Source: Aromatoleum toluclasticum ATCC 700605 (GTDB lineage Bacteria; Pseudomonadota; Gammaproteobacteria; Burkholderiales; Rhodocyclaceae). From it: a DNA stretch of 64,000 nt. Below the pieces are notes generated by a model, which was not told where the DNA came from, did not search any database, and saw nothing but the letters and a program-made list of their open reading frames with translations. Below are positions 1 to 64,000 of this stretch, one piece after another. How positions within the stretch are numbered: position 1 is the first letter of the stretch; every line of letters starts with the position of its first letter. A program made the position numbers and the translations under genes. Where the stretch lies: positions 186,001 through 250,000 of the forward strand of contig NZ_KB899492.1 in the NCBI RefSeq assembly GCF_000378245.1. The letters are read 5' to 3'.

Positions 1-109
1 CCGCGCGCGACGGCGGGTCGGCCAGGACGGCGCCGCTGGCGCCCGTCAGGGCAAGCACCAGCGGCACGACAAACAGCAGTCGCAAGACGTTCTTCAAGTT
101 GCGGACCAT
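1..109 (-). CDS. Secreted protein, N-terminal fragment (runs off the window)
   Basis: Only the first 36 codons are in the window. An ATG at 107-109 on the minus strand is preceded by a GGAG ribosome site about 9 bases upstream. The translation starts MVRNLKNVLRLLF and continues with a hydrophobic stretch and a plausible signal-peptidase site around ASGAVLA, so the product is probably exported. Nothing in this short piece identifies a family. It lies just downstream of the penicillin-binding-protein gene on the same strand, with 133 bases between them. Confidence 0.6.
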   Translation of the reverse strand, partial: MVRNLKNVLRLLFVVPLVLALTGASGAVLADPPSRA

Positions 110-242
110 TTCGGTGTCACTCCGGACTAGCCCCTGCCGGGGCGGACGGATCCGGCGCACCTCGTATCTTCCGCAAGCGCGCCGGAATCCTGAGTATTCA
201 ACGGCCATGAAACGTCGTTGCCGACCCCCCACACAAATCCTT

Positions 243-3200
243 TCAATTCTGCGGCCGCGCCCGCTCCGCCACGCCCTGCCCCTCCGGCGCGGGCACCAGC
301 GGACGCACCTCGCCGGTGGCCATGCCCGCATCGGCGCTGCCGCGCACCGGCTCCTCTGCGGACGCCTCCGGATCGCGCGGGGGCTCGGTCGGGGGCACGC
401 GCGCCGGCTCGGGTTCGGCGACGGTCTGGCTCAGGTAGGGCAGCAGCGTCGGCGCCATCGACTTCAGGATCTGCACCGGCAGGCCGGACGTGAATTTGAA
501 CGATGCGGCGTCCGGTCCGATCACGTAGGCAGTCAGGGTGCCGAAGTGGCGCGGTCCGAGGTAGAAGACGAAGGTCGCGGTGCGGTTCATCGCAACCCCC
601 CCCTTCACCTGGCCGCGCCCGCCCGAGATCACGATGCGGTTGTCGCCGGTGCCGGTCTTGCCGCCGACCGCCAGCGGAGAACCGTCGGGTGCGGTGAAGG
701 CGCCGGCCAGACGGCGTGCGGTGCCGCCTTCGACGACTTCGGACAGCGCGCCGCGCAGGGCTGTCGCGACTTCCGAGGACATCACGCGCTCGCCCTCGCT
801 CGGGCGGCGCGCGAACACCGTCTCGTACGGGGTGCCGGACGCGAAGTGCAGGCGGTCGATGCGCGCAGTGGGCAGGCGCACGCCGTCATTGACGATGATG
901 CCCATCAGCTCGGCCAGGGCCGCGGGACGGTCGCCGGAGCTGCCCAGAGCCGTTGCGAGCGAGGGCACGAGGCGGTTGAACGGATAGCCCAGGCGCGCCC
1001 AGCGGCGGTGGATGTCGAGGAAGGCCTCGACTTCGAGGATCGTGTAGATGCGCGTGTCCTGCGCCCCCTTGTAGCGGGTGCGGAACAGCCAGCGGTACAC
1101 GGCCTGGCGCTCGGCCTTGCTCGCGGCCACCGCCTCGTCGAAGTTCGCCTCGGGATGGGTGGCGAGGTAGCCTGCAAGCCACAGTTCCAGCGGGTGCACG
1201 CGCGCGATGAAGCCCTGGTCGGGCAGGTCGAAGGCCCCCGGCGCATAGCGCTTGTACAGCGTGGCCAGCCTTTCCTCGCCGAGTTCGGCCGCCGGCAGGC
1301 GCTCGGCCACGAAGGCGGAGAAGGTCTGCAGGTCGGCCCCGGGGTTAAGGTAGCGATAGGCCGCCGCGAGGCGGTCGGCGCTCGGGCGCAGGCCGTCCAT
1401 GAAGGTCGCGCGGATCTTCTCGGGGCTCTGGCCCTTGTACTTGCGCCAGAAGCGCCGCATGAACACCTGCGCCTCGCGGTCGGCAAACTTGGCGAGATAT
1501 TCGCTGCGGCGCGGATCGTCGTCGTCCTGCAGCAGCTGCGCCGTGCTGCCGGGGACCGCGTACATCGTGTGGCGCACGATGTCGCGCATCAGGCGCACGA
1601 AGGGCAGGTTGATCGAGGCCTGCAGCGCCTGCCGGATCGTCGGCACGCGGCCGTTGTCTTCCTTGCGGAAGTTGTTGAAGGTGTGGAGCCCGCCGCCGGT
1701 GAAGAAGGCCTCGCCGGGGCCGGCCGAATAGGAGCGCTCGAGCGCCGCTTCGAGCATCGCGGGCAGCTTGCGGTCGGACGTGCGGATCAGGTAGTCGATC
1801 GCCCAGCGCTTGATGTGGTCATGGCCGTCGACCTGGACCGTACGCAGTTCCGCGACCGGCTGCGCCGCGTGGCGCTGGTGCAGCTCGGCGACGATTTCGA
1901 GGTAGGTCGCGAGCACGCGCAGCTTGGCCGTGGAGCCGAGCTCGAGCTTGCTGCCCTCGTTGATGTCGAGCGGCTGGTCGGTGGTGTCGGTCTGCACGCG
2001 CACGCGATTGCCGCCTGGGGTGCGCTCGAACAGCGTGAAGCTGTAATGCACCTTGTCGAGCTGCGTCGGCGTGAGCAGGCGCTCACCGATGACGCCGGCG
2101 TCGCGGCCGAACTCGGGTTCGGCGAGCCGCTGCAGGTACTCGGTGACGACCTCCTGCAGCTTGCCGTCGAGTGTCGTCGAGGCCCGCAGGTCGAGGCGGT
2201 CGAGGTCGTACAGCGACACGTCGAGCATGCCCGCGATGCGCGTGCGCACGAGCGTCGAGCCCTTGTCCGCCGGCACCGGCACGCGCGCGGGATCGACCGC
2301 GGGGTCGCGGAACACGAGCTTCGCCTTGAGGCCCGCATCGCGCAGCCCCGGCCCGATCAGCCCGCCTTCGGCGAGGATGCGCAGGTGCGCATCGGCGAGT
2401 TTGGCGAGATCGTCGCGACCGCGGCCGAGGTAGTGCGAGGGGCGGCGGTGCGCGATCATCAGCGCGAGCACCTGGCGCAACGCCAGCCCCTGCTCCGCGA
2501 GCTCTTCGCCGCTCGCCTCGTCCTTCGCGAGCAGCTCGTTCACACGCGCGAAATCGGCGCCGAACCACACCCACAGGCCGTCGCCCAGGCCATGCACCTC
2601 GCCATACACGGGAGCGGCCGACAGCGGCACGGTATTGAGGTAGTCGAGCACCAGTTCGCGCCGCGCCGGCAGCGTCTCCGCGCCGTCGCGGTAGGCGCGC
2701 ACGCTCGCCGACACCATCTGGCGCAGCTTCTCCTGCGGCGAGTGCGTGACGCCGTCGGGCGAATGGCGGTATTTCTCGGTCTGCGTCGCCAGCGTGCTGC
2801 CGCCCGGCGTGTTGAGGTCTTCGTCGACGACCTTTACGAGTTGGGCGAAGAGCGCGCGGCCGAAGCGCGCCCAATCCACCGCAGGGTTCATGTGCGGCCG
2901 GCTGGTGTCGAGCAGGTCGCGGTTCTCGATGAACAGCAGCCCGTGCACGATGCGTGGCGGGATGCTGTCGAATGCCTCGTAATGGCGGATCGGGTAGTGC
3001 GTCGCGTACAGGGATTCGGCGCGCGCATCGCTGACCGACAGGCCGGTGCGCGTCTTTTCGCGGTACGGCGGGAAGTAGCCGCGGCCGGCGTAGTCGAGGA
3101 GCGAGCCGGAGAAACGCGCCTGACGCTCGATCGCGTAACCCCGCGCGGCCAGGCGCTCGGAAAACTCCGTCAGCTGCGTGTAGCCCAGGCGCTGGTCGAA

Positions 3201-3452
3201 AGGGCCGTGCTCGGGAAAGCGGATCGCGTCGCTCGGGCCGGGCTGCAGCTCCCAGGCGAGCTTCGCCGCGTAGCGCGGAATCTCGCGCGACTGCAGCCAG
3301 GAAGTTTCGCTTTCGTAGTACGCCGCGACGCCGCCGACGATGATCGCCAGGACACACAGCCAGAACAGCGAGCGCCGCAGCACCCTGAACCACCCCCGCC
3401 GTTCCGGCTTCTTGTTGCTGGTGTTACCTGACACGTTGGCGCCCGAGTGCAT
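243..3452 (-). CDS. Bifunctional class A penicillin-binding protein (GT51 transglycosylase/transpeptidase)
   Basis: A 1069-residue peptidoglycan synthase that should polymerise lipid II and cross-link stem peptides at the outer face of the inner membrane. A basic N-terminus precedes one membrane anchor (about residues 21-46). The GT51 region carries the catalytic-Glu motif as FIENRDL (174-180) and a GGST motif (217-220). The transpeptidase region has all three penicilloyl-serine motifs: STAK (Ser507-Lys510), SIN (613-615) and KTG (932-934). At 1069 residues it is longer than usual class A PBPs (about 750-850). The extra length lies mostly in the 300-odd residues between SIN and KTG, so it is a divergent branch and not a plain PBP1a or PBP1b. 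It is not close enough to either for a symbol. It is transcribed leftward with no close partner. The function class is secure; the physiological role is not. Confidence 0.88.
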   Translation of the reverse strand: MHSGANVSGNTSNKKPERRGWFRVLRRSLFWLCVLAIIVGGVAAYYESETSWLQSREIPRYAAKLAWELQPGPSDAIRFPEHGPFDQRLGYTQLTEFSERLAARGYAIERQARFSGSLLDYAGRGYFPPYREKTRTGLSVSDARAESLYATHYPIRHYEAFDSIPPRIVHGLLFIENRDLLDTSRPHMNPAVDWARFGRALFAQLVKVVDEDLNTPGGSTLATQTEKYRHSPDGVTHSPQEKLRQMVSASVRAYRDGAETLPARRELVLDYLNTVPLSAAPVYGEVHGLGDGLWVWFGADFARVNELLAKDEASGEELAEQGLALRQVLALMIAHRRPSHYLGRGRDDLAKLADAHLRILAEGGLIGPGLRDAGLKAKLVFRDPAVDPARVPVPADKGSTLVRTRIAGMLDVSLYDLDRLDLRASTTLDGKLQEVVTEYLQRLAEPEFGRDAGVIGERLLTPTQLDKVHYSFTLFERTPGGNRVRVQTDTTDQPLDINEGSKLELGSTAKLRVLATYLEIVAELHQRHAAQPVAELRTVQVDGHDHIKRWAIDYLIRTSDRKLPAMLEAALERSYSAGPGEAFFTGGGLHTFNNFRKEDNGRVPTIRQALQASINLPFVRLMRDIVRHTMYAVPGSTAQLLQDDDDPRRSEYLAKFADREAQVFMRRFWRKYKGQSPEKIRATFMDGLRPSADRLAAAYRYLNPGADLQTFSAFVAERLPAAELGEERLATLYKRYAPGAFDLPDQGFIARVHPLELWLAGYLATHPEANFDEAVAASKAERQAVYRWLFRTRYKGAQDTRIYTILEVEAFLDIHRRWARLGYPFNRLVPSLATALGSSGDRPAALAELMGIIVNDGVRLPTARIDRLHFASGTPYETVFARRPSEGERVMSSEVATALRGALSEVVEGGTARRLAGAFTAPDGSPLAVGGKTGTGDNRIVISGGRGQVKGGVAMNRTATFVFYLGPRHFGTLTAYVIGPDAASFKFTSGLPVQILKSMAPTLLPYLSQTVAEPEPARVPPTEPPRDPEASAEEPVRGSADAGMATGEVRPLVPAPEGQGVAERARPQN

Positions 3453-3568
3453 GAGATGCGGGGATTATCCGCCATCGGCACGCCATCCAGATACCCGTGT
3501 TGCGTGAAGGAAACAGCCGCACCGTGGTGCAGCGCAGCAATTCTGATCAGCCAGGCAGCTACGACACA

Positions 3569-3625
3569 GTTCGGACTGAGCCTATCGACGCCCTGCGTAT
3601 GCCCTTCGACGAGCTCGGGGCGAAC
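3569..3625. repeat. Degenerate palindromic intergenic repeat (GTTCG..GAGC..TCGA family)
   Basis: Two imperfect inverted arms (GTTCGGACTGAGCCTATCGA and the complement of TTCGACGAGCTCGGGGCGAAC, the latter about 3605-3625) flank a short loop. The sequence resembles the TTCGACAAGCTCAGGGCGAAC palindrome that I recognise as dispersed between genes in many betaproteobacteria; this copy has several mismatches. It lies after the prfC stop codon and before the PBP start and may act as a weak terminator for prfC. Confidence 0.6.
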
Positions 3626-3659
3626 GGTGACACAAGGCCGCGGAGGCCGGCTCCCCCGC

Positions 3660-5294
3660 TCAGGCCAGCACCTGCCCGTGCTCGCGCGTCGCGTGAAAGC
3701 CGACCTTGGGCCACTTCTCCATCGTCACTTCGAGGTTGTAGCGGCTGGAGGCCAGATACACGGGGTTGCCGTCCACGTCCTTGCCGATGCGCATCGACTG
3801 CTCGCGCTCGAAGTTGCGCCGCGTGAGCTCGTCCGGGAAGGTCAGCCAGCGCGCGGTGTGGATGTCGGCCGATTCGAAGATCGCGTCGACCTTGTACTCG
3901 TCCTTGAGGCGCTGCGCGACGACTTCGAACTGCAGCTGGCCGACCGCGCCGAGCAGCATGTTGCCGCCTTCCTGCTCGAACACCTGGATTGCGCCTTCCT
4001 CGCCGAGCTCCTGCAGGCCTTTCTGCAGCTGCTTGGACTTGAGCGGGTCGCGCAGGCGCGCGGCGCTGAAGAGTTCCGGCGAGAAATACGGGATGCCCTT
4101 GAAGCCGAGGTTCTCGCCTTCGGTGAGCGTGTCGCCGATGTGCAGCTGACCGTGGTTGTGGATGCCGATGATGTCGCCGGCGACGCCGTCTTCCATCAGC
4201 ACGCGCTCGTTGGCCATGAAGGTCAGCGCGTTGGCGAGCTTCATCTCGCGGCCCGCACGCACGTGCTTGACCTTCATCCCCGACGTGTAGCGCCCCGAGC
4301 AGATGCGGAAGAAGGCGATGCGGTCGCGGTGCTTGGGATCCATGTTGGCCTGGATCTTGAACACGAAGCCGGTGAAGGGCGCCTCGGCCGGCAGCACGAG
4401 ACGGGTGTCGGTGTCGTTCACGCCCGCCACCCGCGGCTGCGGCGGCGGCGCCCAGTCGATCAGTGCCTGCAGGATCTCCTGCACGCCGAAGTTGTTGATA
4501 CCCGAGCCGAAGAACACCGGCGTCTGCTTGCCGGCGAGGAAGTCGCCGAGCGAGAACGGGCTCGATGCGCCCTGGATCAGCTCGACATCCTCGCGCAACT
4601 TGCCGACTTCGAGCGGAAACAGCTCATCGAGCTGCGCGTTCGCGATGCCCTTGATGAGTTCGCCCTCGCTGCGCTTCTCCTCGCCCGCGGTGAAGCGCAG
4701 CACGCGATCCTCGAGCAGGTGATACACGCCGCGGAAGGTCTTGCCCATGCCGATCGGCCAGGTGATCGGCGCGCAGTCGATCTTCAGCACCTCCTCGATC
4801 TCCTGCAGCAGGTCGAAGGTTTCACGCACCTCACGGTCCATCTTGTTCACGAAGGTGATGATCGGCGTGTTGCGCAGCCGGCACACCTCGAGCAGCTTGA
4901 TCGTCTGCGTCTCGACGCCCTTGGCGGCGTCGATGACCATCACCGCCGCATCCACCGCGGTCAGCACGCGGTAGGTGTCTTCCGAGAAGTCCTGGTGGCC
5001 CGGGGTGTCGAGCAGGTTGATGGTGTTCCCCTGGTACTCGAACTGCATCACCGAGCTGGTCACCGAGATGCCGCGCTGCTTTTCGACTTCCATCCAGTCG
5101 GAGGTCGCATGACGCGCGCTCTTGCGTGCCTTGACCGTGCCGGCGAGCTGGATCGCGCCGCCGAACAGCAGCAGCTTCTCGGTCAGCGTGGTCTTGCCCG
5201 CGTCGGGGTGGGAGATGATGCCGAAGGTGCGGCGCTTCTCGACGTCACGCAGCAGTTCGGGCGGGTAGGGGGGCACTGAGGGGATGTCGGCCAT
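3660..5294 (-). CDS. prfC: Peptide chain release factor 3
   Basis: A 544-residue translational GTPase that recycles RF1/RF2 from the ribosome after peptide release. G-domain motifs are clear: P-loop HPDAGKTT (29-36), DTPGHQD (G3) and NKMD (G4). The switch-I region contains [12 protein letters not shown], typical of RF3 rather than EF-G, and the beta-barrel and C-terminal RF3 domains follow. Length matches the family (about 530). The start is the ATG at 5294, giving [24 protein letters not shown]; no strong Shine-Dalgarno is visible. It is monocistronic, leftward, with a palindromic repeat after the stop. Confidence 0.97.
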
Positions 5295-5452
5295 GGATCG
5301 GATCGCAAAAAAACAAAGCCGCCGGCCGGAATCGGCGAGGCGGAGACAAACGCAATTCTATCAAGGAATTAGGGGTGATCGCAGGAGAATGGCGGCGAAG
5401 CGGCCGAAATCTGCGATCATGCGCGCCTAACCCACAGCCGGTTTCGCCGACC

Positions 5453-5719
5453 ATGCCCAAAGCCACGCCCACGCTCCGCCAGCGCAAGATCTTCGCCCTG
5501 ACCCGCATCCTCGGCGGCCTCGTCGCCGCCTGCTATCTCGGCTATGTCGTCGTCGCGAACCTTGCCGGCGGACTGCCCTTCGACGGCACGCTGGCCTTCA
5601 CGGCGCTGGTGGCGGCGGCCGGATTCGGCTATGCGGCATGGTATCTGCGCGACCTGTCGGCGATCGCCCGTGAGGAGCGCGCGCAGGGCGTAAACGGCAA
5701 CGGCGGCGCGAAGGGCTGA
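5453..5719 (+). CDS. Small two-helix membrane protein of unknown function
   Basis: 88 residues starting MPKATPTLRQRK, with two hydrophobic segments (about residues 18-37 and 44-63), a basic N-terminus and a polar tail ending in Gly/Asn repeats. Start choice is uncertain: the ATG at 5453 lacks a Shine-Dalgarno, and a GTG at 5375 would add 26 residues with poor coding character. It is convergent with the TerC gene and shares no obvious operon. No family is recognised. Confidence 0.55.
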   Translation: MPKATPTLRQRKIFALTRILGGLVAACYLGYVVVANLAGGLPFDGTLAFTALVAAAGFGYAAWYLRDLSAIAREERAQGVNGNGGAKG

Positions 5720-5770
5720 ACCTTCCCGCCGCCGTCGATCTCGCCGGGCTTCCCCGGCGCATCACCTTTA

Positions 5771-6532
5771 TCAGCGTGCCGGCTGCTTCTCGGCGACGTA
5801 GGGTTCGTGCAGCGCCACCGGCTTGGCCCCGCGCTTGCGCATGCGGATGTTGAGCATCTCGACCACCACCGAGAAGGCCATCGCCGAGTAGATGTAGCCC
5901 TTGGGCACGTGATGGCCGAAGCCTTCGGCGATCAACACCACACCGACCACCATCAGGAAGGACAGCGCCAGCATCTTCACCGTCGGGTGCGCCGACACGA
6001 AGTTGCCGATCGGCGCCGACGCTACCATCATCAGGCCGACCGAGGCGACCACCGCGGCCATCATCACGGTAAGGTTGTTCACCATGCCGATCGCGGTGAT
6101 GATCGAGTCGAGCGAGAACACCAGGTCGATGACGATGATCTGCATGATGACGGCGGTGAAGGTCGCCTTGACGGCCGACGACGCCTCGCCCTCCTCGCCT
6201 TCCATCAGCTGGTGGATCTCGCCGGTGCTCTTCCACACGAGGAACAGGCCGCCGCCGAGCAGGATCAGGTCACGCGCCGAGAAACCGTGGCCGAACAGCT
6301 CGAACAGCGCCTGGTTGAGGCCGGCGAGCCATGCGAGGAGGGACAGCAGCGCCAAGCGCATGAACATCGCCAGGAACAGGCCGAGGCGACGCGCGAACGC
6401 GCGGCGTTCAGGCGGCAACTTATCGACGAGAATCGAGATGAAGATGATGTTGTCGATGCCCAGCACCAGCTCGAGCGCGGTGAGGGTCAGGAAGGCGACG
6501 ATGAGTTGCGGGTCGGTCAGGAATTCGATCAT
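5771..6532 (-). CDS. TerC-family integral membrane protein
   Basis: 253 residues beginning MIEFLTDPQLIVAFLTLTALE. Two acidic membrane motifs are typical of TerC/Alx-type proteins: ELVLGIDNIIF near residue 20 and DLVFSLDSIITA in the second half. Multiple transmembrane helices alternate with a short acidic cytoplasmic loop (GEEGEASS). The family includes exporters or chaperones for metal ions, Mn2+ in several cases, and tellurite-resistance proteins. Specificity cannot be read here. I chose the ATG at 6532 because the longer frame adds about 49 low-quality residues. A 22-base hairpin-forming inverted repeat lies 55 bases upstream. Confidence 0.88.
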   Translation of the reverse strand: MIEFLTDPQLIVAFLTLTALELVLGIDNIIFISILVDKLPPERRAFARRLGLFLAMFMRLALLSLLAWLAGLNQALFELFGHGFSARDLILLGGGLFLVWKSTGEIHQLMEGEEGEASSAVKATFTAVIMQIIVIDLVFSLDSIITAIGMVNNLTVMMAAVVASVGLMMVASAPIGNFVSAHPTVKMLALSFLMVVGVVLIAEGFGHHVPKGYIYSAMAFSVVVEMLNIRMRKRGAKPVALHEPYVAEKQPAR

Positions 6533-6586
6533 GGCGGCATCAAATGGGCAATCCCGCCTGTATAACATGCGGCCGGCAAGAAACGC

Positions 6587-6620
6587 GAATTGCGGAACCG
6601 CAGCAAAGCTTCCGCAATTC
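6587..6620. promoter_or_regulatory. Perfect 11-bp inverted repeat upstream of the TerC-family gene
   Basis: GAATTGCGGAA at 6587-6597 and TTCCGCAATTC at 6610-6620 are exact complements separated by 12 bases. The element lies in the 241-base gap between the TerC gene (minus strand) and the TonB receptor gene (plus strand). It could be an operator or an RNA hairpin in the leader of the TerC gene. No T-run follows on either strand, so it does not look like a terminator. Confidence 0.6.
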
Positions 6621-6773
6621 CTGATTGACTGCCGCCGACCCGCAGCCTTCCGGACCTGCAGCCCCCCGCACCGGCGCAACCGACCATTGCATGTCGGCGC
6701 ACGCCGATCACGTCGATATAATCATCGGAAATATGCTGCATACCCCCACCTGGCATAGGGTTCAAGGTATGCT

Positions 6774-8846
6774 TTGAGGTTTCGCATCCACTGCGCCTGG
6801 ACCGAAATTCAGTTGGCCGCCTTCCCGTCCCACCTCCTCAGCCCGCACCTGACGATCGCATTGCTTGCGAGCGTCGTGATTCCTGCATCCGCGGCCGAAT
6901 CGCCCTACTTCGAGGAGCTGCCGCTGGTGCTGAGCGCGACCCGTCTGCCCCAGCCCAGGCACGAGGTACCCGGCGCAGTGACGGTGATCGACCGCGAGCT
7001 GATCGCCGCGACCGGCTACCGTGACCTCGCGCGCGTACTGCGTCTGGTCGCCGGCATGCAGGTCGGGCAGGAACGCGGGCACGCGCAATGGGTGACCTAC
7101 CACGGATTGTCGAGCGATTACCCGACCGAAATGCAGGTACTGGTCGATGGCCGTTCGGTGATCAACGGCAGCGCCTTCGGCGGTGTCGACTGGACCGGAT
7201 TGCCCCTCGCGCTCGACGAGGTCGACCGCATCGAGGTCGTGCGCGGGACGAATGCAAGCAGTTTCGGCGCCAACGCCTTCCTCGGCGTCATCAACATCAT
7301 CACTCGCCACAGCGTGGAGGACCCGGGATTGCGGGTAAATCTGCGCGCGGGCGACGACCGCATCCGCGACGCGACCTTCACGTGGAGTGGCGGCGACAGC
7401 CCGCTGACCCTGCGCGCCACTGCAGCCACACAGCGCGATGACGGTTTCGACGGCCTGCACGACACCCGTCGCACCGACACCTTCTCCCTCCGCGGAGACC
7501 TGCAGATCGACGCCGCTGATGCCCTGCTCGTGCGGCTCGCCGGCAACACGGGAGAGCGCGGCAACGGCTATCCGAATTCCGTGTTCGACAACAACGGCAC
7601 TCGCCAAAGCTGGAACCGCAGCCACGACTTTCATCTGCAGTGGCAGCACAACGAGTCGGCCGACGACGAGTGGCTGGTCAATTACTACCGCAATCACGAA
7701 CGCGTGCGCGACGAGTGGTTTGCGAGCGCACCGATGTTCCCGGCCGTGCCGCTGGACCGCAACCGTGAGAACGTGCGCGACAGCGTGGGGATCCAGCGGC
7801 GCAGCACCCCGACCCCGGACCTGCAGCACGTGTGGGGGCTGGAGGCGCAGCGCGAGGATGTCGACGCACCCTTCCTCTACTTCGGCGGCAACCCCGATGT
7901 CCAGTACCTGTACCGCGGATCGGGCAACGTGGAGTGGCGTGCGCGGGACGATGTAACGCTGAACCTGGGAGGCGCGGTGGAGAAGTATTCCGGCGCGAAA
8001 ACCCACCTCAGCCCCCGCGCCTTCGCAAACTGGCAGGTGGCACCCGGACACACGCTGCGCGCCGGATATTCCCGCGGCCTGCGTCAGCACAACGTGTTCG
8101 CGCGCTACTCGGACATCCGGGCGATCGATCCGGCGAGCGACGCGGTGCTGGTTCGCCCCTACCTGCCGAATCCCGACCTGAAACAGACGCGCGTGGGCGC
8201 GAGCGAAATCGGCTATTTCGGCCGCTTCGAGACCTGGAGCACGACGCTGGACGTACGGGTGTTCGAAGAGAACATCCGCAACTTCGTCGTACGCGTGCCG
8301 CAGCCCGACCCCGTGCCGGCACCGCTGCTGTCGCCCTTCCTCGGGTCCACGCGCTACGAGAACCTCGACTCCGCGGTGCGCCTGCGCGGCATCGAATACG
8401 AGCTGTCGACGCGCCCCCGGCCCGGCACCGAGCTGCGCGTCGCACACGCCATCATCGACCGCGACAGCAGCCACCCCGGCATCGAGGACCGCAGCGCCCC
8501 CTACTCCGCGGTCGTCAGCTGGATCCAGGACTGGGGTGGCGGCTGGAAGAGCATGTTCAGCGTGTTGCGAATGGGGCCGCTTGCGGGCGGCGACGGCTAC
8601 GTGCCGCGCTATCGCTTCGTCGCCCGGCCCTACACGACGTCCGACGCGAACATCACCTACACGACCAACATCGCGGGACACACGGTGCAACTGGGCCTCA
8701 CCGCCCAGAACATCGGGCCCCGCCACCAGGAATTCGCCGACCGCAGCCAGCAGGCTGCAAGCGGCTCGAACGACCCCGTTAACGAAGTATGCCCGACCGC
8801 ATACCTCTCGCTCAGCGTCGCGCTCGAGCGCGGCAAACGCCCGTGA
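6774..8846 (+). CDS. TonB-dependent outer-membrane receptor
   Basis: 690 residues. An N-terminal signal (hydrophobic run ending ASVVIPASA) is followed by a plug domain (about 45-170) with VTVIDRELI, LVDGRSV, IEVVRGTNASSFGANAF and GVINIITR, then a 22-strand-type barrel ending AYLSLSVALERGKRP. It should take up a scarce ligand across the outer membrane using TonB energy; the ligand is not evident and no FecR/sigma partner is adjacent. The start is uncertain. No ATG is available upstream, so translation begins at TTG 6774 or TTG 6813; the latter places the signal peptide nearer the N-terminus. A TATAAT hexamer lies at 6717-6722 with no good -35. The stop overlaps the start of the next gene (GTGA), implying translational coupling. 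Confidence 0.88.
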   Translation: MRFRIHCAWTEIQLAAFPSHLLSPHLTIALLASVVIPASAAESPYFEELPLVLSATRLPQPRHEVPGAVTVIDRELIAATGYRDLARVLRLVAGMQVGQERGHAQWVTYHGLSSDYPTEMQVLVDGRSVINGSAFGGVDWTGLPLALDEVDRIEVVRGTNASSFGANAFLGVINIITRHSVEDPGLRVNLRAGDDRIRDATFTWSGGDSPLTLRATAATQRDDGFDGLHDTRRTDTFSLRGDLQIDAADALLVRLAGNTGERGNGYPNSVFDNNGTRQSWNRSHDFHLQWQHNESADDEWLVNYYRNHERVRDEWFASAPMFPAVPLDRNRENVRDSVGIQRRSTPTPDLQHVWGLEAQREDVDAPFLYFGGNPDVQYLYRGSGNVEWRARDDVTLNLGGAVEKYSGAKTHLSPRAFANWQVAPGHTLRAGYSRGLRQHNVFARYSDIRAIDPASDAVLVRPYLPNPDLKQTRVGASEIGYFGRFETWSTTLDVRVFEENIRNFVVRVPQPDPVPAPLLSPFLGSTRYENLDSAVRLRGIEYELSTRPRPGTELRVAHAIIDRDSSHPGIEDRSAPYSAVVSWIQDWGGGWKSMFSVLRMGPLAGGDGYVPRYRFVARPYTTSDANITYTTNIAGHTVQLGLTAQNIGPRHQEFADRSQQAASGSNDPVNEVCPTAYLSLSVALERGKRP

Positions 8847-9385
8847 CTGCTGCGGCGACGGCGCAACTTCGTCCTTACCCGGCGAGCCCGCCCGGCCCGA
8901 TCGATTCGATCGCGGCAACCATCGCCCGCGAGGACAGGGACAGCCTGCGGCTGCGTTTCGAACTGGTGGGGAATCTCCGGCAGGTGGCGGTCCCGAGCCG
9001 CCGTGCCGCCCGAATGGCGGACGGGCTGTGGGCGCACACGTGCTGCGAGGCTTTCATCGGCATCCCCGGCAGCCCGGCCTATCGCGAGTTCAACTTCTCG
9101 CCCTCCGGCGAATGGGCCATCTACGACTTCGACGACTACCGCATTCGACGCCACGATGAATGCGCCGTGCCCGCGCCACGCATTTCGGTGACGCACGAAG
9201 CAGGACGCCTGATCCTCGAAGCCTCGATCGACGCGAAGGCAGTGACGCACGGCTCACCACTCCAGTTCGGCCTCACGACGGTCGTCGAAGCCCTCGACGG
9301 CACGCTATCCTATTGGGCCCTGCGCCACCCCGGTGCGCGCCCCGATTTTCACCTCCGCGACGCCTTCACGCTGACGCTGCCTTGA
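8843..9385 (+). CDS. DOMON-like domain protein
   Basis: 180 residues if translation starts at the GTG at 8843, which overlaps the receptor stop. The central block LWAHTCCEAFIGIPGSPAY, then EFNFSPSGEWAIYDFDDYR, matches my memory of the bacterial DOMON-like family (beta-sandwich, possible haem or sugar binding). There is no signal peptide with the GTG start and no CxxCH motif. Coupling to the TonB receptor gene suggests co-expression, but a joint function is only inferred. Spacing to the next gene is 26 bases. Confidence 0.75.
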   Translation: MTAAATAQLRPYPASPPGPIDSIAATIAREDRDSLRLRFELVGNLRQVAVPSRRAARMADGLWAHTCCEAFIGIPGSPAYREFNFSPSGEWAIYDFDDYRIRRHDECAVPAPRISVTHEAGRLILEASIDAKAVTHGSPLQFGLTTVVEALDGTLSYWALRHPGARPDFHLRDAFTLTLP

Positions 9386-9411
9386 GTCGCGTCGCGCACT
9401 GCCACTAAAAG

Positions 9412-10632
9412 ATGACCGCCTCAATCCGGTTCGGCCTCGACCGCCTGCTCGAAGACTCCGCGCTGCGCCGCCCGCTCGCCGGCCGCCGCGTCGCCCTGCT
9501 CGCCCACCCCGCCTCGGTCACGCGCGCGCTGATGCATTCGCTCGACGCCCTCGCGGCGCTGCCGGACCTGCGGCTCAGCGCCGCCTTCGGCCCCCAGCAC
9601 GGCCTGCGCGGCGACAAGCAGGACAACATGGTCGAGTCGCCCGACTTCATCGACCCGGCGCACGGCATCCCCGTGTTCAGCCTGTACGGCGAGGTGCGCC
9701 GCCCGACCGATGCGATGTTGGACAGCTTCGACGTGCTGCTCGTCGACCTGCAGGACCTCGGCTGCCGCATCTACACCTTCATCACGACGCTGCGCTACGT
9801 GCTCGAAGCCGCCGCGCGCCACGGCAAGGAGGTGTGGGTGCTGGACCGCCCCAACCCCGCCGGCCGCCCGGTCGAGGGCCTGGTGCTGCGCCCCGGCTGG
9901 GAGAGCTTCGTCGGCGCCGGGCCGCTGCCGATGCGCCACGGCCTTACGATGGGCGAACTGGCGCGCTGGTTCGTCGCGACGCTGAAGCTCGACGTCGACT
10001 GCCAGGTCGTCGCGATGGAGGGCTGGCAGCCCGACGCCGCGCCCGGCCACGGCTGGCCGCTGGACGAGCGCAGTTGGGTCAACCCCAGCCCCAACGCGCC
10101 CAACCTGTCGATGGCGCGCGCCTACGCGGGCACCGTGATGCTGGAAGGCACGACGCTGTCCGAAGGCCGCGGCACGACGCGCCCGCTGGAGCTCTTCGGC
10201 GCGCCCGACATCGACGCGCGCGCGATCCGCACGGAGATGCAACGCCTCGCCCCGCACTGGCTCGGCGGCTGCGTGCTGCGCGAGTGCTGGTTCGAGCCGA
10301 CCTTCCACAAGCACGCCGGCAAGCTGTGCAGCGGCCTGCAGATCCACGTCGAGGATCCGGCGCATTACGACCACGCCGCATTCCGTCCGTGGCGCCTGCA
10401 GGCGCTCGCCTTCAAGGCGCTGCGCGGCCTGCAGCCCGACTACCCGCTGTGGCGCGATTTCCCCTACGAGTACGAGCACGACCGCCTCGCGATCGACCTG
10501 ATCAACGGCAGCGAACTGTTGCGCCACTGGGTGGACGATCCGGCCGCGACGCCGGCCGACCTCGACGCCCTGACCGCTCCCGACGAGTCCGGCTGGACCA
10601 CCGCGCGCGAACCCTTCCTGCTGTACCGCTAA
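9412..10632 (+). CDS. DUF1343/NamZ-type exo-beta-N-acetylmuramidase-like protein
   Basis: 406 residues with the DUF1343 hallmarks: GLDRLL near the N-terminus, LLAHPASVT, FGPQHGLRGDKQDN, PVFSLYGEVRRPT, DLQDLGCRIYTFITTL, then WVLDRPNPAG and WVNPSPNAPNL. Characterised members (NamZ, Bacillus subtilis) remove N-acetylmuramic acid from the non-reducing end of peptide-free glycans. This copy has no signal peptide, so it may act in the cytoplasm on recycled or imported wall fragments. It follows the DOMON-like gene by 26 bases and may be part of the receptor operon, although its ATG has no clear Shine-Dalgarno. Confidence 0.85.
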   Translation: MTASIRFGLDRLLEDSALRRPLAGRRVALLAHPASVTRALMHSLDALAALPDLRLSAAFGPQHGLRGDKQDNMVESPDFIDPAHGIPVFSLYGEVRRPTDAMLDSFDVLLVDLQDLGCRIYTFITTLRYVLEAAARHGKEVWVLDRPNPAGRPVEGLVLRPGWESFVGAGPLPMRHGLTMGELARWFVATLKLDVDCQVVAMEGWQPDAAPGHGWPLDERSWVNPSPNAPNLSMARAYAGTVMLEGTTLSEGRGTTRPLELFGAPDIDARAIRTEMQRLAPHWLGGCVLRECWFEPTFHKHAGKLCSGLQIHVEDPAHYDHAAFRPWRLQALAFKALRGLQPDYPLWRDFPYEYEHDRLAIDLINGSELLRHWVDDPAATPADLDALTAPDESGWTTAREPFLLYR

Positions 10633-10663
10633 ACGGCGCAACGCTATCGCCGGCTTCAACAGC

Positions 10664-10677
10664 TTGATACAAATCAC
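10664..10677 (+). promoter_or_regulatory. FNR/DNR-like binding site upstream of the EF-hand gene
   Basis: TTGAT-ACAA-ATCAC matches the TTGAT-N4-ATCAA consensus at nine of ten positions. The centre at 10670.5 lies about 41-45 bases upstream of the transcription start expected from the promoter-like elements at 10689-10708, which suits a class II activator site. Confidence 0.5.
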
Positions 10678-10688
10678 TTTTCCATGAC

Positions 10689-10705
10689 TGGCCCGACGCT
10701 TGCAT
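10689..10705 (+). promoter_or_regulatory. Sigma-54-type -24/-12 promoter for the EF-hand gene
   Basis: TGGCCCG-ACGC-TTGCA has GG (10690-10691) and GC (10702-10703) exactly 12 bases apart, one mismatch from TGGCACG-N4-TTGCA. The expected start of transcription is near 10716, 44 bases before the GTG of the EF-hand gene. No NtrC-type enhancer dyad was seen in the preceding 100 bases; an FNR-like box is present instead, so a sigma-70/FNR promoter is an alternative reading. Confidence 0.5.
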
Positions 10706-10759
10706 AGTGGCGGCGGTTTTCCGCATTTGCCGCGGAAACCACCAGGATGGAGAAACAAC

Positions 10760-11071
10760 GTGCTAACCAAAAGCCTGATCCGCGCCGCGCTCGCGCTGTG
10801 CGTGCTGCCCCCCGTGGTCGCCGCTGCCGCCGGCGCCTTCACACCCGCCGCCCTGGACTCCCAGCCGCAGCGCGCCACTGAACCCGAGCCGGACGCGAAC
10901 TACGTCTTCGGCCTGCTCGACCGCAACGGCGACGGCCGCATCGACGCCGCGGAAGCACGCGCCTCGGCGCCGCTGGTGAAGTACTTCGGCGACATCGACA
11001 CCGATTCCGACGGCAAGATCGACCGTACCGAGTGGGTCGCCTATTTCCAGCACATGGATCCGCGCACCTGA
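10760..11071 (+). CDS. Secreted EF-hand calcium-binding protein
   Basis: 103 residues from a GTG with a GGAG site 8 bases upstream. A signal peptide (LIRAALALCVLPPVVAAAAG) is followed by a short linker and two canonical 12-residue EF-hand loops, DRNGDGRIDAAE and DTDSDGKIDRTE, in a paired arrangement. It should bind two Ca2+ ions in the periplasm or outside the cell. It stands alone behind its own promoter region; no partner can be named. Confidence 0.85.
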   Translation: MLTKSLIRAALALCVLPPVVAAAAGAFTPAALDSQPQRATEPEPDANYVFGLLDRNGDGRIDAAEARASAPLVKYFGDIDTDSDGKIDRTEWVAYFQHMDPRT

Positions 11072-11260
11072 GATCCGCGTCCCTGGTGTAGCGCTGCGCC
11101 CTTGATCAGCCTGACTCGGCGCGGCGCGCGGCGTCCGGTCGCCTGAGTCGCCTTCATACATCATCGCAGCCTGCCGCGGCCCCTTCCCGCCGGCTACAAT
11201 TCGCAACCAGGTGTTGCGCCCGACCCGCGGCGCGACACGTCCGCCACCGGAGCGAATGCG

Positions 11261-12202
11261 ATGAACGACGCCCTGCGCATCTTTGCGTGCAACTCCAACC
11301 GCGCGCTGGCCGCAGAAATCTGCGACAAGCTCGGGCTGGCGCTGAGTCCGCTGGAGATCTCGCGCTTCTCGAACGACAACCTGCACGTGCAGATCCGCGA
11401 TAACGTGCGGGAGCGCGACGTGTTCGTCGTGCAGTCCTTCACCGAGCCCGTCAGCGACCACATCATGGAGCTGATGATCACGCTCGACGCGTTGCGCAGC
11501 GCCTCCGCGCGGCGCGTCACCGCGGTGATCCCCTATTACTCCTACGCGCGCTCGGACAAGAAGGACGCGCCGCGCATCTCGATCACCGGGCGGCTGATCG
11601 CCGACATGCTGCAGACCGCCGGCGCCAACCGCGTGCTGACGATGGACCTGCACGCCGACCAGGTGCACGGCTTCTTCTCGGTGCCGGTCGACCACCTCAC
11701 CGCGATCCCGACCATCGCCGATCACTTCCGCCGCAACCACGACCTCGCGCACATGGTCGCGGTGGCGACCGACGCCGGCGGCGCGAAGCGCGTCGGGCGC
11801 TTCTCGGAGAAGCTCGGCATCCCGATGGCGATCATCGACAAGCGCCGCGTCAGCGACACCGACGTGAAGCACGGGGAAGTGGTCGGCAACGTGCGCGGGC
11901 GCGATGTCGTGATCTTCGAGGACGAGATCTCGACCGGCGGCACCCTGCTGTCGACGATCGCAACGCTGAAGGCCGCCGGCGCGCGCTCGATCCACGCCGG
12001 CGCCGTGCACGGCGTGCTGTGCGGCCCGGCGATCGAGCGCCTGCGCGACGCGCCGATCGAGTCCATCGTCGTCACCAACACCGTGCACATGCCGCCGGGC
12101 AAGCGCCTGGACAAGATCACGCAGCTCACCGTCGCGCCGCTCTTCGCGTCCGCGATCGAGCGCATCCACAGCGGCGAGAGCGTCGGCGCGCTGTTCGAGT
12201 AA
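11261..12202 (+). CDS. Ribose-phosphate pyrophosphokinase (PRPP synthetase) paralogue
   Basis: 313 residues, the usual Prs length. It should make PRPP from ribose 5-phosphate and ATP. Visible elements are RFSNDNLHVQI, the flexible-loop region YYSYARSDKK in place of the usual YARQDR, VLTMDLHADQVHGFF, and a PRPP-binding loop FEDEISTGGT instead of the typical DDMIDTGGT. The Asp-to-Glu/Ser changes in the loop, and the absence of the ispE/rplY neighbours normally beside the housekeeping prs in betaproteobacteria, suggest a second, divergent copy. The ATG at 11261 is preceded by a GGAG element. A TACAAT hexamer near 11195 could be a -10 box. It is convergent with the DedA gene, 12 bases apart. Confidence 0.88.
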   Translation: MNDALRIFACNSNRALAAEICDKLGLALSPLEISRFSNDNLHVQIRDNVRERDVFVVQSFTEPVSDHIMELMITLDALRSASARRVTAVIPYYSYARSDKKDAPRISITGRLIADMLQTAGANRVLTMDLHADQVHGFFSVPVDHLTAIPTIADHFRRNHDLAHMVAVATDAGGAKRVGRFSEKLGIPMAIIDKRRVSDTDVKHGEVVGNVRGRDVVIFEDEISTGGTLLSTIATLKAAGARSIHAGAVHGVLCGPAIERLRDAPIESIVVTNTVHMPPGKRLDKITQLTVAPLFASAIERIHSGESVGALFE

Positions 12203-12214
12203 GGGCGCGGCGGC

Positions 12215-13138
12215 TCAGGCCGGGCGGTTCGCCGCCAGCCAGGCTTCATAGCCCCCCTTGAGGGGCCGCGCCGCGGCGTAACCGAGATCGCTCAGGACAT
12301 GGGCGGCACGCACCGCGGTCGCGTCGCCGGGGCAGGCGCACATCGTCACGATCGGCCGCTGGAGCGGCCAATCGCCTACCGCCAGCAGGAGCTTGTCGAT
12401 TTCGGCCGCGCGCGCGCCGTCGATCGCCCCCCCGGTCGCGATCAGCGCGGGACCGCGCAGGTCCAGGAACAGCGGCGGGGCGTCGGACGCCATCGCCTCG
12501 ATCAGTTCGGACGGCGTGATGTGCGGGATCGCCGCGAGCTTCTCGAAGCGGTAGCGCTGCCACAGCTTCCACGCGATCCACCCGCCCAGCGCAAGGGCCA
12601 GCCCGACGATCATCGTCGTGCCGTGGCGACTCATCGCCGCGAGCGCGCCCTGCAGCTCGTCGCGCAGCCACCAGCCGGCAAGAATCGCGCCCCCCGCCCA
12701 CAGCGCCGCCCCTGCTGCTGCGGCCGCCAGGAAGCCCGGCAGCGGCATGCGCAGCGACCCCGCGATGGGCGGCGCGACGGTCGAGAAGCCCGGCACGAAC
12801 TTCGCGACGACCAGCGACCACAGGCCCCAGCGCATGAAGCGCGCCTCGGTCTGCGTCACGCAGGATCCCGGATTGATCGACAGCCGGCACAGGCCCGACA
12901 ACACGCGATAGCCGAAGATGCGCCCCGCGAGATACCACACCCAGTCGGCGACGCCCGAGGCCAGGACCGCTGCCGCGAGCATCGCGCCCGCCTGGCCGGA
13001 GCCCGCCGCGAGGCTGCCCGCGACCAGCAGCGTCGGCACGGCCGGCACCGGCAGACCGAGTTGCTGCAGCAGCACATTGACGAACACGACCCAAACGGCG
13101 TCGCGCTGGATTGCTTCGGTGATCTGGCTGAGATCCAT
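12215..13138 (-). CDS. DedA-family membrane protein fused to a rhodanese domain
   Basis: 307 residues. The N-terminal two-thirds is a DedA/SNARE-associated membrane protein with a re-entrant segment (NVLLQQLGLPVPAVPTLL), a conserved FVPGFSTVAPPIAGSLRM motif and a closing pair of helices. DedA proteins take part in lipid-carrier recycling and envelope homeostasis. Residues from about 210 form a rhodanese domain ending in a Cys-containing active loop, MCACPGDATA, so it could carry persulfide. The start is ATG 13138 with GGGAG 9 bases upstream. The fusion places a sulfur-transfer domain on the cytoplasmic side of a DedA protein; its substrate is unknown. Confidence 0.87.
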   Translation of the reverse strand: MDLSQITEAIQRDAVWVVFVNVLLQQLGLPVPAVPTLLVAGSLAAGSGQAGAMLAAAVLASGVADWVWYLAGRIFGYRVLSGLCRLSINPGSCVTQTEARFMRWGLWSLVVAKFVPGFSTVAPPIAGSLRMPLPGFLAAAAAGAALWAGGAILAGWWLRDELQGALAAMSRHGTTMIVGLALALGGWIAWKLWQRYRFEKLAAIPHITPSELIEAMASDAPPLFLDLRGPALIATGGAIDGARAAEIDKLLLAVGDWPLQRPIVTMCACPGDATAVRAAHVLSDLGYAAARPLKGGYEAWLAANRPA

Positions 13139-13164
13139 CACGCCGCTCCCGGCGTCGCCGGGCA

Positions 13165-13210
13165 GCTCCAAAACGAAAGAACCACGATTCTCTCGCGAAA
13201 ACCGTGGTTC
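13165..13210 (-). terminator. Intrinsic terminator of the small secreted protein gene
   Basis: On the minus strand, GAACCACG (203-210 of the 13000s) pairs perfectly with CGTGGTTC (13179-13186) across a 16-base loop and is followed by a T-rich tract, TTTCGTTTTG. It lies 39 bases after the stop codon at 13249. Confidence 0.65.
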
Positions 13211-13248
13211 CGTATCCCAGCCGGGAGGAATCGGCGCGAACTGCGGGT

Positions 13249-13620
13249 TCAGCGCTCCGGCTCGCCCTTGATCCCGCGCACGAAGGCCTTGCTGCCGTCG
13301 CGCACGGTGTGGCCGATCGTGATGCCGGTGCGCTTCATCGCGTCCCAGGTCACGACCGCTGCGTCACGCGCGGTATGACCGACCGTCTTGCCGGCCTTCC
13401 CGGCAGCCTGCCCCACTTCCTTGCCGGCATCGCGCGCGCCGGTGCCGATGTCGTGCATCGTCGAACCGACGCCGTGGCCGACGTCCTCGGCGGTCGTCGA
13501 ACCCTCTCCGGCCGCGGCAGACAGCGATGCCGTCACGCCCAGCGCGAGCACCAGGCCGACGAGTAAGCGGGTAATGGAAGCCGGTCCGCGAGACCGGCGG
13601 TTTCGCATGCGTGTTTGCAT
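13249..13620 (-). CDS. Small secreted protein with amphipathic Gly/Ala/Lys repeats
   Basis: 123 residues starting MQTRMRNRRSRG, ATG 13620 with AGGAG upstream. A cleavable signal (LLVGLVLALGVTASLSAAAG) precedes a low-complexity region with recurring units such as DVGHGVGSTMHD, DIGTGARDAGK, EVGQAAGKAGK and TVGHTARDA, an 11-residue-like periodicity resembling LEA or apolipoprotein helices. It may protect or coat membranes or proteins under stress; this is inference from repeat character only. It is flanked by its own terminator and lies downstream of metH, but a 207-base gap with an inverted repeat suggests separate transcription. Confidence 0.7.
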   Translation of the reverse strand: MQTRMRNRRSRGPASITRLLVGLVLALGVTASLSAAAGEGSTTAEDVGHGVGSTMHDIGTGARDAGKEVGQAAGKAGKTVGHTARDAAVVTWDAMKRTGITIGHTVRDGSKAFVRGIKGEPER

Positions 13621-13722
13621 GATCGGGTCTCTCCTGTCGAAAAGATGCATCGGCGCGATGCCGGTGCAGGCAGCGGCGATGGACGGGACGGACGCCATCG
13701 CCCATTCCAAGCATAGCGCAGA

Positions 13723-13742
13723 CTTACCGGTTTCTCGGTAAG
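13723..13742. promoter_or_regulatory. 7-bp inverted repeat, possible operator
   Basis: CTTACCG (13723-13729) and CGGTAAG (13736-13742) are exact complements 6 bases apart, in the gap between metH and the small secreted protein gene. On the minus strand it is followed by a TATGCT hexamer (13710-13715) that could be a -10 element, so the repeat would overlap the promoter region of the secreted protein gene. Confidence 0.4.
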
Positions 13743-13827
13743 AAGGCGTAACCTGAAAAGCCGCGTGCCTTGCGCCGTGGAGGCGGATCCCGCCGTGCAG
13801 CCGTCGAGGCGGCGCAAGCGCCCTTCG

Positions 13828-17586
<3,759 letters not shown>

Positions 17587-17641
17587 GTTCTACCTCGGTC
17601 TGGCGAATTCACAGGCACCGGGCGAAGGCCGCAAGAGCGCA

Positions 17642-17690
17642 CAAAAGCAAACGGCGCGGCAAACCCCGGTAGTGGTTTGCGAGCGCCGTT
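17642..17690 (-). terminator. Regulated terminator (expression platform) of the metH SAH riboswitch
   Basis: On the minus strand AACGGCGC (17683-17690) can pair with GCGCCGTT (17650-17657), extended inward by GCAAACC with GGTTTGC, and a TTTT stretch follows at 17643-17646. The 5' arm contains the GGCGCTC segment needed for the riboswitch pseudoknot, so terminator and ligand-bound aptamer exclude each other. This predicts an ON switch: SAH binding prevents termination. Confidence 0.72.
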
Positions 17691-17740
17691 GTTCGGTTGC
17701 CGAGCCTGGCCCGTCAAAATCGGGTCGCAGCGCTCCTCGG
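17681..17740 (-). ncRNA. S-adenosylhomocysteine (SAH) riboswitch aptamer
   Basis: Reading the minus strand from 17740: CCGAGGAGCGCTGCGACC, a variable hairpin, GCCAGGCTCGG, a short linker, then CAACGGCGCTC. These are the conserved blocks of the SAH riboswitch. CCGAG pairs with CTCGG (P1), and GAGCGC pairs with GCGCTC to form the pseudoknot. The known class lies upstream of ahcY, metH and metF in proteobacteria and activates expression on SAH binding. It lies about 95 bases upstream of the metH ATG. Confidence 0.88.
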
Positions 17741-17750
17741 CAATCGGGAG

Positions 17751-17779
17751 ATTCTATGGAATTTTCCCGTCGGTGCCAA
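17751..17779 (-). promoter_or_regulatory. Sigma-70 promoter of metH
   Basis: On the minus strand, TTGGCA (17774-17779) and TAGAAT (17751-17756) are separated by 17 bases. Each hexamer is one mismatch from consensus. The predicted transcription start, about 17744, is just before the first base of the SAH aptamer. Confidence 0.7.
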
Positions 17780-17792
17780 GCCGGCGGGAAAA
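17762..17792. terminator. Symmetric hairpin after pilY1
   Basis: TTTTCCCG-t-CGG, a 7-base loop and CCG-g-CGGGAAAA form a long stem with one internal mismatch, starting 9 bases after the pilY1 stop codon. Its TTTT/AAAA flanks allow a T-run on the plus strand but only a weak one for leftward transcription. It overlaps the metH -35 box, so pilY1 transcripts could run into or be stopped at the metH promoter. Confidence 0.4.
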
Positions 17793-17800
17793 CCTGGAAG

Positions 17801-20800
17801 TCACATCAGCGGCCGCCAGTAGATCACGCGGGCGCCCTTGGAGGCGCCCCCGCCCGGGCGACTGGGAAGCTGCTTGGACACGGTCGTGGCACCGGTCGTA
17901 CGCGTCAGCACGAACTTGCCTTTCGAGGTCACGACGATGACGGGCCGGCTGGCGAGGACGTCGCCGATGAACTGGCCGCTGGCGTAGAGCTCGGTCGAGC
18001 TGGAGCTCTTCACGATTGCGCCCCCTGTGCCCGCATCGATCATCATCAACCAGCTCGAGCCCCCCTTGCCGCAGATTTCACGCACCGGAAGGTTCACGGT
18101 AAACACCAGGACGCCCGATGGATCCAGCGCCGGATTGGTGTTCACGCGCCCGTATTGCATGGGGATGTCCCAGTACCAGCCGCGTTGCACGCCCGCCTGC
18201 AGCGGATTGGTCGTCACGGTGACGGTCGTCGCGGTCAGGCTGGCTGTGCCCTGGCACACGAAAGCCCCGTTGCCGCCGCCCTTCGGACAGCTGCTGCCAT
18301 TGCTGCCGCGGATGTCGGGCAGGGCGGGGGAAACGGAACTGACGTCGTCGATGATGCCGTACATCGTTTGCGTCTGCGTCGCGTGGGCGTTCTGGCCCGC
18401 TCCCGGCACATCGGTTTCGCCCAGATACTGCCCGGTACCGACATGGACGAGGAACTTGTTCGCGTCGCCCGCCACCTGCCCCACCGCGGGCGCACTCGTG
18501 ACGGGCTGCGGCGCGCCCGCGCCGTCCTTCAGCTCCGCAATCTTCACCGCCGTCCAGTTGGAGAGATCGAAGCGCCAGACATTGCCCAGCAGGTCGCCAC
18601 CGTACACGTAGTACGCGACGTCATCCGCCGCCGCGATGCTCAGCCGCGAAAGATGGGTAAGCCCCGCCGGGGCGGTGCCCGAGCCTACGCCGGTGGCTAT
18701 CGTCTTCATGATCCGCCCGTCGGCGGGATCGAGCGCCCATACGTAACCCTTACCGTCGCTGTTGTTGTAGCCCGACGTGACGAGCACGAGCCAGCCGTCG
18801 TTCGGCGTCCGGACGATCAGCGGCGTGCCGAAGCTGAAGCCGCTGCCTGTCGTGGAAGGAACGGTCTCCCATTTCACCATCGCCGCCGCAGCGGTTTCGG
18901 TGGCCGGCCGGGGATTGGTGACATTCAGCGCGTAGTAGCCGTTGCCGCCCTTGCCCAGCCCGCCGACCAGCAGCATCCCCTTGAAGCTCGCGGTGCTGAC
19001 CTGCGCGAGGGCCGGCGTCGCATCGACGAAATAGCGGTGTGCGTAGTTCGGGTCGGCCAGACGCGACAATTCGCCGTGCAGCAGCTTCGGCACGTAGGCC
19101 CACAACTCGTCGCCGCCATCGTTGTTCAGGTCGTCGCCGCCGCCGAACGCATGCAGCATGCCGTCGTTGGCGGCCTGAAAGACCACCGGGCCGCTGGTGA
19201 AGCTGCCATACACCGGCTCGGCGTTGATGATGTCGCCGAGCAGGTGCTGGCGCGGCCGGAAGCCTGCGCCTTCCCTGCTGCGATCGCCGCGGATGTAGTC
19301 GATCACCTCCGCGGTCAATCCGGTCGCCGTGTCGGCGAAATTGCCGGCGGTGAATGCCGCCCCACTCGATCCTTTCAGCGAAACGATCTTGCGGCTCGCT
19401 GCCGGACTGGCGAGGCCGTCCAGTTTCTTCTGCGCCGACCACAGTGCATCGCCGATCGGCAGGCCGGTCGAGAGGTCCAGCGAGTGCGCGATGAGGTCGC
19501 CCGTCCAGTAACCGGACTGATACACGGATTCGTAGCCGATGGTGTTCGCAGCGATGCGCTGGCTCGTCACGGCGACGGCCGCGGCCGCGCTGTCCTGCTG
19601 CGAAGCGGCATTGACTGCGCCGGTGAAGGCGCGAGCCAGTTCGGACTGGCTCCCGGCCTTGGCCGATACGCCGCCGCCCTGGCGGGCGGCTTCGACCAGC
19701 AGCGAGTCCTTGCGCGGATCCTTCAGCGGATCCGTGAAGGCATCGCCGAACGCGATCGTGTAGGTGCGGACGTTGTTGGATTTCTTCTCACCCTTCGGAT
19801 GCACGATATCCGGGCGCAGGTCCGTCTCGTAGAGGGCCTGGGCGACGTCATCGAGAAAATCGCTGCCGTTCGTGCCGTACAGGTGGTTGGCATCCTTGAG
19901 TTTTGTGTCGAAATTCGAAGTGTCACACTTCGTGCCTCCCCCGTTGTCTCCATCGTAGTCGCACAGGTAGGCGTTGTTCGACAGGGCCCGGTCCTCGGAC
20001 GAAAGGCCATCGGTCATCAGGAAGGCGTGGTTGCGCTGGCACCAGTAGCCGCTCTGCACTGGCGCCGTCGCGGTGCCCAGATCGAGGAGGCGGTGCGGGG
20101 CGGAAGCGCCCTGGCGGAAGAATTCATTGACGCTCACGGTGCTGCCGGAACGCAGGGTGAGCGATCCCGTGTAGCCCACGCTGAAATACTGGCCGACGTC
20201 GGCGAGTGCCTCGGACAAGGGCGCCGCATCGACGCTGGCTGCGGCGCCGATCCCGGCGAGGCTCGTCTTGAACGCGCTGATGTTCAGCGCTTCCACGGCC
20301 CGGACCAGCCGTCCGCCATCGGCGCCGTTGTAGGTCGCCAGGCCCGCCCTGACGCCGCCCCCGGTCGACGACACCGGGATCGCCGCCAGCGCGTCGAGGA
20401 GCGAGGCCTTCGCGACATCCAGGCGCGTCCGGGTATCCGGCTTGCGGTCGCTCCAGGCGGTCAGGGCGCCGGTGCGGAAATACCAGTTCAGGTAGTGTCC
20501 GGAATAACGCCCGGGCGCATAGACCATCCCGTCGGTGTCCACCAGCAGACGCACGTTGTCATAGCTCACGGAATCGGCGAAACACACCTGGTTCGCGTCG
20601 ACGCCGACTTCGCACGGGGAGGTGTCGGTACAGCTGGGCAGCTTGGACTGCTTGCCGACGATCAGTCGCACCCGCGGCTTGTTGCCCACGAGCGCCAGAT
20701 AGACGGCATCCGTGGACGCAATCTGCTTGTCCGTCGGGCATGCGTAAACACCCGATGTCGCCGAATACGGCGCCTCGGGCAGGATGTTCCTCATCGAGCT

Positions 20801-20965
20801 CGAATTGTCGAGCACGAACAGGTAGTTCGGCGGCGCGTTGTTGCCGACGACCATCGGGTAGTCGGCGAGGTCGGTCTGCGCCGCCAGCGGCGCTGCGGCA
20901 CAGGCGGCGAGGAGGGCGAGGCAGGACGAAATGAGCGTGGCGATTCGTGGAATCGGCTTGTGCAT
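17801..20965 (-). CDS. pilY1: Type IV pilus tip/biogenesis protein PilY1 (PilC-type beta-propeller)
   Basis: 1054 residues from ATG 20965 (GGAG upstream). A signal peptide (LISSCLALLAACAAAPLAAQ) is followed by a von Willebrand A-like start (LFVLDNSSSM, MIDAS-type DxSxS). The C-terminal half is the PilC beta-propeller: DIINAEPVYGSF, QAANDGMLHAF, GDELWAYVPKLLHGEL, RYFVDATP and LLVGGLGKGGNGYYALNV. An acidic DLNNDGGDE loop near the propeller resembles the calcium-binding site that controls pilus retraction in Pseudomonas PilY1. It should act at the pilus tip in adhesion and fibre assembly. It is the last gene of the minor pilin operon, as in Pseudomonas. Confidence 0.92.
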   Translation of the reverse strand: MHKPIPRIATLISSCLALLAACAAAPLAAQTDLADYPMVVGNNAPPNYLFVLDNSSSMRNILPEAPYSATSGVYACPTDKQIASTDAVYLALVGNKPRVRLIVGKQSKLPSCTDTSPCEVGVDANQVCFADSVSYDNVRLLVDTDGMVYAPGRYSGHYLNWYFRTGALTAWSDRKPDTRTRLDVAKASLLDALAAIPVSSTGGGVRAGLATYNGADGGRLVRAVEALNISAFKTSLAGIGAAASVDAAPLSEALADVGQYFSVGYTGSLTLRSGSTVSVNEFFRQGASAPHRLLDLGTATAPVQSGYWCQRNHAFLMTDGLSSEDRALSNNAYLCDYDGDNGGGTKCDTSNFDTKLKDANHLYGTNGSDFLDDVAQALYETDLRPDIVHPKGEKKSNNVRTYTIAFGDAFTDPLKDPRKDSLLVEAARQGGGVSAKAGSQSELARAFTGAVNAASQQDSAAAAVAVTSQRIAANTIGYESVYQSGYWTGDLIAHSLDLSTGLPIGDALWSAQKKLDGLASPAASRKIVSLKGSSGAAFTAGNFADTATGLTAEVIDYIRGDRSREGAGFRPRQHLLGDIINAEPVYGSFTSGPVVFQAANDGMLHAFGGGDDLNNDGGDELWAYVPKLLHGELSRLADPNYAHRYFVDATPALAQVSTASFKGMLLVGGLGKGGNGYYALNVTNPRPATETAAAAMVKWETVPSTTGSGFSFGTPLIVRTPNDGWLVLVTSGYNNSDGKGYVWALDPADGRIMKTIATGVGSGTAPAGLTHLSRLSIAAADDVAYYVYGGDLLGNVWRFDLSNWTAVKIAELKDGAGAPQPVTSAPAVGQVAGDANKFLVHVGTGQYLGETDVPGAGQNAHATQTQTMYGIIDDVSSVSPALPDIRGSNGSSCPKGGGNGAFVCQGTASLTATTVTVTTNPLQAGVQRGWYWDIPMQYGRVNTNPALDPSGVLVFTVNLPVREICGKGGSSWLMMIDAGTGGAIVKSSSSTELYASGQFIGDVLASRPVIVVTSKGKFVLTRTTGATTVSKQLPSRPGGGASKGARVIYWRPLM

Positions 20966-20994
20966 GACTCTGCTCCGGAAGCGACTGCGTTTGC

Positions 20995-21669
20995 TCACGT
21001 GCCCGGCTGGGCCTTGGCGGCGAGCATCGCTTCGTAGAAATTCACGCCGCCGCGCGGGCCGCGCGCGCGGATGATGACGCGGTAATAGAGGTCGAGCGTG
21101 TCCGCCTCGATCGGGGGCACGGTGGAGCCGCTCTTCTTCGCGAAGGCGTCGGCCGCCGCCAGCGCGACCGTTTCGGGATCGACGGTGCACTTGCTGCGGA
21201 TATCCTCGCCATCGGTCAGCACGGGGTCGGACTTGCACTGGCGCTCGATGAGGTACTGGATGCGGTAATCGCCCGTGTCCGCGGCACAATCGGTCGCACG
21301 GCCGTTCTCGTCGATGCAGGGCACGTCGGTCGATTCCCAGATCGCGTCGGAGGCGATCCGGCCGGCGTCCTTGAAGTTCGGCTTGCCCGCGGCATCCTTG
21401 AAGTAGAAGGCGCTGCGGTAGTACGTGCGCCCGATGTAGGCGCCGGACTGCAGCTCCTCGACAGCCCGGTTGACCGCGATATCCCCGGCGTACATCGTCG
21501 CCTGGCGGAATGCCAGGTTGCCCGCGACCAGCGTCCCGGTGTCGGTCGAGCGGATCACCGAGGCTGCGGCAAGGCTCATCAGCACGAGGACGATCAACGC
21601 GATGAGGAGGACCACGCCCGCCTCGTGACGAGCGCGGCGCCAGCGCGCAGGAAAGGCGCGTTCGCTCAT
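20995..21669 (-). CDS. pilX: Type IV pilus minor component PilX
   Basis: 224 residues from the ATG at 21669, which overlaps the pilW stop (ATGA). The N-terminal helix EAGVVLLIALIVLVLMSLAAASVIRS has the PilX/GspK-like hydrophobic pattern, followed by TDTGTLVAGNLAFRQ, typical of PilX_N domains. Six Cys-containing or acidic stretches follow without recognisable catalytic features. It should join the priming complex of minor pilins at the fibre tip, with PilV, PilW, FimT and PilE, and help display PilY1, whose gene starts 29 bases downstream. Confidence 0.88.
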   Translation of the reverse strand: MSERAFPARWRRARHEAGVVLLIALIVLVLMSLAAASVIRSTDTGTLVAGNLAFRQATMYAGDIAVNRAVEELQSGAYIGRTYYRSAFYFKDAAGKPNFKDAGRIASDAIWESTDVPCIDENGRATDCAADTGDYRIQYLIERQCKSDPVLTDGEDIRSKCTVDPETVALAAADAFAKKSGSTVPPIEADTLDLYYRVIIRARGPRGGVNFYEAMLAAKAQPGT

Positions 21670-22919
21670 CGGTTCCATAGCGGATTCCTCAGCGGAACGA
21701 CCGTTTCATGCACCCGGTAGCGGTAGTTCTGCCAGGTCCTGCCGGCCGGCACGGCAGTCCCGCCGAGATTCAGCGTGAGCGTACCGTCGAATACCTGGGG
21801 CGCCTGGGCGGTGACCGTGCTGTTGTCGGGCTCACGGCTGCGGGCGACCATCGCCAGGCGCACGGCCTTCACGCGCTGCAGCTTCTTCAGGTACTCGTCG
21901 CGTTGCGTCGCATTGAAGGCGGCCAACTGGGCGGCGGTAGGGCCATTTTCCCATACTGCGATCTGGTCGCTGCCGTCGGTCGAGATGCCGTACTGGGCCT
22001 TCAGCATCACGATGTCCGCGGCCATCGCGTAGTTCTTGTAGGTGGCCGGGCACGCGGTGCGCAGCGCGACCGGATCGACCTTCTTCGGATCGTAGCGCAG
22101 CAGCGCGCCACAGCCGACGGCATACTGGACGTACTCGAACTCGGGCTTCACCCACCCGGGCGGCATCTTGAAGACCAGCGAGCCCGCGCTGTAGGACACC
22201 GGCCGGGTGTAGGTCGTATTCGGATTGACGGGGTTGAAGTCGTTGACCACGTCGCCCGCGGTGCTGCCGAAATGGACGTTGCAGCCCGCCTTGAAGTTGG
22301 TGCATTGATCGGCCTGGGTCTGCCCGGAGATCTTGGTGACCTTGAAGCGCGTGCACGGGGCCCTGGTTTCGTTCGGCGGCGCCTGGACCACCAGCACCGT
22401 ATCGCCGACGTGGATCTGATCCTCGGACGCAAGGTTCGTGTCGCTGATCTTCATGATGTCGGAGGAGCTGGGCATCTCCTTGACGATCGGCAGGATCTCC
22501 CCGACGTAGAAGTCCGGCGCCCCGACCATGATCTCGACCATGTCCGACGCGGTGGCCGACGCCCCCGATTCGATCCGGACGGGATAATTGAGACTGTAGA
22601 GGTTGCCGTTGTCGGCGGTCACCACGCCCTTGTCGTACAAGTTGAAACCGGGGCACAAATTCGCGAACGAGCCGTTGAAGAGGGCCGCCCCCGCCCCGCG
22701 CAGGTCGCGATCCATCAGCGCCACGGCGACCTGCGCACCCTCCGCTGCGGCATGCCCCGCCCCGGTGATGCGGAACTGCTTGCCGATGGTCGCCACGGAC
22801 GAGGTGATCGCGAGCGTGATGATCAGCCCGACGACGAGGCCGATCATCAGTTCGACCAGCGAAATCCCGCGACTGGAGCGCGACGCGGCGGGTCGGTTTG
22901 CACGCTTGGTACGCTGCAT
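21666..22919 (-). CDS. pilW: Type IV pilus minor pilin PilW
   Basis: 417 residues, ATG 22919. A prepilin-peptidase site, G|ISLVELMIGLVVGL, with the conserved Glu at +5, is followed by a hydrophobic helix and a long Cys-rich globular region (for example CPGF, CTRF, CTNFKAGC). The length fits PilW. It is separated from pilV by two bases and overlaps pilX by four, so the operon is translationally coupled. It should function in the minor pilin priming complex. Confidence 0.88.
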   Translation of the reverse strand: MQRTKRANRPAASRSSRGISLVELMIGLVVGLIITLAITSSVATIGKQFRITGAGHAAAEGAQVAVALMDRDLRGAGAALFNGSFANLCPGFNLYDKGVVTADNGNLYSLNYPVRIESGASATASDMVEIMVGAPDFYVGEILPIVKEMPSSSDIMKISDTNLASEDQIHVGDTVLVVQAPPNETRAPCTRFKVTKISGQTQADQCTNFKAGCNVHFGSTAGDVVNDFNPVNPNTTYTRPVSYSAGSLVFKMPPGWVKPEFEYVQYAVGCGALLRYDPKKVDPVALRTACPATYKNYAMAADIVMLKAQYGISTDGSDQIAVWENGPTAAQLAAFNATQRDEYLKKLQRVKAVRLAMVARSREPDNSTVTAQAPQVFDGTLTLNLGGTAVPAGRTWQNYRYRVHETVVPLRNPLWNR

Positions 22920-22921
22920 GG

Positions 22922-23407
22922 TCACTGCCAGTGGAAGCGGTTGGTAACTTGATGGCGGCGCGGGTCGCGCGTCACGACGCTGCCGTCCTTGTGCTTGTAC
23001 CGCCCGGCCCACTCCAGGGTCACCATCAGGGAGTAGGCCGACACGCCGGCCGGGCGTTCGATGCGGATGCTTGCGTCATCGAACTCAGCACACACCTGCC
23101 GCGTCCACGTGTAGGCCGGATGGGAGGTCGAGATGCCGTCGGTGCAGGTGGTTCGCGTCAGCAGATATTTCTCGGACGGATCCGGCGTGTCGGCGGTGTC
23201 CTTCAGGGCGACCTCGGCGAACAGGCGATTCACGAGCAGGGAGGCGTTCGCGCGGTCGTGCGCTTCGGTGCTCAGCTGGACGGCGCGCGCCTGCATCTCG
23301 ATCAGGCCCAGCGCGCCGACGGAGAACACGAGCAGGGCAACCAGGCCCTCGATCAGGCTGAAGCCGCACTCGCTGCGCGAGCCGACCCGATTCGCGCTCC
23401 TCAGCAT
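22922..23407 (-). CDS. pilV: Type IV pilus minor pilin PilV
   Basis: 161 residues from ATG 23407, overlapping the fimT stop codon (ATGCTGA). It has a prepilin cleavage site CG|FSLIEGLVALLVFSVGALGLIEMQ with Glu at +5, then the conserved QARAVQLSTEAHDRANASLL segment of PilV. The middle contains a Cys pair (TTC and QVC). It should take part in pilus priming with PilW, PilX and PilE. Confidence 0.88.
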   Translation of the reverse strand: MLRSANRVGSRSECGFSLIEGLVALLVFSVGALGLIEMQARAVQLSTEAHDRANASLLVNRLFAEVALKDTADTPDPSEKYLLTRTTCTDGISTSHPAYTWTRQVCAEFDDASIRIERPAGVSAYSLMVTLEWAGRYKHKDGSVVTRDPRRHQVTNRFHWQ

Positions 23408-23913
23408 TTTCTCGAATCGCTCCCCGTCGCGGCGGGATCGCACATCTGCACCAGGCCTCCGCCATGCACCTGTACGCGCAGGCCATTCACGCCCGGCACG
23501 CGCGTAGTGAGATCGATGTCCTCGATACGGGGCGAGGCGGTGTCCACAAGACCGGTCGGCAGGAAGACGACGTTGGTCTGCGACGGATTCGGTGTGATCG
23601 TCACCCCGGCCGCCGAGCTTCCCTTCGCTTCCTGCAGCGTGCTCACGGGACTCACGGTCGCGACCGACCAGTTGCCGCGGCCGTCGGCCAGCGTGAAGCG
23701 CACGGGCTGGTTGCGCCGCAGTGCCTCGGCGCGCGCGAGCTGCAGCCCGGAGACGAGCCCTTCGGCCGTTACCCGGACGCGAAAATTCACGAGGGTCGTC
23801 TCGAAGCTCGGCGCCGCAAGGGACGCCAGTATCGCGAGCACGCCGATGGCGACGAGCGCCTCGACGATGGTGAAACCCTTCTGCCGCCCTGCGTGTCGCC
23901 GTCGCTTCAGCAC
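23401..23913 (-). CDS. fimT: GspH/FimT-family minor pilin
   Basis: 170 residues from a GTG at 23913 that overlaps the stop of the upstream pilin gene (GTGCTGA). The prepilin site KG|FTIVEALVAIGVLAILASLAAPSF is clear. Then comes the FimT signature EGLVSGLQLARAEALRRNQPVRF and a basic C-terminus with a terminal Cys. FimT-type minor pilins contribute to pilus assembly and in some species bind DNA for natural transformation. The presence of comM in this window is compatible with competence, but the link is inference. Confidence 0.85.
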   Translation of the reverse strand: MLKRRRHAGRQKGFTIVEALVAIGVLAILASLAAPSFETTLVNFRVRVTAEGLVSGLQLARAEALRRNQPVRFTLADGRGNWSVATVSPVSTLQEAKGSSAAGVTITPNPSQTNVVFLPTGLVDTASPRIEDIDLTTRVPGVNGLRVQVHGGGLVQMCDPAATGSDSRKC

Positions 23914-24386
23914 GAATCGCCCGCGCGCAGGAGCCAGCAGTCGCGCGGGAGGGAGCTTGCGCCGGGGAAGGCCGTCGTCTGCCGCAGGTTGTCGTGGTTG
24001 ATCGTGAAGGTGAAGCCGGCCATGTTGCGTGACGCCTTGCCGGTCGCCGTCGCGAGGAAGGTCTGGTTGCTGCCGCCGCCGTCGTTGCAGCTGATGGCGA
24101 AGGCGTCCGCGGACGGCGCCGGAACGCCGCAGGCCGAGCCGGTGGAACCGTAGTTGCGGTTGTCCTGGTAGTACTGTTCGAGGCGCATGCGCAGCGTGGC
24201 CAGCTCGTTGATCGCCTCGGAAATGCGGCTGCGCTGGATGTACCCGGTATAGGACGGGATCGCGATCGCAGCGAGGATCGCGACGATCGCGACGGCGATC
24301 AGCAGCTCGATCAGCGTGAAGCCTGCCCCGGCCCCCCGGGCGTTCTCGCGATGGCCCACGTGGGTGCGGAAGGTGTCAGACGTCAT
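23907..24386 (-). CDS. pilE: PilE-type minor type IV pilin
   Basis: 159 residues, ATG 24386. It has a prepilin site AG|FTLIELLIAVAIVAILAAIAIPSYTGYIQRSR, then the TIL-like ELATLRMRLEQYYQDNRNY and a GFTFTINH segment, ending with a Cys pair (DCWLLRAGDSC) that could form a disulfide loop. As the first gene of a pilE-fimT-pilV-pilW-pilX-pilY1 string, it fits the minor pilin PilE rather than the major subunit, though it could be used as either. The Shine-Dalgarno is weak. Confidence 0.82.
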   Translation of the reverse strand: MTSDTFRTHVGHRENARGAGAGFTLIELLIAVAIVAILAAIAIPSYTGYIQRSRISEAINELATLRMRLEQYYQDNRNYGSTGSACGVPAPSADAFAISCNDGGGSNQTFLATATGKASRNMAGFTFTINHDNLRQTTAFPGASSLPRDCWLLRAGDSC

Positions 24387-24625
24387 GCGTGGATGTCCAG
24401 CCGGGATAGCTGCGGATAAACCGGGCGGCACGGACCCGGGTGAAATTCCCCGCGCATGCCCGAACGGATTCTGAACCGATGATATCGGAGGGCGTCACAC
24501 CCCTGAAAAGAATTGTAACAGTATGGAAGATTGGCGAAAAGCTCGACCGGAATGGGTACGCGCTACGCATTTCGGGTACGGGATGCACCCTGCCCGGCGG
24601 ATCTCGAAAGAATGTGCCCGGTGCG
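24387..24625. other. Intergenic region upstream of the minor pilin operon
   Basis: This stretch should hold the pilE promoter (leftward). On the minus strand a TACAAT hexamer near 24515 could be a -10 box, but no convincing -35 or sigma-54 element was found. No open frame with coding character is visible. Confidence 0.4.
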
Positions 24626-24660
24626 CGAAAAACGCGAGGAGGCCCGGCACTCCGGGCCTC
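24626..24660 (-). terminator. Intrinsic terminator of the TsdA-like cytochrome gene
   Basis: GAGGCCCGG (24639-24647) and CCGGGCCTC (24652-24660) form a perfect 9-bp stem with a 4-base loop. On the minus strand a TTTTT run follows at 24628-24632. It lies 34 bases after the cytochrome stop codon. Confidence 0.85.
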
Positions 24661-24693
24661 TCCAAAATATCGCTACCCCGATCGGCGAGCGGG

Positions 24694-25779
24694 CTAATAC
24701 CCGAGCGACTTGCGCGCCTGGCTGAGGGCGTCCGTGATCGGCTGGAACGGGCCGTAGATGTGCTGGCTGCGCGGGAAGGCGGGCGGATTGGCGGGGTCGA
24801 TCGACCATGCGCCGGCCGCGTCCTTGCGCGGCATGGTGAAGTCGTAGCTGGCGTCAACCGCACGCTTGAGCGCGTTCGGCACCCCGTCGGGGCCCACGCC
24901 GACCCAGTCCTCCGTGATGTGGCGCGGGTTGAAGGGGCGCGGCTTCGACAGCAGGTAGGCGGTGACGTCCCACGCATCTTCGGCGGCCATCAGCGTGTTC
25001 GGGTCGAGGGCATTCACCTTGTCGTGCGGCATGTTGCTGTAGACGAAGGCCGCTGCGGTCTGCAGCCGCCCCATGCCGGCCATCAGGCCGTGGCTGTTCG
25101 CCTCCCACAGCGCGGGGTAACGGAAGCGCTTCTCGTCGTCGCGCCACACCCCCGAACCGTCTTCCTGATGGCAACTGCGGCAGCGGTCCTGGTAGATGTT
25201 GGCGCCGCGCGTCGGACTGGCGGCTCGCGACAGGGCTGCGGGCTTGCGGGTCTCCTGGCCCGGCACCTGCTGCCAGGTGTAGCCGGGCTGCAAGCCGGTC
25301 GACAGGAATTCGACGTAGGCGATGAGATCCTTCATCCACTGGCTGTCGGTGGGGATCATCTCGCCCGCGAGCGAGCGCTCGAAGCAGCCGTTGATGCGGA
25401 TCGGCAGGTCGCGTGCGACGTTCTCGCGTGCGCTGAACTTCGGGTCCGCGTATTCGATCGCGGCGACGACCAGCGGCACCGCGTAGGGGCGCGTGCCTTC
25501 GTCCATGTGGCAGTTGCCGCAGGCGAGCTTGTTGCCGACGTAGGGCTTGCCGTTCGCGGCGACGTTTCCGCTTTCGGCGCCGAGATAGCGGTAGGTCGAG
25601 CGGAAGATGTCCTTTCCGCGCGCCGCCGACGTGCCCATCAGGCCGGGGTCCGGAATCTGGTAGGCGGGCGCGTAGAAGGCATTGTAGTCGGCGGGATCGG
25701 TCCCGCTGCCGGCGAGCGCGCCTGCGGTTGCGGCGCCGAGGGCGAGTCCGAAGAGGACGCGCAGGGTGCGATGTGACAT
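24694..25779 (-). CDS. Dihaem c-type cytochrome, TsdA-like (thiosulfate dehydrogenase family)
   Basis: 361 residues from ATG 25779 (GGAGG upstream), with a signal peptide. There are two CxxCH haem sites: CGNCH (87-91) and CRSCH (200-204). Around the first site, LACGNCHMDEGTRP is followed by RINGCFERSLAGE with Cys132, and then PTDSQWMKDLIAYVEFLSTG. This matches the TsdA pattern in which a Cys residue is the distal haem ligand at the active site. TsdA enzymes oxidise thiosulfate to tetrathionate or the reverse. The remaining sequence is less TsdA-like, so the substrate is uncertain. The gene is monocistronic with its own terminator. Confidence 0.78.
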   Translation of the reverse strand: MSHRTLRVLFGLALGAATAGALAGSGTDPADYNAFYAPAYQIPDPGLMGTSAARGKDIFRSTYRYLGAESGNVAANGKPYVGNKLACGNCHMDEGTRPYAVPLVVAAIEYADPKFSARENVARDLPIRINGCFERSLAGEMIPTDSQWMKDLIAYVEFLSTGLQPGYTWQQVPGQETRKPAALSRAASPTRGANIYQDRCRSCHQEDGSGVWRDDEKRFRYPALWEANSHGLMAGMGRLQTAAAFVYSNMPHDKVNALDPNTLMAAEDAWDVTAYLLSKPRPFNPRHITEDWVGVGPDGVPNALKRAVDASYDFTMPRKDAAGAWSIDPANPPAFPRSQHIYGPFQPITDALSQARKSLGY

Positions 25780-26202
25780 GTCGGTATTCCTCCGGTTGTC
25801 GAACGCTGGAGCCGGGGCCGCCTGCATTGGCCGCGGCGCGGGTGTTGCCCTATGTACCCGCGCAGGCTACGCGCCCCGATCCGGTGAAAAAATCCAGACG
25901 ATGGAGTGCAGGACTAGATGAATGACTCTATTGACAGGGTCATCACACTTTGCTTGCGAAAGCTGCGCTTGCCGCGCGCGTGCGCCGGCGGACGGGCGAT
26001 CGGGCGGTCGGATCCGCACCGCCGCCATGCGCCTTGCGCTTTCCCGCACGGGTGCTAGCGTGAAGCATCGGTGCCCGCGCGAGCGTGTACCGGCGGTCCG
26101 CCGTGCGCAATCATCACGGCGGCTCTCTCACTGGGGGCCAGCCCCGGGACCGGACGCAGAATCCGGAATGAGCTGCGGCCTCCGTTTCGGCAGCAGATCA
26201 TC
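25780..26202. other. Intergenic region between the divergent cytochrome and VOC genes
   Basis: It should contain promoters in both directions. A TTGACA hexamer occurs at 25931-25936 without a good -10 at standard spacing, and a TTGCGC/TAGCGT pair occurs around 26035-26060. Neither is convincing. The open frames inside it (for example 25922-26206, plus strand) have the Arg/Ser/Ala-rich composition of noncoding high-GC frames. Confidence 0.4.
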
Positions 26203-26571
26203 ATGACCACACCCCGACTCGGATTGAAACGCGTGAAGGTCGTCGCGCTCGCTGTGCGCGACCTTGCGCGCGCAATCAGCTTCTATGGCGAAACGCTCGG
26301 ACTGCCCCCGGCCAGCGAAGGCGGCCGGCAGGTCGGTTTCGAACTCGGCGGCACCGTGCTGATGCTGAAGGACGACTGGTACGGCACGCCGACCGCGGAG
26401 CCGAATCCGCGCATCACGCTGGAGTGCGCGGACGCGCGCGCACTGGAAGCCGCCCTGCGCGGACACGACGTGAACATATCGGATGCCGTCGAGCTCTACG
26501 ACGGCGCCCACTACATCGGCGCCTTCCTCGACAGCGAGGGCAACAAGCTGTGGTTCTGCTCGCCCAAGTAG
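26203..26571 (+). CDS. VOC/glyoxalase-superfamily protein
   Basis: 122 residues from ATG 26203, giving two beta-alpha-beta-beta-beta modules. The first has VVALAVRDLARAISFYGETLGLP; the second ends YIGAFLDSEGNKLWFCSPK. The usual metal-binding His on the first strand is replaced (VALAV), and the final acidic ligand is Asp or absent, so it may bind a small molecule without metal chemistry. It is convergent with the hydrolase gene, 21 bases apart. Confidence 0.85.
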   Translation: MTTPRLGLKRVKVVALAVRDLARAISFYGETLGLPPASEGGRQVGFELGGTVLMLKDDWYGTPTAEPNPRITLECADARALEAALRGHDVNISDAVELYDGAHYIGAFLDSEGNKLWFCSPK

Positions 26572-26592
26572 TGCCCCGTCCGCCGCCCGCGC

Positions 26593-27429
26593 TCAGTCTT
26601 CGCTGTCGATGAAGTCGAGCACGTCCCGTGCGAAGCGCTCGCGCTGCCACAGGTGCGGCGCATGGTCGACGTCTTCGTAGATGTGCAGCAGCGCATTGGG
26701 GATGTTGTCGCGCACGTAGTGGGCGGTGCGGGTGTGGTAGAAATTGCTCGCTCCGCCATAGACCAGCAGCGAGGGGACGTCGATCCTTTCCAGCACGTCG
26801 CGGTAGTCGGCCGCGGCGAGGCTGGACCAGCAGTCGATCAGCGGCTGCGGCGCCATCTCGCGCAGGCGCTGGCGCGCAAGCGTCATCCCTTCGCCGTTCT
26901 CCACGTACTTGCGCCGCGCACGCTCGTTGAGGCTCTGGCCGACCAGGCGCAGCACGCCTTCGGCGAAGTCTTCCTGCAGCGAGCGCACGAAAGCGGCGTT
27001 GCGCGCGGCGTCGAAGTCGGCGTAGATGCCCCAGCGCCAGTGCTCGTCGGTGAGGATGCGCGGCGACTGGTCGATGATCACGAGCTTGCGCAGGCGGTCG
27101 CAGCCGAAATCGCGGATGTATTGCCACAGCGTCAGCGCGCCCATCGAATGGCCGATGACGACCGCGTCGCGCAGCTTCCAGTGCTCGAGCATCTGCTCCA
27201 GGTCGCGCGCCATGCGCGCCGCGCTCACGGGGGTGTGCGCGTGCGGGGCATGGCCGCCGTGCCCGCGCGCATCCCAGCGGTACACGCGATGGCGCGCGGC
27301 GAAGGCCTCTATGAAGGGGCTCCAGTCGCGGTGGCTCGCCGTCCAGCCGTGCAGCAGCACGAGCGGCGCCCCCTCGCCTTCGATCTTCACGTGGATGTGT
27401 TCGCCGTCGTCGGCGAGAAAATGGCTCAT
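26593..27429 (-). CDS. Alpha/beta-fold hydrolase
   Basis: 278 residues from ATG 27429 (an alternative ATG at 27441 would add four residues). It has an oxyanion motif LHGWTASHRDW (26 onward), nucleophile elbow GHSMG with Ser95, and a C-terminal His in DVDHAPHLW (His256). The expected acid after strand 7 is not obvious: the segment reads VYGGASNFYHTR, with Asn or Ser where Asp is usual. The catalytic triad may therefore use another acid (for example Asp120 after strand 6) or be incomplete. Substrate unknown; no operon partner. Confidence 0.85.
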   Translation of the reverse strand: MSHFLADDGEHIHVKIEGEGAPLVLLHGWTASHRDWSPFIEAFAARHRVYRWDARGHGGHAPHAHTPVSAARMARDLEQMLEHWKLRDAVVIGHSMGALTLWQYIRDFGCDRLRKLVIIDQSPRILTDEHWRWGIYADFDAARNAAFVRSLQEDFAEGVLRLVGQSLNERARRKYVENGEGMTLARQRLREMAPQPLIDCWSSLAAADYRDVLERIDVPSLLVYGGASNFYHTRTAHYVRDNIPNALLHIYEDVDHAPHLWQRERFARDVLDFIDSED

Positions 27430-27519
27430 TGCGTGGATCATCGCGCTACCCGCTGCCGGTGTGTGTTGCACCGCAGTATAAACGGTGACCGTGCCGCGAC
27501 TGGCGGCCGGCGGCACGGA

Positions 27520-28116
27520 TCAGCCGGCGAACGGGGCAGCCATCATCAGGTGGCGTGGGCGCAGGGGACTCGACGGAACACGCGGAAACGCCGGAAAGCC
27601 GATAGATCCGCCCATTACCGGCCCGTCGGGCGCGAAGATGTAGGTGCGGCTCGTGCGCACGACCTTGCCGTCGATGAAGTGCACGTTGAAATAGGTGTAG
27701 ATGCCCGGTCCGTCGTTCTCGATGTTCCAGTCCCACACTTCCTCGCCGCTCAGGCGGAAGAATTCGACCGTGCGGTGAGTGCCGAGCAGGCGCGACACCT
27801 GCTCGCGCGTCATGCCACGCTCGACGCGCGTGAGGTTCTCGAAGGACAGCGCATTTTCCTGCCGCAACACGGCCCCCGAGGCATCGACGGTCACCATCAG
27901 CGTGACGTGACCGAAGGGTTGCGTCGGGTATTCCAGCGTGCGCGTGCCGTCCTCGTTCTGCCAGCGCCGCGCCGGCTCGCCATGCACGGCAATGGCCTCG
28001 GCTTCGCTCGCCACCGGACGGAAGCCCCCCACCTGCGCGCAGCCGGCAACCAGCGCCGCCACCACGAGCAGCATGGCGATGCGGCTCCGTCCTGCCTTCG
28101 TTGCAGCCCTTGTCAC
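27520..28116 (-). CDS. SmpA/OmlA (BamE-like) lipoprotein 1
   Basis: 198 residues from a GTG at 28116, 4 bases after the stop of the upstream paralogue, with GAGG just before it. The signal ends in a lipobox, LVAGC. The mature part has two BamE-like half-domains: the first with GEPARRWQNEDGTRTLEYPTQPFG, the second with LTRVERGMTREQVSRLLG and EEVWDWN, the helix-turn-strand pattern of SmpA/OmlA proteins. It is too different from BamE to be called that. It probably sits in the outer membrane facing the periplasm. Confidence 0.78.
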   Translation of the reverse strand: MTRAATKAGRSRIAMLLVVAALVAGCAQVGGFRPVASEAEAIAVHGEPARRWQNEDGTRTLEYPTQPFGHVTLMVTVDASGAVLRQENALSFENLTRVERGMTREQVSRLLGTHRTVEFFRLSGEEVWDWNIENDGPGIYTYFNVHFIDGKVVRTSRTYIFAPDGPVMGGSIGFPAFPRVPSSPLRPRHLMMAAPFAG

Positions 28117-28120
28117 GACC

Positions 28121-28606
28121 TCACCCCCGCAGTTCGACATACCGGCTCGTGCGCGCGACACGCGCGTCATCGTTGAAATGCACCAGGAAGAACACCGGAT
28201 CGCCCGAACCCTCCTTGCCGACGCGCCAGCCCCACACGGTTTCCTTCGCGAGTTCGAAACGCTCGCGCGTGCCCGGCGCGCCCAGGATGCGCCGCACTTC
28301 GTCCCCGGTCATGCCTCTTTGGATGCGCCCGAAGTTGTTTTCGTTCAGCACCTGATCGACCTTGCGCAGCACATCGTCGGTGCCGATCGTGATCATGAAG
28401 CACTCCGTGCCCATGGGCTGGCGCGTGTATTCCCACGTCACCGAGCCGTCATCGTTGTGCCATTCCATCTGCGGCGGGCCGAAGCGCTGGCGCACGTCGG
28501 CGGCGGTCGACACGCCCGGCTCCAGCTCCTTCAAATTGAAGTGATCGCATGCGGCGAGCCCCAGCGCCGCAAGCAGGCTGCACAACAGGGCGAACAGGCG
28601 ATTCAT
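28121..28606 (-). CDS. SmpA/OmlA (BamE-like) lipoprotein 2
   Basis: 161 residues from ATG 28606 with a lipobox LAAC in CSLLAALGLAAC. It repeats the domain plan of the next gene: LEPGVSTAADVRQRFGPPQMEWHNDDGSVTWEYTRQPMG, then FGRIQRGMTGDEVRRILGAPG and ETVWGWRV. Both proteins end in a similar VARTSR(Y/T)Y strand. The two genes are tandem paralogues in one transcript. It may be a periplasmic envelope-assembly or stress factor; the partner is unknown. Confidence 0.78.
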   Translation of the reverse strand: MNRLFALLCSLLAALGLAACDHFNLKELEPGVSTAADVRQRFGPPQMEWHNDDGSVTWEYTRQPMGTECFMITIGTDDVLRKVDQVLNENNFGRIQRGMTGDEVRRILGAPGTRERFELAKETVWGWRVGKEGSGDPVFFLVHFNDDARVARTSRYVELRG

Positions 28607-28746
28607 CGGGCACATTCTCCTCAAAGGTGACGGGCAGCCACATTATGTCGGCGCACGCCGGGCGTGGGCTAGAATCGCACCATACCGGGGCGCGGCACAA
28701 TCGCGAACCGGCCCCTGTCCGCATACAACGCTTCGGAGAACGGTTC

Positions 28747-29859
28747 ATGAAGAAGACCCTGATCGCCCTCGCACTCGTCACCGCCGGCCTGTCGGCCGCC
28801 CACGCCCAGACCGTCGTCAAGATCGGCCACGCCGGCCCGCTTACCGGCCCGATCGCCCATATCGGCAAGGACGGAGAAAACGGCGTACGCCTCGCGATCG
28901 AAGACGCCAACACCAAGGGCACCACGATCGGTGGCCAGAAGGTCAAGTTCGAACTCGTCAGCGAGGACGACCAGGCCGACCCGCGCACGGCGACCACCGT
29001 CGCGCAGCGCCTGACCGACGCCGGCGTCAAGGGCGTGGTCGGCCACGTGACCTCGGGCGCCTCGATCCCCGCCTCGCGCATCTACGAACAGGCCGGTGTC
29101 CCCGTTATCACCCCGTCCTCGACCAGCCCGAAGCTCACCCAGCAGGGCTACAAGGTGACGTTCCGCGTCATCGCCAACGACCTGCAGCAGGGCGCGGCGA
29201 TGGCCAAGTATGCGAACAAGCTCGGCGCGAAGAAGATCGCGATCATCGACGACCGCACCGCCTACGGCCAGGGCCTCGCCGACGCCTTCGCCGAGAGCCT
29301 GAAGAAGGAAGGCCTGCAGGTCGTGGGCCGCGAGTTCACGACCGACAAGGCGACCGACTTCACCGCGATCCTCACCAAGCTCAAAGCCAAGCAGCCCGAC
29401 GCCGTGTTCTTCGGCGGCATGGACGCTCAGTCCGCACCGATGCTGCGCCAGATGCGGCAGCTGGGCATCGCCGCGAAGTTCCTCGGCGGCGACGGCACCT
29501 GCACGGGCGAGATGATCAAACTCGCCGGCGACGCGATCAGCGGCGACACCTACTGCACGCAGGCCGGCATCCCGATGGACAAGATGCCGGGCGGCGGCGC
29601 GTTCAACAAGCGCTTCAAGGAAGTCTACAAGGGCGACGTGCAGCTCTATGCGCCGTACAACTATGACGCTGCAATGGCGCTGATCGAGGCGATGAAGGCC
29701 GCCGGCTCGGTCGAACCTGCGAAGTACCTGCCCGCACTGCAGAAGCTCAACATGCAGGGCGTGACCGGCAAGATCGCCTTCGACAAGAACGGCGACATCC
29801 TCGACGCCGGCGTGACGCTGTACCGCTTCCAGGGCGGCAAGTGGGAAGCACTGAATTGA
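28747..29859 (+). CDS. Branched-chain amino acid-type ABC transporter binding protein 1
   Basis: 370 residues from ATG 28747 (GGAG upstream). A signal peptide (LIALALVTAGLSAAHAQ) is followed by a type I periplasmic-binding fold: VKIGHAGPLTGPIAHIGKDGENGVRLAIED, IYEQAGVPVITPSSTSPKLT and IDDRTAYGQGLAD. It should deliver Leu/Ile/Val or a related ligand to the LivHMGF complex encoded downstream. It is strongly similar to the next gene product, so duplication is likely; the ligands may differ. A terminator follows. Confidence 0.9.
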   Translation: MKKTLIALALVTAGLSAAHAQTVVKIGHAGPLTGPIAHIGKDGENGVRLAIEDANTKGTTIGGQKVKFELVSEDDQADPRTATTVAQRLTDAGVKGVVGHVTSGASIPASRIYEQAGVPVITPSSTSPKLTQQGYKVTFRVIANDLQQGAAMAKYANKLGAKKIAIIDDRTAYGQGLADAFAESLKKEGLQVVGREFTTDKATDFTAILTKLKAKQPDAVFFGGMDAQSAPMLRQMRQLGIAAKFLGGDGTCTGEMIKLAGDAISGDTYCTQAGIPMDKMPGGGAFNKRFKEVYKGDVQLYAPYNYDAAMALIEAMKAAGSVEPAKYLPALQKLNMQGVTGKIAFDKNGDILDAGVTLYRFQGGKWEALN

Positions 29860-29921
29860 TGGCGTGAAGCGCCCGCCGCGCACCACGGCCGTGCGGCAGG
29901 CGGACGAAGATGAACTGGATC

Positions 29922-29948
29922 GGGGCGCTGCGGCGCCCCTTTCCTTTG
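29922..29948 (+). terminator. Intrinsic terminator after the first binding-protein gene
   Basis: GGGGCGC (29922-29928), TGCG loop, GCGCCCC (29933-29939), followed by TTTCCTTT. A perfect 7-bp GC stem with a T-rich tail, 63 bases after the stop codon. Confidence 0.8.
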
Positions 29949-30397
29949 CCGCCGCGCGCCCGGTTCCCGGCCCGGCCCGGCATCCGGCCGGTGCGCACGG
30001 ACTGCATTAGGGTTTTCCACAGTCTGGCATGACTTGTGCGTTGCATCATGCGTGCAAACACAGGCCGCACCGTTCGAAACCCGCACCAACAGATGATCCT
30101 TGCTGCCGACATAGTCTTCCGTCATTGGCAATGACTGCATGCCGGCATTCGATGCTGCACTGCAAAAAGCACAAACCGGCACATCACTGTTGCAATTTGC
30201 GCATCACGGGCCGTTTTTGGGCAGAATACGCGGACTTTTCAGCCCCCCGGGACCGTTGCAAGGCTTCGGTGATAGTCGGGAGCGAACAGAAAAGCGGTAT
30301 CACGTGCAGCACCCTGACGGCCCTTCGGCACTCACAAAGCGCCAGAAGTGTCGCCCAGGCCTTCAATCTCACGAATCGATCTCGCTGGAGGAGAAAC
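29949..30397 (+). other. Long leader/promoter region upstream of the second binding-protein gene
   Basis: About 450 bases without a credible gene. It contains a sigma-54-like element at 30025-30040, an inverted repeat TTGCA-N7-TGCAA at 30041-30057, and then about 340 bases of lower GC than the flanking genes. A long 5' untranslated region or further promoters are possible. The open frame running into the next gene from 30029 is His/Cys/Ser-rich and unlikely to be translated. Confidence 0.45.
30025..30040 (+). promoter_or_regulatory. Possible sigma-54 promoter upstream of the second binding-protein gene
   Basis: TGGCATG-ACTT-GTGCG has the GG and GC dinucleotides 12 bases apart, with two mismatches from TGGCACG-N4-TTGC. 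It would give a leader of about 350 bases. No NtrC dyad was recognised nearby. Confidence 0.3.
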
Positions 30398-31513
30398 ATG
30401 AAGCAAACCGTCGTCGCACTCGCAATCATGGGAATCGGACTGTCCGTCGCCCAGGCGCAGGAAATGGTCGTCAAGCTGGGCAGCGTCGCCCCGCTCACCG
30501 GCACCATCTCCCACCTCGGCAAGGACAACGAGAACGGCGCACGTCTCGCGGTCGAGGACGCCAACGCCAAAGGCATCACCATCGGCGGCAAGAAGGTCAA
30601 GTTCGAACTGATGGGCGAGGACGACCAGGCCGACCCGCGCACCGGCACCACGGTCGCGCAGCGTCTCGTCGACGCCGGCGTGAAGGGCGTCGTCGGCCAT
30701 CTGAACTCCGGCACCACGATCCCGGCATCGCGCATCTACAATCAGGCCGGCGTGCCGATGATCTCGCCCTCGGCGACCAACCCGACGCTCACCCGCCAGG
30801 GCTACAAGGCGGTGTTCCGCACCATCGCCAACGATGTGCAGCAGGGCGGCGTGCTGGGCAAATTCATCGTCGGCCCGCTCGCGGCCAAGACCGTCGCGAT
30901 CATCGACGACCGCACCTCGTATGGCCAGGGCCTCGCCGACGAGACCGAGAAGGCGGTGAAGGCGGGCGGCGGCAAGATCGTCGCGCGCGAATTCACGACC
31001 GACAAGGCGACCGACTTCAACGCGATCCTGACCAAGATCCGCGGCGCCAAGCCCGACGTGATCTTCTTCGGCGGCATGGACGCCCAGGGCGGCCCGATGC
31101 TGCGCCAGCTCAAGCAGCTCGGCGTCGAAGCCAAGTTCGTCACCGGCGACGGCGGCTGCAGCCCCGAGATGATCAAGCTCGCGGGCGATTCGATCGGCGC
31201 CAACGCATACTGCTCGATGGCTGGCCTGCCGCTCGAGAAGATGCCGGGCGGCACCGAGTTCCGCAACCGCTACAAGGCGCGCTTCAACGCCGACGTGCAG
31301 ATCTACTCGCCGTATGCGTACGACGCAGCGACGGCGATGATCAAGGCGATGCAGGCGGCCAACTCGACCGAGCCGGCCAAGTACCTGCCCGAGCTGAAAA
31401 AGAGCAGCTTCCCCGGCGTGACCGGCACGGTGGCCTTCGACGATCTGGGCGACATCAAGGACGGCGCCATCACGATGTACCAGTTCAAGGCCGGCACCTG
31501 GGCCGCGATGTAA
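30398..31513 (+). CDS. Branched-chain amino acid-type ABC transporter binding protein 2
   Basis: 371 residues from ATG 30398 with a GGAGG site. The signal peptide ends AQAQ, followed by VVKLGSVAPLTGTISHLGKDNENGARLAVED, IYNQAGVPMISPSATNPTLT and IDDRTSYGQGLAD. It aligns along its whole length with the preceding binding protein. It is the copy nearer to livHMGF and the more likely partner of that permease, although a strong terminator separates it from livH. Confidence 0.9.
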   Translation: MKQTVVALAIMGIGLSVAQAQEMVVKLGSVAPLTGTISHLGKDNENGARLAVEDANAKGITIGGKKVKFELMGEDDQADPRTGTTVAQRLVDAGVKGVVGHLNSGTTIPASRIYNQAGVPMISPSATNPTLTRQGYKAVFRTIANDVQQGGVLGKFIVGPLAAKTVAIIDDRTSYGQGLADETEKAVKAGGGKIVAREFTTDKATDFNAILTKIRGAKPDVIFFGGMDAQGGPMLRQLKQLGVEAKFVTGDGGCSPEMIKLAGDSIGANAYCSMAGLPLEKMPGGTEFRNRYKARFNADVQIYSPYAYDAATAMIKAMQAANSTEPAKYLPELKKSSFPGVTGTVAFDDLGDIKDGAITMYQFKAGTWAAM

Positions 31514-31520
31514 TTCCGGC

Positions 31521-31550
31521 GGTCATTCCGGCTTGCCGATCGGGATGACC
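31521..31550. repeat. GTCATTCC-type palindrome
   Basis: GGTCATTCCG (31521-31530) and CGGGATGACC (31541-31550) are inverted with one mismatch around a 10-base spacer. The form resembles GTCATTCC/GGAATGAC intergenic palindromes of proteobacteria. It sits directly before a strong terminator. Confidence 0.5.
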
Positions 31551-31556
31551 CGTAGC

Positions 31557-31596
31557 GGGGGTTGCGATCACGCAGCATGATCGCACCCCCTTTTTT
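31557..31596 (+). terminator. Strong terminator between the second binding-protein gene and livH
   Basis: GGGGGTTGCGATCA (31557-31570) pairs with TGATCGCACCCCC (31578-31590) apart from one bulge, and six T follow (31591-31596). It should insulate the abundant binding protein message from the permease genes or let only a fraction read through. Confidence 0.88.
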
Positions 31597-31787
31597 GTGA
31601 CTCTGGCGACATGTAACCCGATGTTTTTTGAGCTCTTCAGCGGTCCGGCCGGCACACCCGCGCCGACCCTCATGCGCACGCGAACGGCGCGCGCCGAAAC
31701 CGCGTCCGAACGGCGGACCGGCCTCACGACGGCCACCCCGCATCATTCATCCCTGTGCGGTCCGCACCCGACATTCCGAGGGTAAAC

Positions 31788-32720
31788 ATGGAAATCTTTC
31801 TTCAACAGATCGTGAACGGCCTGGTCGTCGGCAGCGTGTATGCGCTCGTCGCCCTTGGCTACACGATGGTTTACGGCATCCTGGGCCTGATCAACTTCGC
31901 CCACGGTGACCTCGTGATGGTCGGCGCACTCACCGCGCTGCAAACGATGATGTTCCTGATGGGCGTCGCCCCCGGCATGTCGCCGATCGCGATGCTGACC
32001 CTGTCGCTGCTCGTCGCGATCCCGGTGTGCATGCTGCTCGCCTTCACGATGGAGCGCCTCGCCTACCGCCCGCTGCGCAACGCGCCGCGGCTCGCCCCGC
32101 TGATCACCGCGATCGGCGTGTCCTTCCTGCTGCAGACCCTGGCGATGATCATCTGGGGCCGCAACTATCACACCTTCCCGCAGCTGATCTCGACGACCCC
32201 GCTCCAGCCGATCGAGGGCGTCTTCATCACGCCGATCCAGATCACGATCATCATCGTTTCCGCGCTGATGATGGCCGGCCTGGTGCTGCTTGTGACCAAG
32301 ACCAAGCTCGGCCGCGCGATGCGCGCGACCGCCGAGAACCATCGCGTCGCGGCGCTGATGGGCGTCGACACCAACATGATCATCGCGCTCACCTTCGTCC
32401 TCGGCGCCGCACTCGCGGCCGTTGCCGGCGTGATGTTCGCGAGCAACTACGGTATCGCGCACTACGGCATGGGCTTCATGCCGGGCCTGAAGGCCTTCAC
32501 CGCGGCGGTGCTGGGCGGCATCGGCAACCTCGGCGGCGCCATGCTGGGCGGCATCGTGCTGGGCCTGGTCGAATCCTTCGGCGCCGGCTACATCGAGCAC
32601 CTGACCTTCGGCTTCCTCAATTCGTCCTACCAGGACATCTTCGCCTTCATGATTCTCGGCCTCGTGCTCATCTTCAAGCCTACCGGCCTGCTGGGTGAGC
32701 GCGTGTCCGACCGGGCCTGA
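31788..32720 (+). CDS. livH: Branched-chain amino acid ABC transporter permease LivH
   Basis: 310 residues from ATG 31788 (GAGGG upstream). A LivH-type permease with about eight helices. Motifs: GLVVGSVYALVALGYTMVYGILGLINFAHGD at the N-terminus, the EAA-like loop RAMRATAENHRVAALMGVDTN, and GMGFMPGLKAFTAAVLGGIGNLGGAMLGG. It forms the membrane channel with LivM. First gene of a four-gene unit, 17 bases before livM. Confidence 0.93.
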   Translation: MEIFLQQIVNGLVVGSVYALVALGYTMVYGILGLINFAHGDLVMVGALTALQTMMFLMGVAPGMSPIAMLTLSLLVAIPVCMLLAFTMERLAYRPLRNAPRLAPLITAIGVSFLLQTLAMIIWGRNYHTFPQLISTTPLQPIEGVFITPIQITIIIVSALMMAGLVLLVTKTKLGRAMRATAENHRVAALMGVDTNMIIALTFVLGAALAAVAGVMFASNYGIAHYGMGFMPGLKAFTAAVLGGIGNLGGAMLGGIVLGLVESFGAGYIEHLTFGFLNSSYQDIFAFMILGLVLIFKPTGLLGERVSDRA

Positions 32721-32737
32721 CGCGGGAGTACGCAACC

Positions 32738-33838
32738 ATGAATGAACTCGCACTGGCCGTTCCCTGGCTGGGCAAACGCAACCCGCTGGCCGCGCGCTGG
32801 CTCGTGATCGCGATCGCGATCGGCGCGCCGATCGTCGCGATGATGTTCGGCCGCACCTGGGTGCGCGTGCTCGACTTCGCGCTGCTGTACATCCTGCTGG
32901 CGCTGGGCCTGAACCTCGTCGTCGGCTTCGCCGGCCTGCTCGATCTCGGCTACATCGCGTTCTACGCGGTGGGCGCCTACACCGCGGCCTTCCTCGCGTC
33001 GCCACATTTCGACGTGCACCTGCCGATCTGGATCGTGCTGCCGCTGGCGGCCTGCTTCGCTGCGACGGCAGGTATCACGCTCGGCTTTCCGGTGTTGCGA
33101 TTACGAGGGGATTATCTTGCGATCGTCACGCTCGGCTTCGGCGAGATCGTGCGGATCTTCATGAACAACCTGAACTACCCGATCAACATCACGAACGGGC
33201 CGCAGGGGATCAACTCGCTCGACCCCATCATGCTGTTCGGCTGGGATCTGTCGCGCAACATCCAGGTCACCGAAGACCTCGCGATCAACTCGCTGTTCCT
33301 GTATTACTACTTCTTCCTCGCCTGCGTGGTCGGCTCGATCATCTTCATCCAGCGCCTGCAGATCTCGCGCGTGGGCCGCGCATGGGCCGCGATGCGTGAC
33401 GACGAGCTCGCCGCCAAGGCGATCGGCATCAACACGCGCAACATGAAGCTGCTGGCGTTCTCGCTCGGCGCGACCTTCGGCGGCGTGTCCGGCGTGTTGT
33501 TCGGCACCTTCCAGGGTTTCGTGTCGCCCGAGTCCTTCTCGCTGATGGAGTCGATCGCGGTGCTGACGATGGTGGTGTTCGGCGGCATGGGCAACGTCGC
33601 CGGCGCGATCGTCGGTGCGATCATCCTGTCCGCACTGCCCGAAATCCTCCGCCACCTCGCCGTGCCGGTGCAGAACGCCCTGTTCGGCCACGTGCTGCTC
33701 GACCCCGAGGTGCTCCGCATGCTGCTGCTGTCGCTCGCGATGATCCTGATGATGCTGCTCCGCCCGTCCGGCCTGATCCCGGCCAACGCCAAGTACTCCC
33801 ACATCCGCTACCTGAAGGCCAAGGGGGTGACCGAATGA
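32738..33838 (+). CDS. livM: Branched-chain amino acid ABC transporter permease LivM
   Basis: 366 residues, start ATG 32738 with GGGAG upstream. Features: LNLVVGFAGLLDLGYIAFYAVGAY, LRLRGDYLAIVTLGFGEIVRI, the cytoplasmic loop VGRAWAAMRDDELAAKAIGINTRNMK, and VLTMVVFGGMGNVAGAIVGA. It pairs with LivH. It overlaps livG by four bases (ATGA). Confidence 0.93.
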   Translation: MNELALAVPWLGKRNPLAARWLVIAIAIGAPIVAMMFGRTWVRVLDFALLYILLALGLNLVVGFAGLLDLGYIAFYAVGAYTAAFLASPHFDVHLPIWIVLPLAACFAATAGITLGFPVLRLRGDYLAIVTLGFGEIVRIFMNNLNYPINITNGPQGINSLDPIMLFGWDLSRNIQVTEDLAINSLFLYYYFFLACVVGSIIFIQRLQISRVGRAWAAMRDDELAAKAIGINTRNMKLLAFSLGATFGGVSGVLFGTFQGFVSPESFSLMESIAVLTMVVFGGMGNVAGAIVGAIILSALPEILRHLAVPVQNALFGHVLLDPEVLRMLLLSLAMILMMLLRPSGLIPANAKYSHIRYLKAKGVTE

Positions 33839-34611
33839 TCACCCTCCTCGAAGCCCGCAACATAGGCAAGCGCTTCGGCGGTCTGCAGGCACTCTCGGAC
33901 GTGTCGCTGACGATCCGCAAGGGCGAGGTGTACGGCCTGATCGGCCCCAACGGCGCCGGCAAGACCACTTTCTTCAACGTGCTGACGGGCGCCTACACGC
34001 CCGACGGCGGCGAGTTCGTGTTCAACGGCGCGCCCCTGCCCTCGGGCAAGCCGCATCTCGTGGTCGCGCAGGGCATCGCACGCACCTTCCAGAACATCCG
34101 CCTGTTCCGCGAACTGAGCGCGCTCGAGAACGTGATGGCGGGCCACCACATCCGCACGACGGCGAACGTGTGGGGCATCCTCACGCAGAACAAGCACACC
34201 GTCGAGGAGGAGCGCCTGACCACGGAGCGCGCCTACGAGCTGCTCAAGTACGTAGGCATCGAGCGCTTCGCGACCGCAACGGCGAAGAACCTTTCCTACG
34301 GCGACCAGCGCCGGCTCGAGATCGCGCGTGCGCTCGCGACCGAACCGCAGCTGCTGGCGCTGGACGAGCCGGCCGCGGGCATGAATGCGACCGAGACCGT
34401 GCAGCTCAAGAACCTGATCGAGCAGATCCGCGGCGACGGCATCACCGTGCTGCTGATCGAACACGACGTGAAGCTCGTGATGGGCCTGTGCGACCGCGTT
34501 GCGGTGCTCGATTTCGGGCGCAAGATCGCCGAGGACGTCCCCGCCGAGGTGCAGAAGAACGACGCCGTGATCGGCGCCTACCTGGGCGGAGGCCAGAAAA
34601 ATGCACACTAA
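33835..34611 (+). CDS. livG: Branched-chain amino acid ABC transporter ATPase LivG
   Basis: 258 residues. Walker A GPNGAGKTT (about 38-46), Q-loop region FQNIRLF, signature LSYGDQRRLEIARA, Walker B LLALDEPAAGMN, H-loop IEHDVKLV. The signature SYGDQ and the AAGMN sequence after Walker B are typical of LivG. It starts inside the livM stop codon and overlaps livF by 11 bases. Confidence 0.95.
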   Translation: MITLLEARNIGKRFGGLQALSDVSLTIRKGEVYGLIGPNGAGKTTFFNVLTGAYTPDGGEFVFNGAPLPSGKPHLVVAQGIARTFQNIRLFRELSALENVMAGHHIRTTANVWGILTQNKHTVEEERLTTERAYELLKYVGIERFATATAKNLSYGDQRRLEIARALATEPQLLALDEPAAGMNATETVQLKNLIEQIRGDGITVLLIEHDVKLVMGLCDRVAVLDFGRKIAEDVPAEVQKNDAVIGAYLGGGQKNAH

Positions 34612-35335
34612 CCCGATCTCCCCCCTGCTGCAGCTCTCCGCCATGAAGGTCGCCTACGGCGGCATCCAGGCCGTGAAGGGCATCGACCTGGAACTGTACC
34701 GCGGCGAGCTGGTGAGCCTGATCGGCGCCAACGGCGCCGGCAAGACCACCACGCTCAACGCGATCGCGGGCAGCCTGAAGATCGCCGATGGCGAGATCCA
34801 CTACGAGGGCGAGAAGGTCCACGTGCTGCCTGCGCACAAGCGGCTGCGCCGCGGCATCGCGCTGGTGCCCGAAGGGCGTGGCATCTTCACGCGCCTGACG
34901 GTGGAGGAAAACCTGCGCATGGGCGCCTACACGCGCAACGACAAGGCCGCCATCGAGCAGGATCTGGAGCGCGTCTACACGATGCTGCCGCGCGTGAAGG
35001 AGCGCCTGGCGCAGATCGCCGGCACGCTGTCGGGCGGCGAGCAGCAGATGGTCGCGATCGGCCGCGCGCTGCTGTCGCGCCCCAAGCTGCTGCTGCTCGA
35101 CGAACCGTCGATGGGCCTCGCGCCGCTGGTGGTAGAGAAGATCTTCGAGGTCGTGCAGTCCGTCGCCAAGGAAGGGGTCACGATCCTGCTCGTCGAGCAG
35201 AACGCCAACCTCGCGCTGGAATTCTCGCAGCGCGCCTACGTGATGGAATCGGGCAAGATCACGCTGACCGGCTCGGGGGCGGAACTGCTGACCAATCCCA
35301 AGGTGCGCGCCGCCTACCTGGGCGAAGCGGCCTGA
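34601..35335 (+). CDS. livF: Branched-chain amino acid ABC transporter ATPase LivF
   Basis: 244 residues. Walker A GANGAGKTT, signature LSGGEQQMVAIGRAL, Walker B LLLLDEPSMGLAP, switch VEQNANLAL. The PSMGLAP sequence identifies LivF rather than LivG. Last gene of the liv unit, followed by a GC-rich hairpin. Confidence 0.95.
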   Translation: MHTNPISPLLQLSAMKVAYGGIQAVKGIDLELYRGELVSLIGANGAGKTTTLNAIAGSLKIADGEIHYEGEKVHVLPAHKRLRRGIALVPEGRGIFTRLTVEENLRMGAYTRNDKAAIEQDLERVYTMLPRVKERLAQIAGTLSGGEQQMVAIGRALLSRPKLLLLDEPSMGLAPLVVEKIFEVVQSVAKEGVTILLVEQNANLALEFSQRAYVMESGKITLTGSGAELLTNPKVRAAYLGEAA

Positions 35336-35357
35336 GCGCAGCCGGATTCGGACTCAA

Positions 35358-35388
35358 ACGGGCGCGGGGCGAAGAGTTCCGCGCCCGT
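35358..35388 (+). terminator. Hairpin terminator of the liv operon
   Basis: ACGGGCGCGG (35358-35367) and CCGCGCCCGT (35379-35388) form a perfect 10-bp stem around an 11-base loop. The downstream T-run is weak (CGTGCGTTTACG), so termination may be partial or factor-assisted. Confidence 0.6.
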
Positions 35389-35454
35389 CGTGCGTTTACG
35401 GACCTGGAATCGCCGGCACCGCCCGATACCGCCGGCTTCACGAGGAACATCACC

Positions 35455-35913
35455 ATGCACGCACATTCGCTGCGCGGCGGCTGCCACTGCGACGCCATTC
35501 GCGTCGAACTCGAACTCCCGCGCGCACCGGCCACCTATACCCCGCGCGCCTGCGACTGCGACTTCTGTCGCAAGCACGGCGCCGCCTACCTTTCGGATCC
35601 CTCCGGACGCCTGCACATCGAGATCCGCGACCCGGCGGCCGTCGGGCGCTATCGGCAGGGGAACGCTCTGGCGGAGTTCCTCCTGTGCAAGACCTGCGGG
35701 GTGCTCGTCGCAGTGGTCTATGCAGACGGCGCAGACCTCTATGCGACCGTGAACAGCCGCGTCATCGAAGGCGACCCCGGCTTCCCGGACGCCACGCCGG
35801 TGTCGCCGCAAACCCTGAGTGCGCACGACAAGGTGGCGCGCTGGAAGGCAGTCTGGTTCGCGGATGTGACAGTTGCAGGGAACGAGAGTTTAATCGTACG
35901 AGAAAATGGATAA
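35455..35913 (+). CDS. GFA-family (glutathione-dependent formaldehyde-activating-like) zinc protein
   Basis: 152 residues from ATG 35455 (GAGG upstream). Cys pattern of the GFA fold: GGCHCDAIR near residue 9, CDCDFCRKHGAAYLS (about 33-47) and LLCKTCGVLVAVVY (about 77-90). Family members bind zinc in a Mss4-like fold; most are uncharacterised, and the name comes from a glutathione/formaldehyde-linked member. Single gene, no visible partner. Confidence 0.85.
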   Translation: MHAHSLRGGCHCDAIRVELELPRAPATYTPRACDCDFCRKHGAAYLSDPSGRLHIEIRDPAAVGRYRQGNALAEFLLCKTCGVLVAVVYADGADLYATVNSRVIEGDPGFPDATPVSPQTLSAHDKVARWKAVWFADVTVAGNESLIVRENG

Positions 35914-35982
35914 GCCATCGTTGACACCTGTGATTTTGTGACAGAATTCGCTGCCTGATGACAGGAAGGGAAGTGCGGAAAG

Positions 35983-36399
35983 ATGATCATTTCAGGGTTT
36001 CAAAATCTATTGGAGGCTGCTCGTCGGCAACCAGAGCCGCAGCGGTTGTTGTTCGTTTTCGTGCGTGCGGAATTGCCTGAAAACGCCTCTGCGGAAGAAA
36101 AGCGCATCTTTGAAAATGGTCAGGGGGGCGCGCTGATTCCTGTAATGTACGTAGGCAAGAAAACCAACGAAATCCAGAGCTTCGCTGAACTGGTGGAAGA
36201 ATCACGCCACACCGGACAATCCTGGGATATGGTGTTTGTCGGCTGCCTAAGCGGGCAAGGAGACAGAGAACCAAGCGACGAGGCGACACAGCAGGCACTG
36301 GAAACCATGGTCAAATCGATTCAGGGCGGTGTGGTCAACCATCTGCTGATCTATCGCCCGGACGGGCAGCAAGTCAGTTTGCCCCAAGCACCCGGCTAG
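35983..36399 (+). CDS. Conserved small protein of unknown function
   Basis: 138 residues from ATG 35983 with a GGAA-type site. The gene is visibly less GC-rich than its neighbours. Features: MIISGFQNLLEAARRQPEPQRLLFVFVRAELPENAS, a GGALIPVMYVGKK core, then SFAELVEESRHTGQSWDMVFVGCLSG. No signal peptide or membrane segment. I recall similar short proteins carrying the database name ribonucleotide reductase subunit alpha, but nothing here resembles a reductase and I do not endorse that name. Confidence 0.7.
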   Translation: MIISGFQNLLEAARRQPEPQRLLFVFVRAELPENASAEEKRIFENGQGGALIPVMYVGKKTNEIQSFAELVEESRHTGQSWDMVFVGCLSGQGDREPSDEATQQALETMVKSIQGGVVNHLLIYRPDGQQVSLPQAPG

Positions 36400-36701
36400 G
36401 CATCGAGGAAATGCGCGCACTGGCCAGCATGCATAGTGCGCCCGATTGAATTACGCCCGATTTGGAAATAAATCTGAAAAGCGGCTAAAGCCGACTGTGC
36501 TGGCCGCTGCTAGCTTCTCTGGAACGGCCGCTTCCTGTTCGTTAAGGTGCCATAGCGGTTGCGAATGTCATCAGTCGGGTCAGGGTCGTTTGCCGTCGGC
36601 CATGATCCCGCGTGTCCGCACCCGGGCTCCCGGCCAATAGGGGCGGCGGATCGCGCAGATTTCCGAACTTCCCCGTCTCTTCCGGGCGAAACCCGCGTAC
36701 C
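36400..36701. other. Lower-GC intergenic stretch, no gene recognised
   Basis: Together with the preceding small gene this is the least GC-rich part of the window. A 64-codon frame (36446-36640) has no ribosome site and no recognisable content. Scrambled-looking fragments (AAAGCGGCTAAAGCCG, a small palindrome at about 36478-36493, and GGAACGGCCGCTTCC) suggest decayed intergenic or foreign sequence. Confidence 0.4.
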
Positions 36702-37547
36702 TCAGGCGGCCGGGCCCGCCACCCGCGAACATTGCTCCCCCAGCCCCGAAATGCCTAGCCGCATCGTTTCGCCGTGCCGCAGGTAGCGCGGCGGGGAGCG
36801 GAGGAAGCCGCTGCCGGGCGGCGTGCCGGTGAGGAGCACGTCACCGGGGAACAGCGTCATGTAGCGGCTGGCGCAGGCGACGAGTTCGGCGCAGGTGAAC
36901 CGCATGTCGGTGGTGTTTGAAGCCTGCATCGTTTCGCCATCGAGGGTGAGGCGGAGGTCCAGCGCCTGCGGGTCGGGGACTTCGTCGCGGGTGACGAGCC
37001 AGGGGCCGAGCGGGCAGAAGGTGTCGCAGCTCTTGCCCTTGTCCCAGGTGGGGCCGCGCTCGAACTGGAAGCCGCGCTCGGAGACGTCGTTGGCGATGCA
37101 GTAGCCGGCAACGTGCTCGAGCGCGCGATCAGGTGACACGCGGCTCGCGCGGCGGCCGATCACCAGCGCGAGTTCCACTTCCCAGTCGCCCCGGGTGGCG
37201 CCCGGCGGCAGGCGCACGGCGTCGCGCGCACCGCACAGCGACGACGGGGCTTTCAGGAACAGAATCGGTTCGTCGGGCAGGGTGTGGCCGGCGGCGGCGT
37301 GCGCGCGATAGTTGAGGCCGGCGGCGACGATCTTGCCGACATGGGCCACGGGCACGCCGAGGCGCGGGCGACCGGGCACGGCGGGGAGCGCGCGCGGGTC
37401 GAGGCGGCGCAGCGCGGCGAGGCGGACCGGGGCGAGGGTCGCGGCGTCGATGTCGGCGACGTGGGTGGAGAGGTCGCGCAGCACGCCCTCGGCATCGATC
37501 AGGCCGGGCCGTTCGCGCCCGCGCGGGCCGTAGCGGACGAGCTTCAC
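36702..37547 (-). CDS. Fumarylacetoacetate hydrolase-family protein
   Basis: 281 residues, ATG 37547, four bases after the SDR stop. FAH-fold features: VGKIVAAGLNYRAHA, PILFLKAPSSLCGARD, the metal-binding DWEVELALVIGR (E-x-E), YCIANDVSERGFQ, WDKGKSCDTFCPLGPWL and the closing GDVLLTGTPPGSGF. Family members cleave C-C bonds of beta-diketo acids or hydrate/isomerise 2-oxo acids with Mg2+. Last gene of the nine-gene U32 operon; it may hydrolyse or hydrate a pathway intermediate. Confidence 0.88.
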   Translation of the reverse strand: MKLVRYGPRGRERPGLIDAEGVLRDLSTHVADIDAATLAPVRLAALRRLDPRALPAVPGRPRLGVPVAHVGKIVAAGLNYRAHAAAGHTLPDEPILFLKAPSSLCGARDAVRLPPGATRGDWEVELALVIGRRASRVSPDRALEHVAGYCIANDVSERGFQFERGPTWDKGKSCDTFCPLGPWLVTRDEVPDPQALDLRLTLDGETMQASNTTDMRFTCAELVACASRYMTLFPGDVLLTGTPPGSGFLRSPPRYLRHGETMRLGISGLGEQCSRVAGPAA

Positions 37548-37551
37548 GGGC

Positions 37552-38430
37552 TCACGCCGGCCAGGTGTGGCTGCCGCCCGCGTTCATCGCGAGATTGCCG
37601 CCGTCGGCCGGCAACAGCACGCCGTTGACGGCGCGCGCGGCGTCGGAGGCGAGGAAAACGGCCGGGCCGACGTAGTCCTCCGGATCGAGCAGGCGCCCCT
37701 GCGGCAGGCCGGCGAGGATGCGCGGCAGGACGTGGTCGCGGAAGCGCGGCGTTTCGAGGTGGGCGCGCAGGCCAGGCGTGAGGGTCTGCGCGGGCAGGAT
37801 GGCGTTCACGCGGATGCCGGCGCCGGCGTATTCGACGGCGAGTTCGCGCGTCATCTGGTGCACGGCGGCCTTGGTGCAGCCGTAGGGCAGCGCGCCGCGC
37901 CCGAGCGCCGATTCCCCGGCGTTGGAGCCGATGTTGATGATGCTGCCCTGCCCCGCCGCCAGCATGCGCCGCAGTGCGGCCTGGCAGCACAGGAAGTAGC
38001 CGGTAAGATTCACGGCGAGCATGCGCTCCCAGTCGGCGGCGGCGAGTTCGTGCGGACGCACGCGCGCAGGAAAGGCGAAGGGGACGTTCACGAGGATGTC
38101 CAGGCGGCCGATGTCGTCGTCGATCGCATCGAACAGCGCCTCCACGGCGGCGGCATCGGCAATGTCGGTGACGCGCGCGAGCGGCGCGGGGCTGCCCGGG
38201 GCCAGTTCGCCGGCGAGTTCGCGCGCGGTTTGCGCGAGGCCTTCGGCGTCGATGTCGGCGATTGCGACGCGGGCGCCGGCGCGCGCGAGGCCCAGTGCCA
38301 ATGCGTGGCCGATGCCGCCGTTGGCGCCGGCGCCGGTGACGAGCGCGACGCGGCCGTCGAGGTCAAACCGGGGCGAGGTGGGCGGTGGGTTGTGCGGCGA
38401 GCGGGGCGGCGGGGTCGTGGCGGGATTCAT
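37552..38430 (-). CDS. Short-chain dehydrogenase/reductase
   Basis: 292 residues from ATG 38430 with GGAG upstream. A Pro-rich N-terminal tail precedes the Rossmann motif TGAGANGGIG. The NNAG motif is altered to LVNVPFAF; catalytic Ser is in IINIGSNAGES, and Tyr/Lys are in YGCTK. The coding region overlaps the 3' end of the phosphotransferase-like gene by 68 bases. NAD(P)-dependent oxidation or reduction of an alcohol/ketone is expected. Part of the U32 operon. Confidence 0.88.
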   Translation of the reverse strand: MNPATTPPPRSPHNPPPTSPRFDLDGRVALVTGAGANGGIGHALALGLARAGARVAIADIDAEGLAQTARELAGELAPGSPAPLARVTDIADAAAVEALFDAIDDDIGRLDILVNVPFAFPARVRPHELAAADWERMLAVNLTGYFLCCQAALRRMLAAGQGSIINIGSNAGESALGRGALPYGCTKAAVHQMTRELAVEYAGAGIRVNAILPAQTLTPGLRAHLETPRFRDHVLPRILAGLPQGRLLDPEDYVGPAVFLASDAARAVNGVLLPADGGNLAMNAGGSHTWPA

Positions 38431-41002
38431 CGGCAGAGGCTCCGGAGGCGGATTCGAGCAGGGCAATGCGTCCGCTGGCACCGTCGAGGACGATGCGCGC
38501 ACCGTCGGCAATCAGGCGCGTCGCGTCGGGCAGCGCGATCGCGGGGATGCCGGCTTCGCGCGCCTGGCAGGCGCTGTGGGCGAGGAGGCCGCCGACTTCG
38601 ACGACGAGCCCCGCGACGATGCGGAACAACGGCGTGACGCCGAGGTTGGCGGCGCGCAGGACGAGGATTTCGTCGCCGCGCCAGCCTTCGGGCGGCACCG
38701 GCTGGCCGGGGGCGAACACGCGCGCGATGCCGCAGACCTTGCCGGCCGACAGCGCTGTGCCGTTCCAGGCGCGCCCCTCGCCCGCCTCACCGGCGCGCGC
38801 ACTCGGCACGCCGATGGCGTCGAGGCGCGAACCGAACACGACGGACGGGACGCAATGGAGGCGCGCGGCGAGACGCGCCATCGCGTGCTCGGCGGCACGG
38901 CGCTCGGCGCGCCGGCGCAGGCCTGCGGGGTCGCGCAGCGCGGCAGGCAGTTCGCGCGTTTGGAGGTGGAAGATCAGCCCGTCCGGCCAGTCCAGGTGGG
39001 CACCGAGGCGCAGCGCGGCGCGCCGGATCAGGGCATGGACGGCGGTGTAGTGGTGCTTGATCGTCTCGCGCAGCGGCAGGAAATGCTGCGCGAAGGCGAG
39101 CGCTTCGAAGAGCGCCGCACGCTCCGCTTCGTCCACGCCGGCGGTGGCGAGCCGCTCCCCGAGCTCCGCTTCGGCCGCGCGGCGCGCGGCCTGCTGGCGC
39201 GCGAATTCCGCAGCGGGCCGGCGGCCGCTCGCACGCAGGTTCGCGAGCAGTTCGTCGAAGCGTCCGGGATCTTCGGCCAGGCGCGGCTCGGCAAGTTCGA
39301 GTTCGTTGTCGGCGCAGTGGCCGTACGCGGCGAGGTAGTCCGCGCGGCTGCGGCGCCCCGCGGCGACCTCCTCCAGCCACAGCGCCTGGCGCGTGATCAG
39401 GCTGCCGGGCAGGCCGGACAGCAGGCGCGCGCACAGCGCCTCGCCGTCCATCCCGAAACAGGCTTCGAGGCTGCGGCGGACTTCGGCCGCGAAGTGGAAG
39501 CCGAGCCGGGCGGCGATGACGAATTCGACGCAGGGCCCAGTGCGCAGGAAGCGCACGAGCTCCGAAACGGCGGCGACCACCCTGCGCGGATCGCCGACCC
39601 TGCCGGTTTCGGCGAGCACGGCGGGCACGCCGAGGCGCGGCTCGACCTGCGCCTCGTAGCGGGCGAGGAAGTCGCGCGCCGCGACACGCAAGGCCTGCTC
39701 GAAACGCGCCCGGGCGGCCGCGGCCGGTGCGTCGAGGGGAAGCCGGCCGTACAGGCGCACTTCGGGGTAGTTCGCGAGCGAGGGGTCGGCCGCGATGCGC
39801 TCGAGATAGGAGTCGACCGCCGGTTCCCCACCGTCGCCGAAAGTCGCGGCGTCGACTTCCAGGTTGAAGCAGAGCTGCCCGGCGACCAGCTCGTACAGGT
39901 GATCGACGCAGCGCGCATCGAAGCGGTAGCCGAGGCGCCTGCGGCCGCTCACGATCGCGCCGCGACGGCCGGCAAAGCTGTCGCGGAACAGACCGAAACT
40001 CATCGCCGTCGGCGTCGGCAGCAGTTCGCCGACGTTGCCGTTGCTGAGCACGAGCTGGCTGCCGTGCAGCACGCCGCGCCGGCGCAGATCGACGAACTTG
40101 CGCGCAAGGCGCCGCCGCTCGCCGGCGAGATAAGTCTCCAGCCCCGCGCCGCCTGCCGTGCCCGCGGCGGCGAGCGGACGCGCCTGCAGCAGCCACACGC
40201 CGCACAGGTCGACGGCGAACTCGACATCCTGCGGGCCACCGAAGAAGGCCTCGGCGCGCAACGCGAGCTGCGCGACCGCGCGCGCCTCGCCGGGCGTCAG
40301 GCAAGCGACGCGCGCGCGCTGCACACGCACCGGGTGCAAGCCATCGACGGCGAGTGCCTCCTCCTTGTGGCCGATGCGCTTGCGCAGCAGGCGTCCGGCG
40401 TGCGAGAGGACGAAGCTGTCGCCGGCATGCCGGCCCGCGGCGAGCGGTTCCGCCAGCCCCCATACGGCATCGATATGCACCTCGCGGCGCCGGGTGTCGA
40501 GCGGTGCGCGCGTGTAGGCGATGCCAGCGGCGATCGCCGGGACGAGGCGCTGCACGAGGATCGCCAGCGCCGCGTCGGCGTGCCCGAGCCGCGCGCGGTA
40601 CTCGGCTGCGGCCGGTTCCGCCCACGACGCGATGCAGCGTTCCATTGCGGCGGGCAGCGCCGCCTCGCCCTGCACGCCGAGTTCGGTGGCGTAGACGCCG
40701 GCGTAGCTCGCGCCCTCGCCGTCCTCCTCGATCGCGGAACTGCGCACCGCGACGCGCCCGCCGAGCTCGCGATAGGCCGCCTGCAGCGCGGCACGAACGT
40801 CCTCGCGGGCAGCCCCGCCCGCGCGCCACGCCGCGACGGCCGCCGCGGTGACACAGAAGCCGGGACTCACCGGGAAGCCCGCGGCGAGCAGCAGGCCCTG
40901 GCGCAGCGCCTTGTTGCCCACCGCGCGAGCGTCCGCCGGCGTGAGCGCGGCGAGGTCGCGGATCCAGGCGGACGCCGCCGGGGCGCCCTCCCCGATACTC
41001 AC
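38363..41002 (-). CDS. PEP-synthase/rifampicin-phosphotransferase-like ATP-dependent dikinase
   Basis: 879 residues from a GTG at 41002 overlapping the U32 stop (GTGA). The N-terminal PEP/pyruvate-binding ATP-grasp has GNKALRQGLLLAAGFPVSPGF and VRSSAIEEDGEGASYAGVYATE. A long middle region has no PEP-synthase counterpart. The C-terminal swivelling His domain has GGLLAHSACQAREAGIPAIAL, with phospho-carrier His809. The PEP-binding TIM barrel of true PpsA or PPDK is missing. This architecture (ATP-grasp, variable acceptor domain, His domain) is that of rifampicin phosphotransferases and phenylphosphate-synthase-like systems, which phosphorylate an organic acceptor. In this operon it probably activates an unknown metabolite. 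Confidence 0.82.
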   Translation of the reverse strand: MSIGEGAPAASAWIRDLAALTPADARAVGNKALRQGLLLAAGFPVSPGFCVTAAAVAAWRAGGAAREDVRAALQAAYRELGGRVAVRSSAIEEDGEGASYAGVYATELGVQGEAALPAAMERCIASWAEPAAAEYRARLGHADAALAILVQRLVPAIAAGIAYTRAPLDTRRREVHIDAVWGLAEPLAAGRHAGDSFVLSHAGRLLRKRIGHKEEALAVDGLHPVRVQRARVACLTPGEARAVAQLALRAEAFFGGPQDVEFAVDLCGVWLLQARPLAAAGTAGGAGLETYLAGERRRLARKFVDLRRRGVLHGSQLVLSNGNVGELLPTPTAMSFGLFRDSFAGRRGAIVSGRRRLGYRFDARCVDHLYELVAGQLCFNLEVDAATFGDGGEPAVDSYLERIAADPSLANYPEVRLYGRLPLDAPAAAARARFEQALRVAARDFLARYEAQVEPRLGVPAVLAETGRVGDPRRVVAAVSELVRFLRTGPCVEFVIAARLGFHFAAEVRRSLEACFGMDGEALCARLLSGLPGSLITRQALWLEEVAAGRRSRADYLAAYGHCADNELELAEPRLAEDPGRFDELLANLRASGRRPAAEFARQQAARRAAEAELGERLATAGVDEAERAALFEALAFAQHFLPLRETIKHHYTAVHALIRRAALRLGAHLDWPDGLIFHLQTRELPAALRDPAGLRRRAERRAAEHAMARLAARLHCVPSVVFGSRLDAIGVPSARAGEAGEGRAWNGTALSAGKVCGIARVFAPGQPVPPEGWRGDEILVLRAANLGVTPLFRIVAGLVVEVGGLLAHSACQAREAGIPAIALPDATRLIADGARIVLDGASGRIALLESASGASADESRHDPAAPLAAQPTAHLAPV

Positions 41003-41979
41003 GCCGCGACTCCGGCATGGAGCGCGCGTCCCGCCCGTTCCGCGCCGCGGATGCGGGAGTCGTCGCGGTTGTCGCGCTCGCCGCTCCAGCGGTCCTTGAG
41101 CTCCAGCCATTCCGGCGCGAAACCTTCGACGCGCTCGCCGCGCAGCGCCGCGTCCAGCACGCGACGATAGAAGCCGACGATGTCCGCGACGAGCGGCGCG
41201 GAGCGTTCGCGCCCCGGAATCTTGAAGCGTTCGACGCCCATCGCGACGTATTCCGGCACTTCCCACAGCAGCAGCTCGGGGCTGCTCTTCAGGCGCGGCG
41301 AATCGGGATGGCGGCGCTCGCCGGCGGTGAGCGACCACTCGCCGCGGCAGATGCGGTAGCAGCTGCCGCCGCGCGCCGCCGAGCCGAGGTAGAGATCCTT
41401 GTCGTCTTCGCCACGCAGGTGCTTCACGTGGAAGTAGCTGCTCGAATAGCAGCGCCCCGGGCAGATGCGCCCGCGATGCGGGTTCTGGAACAGGAAGGCT
41501 TCGAGCTTCATCGGGCTCGCGGCGCGGATCTGCGCTGCCTCGGCGACACCCCAACGGTAGGGCAGCACGACGTAGTCGGCCCCCAGCTCGTCGTAGAAGC
41601 GCACGTCCTCGACGTTGAACACGCCGGCGGTGACGCTGACGTGGATGTCCAGCGCGGGATGCGCGCGGCGCACCAGCGGGATCAGGCCGGGGTCGCAGAC
41701 CATCACGCCGCTCACGCCGATCTTCGCGAAGCTCGCGACGCGGTCGAGGAAGAGGCCGACCTCGCCGGGCGCGGGCATCACGTTGATCGCGACGCGCACG
41801 TCCTTGCCGTCGCGCGCGGCCTCGGCGACCAGTTCGGCGATCGCGCCGTCGTCGAGCTCGTCGGTGGCCGGGCGGCGGCTCCAGCCGCGCGGGCCGACGT
41901 AGACCGAATCGGCACCGCGCGCGAGCGACGCGTAGGCCATTTCGAGGCTGCCACCGGGGGCCATCAGGATCGTCATCAT
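40999..41979 (-). CDS. U32-family protein 1 (UbiU/RlhA-like, Fe-S)
   Basis: 326 residues from ATG 41979, overlapping the preceding stop (ATGA). TIM-barrel start MMTILMAPGGSLEMA, then VRVAINVMP, DIHVSVTAGVFNVEDVRFYDELGADYVVLPYR and RFKIPGRERSAPLVADIV. Cys173 and Cys177 (CPGRC) and Cys207 and Cys211 (SCYRIC) match the Fe4S4 ligand spacing type of UbiU-like proteins. The SSSY after the second Cys parallels UbiU. Although called peptidases, characterised relatives (UbiU/UbiV, RlhA, TrhP) support O2-independent hydroxylation. Probably one subunit of a U32 complex. Confidence 0.85.
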   Translation of the reverse strand: MMTILMAPGGSLEMAYASLARGADSVYVGPRGWSRRPATDELDDGAIAELVAEAARDGKDVRVAINVMPAPGEVGLFLDRVASFAKIGVSGVMVCDPGLIPLVRRAHPALDIHVSVTAGVFNVEDVRFYDELGADYVVLPYRWGVAEAAQIRAASPMKLEAFLFQNPHRGRICPGRCYSSSYFHVKHLRGEDDKDLYLGSAARGGSCYRICRGEWSLTAGERRHPDSPRLKSSPELLLWEVPEYVAMGVERFKIPGRERSAPLVADIVGFYRRVLDAALRGERVEGFAPEWLELKDRWSGERDNRDDSRIRGAERAGRALHAGVAA

Positions 41980-42923
41980 TCACCTCGGGAAAGGAGGCCG
42001 GCGGCGAGGAGGCCGGCCGGCAGTGCGTTTCGGGGAGCGCCGGGGGGCGCCATCAGCTCGGCAAGTTCCTGCAGCCGCGCGGCCATCTCCGGCGCCCACG
42101 CCAGCCCGACGCGCGCGAGCCACTTGCGCCGCAGCGCGGCGCCGGCCCAGCTGCCCGCGGGCACGCCGGCGATACGCGACCATAGGCCGGGATCCGCGCG
42201 CAGGCGCGCCGCCGCCGCGCCCGCCGAGCGTACGAAGCCCTGCAGCAGCGCGGGCGCCGAACGCGACAGGTCCTCGTGGCACGCGAAGAAACTCGTCGGC
42301 ACCTGCGGCCGCGGCACTGGAAAGTTCGCAAGCAGCCCCGCCAGGTCGCAGACCTCGCGGAAGGCCCCGCCCGCGACGAGTGCGGGCACCTGGTGCCAGT
42401 ACAGCAGCGCGGCATCGAGCCCGCCGCCGCAGAGCGCATCGTGCAGCGCGCTCTTCGAGCCGGCAGTGACGCAGCACGACACTTCGGCCGGATCGAAATC
42501 GTGGCGCAGCCGGCACGCGGCGCGCAGCAGCAGCCAGTTCTTGTCCTGCGCATGCACGACGCCGATGCGCTTGCCCGGCAGGTCCGTGAGGCCGCGCAAC
42601 GCGCCCCTGCGCGGGGCGACGAGGCCGCCGAAGATCGCGCCGTAAGGTGCGACCGCGACGAGCGGCAGGCCGGCCGCGCGATGGCGCGCGAGCGACAGCC
42701 AGTCGCTGTCGATGAGCTCGACCTCGCCGTCGATCAGCCGCGCCTCGGTCGCGTGGCGCTCGCCGCACATGCGGTCGTCGCCCAGTTGCAGCGCGAGGCG
42801 ATAGCCGTTGGCCTCGTCGAGGCCGCAGGCGACGATCGCGCGCATCAGCCATGCGCCGCTTCCGGTGGCCTCGAAGGCGGCGCGCAGGGTGGGCAGCGCG
42901 TCACGCGCCGTCTCAGCTGACAT
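41976..42923 (-). CDS. NMT1/SsuA-fold protein without signal peptide
   Basis: 315 residues from ATG 42923, overlapping the U32-2 stop by 11 bases. The fold is that of NitT/TauT-type binding proteins: ARLIDGEVELIDSDWLSLARHRAAGLPLVAVAP, LRGLTDLPGKRIGVVHAQDKNWLLL, then ALHDALCGGGLDAALLYWHQVPAL. The N-terminus (MSAETARDALPTLRAAFE) has no signal or lipobox, and no permease or ATPase is nearby. A cytoplasmic role is therefore likely: ligand sensing, or an enzyme on the same fold as THI5 or MqnA/MqnD. Which one cannot be told. Confidence 0.75.
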   Translation of the reverse strand: MSAETARDALPTLRAAFEATGSGAWLMRAIVACGLDEANGYRLALQLGDDRMCGERHATEARLIDGEVELIDSDWLSLARHRAAGLPLVAVAPYGAIFGGLVAPRRGALRGLTDLPGKRIGVVHAQDKNWLLLRAACRLRHDFDPAEVSCCVTAGSKSALHDALCGGGLDAALLYWHQVPALVAGGAFREVCDLAGLLANFPVPRPQVPTSFFACHEDLSRSAPALLQGFVRSAGAAAARLRADPGLWSRIAGVPAGSWAGAALRRKWLARVGLAWAPEMAARLQELAELMAPPGAPRNALPAGLLAAGLLSRGE

Positions 42924-43947
42924 AGCTCGCCGCCCGGTCCATCAGGGTGTCGACGCGCTTTGCCTTCTCCCGCACCCAGCGCACGCGCAGTTCGGCAAGC
43001 TCTGCGGTGTGGTGGCCGAGATCGGCCGCGCCGGCGGCGACCTCGTCGATCGCGCGGCGGTAGAAGCGCACCAGGTCGCGGATCATGCCGACCGGCCGTT
43101 CGCGCCCGGAGAGCTTGAAGCAGCTGACCCCGGCCGCGACGAAGGCCGGCAGCTGCGCGAGCATCAGGCGGGCGTCGCGGCGCAGCTTGATCTCGACGGG
43201 ATCGCTCCCCACCGCGCCGAATTCCCAGTTCGCCTGGCACACGCGATAGCACTCCTTGGCGCCGCGGTTCGCGCTGCCATGGAAGTCGCGGTTGCCCTCG
43301 ACCTCCTTCCAGTCGCGAAAGCGCAGGTAGCTGCTCATGATGCATTTGCCGGGGCACAGCTTGCCGGTCTGCACCGTCTCGAACAGGAAGGTCTCCAGCC
43401 CGATGTCGCTCGCGCGCCGCACCGCCTCGATCTCGGCGACGTCCCAGCGGTAGGGCAGGATGATCACGTCCGCGCCGGCGTCGCGGTAGAAGGCCGCATC
43501 GGCGAGGTTGCTGATGCCGCTGCCGATGCTCACGTGCAGCACCGTGTCCGGAATCTCGCGGCGCAACGCGCGCAGCAGGCCCACGTCGGTGACGATGAAC
43601 CCGGACGCGCCATCGGCCGCGTAGCGCAGCGCCTTGTCGACGAAGCGGCCGAAGTCGTATGGCGTCGGGAAGGTGTTGAGCACCACGCGCAACTCCGCGC
43701 CGCGGCTGCGGGCGTAGGCGGCCGCCTCGCGGATCGCGTCGTCGCTCATCTCGGACTCGTAGGGGCGGCGCGAGAAGCCGAGCGGTCCGACGTAGATGAT
43801 GTCTGCGCCCTCATCGACCGCCGCGTGCGCCATCTCGAGCGAACCGGCCGGGGCGAGCAGCTTGGCGCCAGGCCTCGCGCCGGGCCGCCCCAAGGAGGCC
43901 TGCGCCCCCTTGGGGGGCAGCGAACGAAGTGAGCGTGGGGGCACCAT
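42913..43947 (-). CDS. U32-family protein 2 (UbiU/RlhA-like), N-terminus encoded by a dispersed repeat
   Basis: 344 residues from ATG 43947 (GGAG site), one base after the upstream stop. The barrel starts only at residue 28 (AKLLAPAGSLEMAHAAVDEGADIIYVG). The first 27 residues are translated from a palindromic repeat. Core motifs: LHVSIGSGISNLADAAFYRDAGADVIILPYR and CFKLSGRERPVGMIRDLV. Fe-S ligands Cys198, Cys202 (CPGKC) and Cys233, Cys237 (ECYRVC). Paralogous to U32-1 and U32-4. Confidence 0.84.
   Translation of the reverse strand: MVPPRSLRSLPPKGAQASLGRPGARPGAKLLAPAGSLEMAHAAVDEGADIIYVGPLGFSRRPYESEMSDDAIREAAAYARSRGAELRVVLNTFPTPYDFGRFVDKALRYAADGASGFIVTDVGLLRALRREIPDTVLHVSIGSGISNLADAAFYRDAGADVIILPYRWDVAEIEAVRRASDIGLETFLFETVQTGKLCPGKCIMSSYLRFRDWKEVEGNRDFHGSANRGAKECYRVCQANWEFGAVGSDPVEIKLRRDARLMLAQLPAFVAAGVSCFKLSGRERPVGMIRDLVRFYRRAIDEVAAGAADLGHHTAELAELRVRWVREKAKRVDTLMDRAASYVS
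43868..43944. repeat. Dispersed palindromic repeat inside the 5' end of a U32 gene
   Basis: Minus strand: CCCCCACGCTCACTTCGTTC, then GCTGCCCCCCAAGGGGGC, GCCTCCTTGGGGCGGCCCGG. It has internal inverted arms (GCCCCAAGG with CCTTGGGGGGC). I recognise this as an intergenic repeat common in betaproteobacteria. Here it lies immediately after the ATG and is read in frame. Confidence 0.75.
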
Positions 43948-43948
43948 C

Positions 43949-44893
43949 TCAGCTCCGCCCGATGTAGCGCTGGCCCGCGCCTTCGAAGTAGTAGCCGTTG
44001 CACAGGCCTTCGCGCGCAAGGCTCGCGAGCGTGTCGAGTGCCGGTGCGAAATCCCCCGCGGCCTCGCCGGCAAAAGCCCGCTCCAGCGCATCGCGGTAGA
44101 TGCGCCCGACGGCCGCCGCATAGCCCGGCGCCTCGCCCTTGTTATGCACGTAGAAGTGCTTCAGGCCCATGCCCGCGAGCCGCTCGCCGTGCTCGACCAT
44201 GCACAGGTCCTTGCCCGACAGCGTCATTCGCCCGGTGTCCTTGAGCGACCAGTCGGCGCGGCTGCCGTCGTCGCGGCCGCGCTTCAACCAGTGCTCCTGC
44301 GTGCATTGGTAGGAACAGCTACCCTCGCCGCATGCGCCCTCGGCACCCTCCTCGCTGTGCTCGAGGATGAAGCAGGTCTCCGAAATCACCAGCGGGATCT
44401 TGCCGTGCACCGGCACCAGCACCTCGATGTCGGCGTGCTCGGCGATGTAGCGCACCTCGTCGAGCGAAAGTTCCGGATTCGGATACACCCGCGTCACGCC
44501 GTGGTCCTTGAGCACCTTCGCGGTCTCGTGCGTGTACAGGTTGCCGAACACGCCGAGGTGGATAGGCGCCGTGCAGCCGCGCTCGCGCAGCATGCGCAGC
44601 ACGCCGAGGTTATGCACCTCGATGGCATCGAAAGGCAGCGCCAGCGCGGTGTCGATCACGTCGCCGACCCACGCGAGGTCGTCGTTGCCGGGCACCGCAT
44701 AGAGGCGCAGGTAAGCCTTCTGGCCGCGCGCATGCACGTGCTCCAGCCCGGCTGCGAGCAGCTCCGCGTGCGAGCTGAAGTTGTTCGGATACTCGGGACA
44801 GGAGAAATCGCCGAGGTAGATCGCGTCGTAGGCCGAGAAATCGCCCTCGCGCAGTTCCTTCAGGTTGCCGACGTCGGTGGATAGTTCGAACAT
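43949..44893 (-). CDS. U32-family protein 3 (UbiV-like)
   Basis: 314 residues from ATG 44893 with GAGGAG upstream. It differs from the other three. YLGDFSCPEY near the N-terminus (Cys32) parallels the YLGEAVCSKR segment of UbiV. LVISETCFILEHS (Cys174) and ACGEGSCSYQC (Cys188, Cys193, Cys197) parallel UbiV's ARCFTARS and Cys-rich segment. The C-terminus LCNGYYFEGAGQ parallels CNGYW in UbiV. It should bind one Fe4S4 cluster and pair with a UbiU-like partner from this operon. It is not assigned as the ubiquinone UbiV because the context differs. Confidence 0.82.
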   Translation of the reverse strand: MFELSTDVGNLKELREGDFSAYDAIYLGDFSCPEYPNNFSSHAELLAAGLEHVHARGQKAYLRLYAVPGNDDLAWVGDVIDTALALPFDAIEVHNLGVLRMLRERGCTAPIHLGVFGNLYTHETAKVLKDHGVTRVYPNPELSLDEVRYIAEHADIEVLVPVHGKIPLVISETCFILEHSEEGAEGACGEGSCSYQCTQEHWLKRGRDDGSRADWSLKDTGRMTLSGKDLCMVEHGERLAGMGLKHFYVHNKGEAPGYAAAVGRIYRDALERAFAGEAAGDFAPALDTLASLAREGLCNGYYFEGAGQRYIGRS

Positions 44894-44904
44894 GTCCAGT
44901 CTCC

Positions 44905-45885
44905 TCAGATGGGGGTGGCGGCAACGCGCCGGGATTCGTCGATCGCCTGGCGCAGCAGGCGGTTGTCGCGCTTTGCACGCTCGGTCATCCAGCGCCCGCG
45001 CAGGGTCTCGAGCTCGGACGCGAAGACGGATAGATCCGGGCGGTCGGATTCCAGGATGGTGTCGACCGCGCGCCGGTACACGCGCACGATGTCGCGCACC
45101 AGCACCGCCGAACGGTCGCGTCCCGGCACCTTCAGGCAATCGACGCCCGCGGCGAGGTAGTCCGGCAACTCCTCCAGCCACAGCGCCGGGTTGGTCTTGA
45201 TCGTCATCGGCAGCCGGTAATCGATGTCGTCGACGTTGAAGTTCCATTCCGTCTGGCACACCCGCAGGCAGTCGCCGCCGCGCGAGGCCGAGCCGAAGAA
45301 GTGGTCCTTGCCCTCGGTGTCGAGCCAGCGGCGGAAGCTGAAATAGCTGCTCATGTTGCATTTGCCCGGACATATCTTGCCGCCCGACGGCGTCTTAAAC
45401 AGGAAGACCTCGATGCCGACCTTGCCCGCGCCCTTGATCTGGCGGATCTCCTCCACCGACAGGCGATAGGGCAGCACGACATAGTCCGCGCCGAGTTCGC
45501 GCAGGAAGCGCACGTCCTCGTAGTTGGTGATGCCGCAGCCGACGCTGGTATGCACGTTCACATGCGGCAGGCGCTCCTTCACCAGCCGCATCGCGCCCAG
45601 GTCGCTGATCATGAAACCCTGCGCGCCCCAGCCCGCATAGCGCTCGACGCGCTCGACGAACATCGGCAGCTCGATCGAGCTCGGCAGCGTGTTCACCACC
45701 ACGCGCACCTCCTTGCCGCGCGCCGCCGCGTAATCGATCGTGTGGCGGATCTCATCGTCGTTCAGTTCGTCCTGCGCGCCGCGCCGGCTCCAGCCGACGA
45801 CGCCGACGTACACCGCGTCCGCCCCCTCGTCGAGCACCGTCTTCGCCATCTCCAGCGTGCCGCCGGGAGCCATCATCATCACCAT
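44905..45885 (-). CDS. U32-family protein 4 (UbiU/RlhA-like, Fe-S)
   Basis: 326 residues from ATG 45885 (AAGGAG, spacing 8). MVMMMAPGGTLEMAKTVLDEGADAVYVG, VRVVVNTLP, NVHTSVGCGITNYEDVRFLRELGADYVVLPYR and CLKVPGRDRSAVLVRDIV define the fold. Fe-S ligands Cys172, Cys176 (CPGKC) and Cys206, Cys210 (DCLRVC). Closest in pattern to U32-1 and U32-2. It lies 11 bases before the UbiV-like gene and 11 after the aminotransferase fusion. Confidence 0.85.
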   Translation of the reverse strand: MVMMMAPGGTLEMAKTVLDEGADAVYVGVVGWSRRGAQDELNDDEIRHTIDYAAARGKEVRVVVNTLPSSIELPMFVERVERYAGWGAQGFMISDLGAMRLVKERLPHVNVHTSVGCGITNYEDVRFLRELGADYVVLPYRLSVEEIRQIKGAGKVGIEVFLFKTPSGGKICPGKCNMSSYFSFRRWLDTEGKDHFFGSASRGGDCLRVCQTEWNFNVDDIDYRLPMTIKTNPALWLEELPDYLAAGVDCLKVPGRDRSAVLVRDIVRVYRRAVDTILESDRPDLSVFASELETLRGRWMTERAKRDNRLLRQAIDESRRVAATPI

Positions 45886-45896
45886 AGGGATCTCCT

Positions 45897-47330
45897 TCAG
45901 GCCGGGACGGCGTCCCGGCAGTCCTGGTCTTCGCGCAGCAACTCGCCCAGCGCGGCGAGGAAGCGCGCGTTCTCGACGGGCAGGCCGACGCTCACGCGGA
46001 TGTGTTGCGGCAGGCCGTAGCGGGCCATGCACTTCACCGCCACGCCGCGTTCGCCCAGGCGGGTGAGCGCATCGCGCGGCGCGCGCAGCAGCACGAAATT
46101 CGCCGCCGAAGGCACGAAGTCGACGCCAAGGCGCGCGAGGCCGCTCATCAGCACGTCGCGCTCGCGCGCATTCGCCGCGATGCTGGCGCCACGATGTCTT
46201 TCGTCCTGCAGCGCCGCGAGCGCGGCCGCCTGAGCGAGCGAGCCGAGGTGGTATTGCGGGCACAGTGCCGTCATGCGCCGCACGATCTCCGGCGGCGCAT
46301 AGCCGTAGCCGATGCGCAGGCCCGCGAGCCCCTCGACCTTCGAGAGCGAACGCAGGACGAGCACGGGCGCCCCGTCGCGCAGGTCGGCGATGCCGTCGAT
46401 CAAGTCCTGATCGAGCGCATAGTCGCGATACGCCTCGTCCAGCAGCAGCGCCGCGCCAGGGGGCAGTGCGTGGCGAAGACGGGTCCAGTCCGCCGGGGAC
46501 ATCAGCGTGCCGGTCGGGTTATGGGGCGATGCAACGACGACCATCCGTGTCGCCGGCGTGATGCGTTCGCGGAAGGCGTCGAAGCGGTAGTCCGCTCCGT
46601 CGAGCGGCACGCGAACCACCCGCGCACCGGTTCGGTCCGCCGCGGAACGATAGGCCGGAAAGGCCGGGTCGGGAATCAGCACCTCGCCGCCCGAGCCGAC
46701 GAGGCTGCGCATCGCCAGATCGATCAGCTCGCAGGCGCCATTGCCGATCAGCACGTGCGCCGGCGACAGTCCCGCCCGCCCGGCGAGCAAGCTGCGCAGC
46801 GCCGCTGCATCGACGGACGGATAGCGGTGCAACTGCGCCAGTTCGCGCGTGATCGCGGCGCACGCCGCGGGCGACGGTCCGCAGGGGTTTTCGTTGCCGG
46901 ACAGATCGACGGCGGGCACAGCCGCGCCGGCGTAATGCGCGTGGATCGACGCGACCAGCGCGGGATGGGGATCGGCCTGCGGGCGCGCGGCGCGCACCCG
47001 GGCGAAGGCCGCGTCGAGCGGCAGGCCGAGGTGCTCATGCAAGAAGCACGCGGCCAGCGCCGGCGAGCGCGAGATTCCCTGCTCGCAGTGCATCAGCACG
47101 CGGTGCCCCGCCGCAATGCGTGCGGCAAGGAAGGCCGCCGCCGCGCCGATCGTCGCGCCCGGCAGCGCCACGCGGTCGGCCACGGCCAGCCCCAGCTGCA
47201 GCGCCACCTCGGCCGGGCGGGCCAGCGGCGCCAGCGACAGCAGCGTATCGATGCCCGCCGCCTGCAGCGCCGCGCCGTCGGCGGCGTCGGCGCTGCTTCC
47301 CACGGCCAGCTGCGGCATCACGAAATCCAT
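45897..47330 (-). CDS. Fusion of a dual-specificity-phosphatase domain and a HisC-like PLP aminotransferase
   Basis: 477 residues from ATG 47330 with GGAGG upstream. Residues 1 to about 135 form a cysteine-phosphatase fold with the CX5R loop HCEQGISRSPA (Cys82, Arg88). Residues 140-477 form a fold-type I PLP enzyme: LSGNENPCGPSP, IGNGACELID, SPHNPTGT, DEAYRDY and SLSKVEGLAGLRIGY with Schiff-base Lys331. The aminotransferase resembles histidinol-phosphate aminotransferase or CobD-type enzymes acting on phosphorylated substrates. Joining it to a phosphatase suggests successive transamination and dephosphorylation, as in the last part of histidine synthesis. It heads the U32 operon. A regulatory role for the phosphatase domain is possible. 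Confidence 0.85.
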   Translation of the reverse strand: MDFVMPQLAVGSSADAADGAALQAAGIDTLLSLAPLARPAEVALQLGLAVADRVALPGATIGAAAAFLAARIAAGHRVLMHCEQGISRSPALAACFLHEHLGLPLDAAFARVRAARPQADPHPALVASIHAHYAGAAVPAVDLSGNENPCGPSPAACAAITRELAQLHRYPSVDAAALRSLLAGRAGLSPAHVLIGNGACELIDLAMRSLVGSGGEVLIPDPAFPAYRSAADRTGARVVRVPLDGADYRFDAFRERITPATRMVVVASPHNPTGTLMSPADWTRLRHALPPGAALLLDEAYRDYALDQDLIDGIADLRDGAPVLVLRSLSKVEGLAGLRIGYGYAPPEIVRRMTALCPQYHLGSLAQAAALAALQDERHRGASIAANARERDVLMSGLARLGVDFVPSAANFVLLRAPRDALTRLGERGVAVKCMARYGLPQHIRVSVGLPVENARFLAALGELLREDQDCRDAVPA

Positions 47331-47361
47331 TCCATCGCCCTCCGGGGCACACCTGCGAACA

Positions 47362-47378
47362 TGTCGACATCATCGACA
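47362..47378. promoter_or_regulatory. TGTCGA-N5-TCGACA dyad upstream of the U32 operon
   Basis: A perfect 6-bp inverted repeat (47362-47367 and 47373-47378) centred 40 bases before the first start codon of the operon. It is a suitable operator for a dimeric regulator; the family is unknown. No FNR-type TTGAT-N4-ATCAA box was found in this gap. Confidence 0.45.
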
Positions 47379-47404
47379 CGTGCGCAGCGGCGCGACACGG
47401 CAGG

Positions 47405-47426
47405 ATCATGAAGCGGAGATCATGAT
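47405..47426. promoter_or_regulatory. ATCATG-N10-CATGAT dyad upstream of the U32 operon
   Basis: A second inverted repeat with 6-bp arms in the 174-base gap between the MFS exporter gene and the operon. On the minus strand it lies between a TTGCAG hexamer and a CATGAT hexamer, so it would overlap a weak promoter if those are the -35 and -10 elements. Confidence 0.35.
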
Positions 47427-47504
47427 TTTCTGCAAATCCCTCTCGAGAATATGGTTATGACCAATCCACCGACCCGGCGTGCCGCCCCGCAGCACACGCA
47501 CGCC

Positions 47505-48698
47505 TCAGCGCACGCAGCCGCCCGCGCGCCGGCACCAGGCGATGAAGCCGATGCCGCCGAGCGTCAGGAAACCGGCCATGCCGGCCGCCAGCGTCAGCGG
47601 CGAATACCACAGCATGGGCGCGAAGATGCCGGCGATCGTCGAATTGACCCCGACCTGCAGGAAGCTCTGGCAGCTCGACGCCAGGCCGCGGTGCGACGGG
47701 AACAAGTCCAGCGCCAGCAGCGTCACGCTCGGCATCGACAGCGCCATGCCGAAGGTGTAGAGCACGATGGGCAGCACCGACCACGGCAGGCCGGGCGGCA
47801 GCAGCGTGGCAACCAGCAGGTTCGCAGCCGCCGCCGTCGCCATGATCGTCATGCCGATCGCGACCGTGCGGCGCACGTGCCAACGCCCGGCAACCCGCTC
47901 TGACAGCGCGGAACCCGCGCTCATGCCGACCACCGCGGGCACGAACAGCCAGCCGAATTCCTGGGCGCTGAGGCCCAGGTGCTGCATCAGGAAGGCCGGC
48001 GCCGACAGCACGTAGAGGAAGAAGCCGTTGAAGTTGAAGGCCGCCGCCGCGCTCAGCAGCACGAAGGCGCCGCTGCCCAGCACCCGCCGGTAGGCGCGCC
48101 AGAGCAGCACCGGATGCAGCGGATGGCGGTGCTCGGCCAGCAGGGTCTCGGGCAGGAAGCGCCAGGTGAGGAAGGCCAGCAGCGTGCCGAAGAAGGCGAG
48201 GAAGAAGAAGATCGCGCGCCAGCCCGCCGCGGCCAGCAGCAGGCCGCCGATGACAGGCGCGATCGCCGGGGCGACGCCGAAGATCAGCATCACGCGCGAC
48301 ATCAACCGCTGCGCGTGCGCGCCGTCGAACAGATCGCGGATCACCGCCCGCCCCACCACCATGCCCGCCCCGCCGACCATGCCCTGCAGCGCGCGGCCCA
48401 CCCATAGCCATTCGATCGACGGCGCCAGCGCGCACACCAGCGAGGCCAGCGCGAACAGCACGCTGCCGGCGATGAGCACGTGCCGGCGCCCGAAATGGTC
48501 CGCGAGCGCGCCATGCCACAGCACCATGAAGGCGAAGGTCGCCATGTAGGCGGTGAGGGTCTGCTGGATCTGCAGCTGCGAGGCGCCGAGATCCGTCGCC
48601 ATCGCACCGAACGCGGGCAGGTAGGTGTCGATCGAAAACGGCCCGATGGCGGCGAGCGCAGCGAGCACAAACGCGAGCCAGGGCGAGGAGGCGGGCAT
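47505..48698 (-). CDS. Bcr/CflA-type MFS drug/metabolite exporter
   Basis: 397 residues with 12 predicted helices. The N-terminus has the Bcr/CflA motif IGPFSIDTYLPAFGAM, the A-like loop is GALADHFGRRHV, and motif C is VMLIFGVAPAIAPVIGG. It uses the proton gradient to export drugs or metabolites. It is transcribed in the same direction as the U32 operon, 174 bases before its first gene, so it might export the operon product; this is inference from position. Confidence 0.88.
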   Translation of the reverse strand: MPASSPWLAFVLAALAAIGPFSIDTYLPAFGAMATDLGASQLQIQQTLTAYMATFAFMVLWHGALADHFGRRHVLIAGSVLFALASLVCALAPSIEWLWVGRALQGMVGGAGMVVGRAVIRDLFDGAHAQRLMSRVMLIFGVAPAIAPVIGGLLLAAAGWRAIFFFLAFFGTLLAFLTWRFLPETLLAEHRHPLHPVLLWRAYRRVLGSGAFVLLSAAAAFNFNGFFLYVLSAPAFLMQHLGLSAQEFGWLFVPAVVGMSAGSALSERVAGRWHVRRTVAIGMTIMATAAAANLLVATLLPPGLPWSVLPIVLYTFGMALSMPSVTLLALDLFPSHRGLASSCQSFLQVGVNSTIAGIFAPMLWYSPLTLAAGMAGFLTLGGIGFIAWCRRAGGCVR

Positions 48699-48764
48699 CA
48701 GGGGGATCTCTGGGGTCGTTGTTGTTCGGTACCGGGCATCCCCCCGAGCGCCCCGCAGGCCGCG

Positions 48765-50264
48765 TCAGCGCGAGTCGAGGCCGCGCCGGTACTGGATCGC
48801 CTCGGCCAGATGTGCAGGGCCGACGCGCTCGGCGCCGGCCAGGTCCGCGATCGTGCGGGCGACCTTCAGGATGCGATGATACCCGCGTGCGGACAGGTTC
48901 AACCGCCGGATCGCATGATCGAGCAAGGCCTTGCCCTGCTCGTCGGGCGCGCACAGCGCATCGACACGACCGGGCGCGAGGTGGCTGTTCGCCCCGCCCT
49001 GGCGTTCCCGCTGCACGGTCCAGGCCTGCACGACGCGCTCGCGCACGGCTGCGCTGGATTCGCCCGCAGGCTGGCCGGTCATCTCCGTATGGTCGAGCAG
49101 CGGCACCTCGATGACGATGTCCATGCGGTCGAGCAACGGCCCCGACAGGCGTCCGCGGTAACGCGCAACCTGGTCCGGCGAACAGCGGCAGCGCCCGCCC
49201 TTGTCGCCGGCGTGGCCGCAGGGACAGGGATTCATCGCTGCGACGAGCTGGAAGCGGGCGGGAAACTCTGCGCGCTGGCGTGCCCGCGACACGGTTACCG
49301 TGCCGGTCTCCAGCGGCTCGCGCAGCGCCTCGAGCACGCGGCGGTCGAACTCGGGCAGCTCGTCGAGGAAGAGCACGCCGCGGTGCGCGAGGCTGATCTC
49401 GCCCGGCCGCGGGTTCGCTCCGCCGCCCACAAGCGCCGGCGCCGACGCCGAGTGGTGCGGCGCGCGGTAGGGCCGGCGGCCCCAGCGGCGGGCGTCGAAG
49501 GGTCCTTCGAGCGACTGGATCGACGCACTCTCGATCGCCTCGGCCTCGTCGAGCGGCGGCAACAGCCCCGGCAGGCGACGCGCGAGCATGGACTTGCCGG
49601 TTCCGGGTGGGCCGAACATCAGCAGCGAATGCTGCCCGGCGGCAGCGACTTCGAGCGCGCGGCGGGCCTGCAGCTGCCCCTTCACCTCGGCGAGATCCGC
49701 GTCGTCGTCCCGCCCTTCGGCGAGCGGTGGCGCCGGCCGGCGCGCAAGCGGCGTGTGGCCGTTGAGGTGCGCGCACACCGCCAGTAGGCTGGTCGCGGGC
49801 AGCACGCTGGCGCCGCGCGCGAGCGCCGCCTCGTCGGCGTTGGCGGCCGGCAGCACCAGCGCACGGCCGGTGCGTCCGCTCTCCAGCGCCATCGCGAGGC
49901 CGCCGCGCACCCCGCGCAGGCTGCCGTCGAGCGAGAGTTCGCCGACGAATTCGTGCTTTGCGAGTCCCGCTGCATCGACCTGCCCCGACGCCACAAGGAT
50001 CCCCAGCGCGATCGGCAGGTCGAAGCGCCCGCCCTCCTTGGGCAGGTCGGCGGGGGCGAGATTGACGGTGATGCGGCGTTGCGGGAATTCGAACTGCGAG
50101 GTCGCGATCGCGGCGCGCACGCGTTCGCGCGCCTCGCGGACTTCGGTGTCGGGCAGGCCGACCAGGTTGAATGCGGGCAGGCCGTTGGCGAGATGGACTT
50201 CCACCGTCACCTCGGGCGCGCCCATGCCTGCGAGCGCCCTGGTGCGTACGAGTGCCAGCGACAT
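48765..50264 (-). CDS. comM: YifB/ComM-family AAA+ ATPase (Mg-chelatase-like)
   Basis: 499 residues from ATG 50264 (GGAGG). An N-terminal Lon-like S5 fold domain (VTVEVHLANGLPAFNLVGLPD; DLPKEGGRFDLPIALG) is followed by AAA+ motifs: Walker A GPPGTGKS, Walker B GVLFLDELPEF, AAMNPCPCG with a Cys cluster (CPCGHAGDKGGRCRC), and sensor/arginine region SGPLLDRMDI. ComM is a hexameric branch-migration helicase used in natural transformation. The pilus operon with fimT elsewhere in the window fits competence. Confidence 0.93.
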   Translation of the reverse strand: MSLALVRTRALAGMGAPEVTVEVHLANGLPAFNLVGLPDTEVREARERVRAAIATSQFEFPQRRITVNLAPADLPKEGGRFDLPIALGILVASGQVDAAGLAKHEFVGELSLDGSLRGVRGGLAMALESGRTGRALVLPAANADEAALARGASVLPATSLLAVCAHLNGHTPLARRPAPPLAEGRDDDADLAEVKGQLQARRALEVAAAGQHSLLMFGPPGTGKSMLARRLPGLLPPLDEAEAIESASIQSLEGPFDARRWGRRPYRAPHHSASAPALVGGGANPRPGEISLAHRGVLFLDELPEFDRRVLEALREPLETGTVTVSRARQRAEFPARFQLVAAMNPCPCGHAGDKGGRCRCSPDQVARYRGRLSGPLLDRMDIVIEVPLLDHTEMTGQPAGESSAAVRERVVQAWTVQRERQGGANSHLAPGRVDALCAPDEQGKALLDHAIRRLNLSARGYHRILKVARTIADLAGAERVGPAHLAEAIQYRRGLDSR

Positions 50265-50368
50265 CGGTACCTCCGGAATGGACTGCACGCAGTCTACCGG
50301 AGGCACCGACAATGACAAAAGACTATCTCCTGCGCGTGGATGCGACGGCGCCGGTCAGGCGCTGCCGC

Positions 50369-50632
50369 TCACTCCTCGTCGCGGTCGGCGCGGGCGCGTG
50401 CGAGTTCGGATTCCAGCGTGGCGACGCGGTCTTCCAGTTCGGCGAGCTTCTGGCGCGCGTGCGCAAGCACCTCGCGCTGCACGTCGAACTCCTCGCGCGT
50501 GACCAGATCGAGCTTGCCGAAGGCGCTGCCGAGCAGGGCCTTGGCGTTCTTTTCGAAGTCGCGGGCGGGATTGCTGGCGGCGAGTTCGGACAACTTGGCA
50601 CCGATCTCGTCGAGGAAGCGGGGGCCTGCCAT
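50369..50632 (-). CDS. ubiK: UbiK-family ubiquinone biosynthesis accessory factor
   Basis: 87 residues from ATG 50632 (GAGG upstream). Starts MAGPRFLDEIGAKLSELAASNPARDFEKNAKALLGS and ends in a coiled coil (REVLAHARQKLAELEDRVATLESELARAR), the layout of UbiK (YqiC). It assists the Ubi metabolon with UbiJ. It is on the same strand as the U32 operon but separated from it by comM and the exporter. Confidence 0.92.
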   Translation of the reverse strand: MAGPRFLDEIGAKLSELAASNPARDFEKNAKALLGSAFGKLDLVTREEFDVQREVLAHARQKLAELEDRVATLESELARARADRDEE

Positions 50633-50763
50633 GTAGATACCTCTGGAGCGTAAGCGAAGGGCAAAAGTCTAGCACGGGCGCGGGTTCGGGTACGGACGGA
50701 CGCCCCATTGCGGTGAGCGGCCCGGACTCAGCGCGGCGCGACGCACCACGAAATCGACTAGAA

Positions 50764-50780
50764 CGCACCATGGAGGTGCA
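50764..50780 (+). promoter_or_regulatory. NtrC-type enhancer site
   Basis: CGCACC-ATGGA-GGTGCA is a dyad one base from the NtrC consensus TGCACC-N5-GGTGCA. It lies about 110 bases upstream of a -24/-12 promoter, the usual distance for a sigma-54 activator. Confidence 0.75.
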
Positions 50781-50890
50781 TTTCGTGTGCGAGCACTCTG
50801 CTGCAAGTGCACAAAATTCCGTCCGCGGCGCCCCTTGAAACCGATCATTACCTTTTATAAACAATGCGTTGTGTCGCCATTTCGACAACT

Positions 50891-50906
50891 TGGCACGGCA
50901 CATGCA
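50891..50906 (+). promoter_or_regulatory. Sigma-54 promoter of torF-glnK-amtB
   Basis: TGGCACG-GCAC-ATGCA: perfect -24 element, GG (50892-50893) to GC (50904-50905) spacing of 12, one mismatch in the -12 element. Predicted start near 50917, 39 bases before the torF ATG. With the NtrC box it implies induction under nitrogen limitation. Confidence 0.85.
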
Positions 50907-50955
50907 AAGGAGGACTCGCCAGCAATCAAAAAACCAACCATCAAGGAGCAACACC

Positions 50956-51699
50956 ATGCACAAGCGCATCATCGCCCTGGCCGTTGCAGCAGCCCTCCCG
51001 CTGATCGCTTCCGGCACGGCGGCCGCCGCCGACAGCCCGATCGCCGCGAACGTCGCCCTGGTGTCCGACTACGCCTACCGCGGCATCAGCCAGACCGACG
51101 AGAAGCCGGCGCTGCAGGGCGGCTTCGATTATGCGCATGCCAGCGGCCTGTACGTGGGCGTGTGGGGGTCGAACGTGTCGTGGCTGAGCGATCTCGAGCG
51201 CGGCACCGGCGAGCACTCCGGCAACAGCCTCGAACTGGATGTCTACGGCGGCTACAAGGGCACGGTCGGCGACATCGGCTACGACGTGGGCCTGCTGCAG
51301 TACGTCTATCCGGGCGAGTTCGACTCGGGCTGGCGCACCACGATCGGCCTGAAGAAGCCGAACACGCTGGAAGGCTACGTCGGCCTGTCGTGGCAGTTCC
51401 TGTCGTTCAAGTACTCGAACTCCTTCACCAACCTGTTCGGCGCGCCGGACTCGAAGGGCAGCCAGTACTTCGACCTGTCGGCCGCCTACGAGGTGATCCC
51501 CGGCACGACGCTCAACGCCCACGTCGGTCACCAGAAGATCGCCGGTCCGGCGCTGTCCTACACCGACTGGAAGGTCGGCGTGAGCCAGGTCGTCGCGGGC
51601 GTGACGCTGGGCCTGCACTACGTGGATACCAACCTGAAGGACAAGGAAGACCTCAACGCCGACGGCCGCTACGTCGTGAGCGTCAGCAAGACCTTCTGA
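50956..51699 (+). CDS. TorF-family putative outer-membrane porin
   Basis: 247 residues from ATG 50956 (AAGGAG upstream). A signal peptide ends TAAAAD; the mature protein starts with ANVALVSDYAYRGISQTDEKPALQGGFDYAHASGLYVGVWGSNV, the TorF/gcw-chp signature, and ends in a C-terminal Phe (VVSVSKTF) as expected for a beta-barrel. It is first in the operon with glnK and amtB and under the nitrogen-regulated promoter, so it may ease entry of nitrogen compounds across the outer membrane. Confidence 0.9.
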   Translation: MHKRIIALAVAAALPLIASGTAAAADSPIAANVALVSDYAYRGISQTDEKPALQGGFDYAHASGLYVGVWGSNVSWLSDLERGTGEHSGNSLELDVYGGYKGTVGDIGYDVGLLQYVYPGEFDSGWRTTIGLKKPNTLEGYVGLSWQFLSFKYSNSFTNLFGAPDSKGSQYFDLSAAYEVIPGTTLNAHVGHQKIAGPALSYTDWKVGVSQVVAGVTLGLHYVDTNLKDKEDLNADGRYVVSVSKTF

Positions 51700-51737
51700 G
51701 CATGCAAGGCCGCGGGGCTCCGGCCCCGCAAGACTGA

Positions 51738-52088
<351 letters not shown>

Positions 52089-52099
52089 GGGAGAACACC

Positions 52100-53560
52100 A
52101 TGAAAAAACTGTTTGCTGTCCTGCTTGCGGTCCTGGCTCTCGGCTTCGCCGGCCTCGCCAGCGCCGAGGATGCCCCGGCCGCGGCCGAGGCCGTCACCGC
52201 GGTTGCCGATGCGGCGGCCGCTGCCGCCCCCGCGGCCGCGGCGCCTGCTGCCACGGTCAACAAGGGCGACACCGCCTGGATGCTGACCTCCACCGCGCTG
52301 GTCGCCTTCATGGTGATCCCGGGCCTCGCGCTGTTCTACGGCGGCCTAGTGCGCTCGAAGAACATGCTGTCGGTGCTGATGCAGGTCTTCGTGATCTTCT
52401 CGCTGATGATCGTGCTGTGGTTCGTCTACGGCTACAGCCTCGCCTTCACCGAGGGCAATGCCTTCGTCGGCGGCTTGTCGAAGGCCTTCCTCAGCGGCGT
52501 GACGGTCGATTCGATGGCCGCGACCTTCAGCAAGGGCGTCGCGATCCCCGAGTTCGCCTACATCATCTTCCAGGCAACCTTCGCGGCGATCACCCCGGCG
52601 CTGATCGTCGGCGCCTTCGCCGAGCGCATGAAGTTCTCCGCGGTGCTCCTCTTCATGGTGCTGTGGTTCACCTTCTCCTACCTGCCGATGGCCCACATGG
52701 TGTGGTACTGGGCGGGCCCGGATGCCTACATCGACGCCGCCGCGGGTGACGCGGCCGCCGCGACCGCGGGCTTCCTGTTCCAGAAGGGTGCGCTCGACTT
52801 CGCCGGCGGTACCGTGGTGCACATCAACGCCGCCGTCGCCGGCCTGGTGGGTGCCTTCATGATCGGCAAGCGCATCGGCTACGGTCGCGAGTCGATGGCC
52901 CCGCACTCGCTGACGCTGACCATGGTCGGTGCGTCGATGCTGTGGATCGGCTGGTTCGGTTTCAACGCCGGCTCCAACCTCGAAGCCAACGGCCTGGCCG
53001 CGCTGGCCTTCCTCAACACGATGGTCGCGACCGGCATGGCGGCGATGTCGTGGATGGCCGCCGAATGGCTGATGAAGGGCAAGCCCTCGCTGCTGGGTGC
53101 TGCTTCGGGTGCGGTATCGGGTCTGGTTGCGATCACCCCGGCCTGCGGCTGGGTCGGCCCGATGGGCGCGCTGGTGATCGGGCTGCTGGCCGGCGTGATC
53201 TGCCTGTGGGGCGTGAATGGCCTCAAGCGCATGCTCGGCGCCGACGACGCGCTCGACGTGTTCGGCGTGCATGGCGTGGGCGGCATCCTCGGCGCGATCC
53301 TGACCGGAGTGTTCGCCAACCCGGACCTCGGCGGCGTCGGCGTGTATGACTACGTCGCCAACGCGGTGGCCCCGTTCTCGACCTCGGCGCAGGTCACCAG
53401 CCAGGTCTGGGGCGTGGTGGTCGCGATCCTGTGGTCGGGCGTCGTGTCGGTGGTGGCCTACAAGATCGTCGATGTGCTGATCGGCCTGCGCGTGCCGGAA
53501 GAAGAAGAGCGCGAAGGCCTGGACATCACGGCCCACGGCGAGACGGCCTACCACGTCTGA
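52100..53560 (+). CDS. amtB: Ammonium transporter AmtB
   Basis: 486 residues. Cleavable signal (MKKLFAVLLAVLALGFAGLASA), an Ala/Pro-rich linker (about 25-53), then 11 helices starting DTAWMLTSTALVAFM. The channel twin His are His241 (VHINAAVAG) and His391 (FGVHGVGGILGAI). Trp/Phe gate residues lie in MVLWFTFSYLPMAHMVW. Paired with GlnK, which blocks it. The C-terminal tail EEEREGLDITAHGE is the GlnK-contacting type. Followed by a strong terminator. Confidence 0.97.
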   Translation: MKKLFAVLLAVLALGFAGLASAEDAPAAAEAVTAVADAAAAAAPAAAAPAATVNKGDTAWMLTSTALVAFMVIPGLALFYGGLVRSKNMLSVLMQVFVIFSLMIVLWFVYGYSLAFTEGNAFVGGLSKAFLSGVTVDSMAATFSKGVAIPEFAYIIFQATFAAITPALIVGAFAERMKFSAVLLFMVLWFTFSYLPMAHMVWYWAGPDAYIDAAAGDAAAATAGFLFQKGALDFAGGTVVHINAAVAGLVGAFMIGKRIGYGRESMAPHSLTLTMVGASMLWIGWFGFNAGSNLEANGLAALAFLNTMVATGMAAMSWMAAEWLMKGKPSLLGAASGAVSGLVAITPACGWVGPMGALVIGLLAGVICLWGVNGLKRMLGADDALDVFGVHGVGGILGAILTGVFANPDLGGVGVYDYVANAVAPFSTSAQVTSQVWGVVVAILWSGVVSVVAYKIVDVLIGLRVPEEEEREGLDITAHGETAYHV

Positions 53561-53595
53561 GCATTGCCGGATCGCTCCCTCGTCCGGTCCTGCAG

Positions 53596-53623
53596 CGGGC
53601 GCCCCTCCGGGGGCGCCCGTTTT
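53596..53623 (+). terminator. Terminator of the torF-glnK-amtB operon
   Basis: CGGGCGCCCC (53596-53605), TCCG loop, GGGGCGCCCG (53610-53619), then TTTT. Perfect 10-bp stem, 36 bases after the amtB stop codon, between convergent genes. Confidence 0.9.
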
Positions 53624-53660
53624 CGTTCACGCCCGCCGGGCAGGTCTCGCCCGCCGCGAT

Positions 53661-55661
53661 TCACGCGCCATCGGAAGCGAGCACCACGTCGGAGGCTGCG
53701 GGAGACAGGCCTGCGATCGGCAGCCGGATCGTGAAGGTGGTGCCGCGCCCCGGGGTACTGTCGACGTCGATCCGGCCGTTGTGGGTCTCGACAATCTTGT
53801 ACACGATATGGAGCCCGAGCCCGGTCCCCTTGCCCACCGGCTTCGTCGTGAAGAAGGGGTCGAAGATCCTGCCGACGATCTCGGGCGCGATGCCCGTCCC
53901 CGTATCACTGACGCGCACGACGACTTCACCGCCTTCGACTCCCGTCCGCACCCCTATGGAGCCGCGCGTTGCGATCGCCTGCGCGGCATTGACGAGCAGA
54001 TTGAGGAAAACCTGTCCCAGCCGCCCCGGGTAGCAGTACAGGGACGGCAGCGCGCCATAGTCGCGGATCACCTCCGCCTTGTATTTCAGCTCGTTCCACG
54101 CGACGTTGATGACCTTGTCGATGAGGACGTTGAGATCGGCCGGCTCGAGCTCCTGCCGGTCCACGTGCGAGAAATCCTTGAGATCGGCGACGATCTTCGC
54201 AATCCGCACAAGGCCTTCCTGCGATTCGTCGAGCAGTTGCATCAGATCGCCGCGCATGAACTCGATGTCCATCTGCGCCCGCAGATCGGCCAACTGCTGC
54301 ACCGCCGGCCCCGTCGCGACGGTGGCGCAGGCCTCCTCGTAACGGTCGAGCAGCATCAGCAAGTCCTCGCCGTAGCTGCGCAAGGTGCGGATGTTGCTCT
54401 TCACGAATCCGACCGGATTGTTGATTTCGTGCGCGACGCCGGCGGCGAGCTGGCCGAGCGAAGCCATCTTCTCCGACTGGACCAGTTGCGCCTGCGTCGC
54501 GCGCAGCTCCTCCAGGGTCTGGCGCAAGGAGTCGTTCGCAGTCCGCAGGTCGGCCTCGGCTCGCCGCCGCTCGGCGATCTCGGCGCTCAGCGCCACGTCC
54601 TGAGCCTGCAACCGCCCCATCATGTTGTTGAAGCTTTCCCCCAGCTGGCCGATTTCATCGCCGCCGCCCGGCGGCACACGCGATGACAGATCGCCATGAT
54701 CGACGATCGCATGCATCGTGCCCCGCAGCGCTTCCAGCGGCTGCACGAAGCGGCGAGCGCGCCAGAACACCAGGGCGGATACGGCGAGCGCACTGAACAG
54801 ACCGACGATCGCCATGCGCCAGACGAGCTCGGCGACGGGCTCATGCAAATGTGCGACCGGTACCGACAGCACCACATGCCAGCGGAACGGAGGTTCGCCA
54901 TCGGGAAAGGGCAGCGCGAGCAGCGCGTGCAGCTGTCCCCCTGACTCCACGAACTGCGGCCCGGCGCCGGCCCGCCCGACGGCTTCGACCACCGCCGGCG
55001 GCGTGTCGCCATAGACGGTGCGCCCCATGGCGTCGACGATCGCGCTGACAGGATGCCCCGCATCGGGCATCAGTTCGCCAACGAAGTCGAAGCCGAATTC
55101 CGCGGCGAGAACGCCCTCCACCTGGCTGTGGTAGAAGATCGGGAAAGCCAGTGTGACCCACGCCTTGCCACCCGCGTCCAGGCGCACGCTGCCCTGCGCG
55201 CGTCCGGCGAGCACCTCCTTCAGCCAGGGCGTATCGGGGGCCGGCGGACCTGCGGAATGGTTGGCCGTGATCAGCCGGCCCTTGTAGTCGAGTACCGCGA
55301 TCTGCGGGTGCTCGCCGCCGCGCCCGGCGAGCGTGAGCTTCTCGATGAACGAGCGCAGGTAGGCTTCCCGCCCGAGCGAGTCGACGACGCCGTTGACCAG
55401 CAGCGTATTGCGCGAGGTCGCCCGCAGATGCTCCCATTTGGTGCGCAGATCTTCGACGATCGCGCGCGCGCTGAAGCGCAGCTTGTCCTCGAGGCTCGCC
55501 TGCACCTGATCGGCGACCGTGCCGCTCGCGTGATAGGCGACGCCGGCCGACATCGCCACCAGCGTGGTGAGATCGAGGACAAGAAAGAAGATGACCAGGC
55601 GGTCCCGCAGCGACTGCCCGAAGCGCCGCGAGCCGGGCGAGGAGTCCTTCCGCGCGTCCAC
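53661..55661 (-). CDS. Membrane sensor histidine kinase (double-Cache, HAMP)
   Basis: 666 residues from a GTG at 55661. First membrane helix about 22-43, a periplasmic double-Cache-like region (IAVLDYKGRLITANHS; FPIFYHSQVEGVLAAEFGFDF; AIVDAMGRTVYGD), second helix about 282-300, HAMP (RRFVQPLEALRGTMHAI), coiled coil, then HisKA with His411 (GVAHEINNPVGFVKSNI) and an ATPase domain (NLLVNAAQAI, DTGTGI, FFTTKPVGKGTGLGLHIV). It lies 11 bases after a binding-protein gene; no response regulator is adjacent. The ligand could be presented by that binding protein. Confidence 0.9.
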   Translation of the reverse strand: MDARKDSSPGSRRFGQSLRDRLVIFFLVLDLTTLVAMSAGVAYHASGTVADQVQASLEDKLRFSARAIVEDLRTKWEHLRATSRNTLLVNGVVDSLGREAYLRSFIEKLTLAGRGGEHPQIAVLDYKGRLITANHSAGPPAPDTPWLKEVLAGRAQGSVRLDAGGKAWVTLAFPIFYHSQVEGVLAAEFGFDFVGELMPDAGHPVSAIVDAMGRTVYGDTPPAVVEAVGRAGAGPQFVESGGQLHALLALPFPDGEPPFRWHVVLSVPVAHLHEPVAELVWRMAIVGLFSALAVSALVFWRARRFVQPLEALRGTMHAIVDHGDLSSRVPPGGGDEIGQLGESFNNMMGRLQAQDVALSAEIAERRRAEADLRTANDSLRQTLEELRATQAQLVQSEKMASLGQLAAGVAHEINNPVGFVKSNIRTLRSYGEDLLMLLDRYEEACATVATGPAVQQLADLRAQMDIEFMRGDLMQLLDESQEGLVRIAKIVADLKDFSHVDRQELEPADLNVLIDKVINVAWNELKYKAEVIRDYGALPSLYCYPGRLGQVFLNLLVNAAQAIATRGSIGVRTGVEGGEVVVRVSDTGTGIAPEIVGRIFDPFFTTKPVGKGTGLGLHIVYKIVETHNGRIDVDSTPGRGTTFTIRLPIAGLSPAASDVVLASDGA

Positions 55662-55672
55662 CCCGGCCGCCG

Positions 55673-56881
55673 TCAGCGTATTGCGGCCTTGACCGGCACC
55701 AACACGCCGTCGCTGCGATAGCGCGCCATGCGGTAGTCCGCAACCGACAGCCCCTCGTGGCGGTCGCGCGTGAACACCGGCCGATAGCTGCGGATCAGCC
55801 CATCATGGCGCGGCAGGTTCTCCAGGGCGGTGCGCACCTTCTCGCGATCGATGCTGCCGGCCTGACGGATCGCCAACGCCAAGACCTGCACCAGCTCATA
55901 GGCATGCGCGACACCGACCGGGGCCGGGATGTGTTCGGGGCTCTCGACGCCGAACATCGCGCGGTAGCGGTCGAGCACTGCGCGCGCGCGCACGCCGCTC
56001 GCGTCGAGGAAGGAATAGGTCTGCATCACCTGCAGATCGACCTCGCGCAAAGCCTCGCCGGCCAGTTCGACGAAGCGGCCGCCGCTCACGCCCCAGTGCG
56101 AATATACGGGCAGCCTGCGCGAAGGCGGACGCGCGGCCAGCGCCTTGATCGCGGCCGCCCCTTCGACGGCGTTCGCGGCCATGAGGATCGCATCGGCACC
56201 GGCCGCCTCCAGCGCCAGCACGGCGGGCGTCAGATCGGCATCTCCCCAGTGGAACCACTGCACCGCCGCGGGCGCGAGCCCTTCGCGGGCCAGTGCTTCG
56301 GTGATCGCCTGTTCGTTGCTGCGCCCCCAGGCGGTCCGCTCGAGCAGCAGGCCGACGCGGCGGTGGCCGGCGGCGAGCGCCTGTGCCGTCAGGAAAGCGC
56401 CGACGTACTGGTCGCGCGCCGAGATCCGGAATACGTAGCTCGGCTGGCGACCGTTGTCGATCACCGGGGTCGCCGCAGCCCACGGCACGAGGATGAGCAA
56501 GCGCTTGTCGTGGATGAGCTGCTGGTTCTCGATGATCGCCGGGCTATGCACGCCGCCGAGCACCGCGGCCAGTCGGTCGTCGGCCGCGAATTCGTTGAGA
56601 TTGTCGGTGCTGCGCGCGGGAACGCCGTGGTGGTCCTTCACCTGCAGCTCGAGCTTCCGGCCGCCGAGCAGGCCGCCGCTCTCGTTGATTTCGGCGATCG
56701 CGATCAGCGCCCCCCGCCGGATCGCCTCGCCCCCCTGGGCCGAGGCCGATGACATGTCCGCGTCGAGCCCGATGACGATCGCGGGCGGAGCAGCGTTCGC
56801 GACGCTGTACCCGGCGACGACTGCGGCGATCGCGAAGACCGTGCGGAACAGGGGCCACCACGCGATATGGCTTGGGTTCAT
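55673..56881 (-). CDS. Type I periplasmic binding protein linked to a histidine kinase
   Basis: 402 residues from ATG 56881 (GGAGG). Signal peptide ending SVANAA, then IVIGLDADMSSASAQGGEAIRRGALIAIAEINESGGLLGGRKLELQVKDH, VLGGVHSPAIIENQQLIHDKRLL and RTAWGRSNEQAITEAL, the LivJ-like fold. There are no permease or ATPase genes nearby. Position directly before a Cache-type kinase in one transcript suggests a sensing role, or a shared ligand with the kinase. Confidence 0.87.
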   Translation of the reverse strand: MNPSHIAWWPLFRTVFAIAAVVAGYSVANAAPPAIVIGLDADMSSASAQGGEAIRRGALIAIAEINESGGLLGGRKLELQVKDHHGVPARSTDNLNEFAADDRLAAVLGGVHSPAIIENQQLIHDKRLLILVPWAAATPVIDNGRQPSYVFRISARDQYVGAFLTAQALAAGHRRVGLLLERTAWGRSNEQAITEALAREGLAPAAVQWFHWGDADLTPAVLALEAAGADAILMAANAVEGAAAIKALAARPPSRRLPVYSHWGVSGGRFVELAGEALREVDLQVMQTYSFLDASGVRARAVLDRYRAMFGVESPEHIPAPVGVAHAYELVQVLALAIRQAGSIDREKVRTALENLPRHDGLIRSYRPVFTRDRHEGLSVADYRMARYRSDGVLVPVKAAIR

Positions 56882-57088
56882 CCTGCGCCTCCCTGATCCT
56901 GATGTTGATGTCGAGATACGGACGAACTGCCGCGCGCAGCCGCCGACACGCGGCTGCATTCTAACCCGAAAGGCATAGCCCGGCCTCACCGCCGGCGAGG
57001 CAATGCGATGCGGAGAACCGCCGAAAAACCGGATTCATGCCGGCCGGCGGCCATGCGGGCAGGGCGTTCGCCCCGGCGTGGCCGCCGC

Positions 57089-57964
57089 TCAGCGGAACAC
57101 GACCGTCTTGTTGCCGCGCAGCAGCACGCGGCCTTCGAGGTGGTAGCGCAGCCCGCGCGCGAGCACGGTCTTCTCGATGTCCTTGCCGTAGCGCACCATG
57201 TCCTCGACCGCATCGGAGTGATCGATGCGGATCACGTCCTGCTCGATGATGGGCCCTTGGTCGAGCTCGGACGTGACGTAGTGGCAGGTCGCGCCGATCA
57301 GCTTCACACCCTTCGTCCACGCCTGGTGGTAGGGCTTCGCGCCGACGAAGCTGGGCAGGAAGCTGTGATGGATGTTGATGATGCGCCCCGGATAGGCCGC
57401 GCACAGCTCGGGCGACAGCACCTGCATGTAGCGCGCGAGCACGATCGTGTCGCCGCGCACTTCCTCGACGATGCGCTGCACCTCGGCATACGCCGCGGCC
57501 TTGTTGTCCGACGTGACCGGCACGTGGTGGAAGGGGATGCCGTGCCACTCGACGAAGCCGCGGAAGGTGTCGTGGTTGGAGATCACGCAGGGGATCTCGA
57601 CGTCCAGTTCCTTCGACTGCCAGCGCGCGAGCAGATCGTAGAGGCAGTGCTCCTGCTTCGACACCAGCACGACCACGCGCTTCTTCACCGCCGAGTCGGT
57701 GATGCTCCAGTCCATCTCCAGCTCGTCGGCGATCGGACGGAAGCGCTCGCGGAACTCGGCGAGGTGGAAGGGCAGCGAGTCGGCCTTGATCTCGATGCGC
57801 ATGAAGTAGCGCCCGACGGCCTCGCCCTCCTCGGGCGGTTCGGCGTGCAGCGAGGTCTCGAGGATCCAGCCGCGGTGCTCGGCGATGAAGCCCGACACGC
57901 GCGCGACGATGCCGACGCGGTCGGGGCAGGACGCCGACAGGGTGTAGAAGCGGTCGCGATGCAT
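57089..57964 (-). CDS. purU: Formyltetrahydrofolate deformylase
   Basis: 291 residues from ATG 57964, four bases after the thrH stop. N-terminal ACT domain (FYTLSASCPDRVGIVARVSGFIAEHRGWILE) followed by a formyltransferase-like domain with catalytic elements CVISNHDTFRG, NIHHSFLPSFVGAKPYHQA and ATCHYVTSELDQGPIIEQD. It hydrolyses 10-formyl-THF to formate and THF, balancing one-carbon pools; functionally it complements metH, elsewhere in the window. Short spacing implies co-transcription with thrH. Confidence 0.96.
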   Translation of the reverse strand: MHRDRFYTLSASCPDRVGIVARVSGFIAEHRGWILETSLHAEPPEEGEAVGRYFMRIEIKADSLPFHLAEFRERFRPIADELEMDWSITDSAVKKRVVVLVSKQEHCLYDLLARWQSKELDVEIPCVISNHDTFRGFVEWHGIPFHHVPVTSDNKAAAYAEVQRIVEEVRGDTIVLARYMQVLSPELCAAYPGRIINIHHSFLPSFVGAKPYHQAWTKGVKLIGATCHYVTSELDQGPIIEQDVIRIDHSDAVEDMVRYGKDIEKTVLARGLRYHLEGRVLLRGNKTVVFR

Positions 57965-57968
57965 CGGA

Positions 57969-58580
57969 TTACGCGACGCGCGCGAAGGCCTTGTCGATCT
58001 CACGGCGCAGTTCGGCGTAGCTGCGCGTGACCGGGAACTGCGGGAATTCGCGGATGACGTTCTCGGGCGGATGGAACAGGATGCCGCCGTGCGCCTCGCC
58101 CAGCATCGCGGTGTCGTTGTACGAGTCTCCCGCGGCGACGACCGTGAGCTTCAGTTCCTTGAAGCGCTTGACGGCCTCGCGCTTCTGGTCCGGCATGCGC
58201 AGGTGGTAGTTCACCAGCACACCGTTCTCGTCGGCTTCGAGGCGGTGGCACAGCAGGGTCGGCCAGCCGAGCTGCTTCATCAGCGGCTTGGCGAATTCCT
58301 GGAAGGTGTCCGACAGGATCACGACCTGGTAGCTCTCGCGCAGGTCGTCGAGGAAGTCGCGTGCGCCGGCCATCGGGCCCATGCTCGCGATCACATCCTG
58401 GATGTCGGGCAGGCCCAGCTTGCGCTCGGCAAGGATCTTGAGCCGGTACTTCATCAAGGTATCGTAGTTCGGCTCGTCGCGCGTCGTGCGGCGCAGCTCC
58501 GGGATGCCGGTACGCTCGGCGAATTCGATCCAGATTTCGGGGACCAGCACACCTTCGAGGTCGAGACAGACGATCTGCAC
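57969..58580 (-). CDS. thrH: Bifunctional phosphoserine phosphatase/homoserine phosphotransferase ThrH
   Basis: 203 residues from a GTG at 58580 with AGGAAG upstream. HAD-fold motifs: DLEGVLVPEIW (motif I, with Glu in the second acidic position as in ThrH), ILSDTFQEF (motif II), K in QKREAVKRFKEL, and AAGDSYNDTAML (motif IV). Pseudomonas ThrH dephosphorylates phosphoserine and can transfer the phosphate to homoserine. Operon with purU. Confidence 0.93.
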   Translation of the reverse strand: MQIVCLDLEGVLVPEIWIEFAERTGIPELRRTTRDEPNYDTLMKYRLKILAERKLGLPDIQDVIASMGPMAGARDFLDDLRESYQVVILSDTFQEFAKPLMKQLGWPTLLCHRLEADENGVLVNYHLRMPDQKREAVKRFKELKLTVVAAGDSYNDTAMLGEAHGGILFHPPENVIREFPQFPVTRSYAELRREIDKAFARVA

Positions 58581-58727
58581 GGCAAGCTTCCTGTATCGGC
58601 GGATAAAGAGACCCCGGATTCTAGCAGTCGTCGACGGCCGCGCCGCCGCGCGCGGAGCCCGTGGCGTTCAAAAAATTTAATCTACCGGGAACCAATTACT
58701 TCACCTGCGGTCTGGGGAATATGGCCC

Positions 58728-58733
58728 TATAAT
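58728..58733 (+). promoter_or_regulatory. TATAAT -10 element of a candidate small RNA
   Basis: An exact TATAAT on the plus strand where both flanking genes are on the minus strand. The -35 region (58705-58710, CTGCGG) is poor, so strength is uncertain. Confidence 0.45.
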
Positions 58734-58739
58734 GGCAGG

Positions 58740-58805
58740 GCTAAATGCGTAACCCTTGGCCCGATGGAGGCCATTTTGCGGGACGACTCCGGTCGTCCCG
58801 TTTTT
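58740..58805 (+). ncRNA. Candidate small RNA between promoter-like and terminator elements
   Basis: About 66 bases between a TATAAT box and an intrinsic terminator on the plus strand, with both neighbouring genes on the other strand. It contains a short GGCC-N7-GGCC hairpin, AGGG/CCCT pairing potential and the terminal hairpin. No open frame longer than a few codons fits within it. No known RNA family was recognised. Extension into the convergent end of the threonine ammonia-lyase gene could also give antisense effects. Confidence 0.45.
58779..58805 (+). terminator. Rho-independent terminator, plus strand
   Basis: CGGGACGAC (58779-58787), TCCG, GTCGTCCCG (58792-58800), then TTTTT (58801-58805). 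A perfect 9-bp stem. On the minus strand the hairpin is followed by CAAAATGG, so it is oriented for plus-strand transcripts. Confidence 0.85.
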
Positions 58806-58840
58806 CTTTCCGCCTTCCCGCTCCACCGTTCTTCCTGCGC

Positions 58841-60079
58841 TCAGCCGGCGAGCAGGTTGCGCACGCGCAGGCCCTGCTGCGCAAAGTGCGCGCGCAATTC
58901 GTCCTGGTGCTCGAAGTCGCGCGTCTCCATCTGCAGGATCACCTCGGTCATGCCCACCGGCACGTGCAGTTCGCCGCGCCGGTGTTCGACGTGGCGCACG
59001 TTCATGCTCAGGTCGGCGACCGTCTTGAGCACCGCGAGCAGCTGGCCCGGCGCATCGGAGATCGTCACCGCGACGCACATCAGCCGTCCGCTCGACGCGA
59101 GGCCGTAGTCGATCGAGCGCCCGACCAGGGTCATGTCCACGTTGCCGCCCGAGACCACCACCACCGCACGGTCGTCCGGGCACAGCGCGATCTTCTTCTG
59201 CATCAGCGCGGCGAGGCCGACGACGCCCGCGCCCTCGCCTATCGTGCGCGTGCGTTCGAGCAGCGTGACGATGGCCTCGGCGATGGCGTTGTCGTCGACG
59301 GTCACGATCTCGTCGACGTAGCGTGCGATGACCTGGCGCGTAAGCTTGCCCGGGCGCTTCACCTTGATACCGTCGGCGATCGTGTGCGCGCCGGGCGGCA
59401 CCTCCTCCAGCGCACCGTCGCGCAGGTAGGTGCGCCACGGCGCGACCGTCTCGGTCTGCACGCCTATCACGCGGATCGCCGGATTCTGCAGCTTGAGCGC
59501 CAGCGCGATACCCGAAATCAGCCCGCCGCCGCCCAGCGGCACGATCGCGACCGTCATGTCGGGGGCGTCCTCCAGCATCTCGAGCCCGCAGCTCGCCTGT
59601 CCGGCGATCACGTCCCAGTCGTCGTAGGGATGGAGGAAGCTCAGACCCTCGGCCTTCGCGAGCTTGAGCGCCTCGTCGGTCGCCACTTCCAGCGTCTCGC
59701 CCACCAGGCGCACATCGGCGCCGAGCTTGCGACAGGACTGGATCTTCGTCAGCGGCGCATTCACCGGCATGACGACGACGGCGCGCAGTCCGCACTGGGC
59801 CGCCGCACGCGCAACCCCCTGGGCGTGATTGCCGGCCGAGGCGGCGACCACGCCGGTGGGCGGATTGTCGCCCGCGAGCAGGCGACCGATCTTGTGCGTG
59901 GCGCCGCGCAGCTTGAACGAGCCGGTACGCTGCAGGTTTTCCAGCTTGAGGCGCAACGGCACGCCGAGCTCCTCGGAGAGCGGATCGTTCTGCCACTGCA
60001 CGGTACGCAGGATGGCGTCACGGATGCGCTCGCGTGCAGCGAGCAGGGCCGGCAGATCGAGCGGCAGGGCAGCGGGCAT
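58841..60079 (-). CDS. ilvA: Threonine ammonia-lyase (short, ACT-domain type)
   Basis: 412 residues from ATG 60079 (GAGG). PLP fold-type II: GSFKLRGA with Schiff-base Lys, SAGNHAQG, GGGGLISG and VVVSGGNVD (phosphate/ring contact). A single C-terminal ACT domain (CVAVTISDAPGQLLAVLKTVADLSMNVRHVEH) makes it about 100 residues shorter than E. coli IlvA, as in many beta- and actinobacterial enzymes. It deaminates threonine to 2-oxobutyrate for isoleucine synthesis or catabolism. Confidence 0.9.
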   Translation of the reverse strand: MPAALPLDLPALLAARERIRDAILRTVQWQNDPLSEELGVPLRLKLENLQRTGSFKLRGATHKIGRLLAGDNPPTGVVAASAGNHAQGVARAAAQCGLRAVVVMPVNAPLTKIQSCRKLGADVRLVGETLEVATDEALKLAKAEGLSFLHPYDDWDVIAGQASCGLEMLEDAPDMTVAIVPLGGGGLISGIALALKLQNPAIRVIGVQTETVAPWRTYLRDGALEEVPPGAHTIADGIKVKRPGKLTRQVIARYVDEIVTVDDNAIAEAIVTLLERTRTIGEGAGVVGLAALMQKKIALCPDDRAVVVVSGGNVDMTLVGRSIDYGLASSGRLMCVAVTISDAPGQLLAVLKTVADLSMNVRHVEHRRGELHVPVGMTEVILQMETRDFEHQDELRAHFAQQGLRVRNLLAG

Positions 60080-60280
60080 GCGGAAACCTCGGGGCAAGGG
60101 TTGCGCGAAAGCACGACAGGAGTCGCTGACACCACTTTATTGCAGCGGCCATTAAATACAAGCGTTCACGCCACGCCTGCCGAAGGGAGCACGGAGCGGC
60201 GGTCGCGCGGCGCCACCCATATGCGGTATAAATGGCACCTGCCCGACAAACCACGCGCAGCCACATACCGCATCCCGCCG

Positions 60281-61489
60281 ATGATCAAACTCATACGCAC
60301 CGAACAGCTCGCGCGGGGCATGTTCATCCACGACCTGAACTGCGACTGGATCGACCACGATTTCATGCTCAGCCGCTTTCTCGTCAAGGACGCGGCGACG
60401 CTCGCGCGCGTGCGCGCCATCGGCGTGCGCGAAATCTACATCGACACCGCGCGCGGCGGCGACGTGGCCGACGCGCCGAGCGCGGAGGAGGCTGCACGCG
60501 AGCTCGACGCGACGCTGGACCGCATCGCGACGACGCGGCACGACGGCTCGCTGGCGATCTCGCCCGAGGCCGAGCGTTATCGTGCGCGACGGCTGCACGG
60601 CGAAGCGCGGCGCATCGTGCGCGACATGATGGGCGACATCCGCCTCGGCAAGCAGATCGAACTGGAACAGATCGAACCGCTGATCGAGAACATCGTCGAG
60701 TCGATCTTCCGCAAATCCGACGCGCTGCTGCCGCTGCTGCACCTGAAGGACCACGACGACTACACCTTCATGCATTCGGTGTCGGTGTGCGCGCTGATGA
60801 CGAGCTTCGCGCGCACCCTGGAGCTGCCGCGCGAGGTGATCCGCGAGATCTCGATCGGCGCGCTGCTGCACGACGTCGGCAAGGCCAGGGTGCCCGAGGA
60901 GATCCTCAACAAGCCGGGCAAGCTCACCGACGCCGAGTTCGACGCGATGAAGTCGCACGTCGTGCAGAGCAAGATCATCCTGCAGTCCACGCCGGGCATC
61001 AGCGAGATCGCGCTGGACGTCGCCGCGCAGCACCACGAGCGCTTCGACGGCACGGGCTATCCCAACCGGCTCGCGGGGGACGACATCAGCCTGTACGGGC
61101 AGATGGCCGCGATCGTCGACGTGTATGACGCGATCACGTCGAATCGGGTCTACCACAAGGGCATGCCGCCGACGCTGGCGCTGCGCAAGCTGCTCGAATG
61201 GAGCAAGTTCCACTTCGCGCCGAAGCTCGTGCACACCTTCATCCGCTCGCTCGGCATCTACCCGACCGGCTCGCTCGTGAGCCTGCAGAGCGGGGCGCTC
61301 GCGGTCGTGCAGGAACAGAACGCGGACAATCTGCTCAAGCCGCGGGTGCTGGTGATCTTCGACCTCAAGCAGCGCTGCTACACGACGCCGCGGGAACTGA
61401 ACCTCGCCGATTCGTGGGACGCGATCGTCGAGCACGAGGATTTCGACAAGTGGCAGATCGACCCGGCGCGCTGGGTCGCGGTGGTTTGA
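60281..61489 (+). CDS. HD-GYP domain c-di-GMP phosphodiesterase with DUF3391
   Basis: 402 residues from ATG 60281 (an ATG at 60220 would add 20 residues but separates the DUF3391 start). The N-terminal DUF3391 region (IRTEQLARGMFIHDLNCDWIDHDF) precedes an HD-GYP domain with HSVSVCALM, LLHDVGKARVPEEIL (HD), HHERFDGTGYP (HHExxDGxGYP) and DVYDAITSNRVYHKGMPP. All motif residues for hydrolysing cyclic di-GMP are present. It could affect pilus motility or biofilm switching. No operon partner. Confidence 0.92.
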   Translation: MIKLIRTEQLARGMFIHDLNCDWIDHDFMLSRFLVKDAATLARVRAIGVREIYIDTARGGDVADAPSAEEAARELDATLDRIATTRHDGSLAISPEAERYRARRLHGEARRIVRDMMGDIRLGKQIELEQIEPLIENIVESIFRKSDALLPLLHLKDHDDYTFMHSVSVCALMTSFARTLELPREVIREISIGALLHDVGKARVPEEILNKPGKLTDAEFDAMKSHVVQSKIILQSTPGISEIALDVAAQHHERFDGTGYPNRLAGDDISLYGQMAAIVDVYDAITSNRVYHKGMPPTLALRKLLEWSKFHFAPKLVHTFIRSLGIYPTGSLVSLQSGALAVVQEQNADNLLKPRVLVIFDLKQRCYTTPRELNLADSWDAIVEHEDFDKWQIDPARWVAVV

Positions 61490-61521
61490 GCGGAGCACCG
61501 AGCGGGAAAGGGCAGGAACCG

Positions 61522-61551
61522 TAGGGCGGGAGGAGCGCAACGCATCCCGCC
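61522..61551. repeat. TAGGGCGG-type palindromic repeat between convergent genes
   Basis: GGCGGGA (61525-61531) and TCCCGCC (61545-61551) are exact complements around GGAGCGCAACGCA. The form TAGGGCGGnnnAGCGCAnCGCATnCCGCC resembles a palindrome dispersed in many proteobacterial genomes. It may serve as a two-way terminator for the HD-GYP and ABC-F genes. Confidence 0.6.
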
Positions 61552-61573
61552 AGCTCCCACTCCGGAGCGCGGT

Positions 61574-63505
<1,932 letters not shown>

Positions 63506-63569
63506 GTCAGCGCATCTTCGGGCAAAGGCGTTATTCTACTCATCCCCAACCCGACCGCCGCCGGACATC

Positions 63570-64000
63570 GTGCCCCCTCACTTGCGCCCTCTCCTGCCCA
63601 CTCACCTGCGTCCTCTCCTGCCCCTGCTGCTCGCCCTCGCCTGCGGAGGCGCCTTTGCCGCCGACGCCGCACCGGAAACCAACCCCGAGCTGGAGCGCGC
63701 CGCGAAGCTGCGCGACGAGGCCAAGGCCCTGCGCAAGCAGGCCGATGACACGCTCGCCGCCGAAGAGCGGAAATGCTATGACCGCTTCCTCGTAAATCGC
63801 TGCATCGCCCAGGCGAAGGACGCGCGCCTGGCGACCTTGAGCAAGGCGCGCACCCTCGAAGCCGAGGCGAGCCGCACCGAGCTCGCGCAGAAGCAGCGCG
63901 CGGCCGAGGAGAGCGGGCGCACCCGCAGCGACGCGCCGACCGAAGCGGCGAAGCCGGCGCCGGAAGGAGGCTTTGCGATCCAGCCCGATCCGATGGCGGA
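63570..64000 (+). CDS. Secreted coiled-coil protein (3' end beyond the window)
   Basis: An open frame from a GTG at 63570 runs to the window end (143 codons). Signal peptide HLRPLLPLLLALACGGAFAAD; then a charged helical region RAAKLRDEAKALRKQADDTLAAEERKCYDRFLVNRCIAQAKDARLATLSKARTLEAEASRTELAQKQRAAEE with two Cys (CYDRFLVNRC). Similar short periplasmic proteins occur in Neisseriales and Rhodocyclales as unknowns. It is divergent from the ABC-F gene, 64 bases apart. The start is uncertain (TTG 63582 possible). Confidence 0.65.
   Translation, partial: MPPHLRPLLPTHLRPLLPLLLALACGGAFAADAAPETNPELERAAKLRDEAKALRKQADDTLAAEERKCYDRFLVNRCIAQAKDARLATLSKARTLEAEASRTELAQKQRAAEESGRTRSDAPTEAAKPAPEGGFAIQPDPMA

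Follow-up and report, generated by a model that had tools for sequence, protein, structure and literature searches.

A conserved nine-gene operon with four U32 proteins in Aromatoleum shares an operator with genes of PQQ synthesis and import and is a candidate for O2-independent PQQ supply

Results

Gene content and layout

The window (the whole 64-kb stretch of Aromatoleum toluclasticum DNA that was analysed) contains nine open reading frames, confirmed on the minus strand at positions 36702-47330 and transcribed in the order AT-U1-U2-U3-NMT-U4-PEP-SDR-FAH:

45897..47330, minus strand: AT, fusion of a dual-specificity phosphatase domain with a PLP aminotransferase of the HisC/CobD type (Pfam DSPc and Aminotran_1_2 in one protein)
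44905..45885, minus strand: U1, UbiU-like U32 protein of a new clade; C172, C176, C206 and C210 align with the TrhP/RlhA cysteines
43949..44893, minus strand: U2, UbiV-like U32 protein; C32, C174, C193 and C197 align with UbiV C39, C180, C193 and C197
42913..43947, minus strand: U3, UbiU-like U32 protein of the new clade; the actual start may lie near 43866
41976..42923, minus strand: NMT, NMT1/THI5-fold protein without an apparent signal peptide (Pfam NMT1, weak, E 2e-5)
40999..41979, minus strand: U4, UbiU-like U32 protein of the new clade
38363..41002, minus strand: PEP, PEP-synthase-type dikinase with an ATP domain, a middle part of its own and a C-terminal phosphohistidine domain (Pfam PPDK_N and PEP-utilizers)
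37552..38430, minus strand: SDR, short-chain dehydrogenase (Pfam adh_short_C2/adh_short; YxxxK in 12/12)
36702..37547, minus strand: FAH, fumarylacetoacetate-hydrolase family enzyme (Pfam FAA_hydrolase; DWEVE in 12/12)

The intergenic distances, in bases, are 11 (AT-U1), 11 (U1-U2), 1 (U2-U3), -11 (U3-NMT), -4 (NMT-U4), -4 (U4-PEP), -68 (PEP-SDR) and 4 (SDR-FAH). The location of all nine genes on one strand, described in a first-pass annotation, was thus borne out; its description of tight spacing, with overlaps or gaps of at most 12 bases, holds for all junctions except PEP-SDR, where the overlap reaches 68 bases, and its domain assignments were matched by Pfam, weakly in the case of NMT1.

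U32 proteins

The Peptidase_U32 domain scores above the Pfam cut-off in all four U32 proteins. In the tree, U1, U3 and U4 form a clade of their own, separate from the branches of UbiU, RlhA and TrhP, and they are 24-26% identical to E. coli UbiU; the NCBIfam cut-offs for UbiU and UbiV proper (440 and 275) were missed, the best scores being 129 bits for U1 (UbiU) and 61 bits for U2 (UbiV). Each protein has four conserved cysteines of the 4Fe-4S type, for which a cluster is predicted; in U1, U3 and U4 they form the set CxxxC-x29/30-CxxxC, invariant in 11/11 orthologue rows, and occupy the TrhP/RlhA columns, and in U2 they occupy those of UbiV. Separate copies of UbiU, UbiV, RlhA and TrhP are encoded by the same genome, and, judged by their sequences, the operon U32 proteins are distinct from these housekeeping enzymes. 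Profile searches at E 0.01 revealed no solved structures related to U1, U3 or U4. The start of U3 is uncertain: the ATG at 43947 gives a protein of 344 aa, and 9 of 11 orthologues start about 26 codons later under a mechanical start rule.

Other encoded proteins

The NCBIfam hisC model gives AT 260 bits, under its cut-off of 277; the motif HCxxGxSR is present in 11/11 AT orthologues and S[LW]SK in 10/11, with K331 invariant in 11/11. The closest solved relatives of PEP (5hv2, 5hv1 and 5fbs) are named PEP synthase, with the best stretch lying within the ATP domain only; the motif AHSACQARE was found in 12/12 PEP sequences. FAH reaches 374 bits with the NCBIfam model DhyDRhmHlse, under the cut-off of 500. 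No hydrophobic N-terminus was seen by eye in NMT, and its AlphaFold model was unusable (mean pLDDT 45.5); a THI5-type pyrimidine synthesis was rejected, the NMT1 match being weak and no usable model being available.

Conservation of the operon

The complete nine-gene block, in identical order, is found in 10 of 17 Aromatoleum genomes, counting that of the window. It is also complete in a Sideroxydans metagenome-assembled genome (MAG), where the last gene is inverted, and a Rhodocyclaceae MAG carries it divided between two contigs. The conservation of order across Aromatoleum and the two MAGs is beyond chance. In wider samples, with thresholds of 1e-50 or 1e-70, the operon occurred in 6/249 genomes of the family and, outside the family sample, in 1/399 genomes of the order, 1/369 of the class and 1/398 of the phylum, each of these single hits being the window's own genome. 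A scan of genome contigs with one operon protein gave eight loci, and a search of plasmids with U1 gave no match at E 1e-40. In Sideroxydans, the operon is preceded by genes for NRDD and a radical SAM protein, which together correspond to an anaerobic ribonucleotide reductase.

These data bear on several first-pass claims. The CxxxC-type cysteine sets were confirmed; the division into three UbiU-like proteins and one UbiV-like protein is supported by both the tree and the cysteine alignment; and the proposal of a dedicated gene set agrees with its co-occurrence in the same order, with U1, U3 and U4 placed apart from the known hydroxylase branches and the other genes not variable between genomes, so that the outcome named in the annotation as refuting it did not arise.

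An operator shared with PQQ genes

A conserved element precedes the first gene:

47420..47432, plus strand: operator core TCATGATTTTCTG (equal to CAGAAAATCATGA in the direction of the operon), 13 bp, 102 bp upstream of the first gene

The core CAGAAAATCATGA is kept upstream of 11 of 12 operon copies, the remaining copy (L060) having a diverged element only. The exact 15-mer TRCAGAAAATCATGA occurs at 26 sites in 22 of the 249 family genomes (reversed-pattern control, 0): 5 sites precede the operon, 7 pqqA and 13 pqqU (two of them via an intervening gene), and 1 lies elsewhere. With a scoring matrix trained on the pqqU and pqqA sites only, the operon sites being left out, the operon site was the best in the window (23.2 vs 7.8 for the next), although every training site scores higher (29.3 or more). 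In the window's own genome, pqqA is preceded by a weak variant of the site, scoring 8.7, a value reached by 3 of 200 shuffles; weak variants (7.7-12.9) were likewise found in 9 of 14 pqqA regions scored. The operator also stands before pqqA genes that adjoin pqqB/pqqC (loci L125 and L127), as well as before pqqU, and is not restricted to presumed O2-free clusters. With the regulon defined by the operator shared in the family, the operon is very probably a member of a PQQ regulon. An FNR box upstream of the operon was rejected, since the best match in the window (7 of 10 positions) was equalled by 125 of 500 shuffles. Genes for kinase/LuxR-type regulators, candidate regulators, are located near pqqE in two loci (L134 and L158).

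The assignment of the pqqU product relies on the PQQ-binding signature Y/F/W99, R304 and R365, as given in the available part of PMC12124388: F99, R304 and R365 are present in 11/11 Aromatoleum proteins aligned, of 17 found. These proteins also keep Q84, Q121, Q308, K274, Y481 and R536; Q310 differs in 1/11 and N477 in 11/11. The NCBIfam cut-off of 1200 was missed by the candidates (661 and 665). The idea of a metallophore system, suggested by a TonB receptor under the shared element, was dropped because the receptor matched PqqU. The receptor was also rejected as an operon-specific partner, since pqqU is present in 17/17 Aromatoleum genomes and the operator core precedes it in 13 of 17, four of these being without the operon.

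Linkage and co-occurrence with pqq genes

In the Sideroxydans MAG, a distance of about 4 kb separates the operon from pqqABCDE, with the end of pqqE at 9216 and the beginning of the operon FAH gene at 13506 on the same contig stretch (L134; also seen in L026). No linkage to pqqADE was found in the Aromatoleum stretches examined. Among the operon genomes, pqqC is present in 12/12 and pqqE in 11/12, the exception being a MAG (G929) that is 89% complete; the two pqq-less Aromatoleum genomes (G005 and G006) are both without the operon. Since all 12 operon genomes retain pqqC, a replacement is not forced. Pfam and NCBIfam revealed no homologues of PqqB or PqqC, or of puuD, serC or pyrD products, among the nine operon genes.

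A cluster pqqADE-puuD-serC-pyrD has been published as a candidate for O2-independent PQQ synthesis (PMC12423496, available part). With puuD-serC looked for beside pqqE only, the 15 pqq-positive Aromatoleum genomes comprise 8 with the operon only, 5 with puuD-serC only, 2 with both and none with neither. This complementarity gives 0.007 if the genomes are taken as independent; on the PqqU tree it is not significant, with one independent pair on supported branches, and the pattern follows clades. Four of the seven pqqA operator sites precede pqqADE-puuD-serC (L151-L154, chosen as site-bearing), with pyrD in one of the four. Outside Aromatoleum, MAG G929 carries the operon together with a serC piece and a pyrD-like gene by pqqB.

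Discussion

In the canonical PQQ pathway, the final steps are O2-dependent. According to the available part of PMC12423496, K. pneumoniae and P. aeruginosa, which possess the O2-dependent genes only, make no PQQ in anaerobic growth, while methanol with nitrate supports the growth of Hyphomicrobium denitrificans, which requires PQQ for it. The first-pass annotation proposed an anaerobic hydroxylation pathway with an open substrate; the dedicated, conserved gene set stood, and the link to PQQ had not been seen. The common operator, the physical linkage and the co-occurrence shift the reading to a PQQ-related pathway. Since the operator of the operon is that of PQQ synthesis and import genes, the operon is probably a route to PQQ without O2; the fuller reading, that it supplies PQQ in the absence of O2 with U32 heterodimers replacing the PqqB/PqqC chemistry, is suggested by sequence comparison with a probability of about 0.5. 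The cysteine sets of the U32 proteins, which match those of UbiV and TrhP/RlhA, and the NRDD and radical SAM neighbours in Sideroxydans also speak for it.

In such a route, PqqA, PqqD and PqqE would still produce the Glu-Tyr cross-linked precursor by radical SAM chemistry, for which O2 is not needed, and the operon enzymes would take the place of two O2-dependent reactions, hydroxylation by PqqB and oxidation by PqqC. Perhaps U2 pairs in turn with U1, U3 and U4, and the pairs hydroxylate the ring derived from tyrosine, using prephenate or a different non-O2 donor. An oxygen of an intermediate may be phosphorylated by the PEP-type dikinase for protection or activation, as a substrate oxygen is phosphorylated by phenylphosphate synthase and rifampicin phosphotransferase, and the phosphatase domain of AT may take the phosphate off again. 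The PLP domain of AT and SDR could serve amino-group or ring-closure and dehydrogenation steps, and FAH and NMT further ring-processing or substrate-binding steps, in no particular order. Against this reading, nine genes seem more than the missing steps require, and it is not obvious where NMT, FAH and the phosphatase would fit into PQQ chemistry. A complete second O2-free route from small molecules to PQQ or a substitute quinone cofactor, which would combine U32 hydroxylases, a phosphorylating ligase and a PLP enzyme and would not need the PqqA peptide, appears rather unlikely.

The operator and linkage data point to a connection with PQQ, not to a particular reaction, and the nine genes, including the aminotransferase-phosphatase, the dikinase and FAH, resemble a full small-molecule pathway; it is conceivable, if doubtful, that the same regulator controls an operon with another task, making a substitute for PQQ, a modified form of it or a compound that quinoprotein dehydrogenases need. 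The remaining operator targets, pqqA and pqqU, are both concerned with acquiring PQQ itself, however, and the distributions of the operon and of puuD-serC in Aromatoleum almost complement each other, though along clades. A role in degrading or salvaging PQQ, or adducts of it, imported via PqqU would accord with the nearest relationship of FAH, under the cut-off, to a sugar-acid hydrolase family and with the frequency of FAH- and SDR-type enzymes in catabolism, but control in common with pqqA, a synthesis gene, and hydroxylase-type U32 proteins favour making, and 7 of 17 Aromatoleum genomes lack the operon, yet all 17 have pqqU; such a role is very improbable. An anaerobic pathway unrelated to PQQ, e.g., for an aromatic or pyrimidine compound, with the element as a general anaerobic promoter signal, would suit the U32 family, the THI5-fold protein, the NRDD/radical SAM neighbours in Sideroxydans and a denitrifying genus such as Aromatoleum; it is improbable, as a general signal would be expected at many genes, whereas 25 of the 26 exact sites lie at pqqA, pqqU or the operon, and the operon adjoins pqqABCDE in Sideroxydans.

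A literature search for peptidase U32 together with pyrroloquinoline quinone gave no match, with most subscription papers and all bioRxiv preprints outside its reach; PMC12423496 mentions UbiU/UbiV and PQQ without using the word U32, and its available part gives no U32 role in PQQ synthesis. If O2-independent PQQ supply by the operon is true, a U32-based branch would be one answer to anaerobic PQQ supply, and U32 chemistry would come to include, beyond ubiquinone and RNA, a second cofactor; the PQQ operator and regulon would be defined in this bacterial family, with nine candidate genes to examine.

Comparison with known systems

PEP shares its domain order (ATP-binding part, substrate part, phosphohistidine domain) with PEP synthase, PigC/RedH and rifampicin phosphotransferase, but it has its own middle part, and its three best matches score 199-214 bits vs cut-offs of 883-1350. 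The operon resembles pqqADE-puuD-serC-pyrD in the operator found before such clusters in relatives, in an aminotransferase gene and in the genus, the two being roughly complementary in Aromatoleum; unlike the operon, those clusters contain no U32 proteins. PqqB and PqqC, for which the same conversion is presumed, are present besides the operon. TrhP and RlhA hydroxylate RNA, TrhP in a prephenate-dependent manner (PMC6599085, available part); U1, U3 and U4 have the same cysteine positions, but the operon U32 proteins are shorter and lie outside both branches. UbiU-UbiV, which carries out O2-independent ubiquinone hydroxylation (PMC6747719, available part), likewise belongs to the U32 family and brings together a UbiV-type and a UbiU-type member with four-cysteine sets; the operon differs in having three UbiU-like paralogues in a clade of their own and no UbiT/SCP2 gene among the nine. 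UbiU-UbiV stands in for O2-dependent hydroxylases, and by analogy the same role is presumed for the operon, with TrhP/TrhO as an earlier example of an O2-free route paired with an O2-using one.

Gene content and distribution of the operon

The genome containing the window comprises 5.92 Mb, and the nine genes described in the first-pass annotation were borne out. In order of transcription, they are AT (a phosphatase domain and a PLP aminotransferase domain), the U32 genes U1, U2 and U3, NMT, a further U32 gene (U4), PEP (dikinase), SDR and FAH; an MFS transporter gene lies upstream, and all but one of the nine other Aromatoleum operon copies have an MFS match at the same place.

36702-47330, minus strand: nine-gene operon
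47505-48698, minus strand: MFS transporter gene

Motifs kept among the orthologues include HCxxGxSR of the phosphatase (11/11), YxxxK of the SDR (12/12), the phosphohistidine loop AHSACQARE (12/12), DWEVE of FAH (12/12) and S[LW]SK of the PLP domain (10/11, with K331 itself invariant in 11/11); given these catalytic motifs, the products look like functional enzymes. With the dikinase as query, full-length orthologues turned up in 10 of the 17 Aromatoleum genomes (counting the window's own), and mapping of all nine proteins indicated an identical gene order in all nine other Aromatoleum loci. A Sideroxydans MAG (L026) has the same order, FAH alone being inverted; NRDD and radical SAM genes of the anaerobic ribonucleotide reductase type are located directly upstream (L026:278-3317). 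In the Rhodocyclaceae MAG the set is split between two contig ends, with genes 1 to 7 on L060 and the remainder of gene 7 through gene 9 on L028; these stretches were treated as one MAG because the place of PqqC is identical under both handles. At strict thresholds (1e-50 or 1e-70), which remote relatives would escape, the set was found in 6 of 249 family genomes, and the window's own genome was the sole carrier in each of the order (399), class (369) and phylum (398) samples. The nine-gene set is rare and intact, and is neither an ordinary operon nor an artefact.

U32 proteins

The window's genome contains nine U32 matches, five of them outside the operon. Four of these correspond to E. coli UbiU (58% identity), UbiV (39%), RlhA (56%) and TrhP (60%); the fifth (G000:C21:95006-95743, in L037) has no assigned group and forms a long branch in the tree, and U4 shares 36% identity with it over 108 residues. 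Pairwise identity among U1, U3 and U4 is 41-46%, against no more than 29% to the compared UbiU, RlhA and TrhP proteins; the three form a single group (support 100/99), and their four cysteines align with the columns of TrhP C170, C177, C193 and C197. U2 is remote from them and groups with UbiV (98/96, with a long-branch warning); its C32, C174, C193 and C197 align with UbiV C39, C180, C193 and C197, described as ligands of the UbiV 4Fe-4S cluster (PMC6747719). Tree groups, identities and cysteine columns agree with the earlier proposal of three UbiU-like proteins and one UbiV-like protein. Placement inside the ubiquinone, rRNA or tRNA hydroxylase clades with variable neighbouring genes, named there as the contrary outcome, was not observed: U1, U3 and U4 have their own group, and UbiU, UbiV, RlhA and TrhP are encoded elsewhere.

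An operator shared with PQQ genes

The upstream regions of the operon have a common element, CAGAAAATCATGA, which lies 102-108 bp ahead of gene 1 in the ten Aromatoleum copies and is also present upstream of the Sideroxydans operon. No longer word than these 13 bases is common to the Sideroxydans and the window's upstream regions, a length matched by 2 of 1000 shuffles; the twelfth copy, L060, contains only a diverged form, TCATGG-TAA-TAATGA. A scan of six genomes allowing one mismatch found the operon site and one other in each of five Aromatoleum genomes, and in the sixth, a MAG, a single site about 100 bp before pqqA. About 100 bp downstream of the second Aromatoleum site is the gene of a TonB-dependent receptor. 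Among NCBIfam models this protein matches PqqU best (661 bits, below the cut-off of 1200), and it carries the PQQ-binding signature published in PMC12124388. Genome G013 has an additional one-mismatch site (L072), with none of the genes tested for found nearby.

The exact 15-mer occurs at 26 sites in 22 of the 249 family genomes, and the reversed-pattern control at 0 sites in the same genomes. The operon and receptor classes are partly expected, because the pattern was derived from their sites; the pqqA sites had no part in choosing it.

Neighbours of the exact 15-mer sites
pqqU directly: 11 of 26 sites
pqqA: 7 of 26 sites
This operon: 5 of 26 sites
Alpha/beta-hydrolase-like gene, then pqqU: 2 of 26 sites
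Inside another reading frame (L117): 1 of 26 sites

Under a matrix built from 13 pqqU and 8 pqqA sites, the operon site scored 23.2, below the lowest training score (29.3), and the runner-up place in the window 7.8. At several pqqA genes the operator takes its complete form, the dyad TCATGA-TTT/AAA-TCATGA. Upstream of pqqA, some form of this dyad is present in all 14 regions scored (best score reached by 0-3 of 200 shuffles), including weak variants (7.7-12.9) in nine, the window's own genome among them. Four of the seven exact pqqA sites precede pqqADE-puuD-serC (L151-L154), two lie between pqqC and pqqA (L125, L127) and the seventh (L126) precedes pqqA-pqqD; it follows that the operator is a signal for PQQ and not for O2-free PQQ.

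In loci L128 and L129 (around 1500-2600), the gene between operator and pqqU encodes an alpha/beta-hydrolase, proline-iminopeptidase-like by eye, perhaps a PqqA-processing peptidase. Two Aromatoleum genomes without pqqE and pqqC, G005 (L093) and G006 (L089), also lack the operon; they retain pqqU with no operator before it, which might fit pure scavengers. G007 (L091), which has pqq genes, likewise has no operator before pqqU.

PqqC is encoded in 12 of 12 operon genomes and pqqE in 11 of 12. In the Sideroxydans MAG, pqqABCDE is situated on the operon contig, about 4.3 kb beyond FAH; the interval holds an MFS gene and, at L134:11330-13454, genes for a histidine kinase and a response regulator of the LuxR type. 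A similar kinase-regulator pair (46.9% and 59.6% identity) is found near pqqE at L158:245-2225, and such a pair is a candidate regulator of the PQQ operator. Membership of the operon in the PQQ regulon is very probable.

Possible role in PQQ supply

According to PMC12423496 (2025), the final step of PQQ synthesis requires O2, K. pneumoniae and P. aeruginosa make no PQQ in anaerobic growth, and pqqADE-puuD-serC-pyrD clusters, with Azoarcus sp. DN11 named, are proposed for O2-independent synthesis. PuuD-serC adjoins pqqE in 7 of the 15 pqq-positive Aromatoleum genomes; eight of the 15 have the operon only, five puuD-serC only, two both and none neither. An overlap this small has a probability of 0.007 if genomes are independent; as the states track clades and a phylogenetic pair test yields one pair, the complementarity is suggestive only. 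Outside Aromatoleum, MAG G929 carries both the operon and, next to pqqB, a piece of serC and a gene resembling pyrD. In two Aromatoleum loci (L145, L146), pqqB-pqqC-pqqA-pqqD lies about 5.8 and 1.2 kb from pqqE-puuD-serC.

Shared control, linkage, co-occurrence and the cysteine sets are what the sequences show; reading the operon as an O2-independent PQQ supply goes beyond them, and we assign it a probability of about one half. In this scheme the three UbiU-like proteins, with the UbiV-like one as partner, would introduce oxygen into the ring. A phosphorylated intermediate is suggested by the dikinase and the phosphatase domain; the PLP domain may be the counterpart of SerC in the puuD-serC cluster, and the SDR would perform a dehydrogenation. 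Neither FAH nor NMT fits in clearly, and it is mainly these surplus genes that hold the estimate down and keep a different product tied to PQQ as a possible but less favoured explanation.

Published work on U32 proteins with such cysteine sets gives them a part in hydroxylating ubiquinone precursors without O2 (PMC6747719); their hydroxylation of tRNA is likewise O2-free and depends on prephenate, an O2-using enzyme performing that reaction in air (PMC6599085, whose account leaves undecided whether prephenate is the oxygen donor). As in these systems, an O2-free set would double the O2-using PqqB/PqqC. Beside puuD-serC-pyrD, the operon is a candidate for the missing O2-independent step or steps of PQQ supply.
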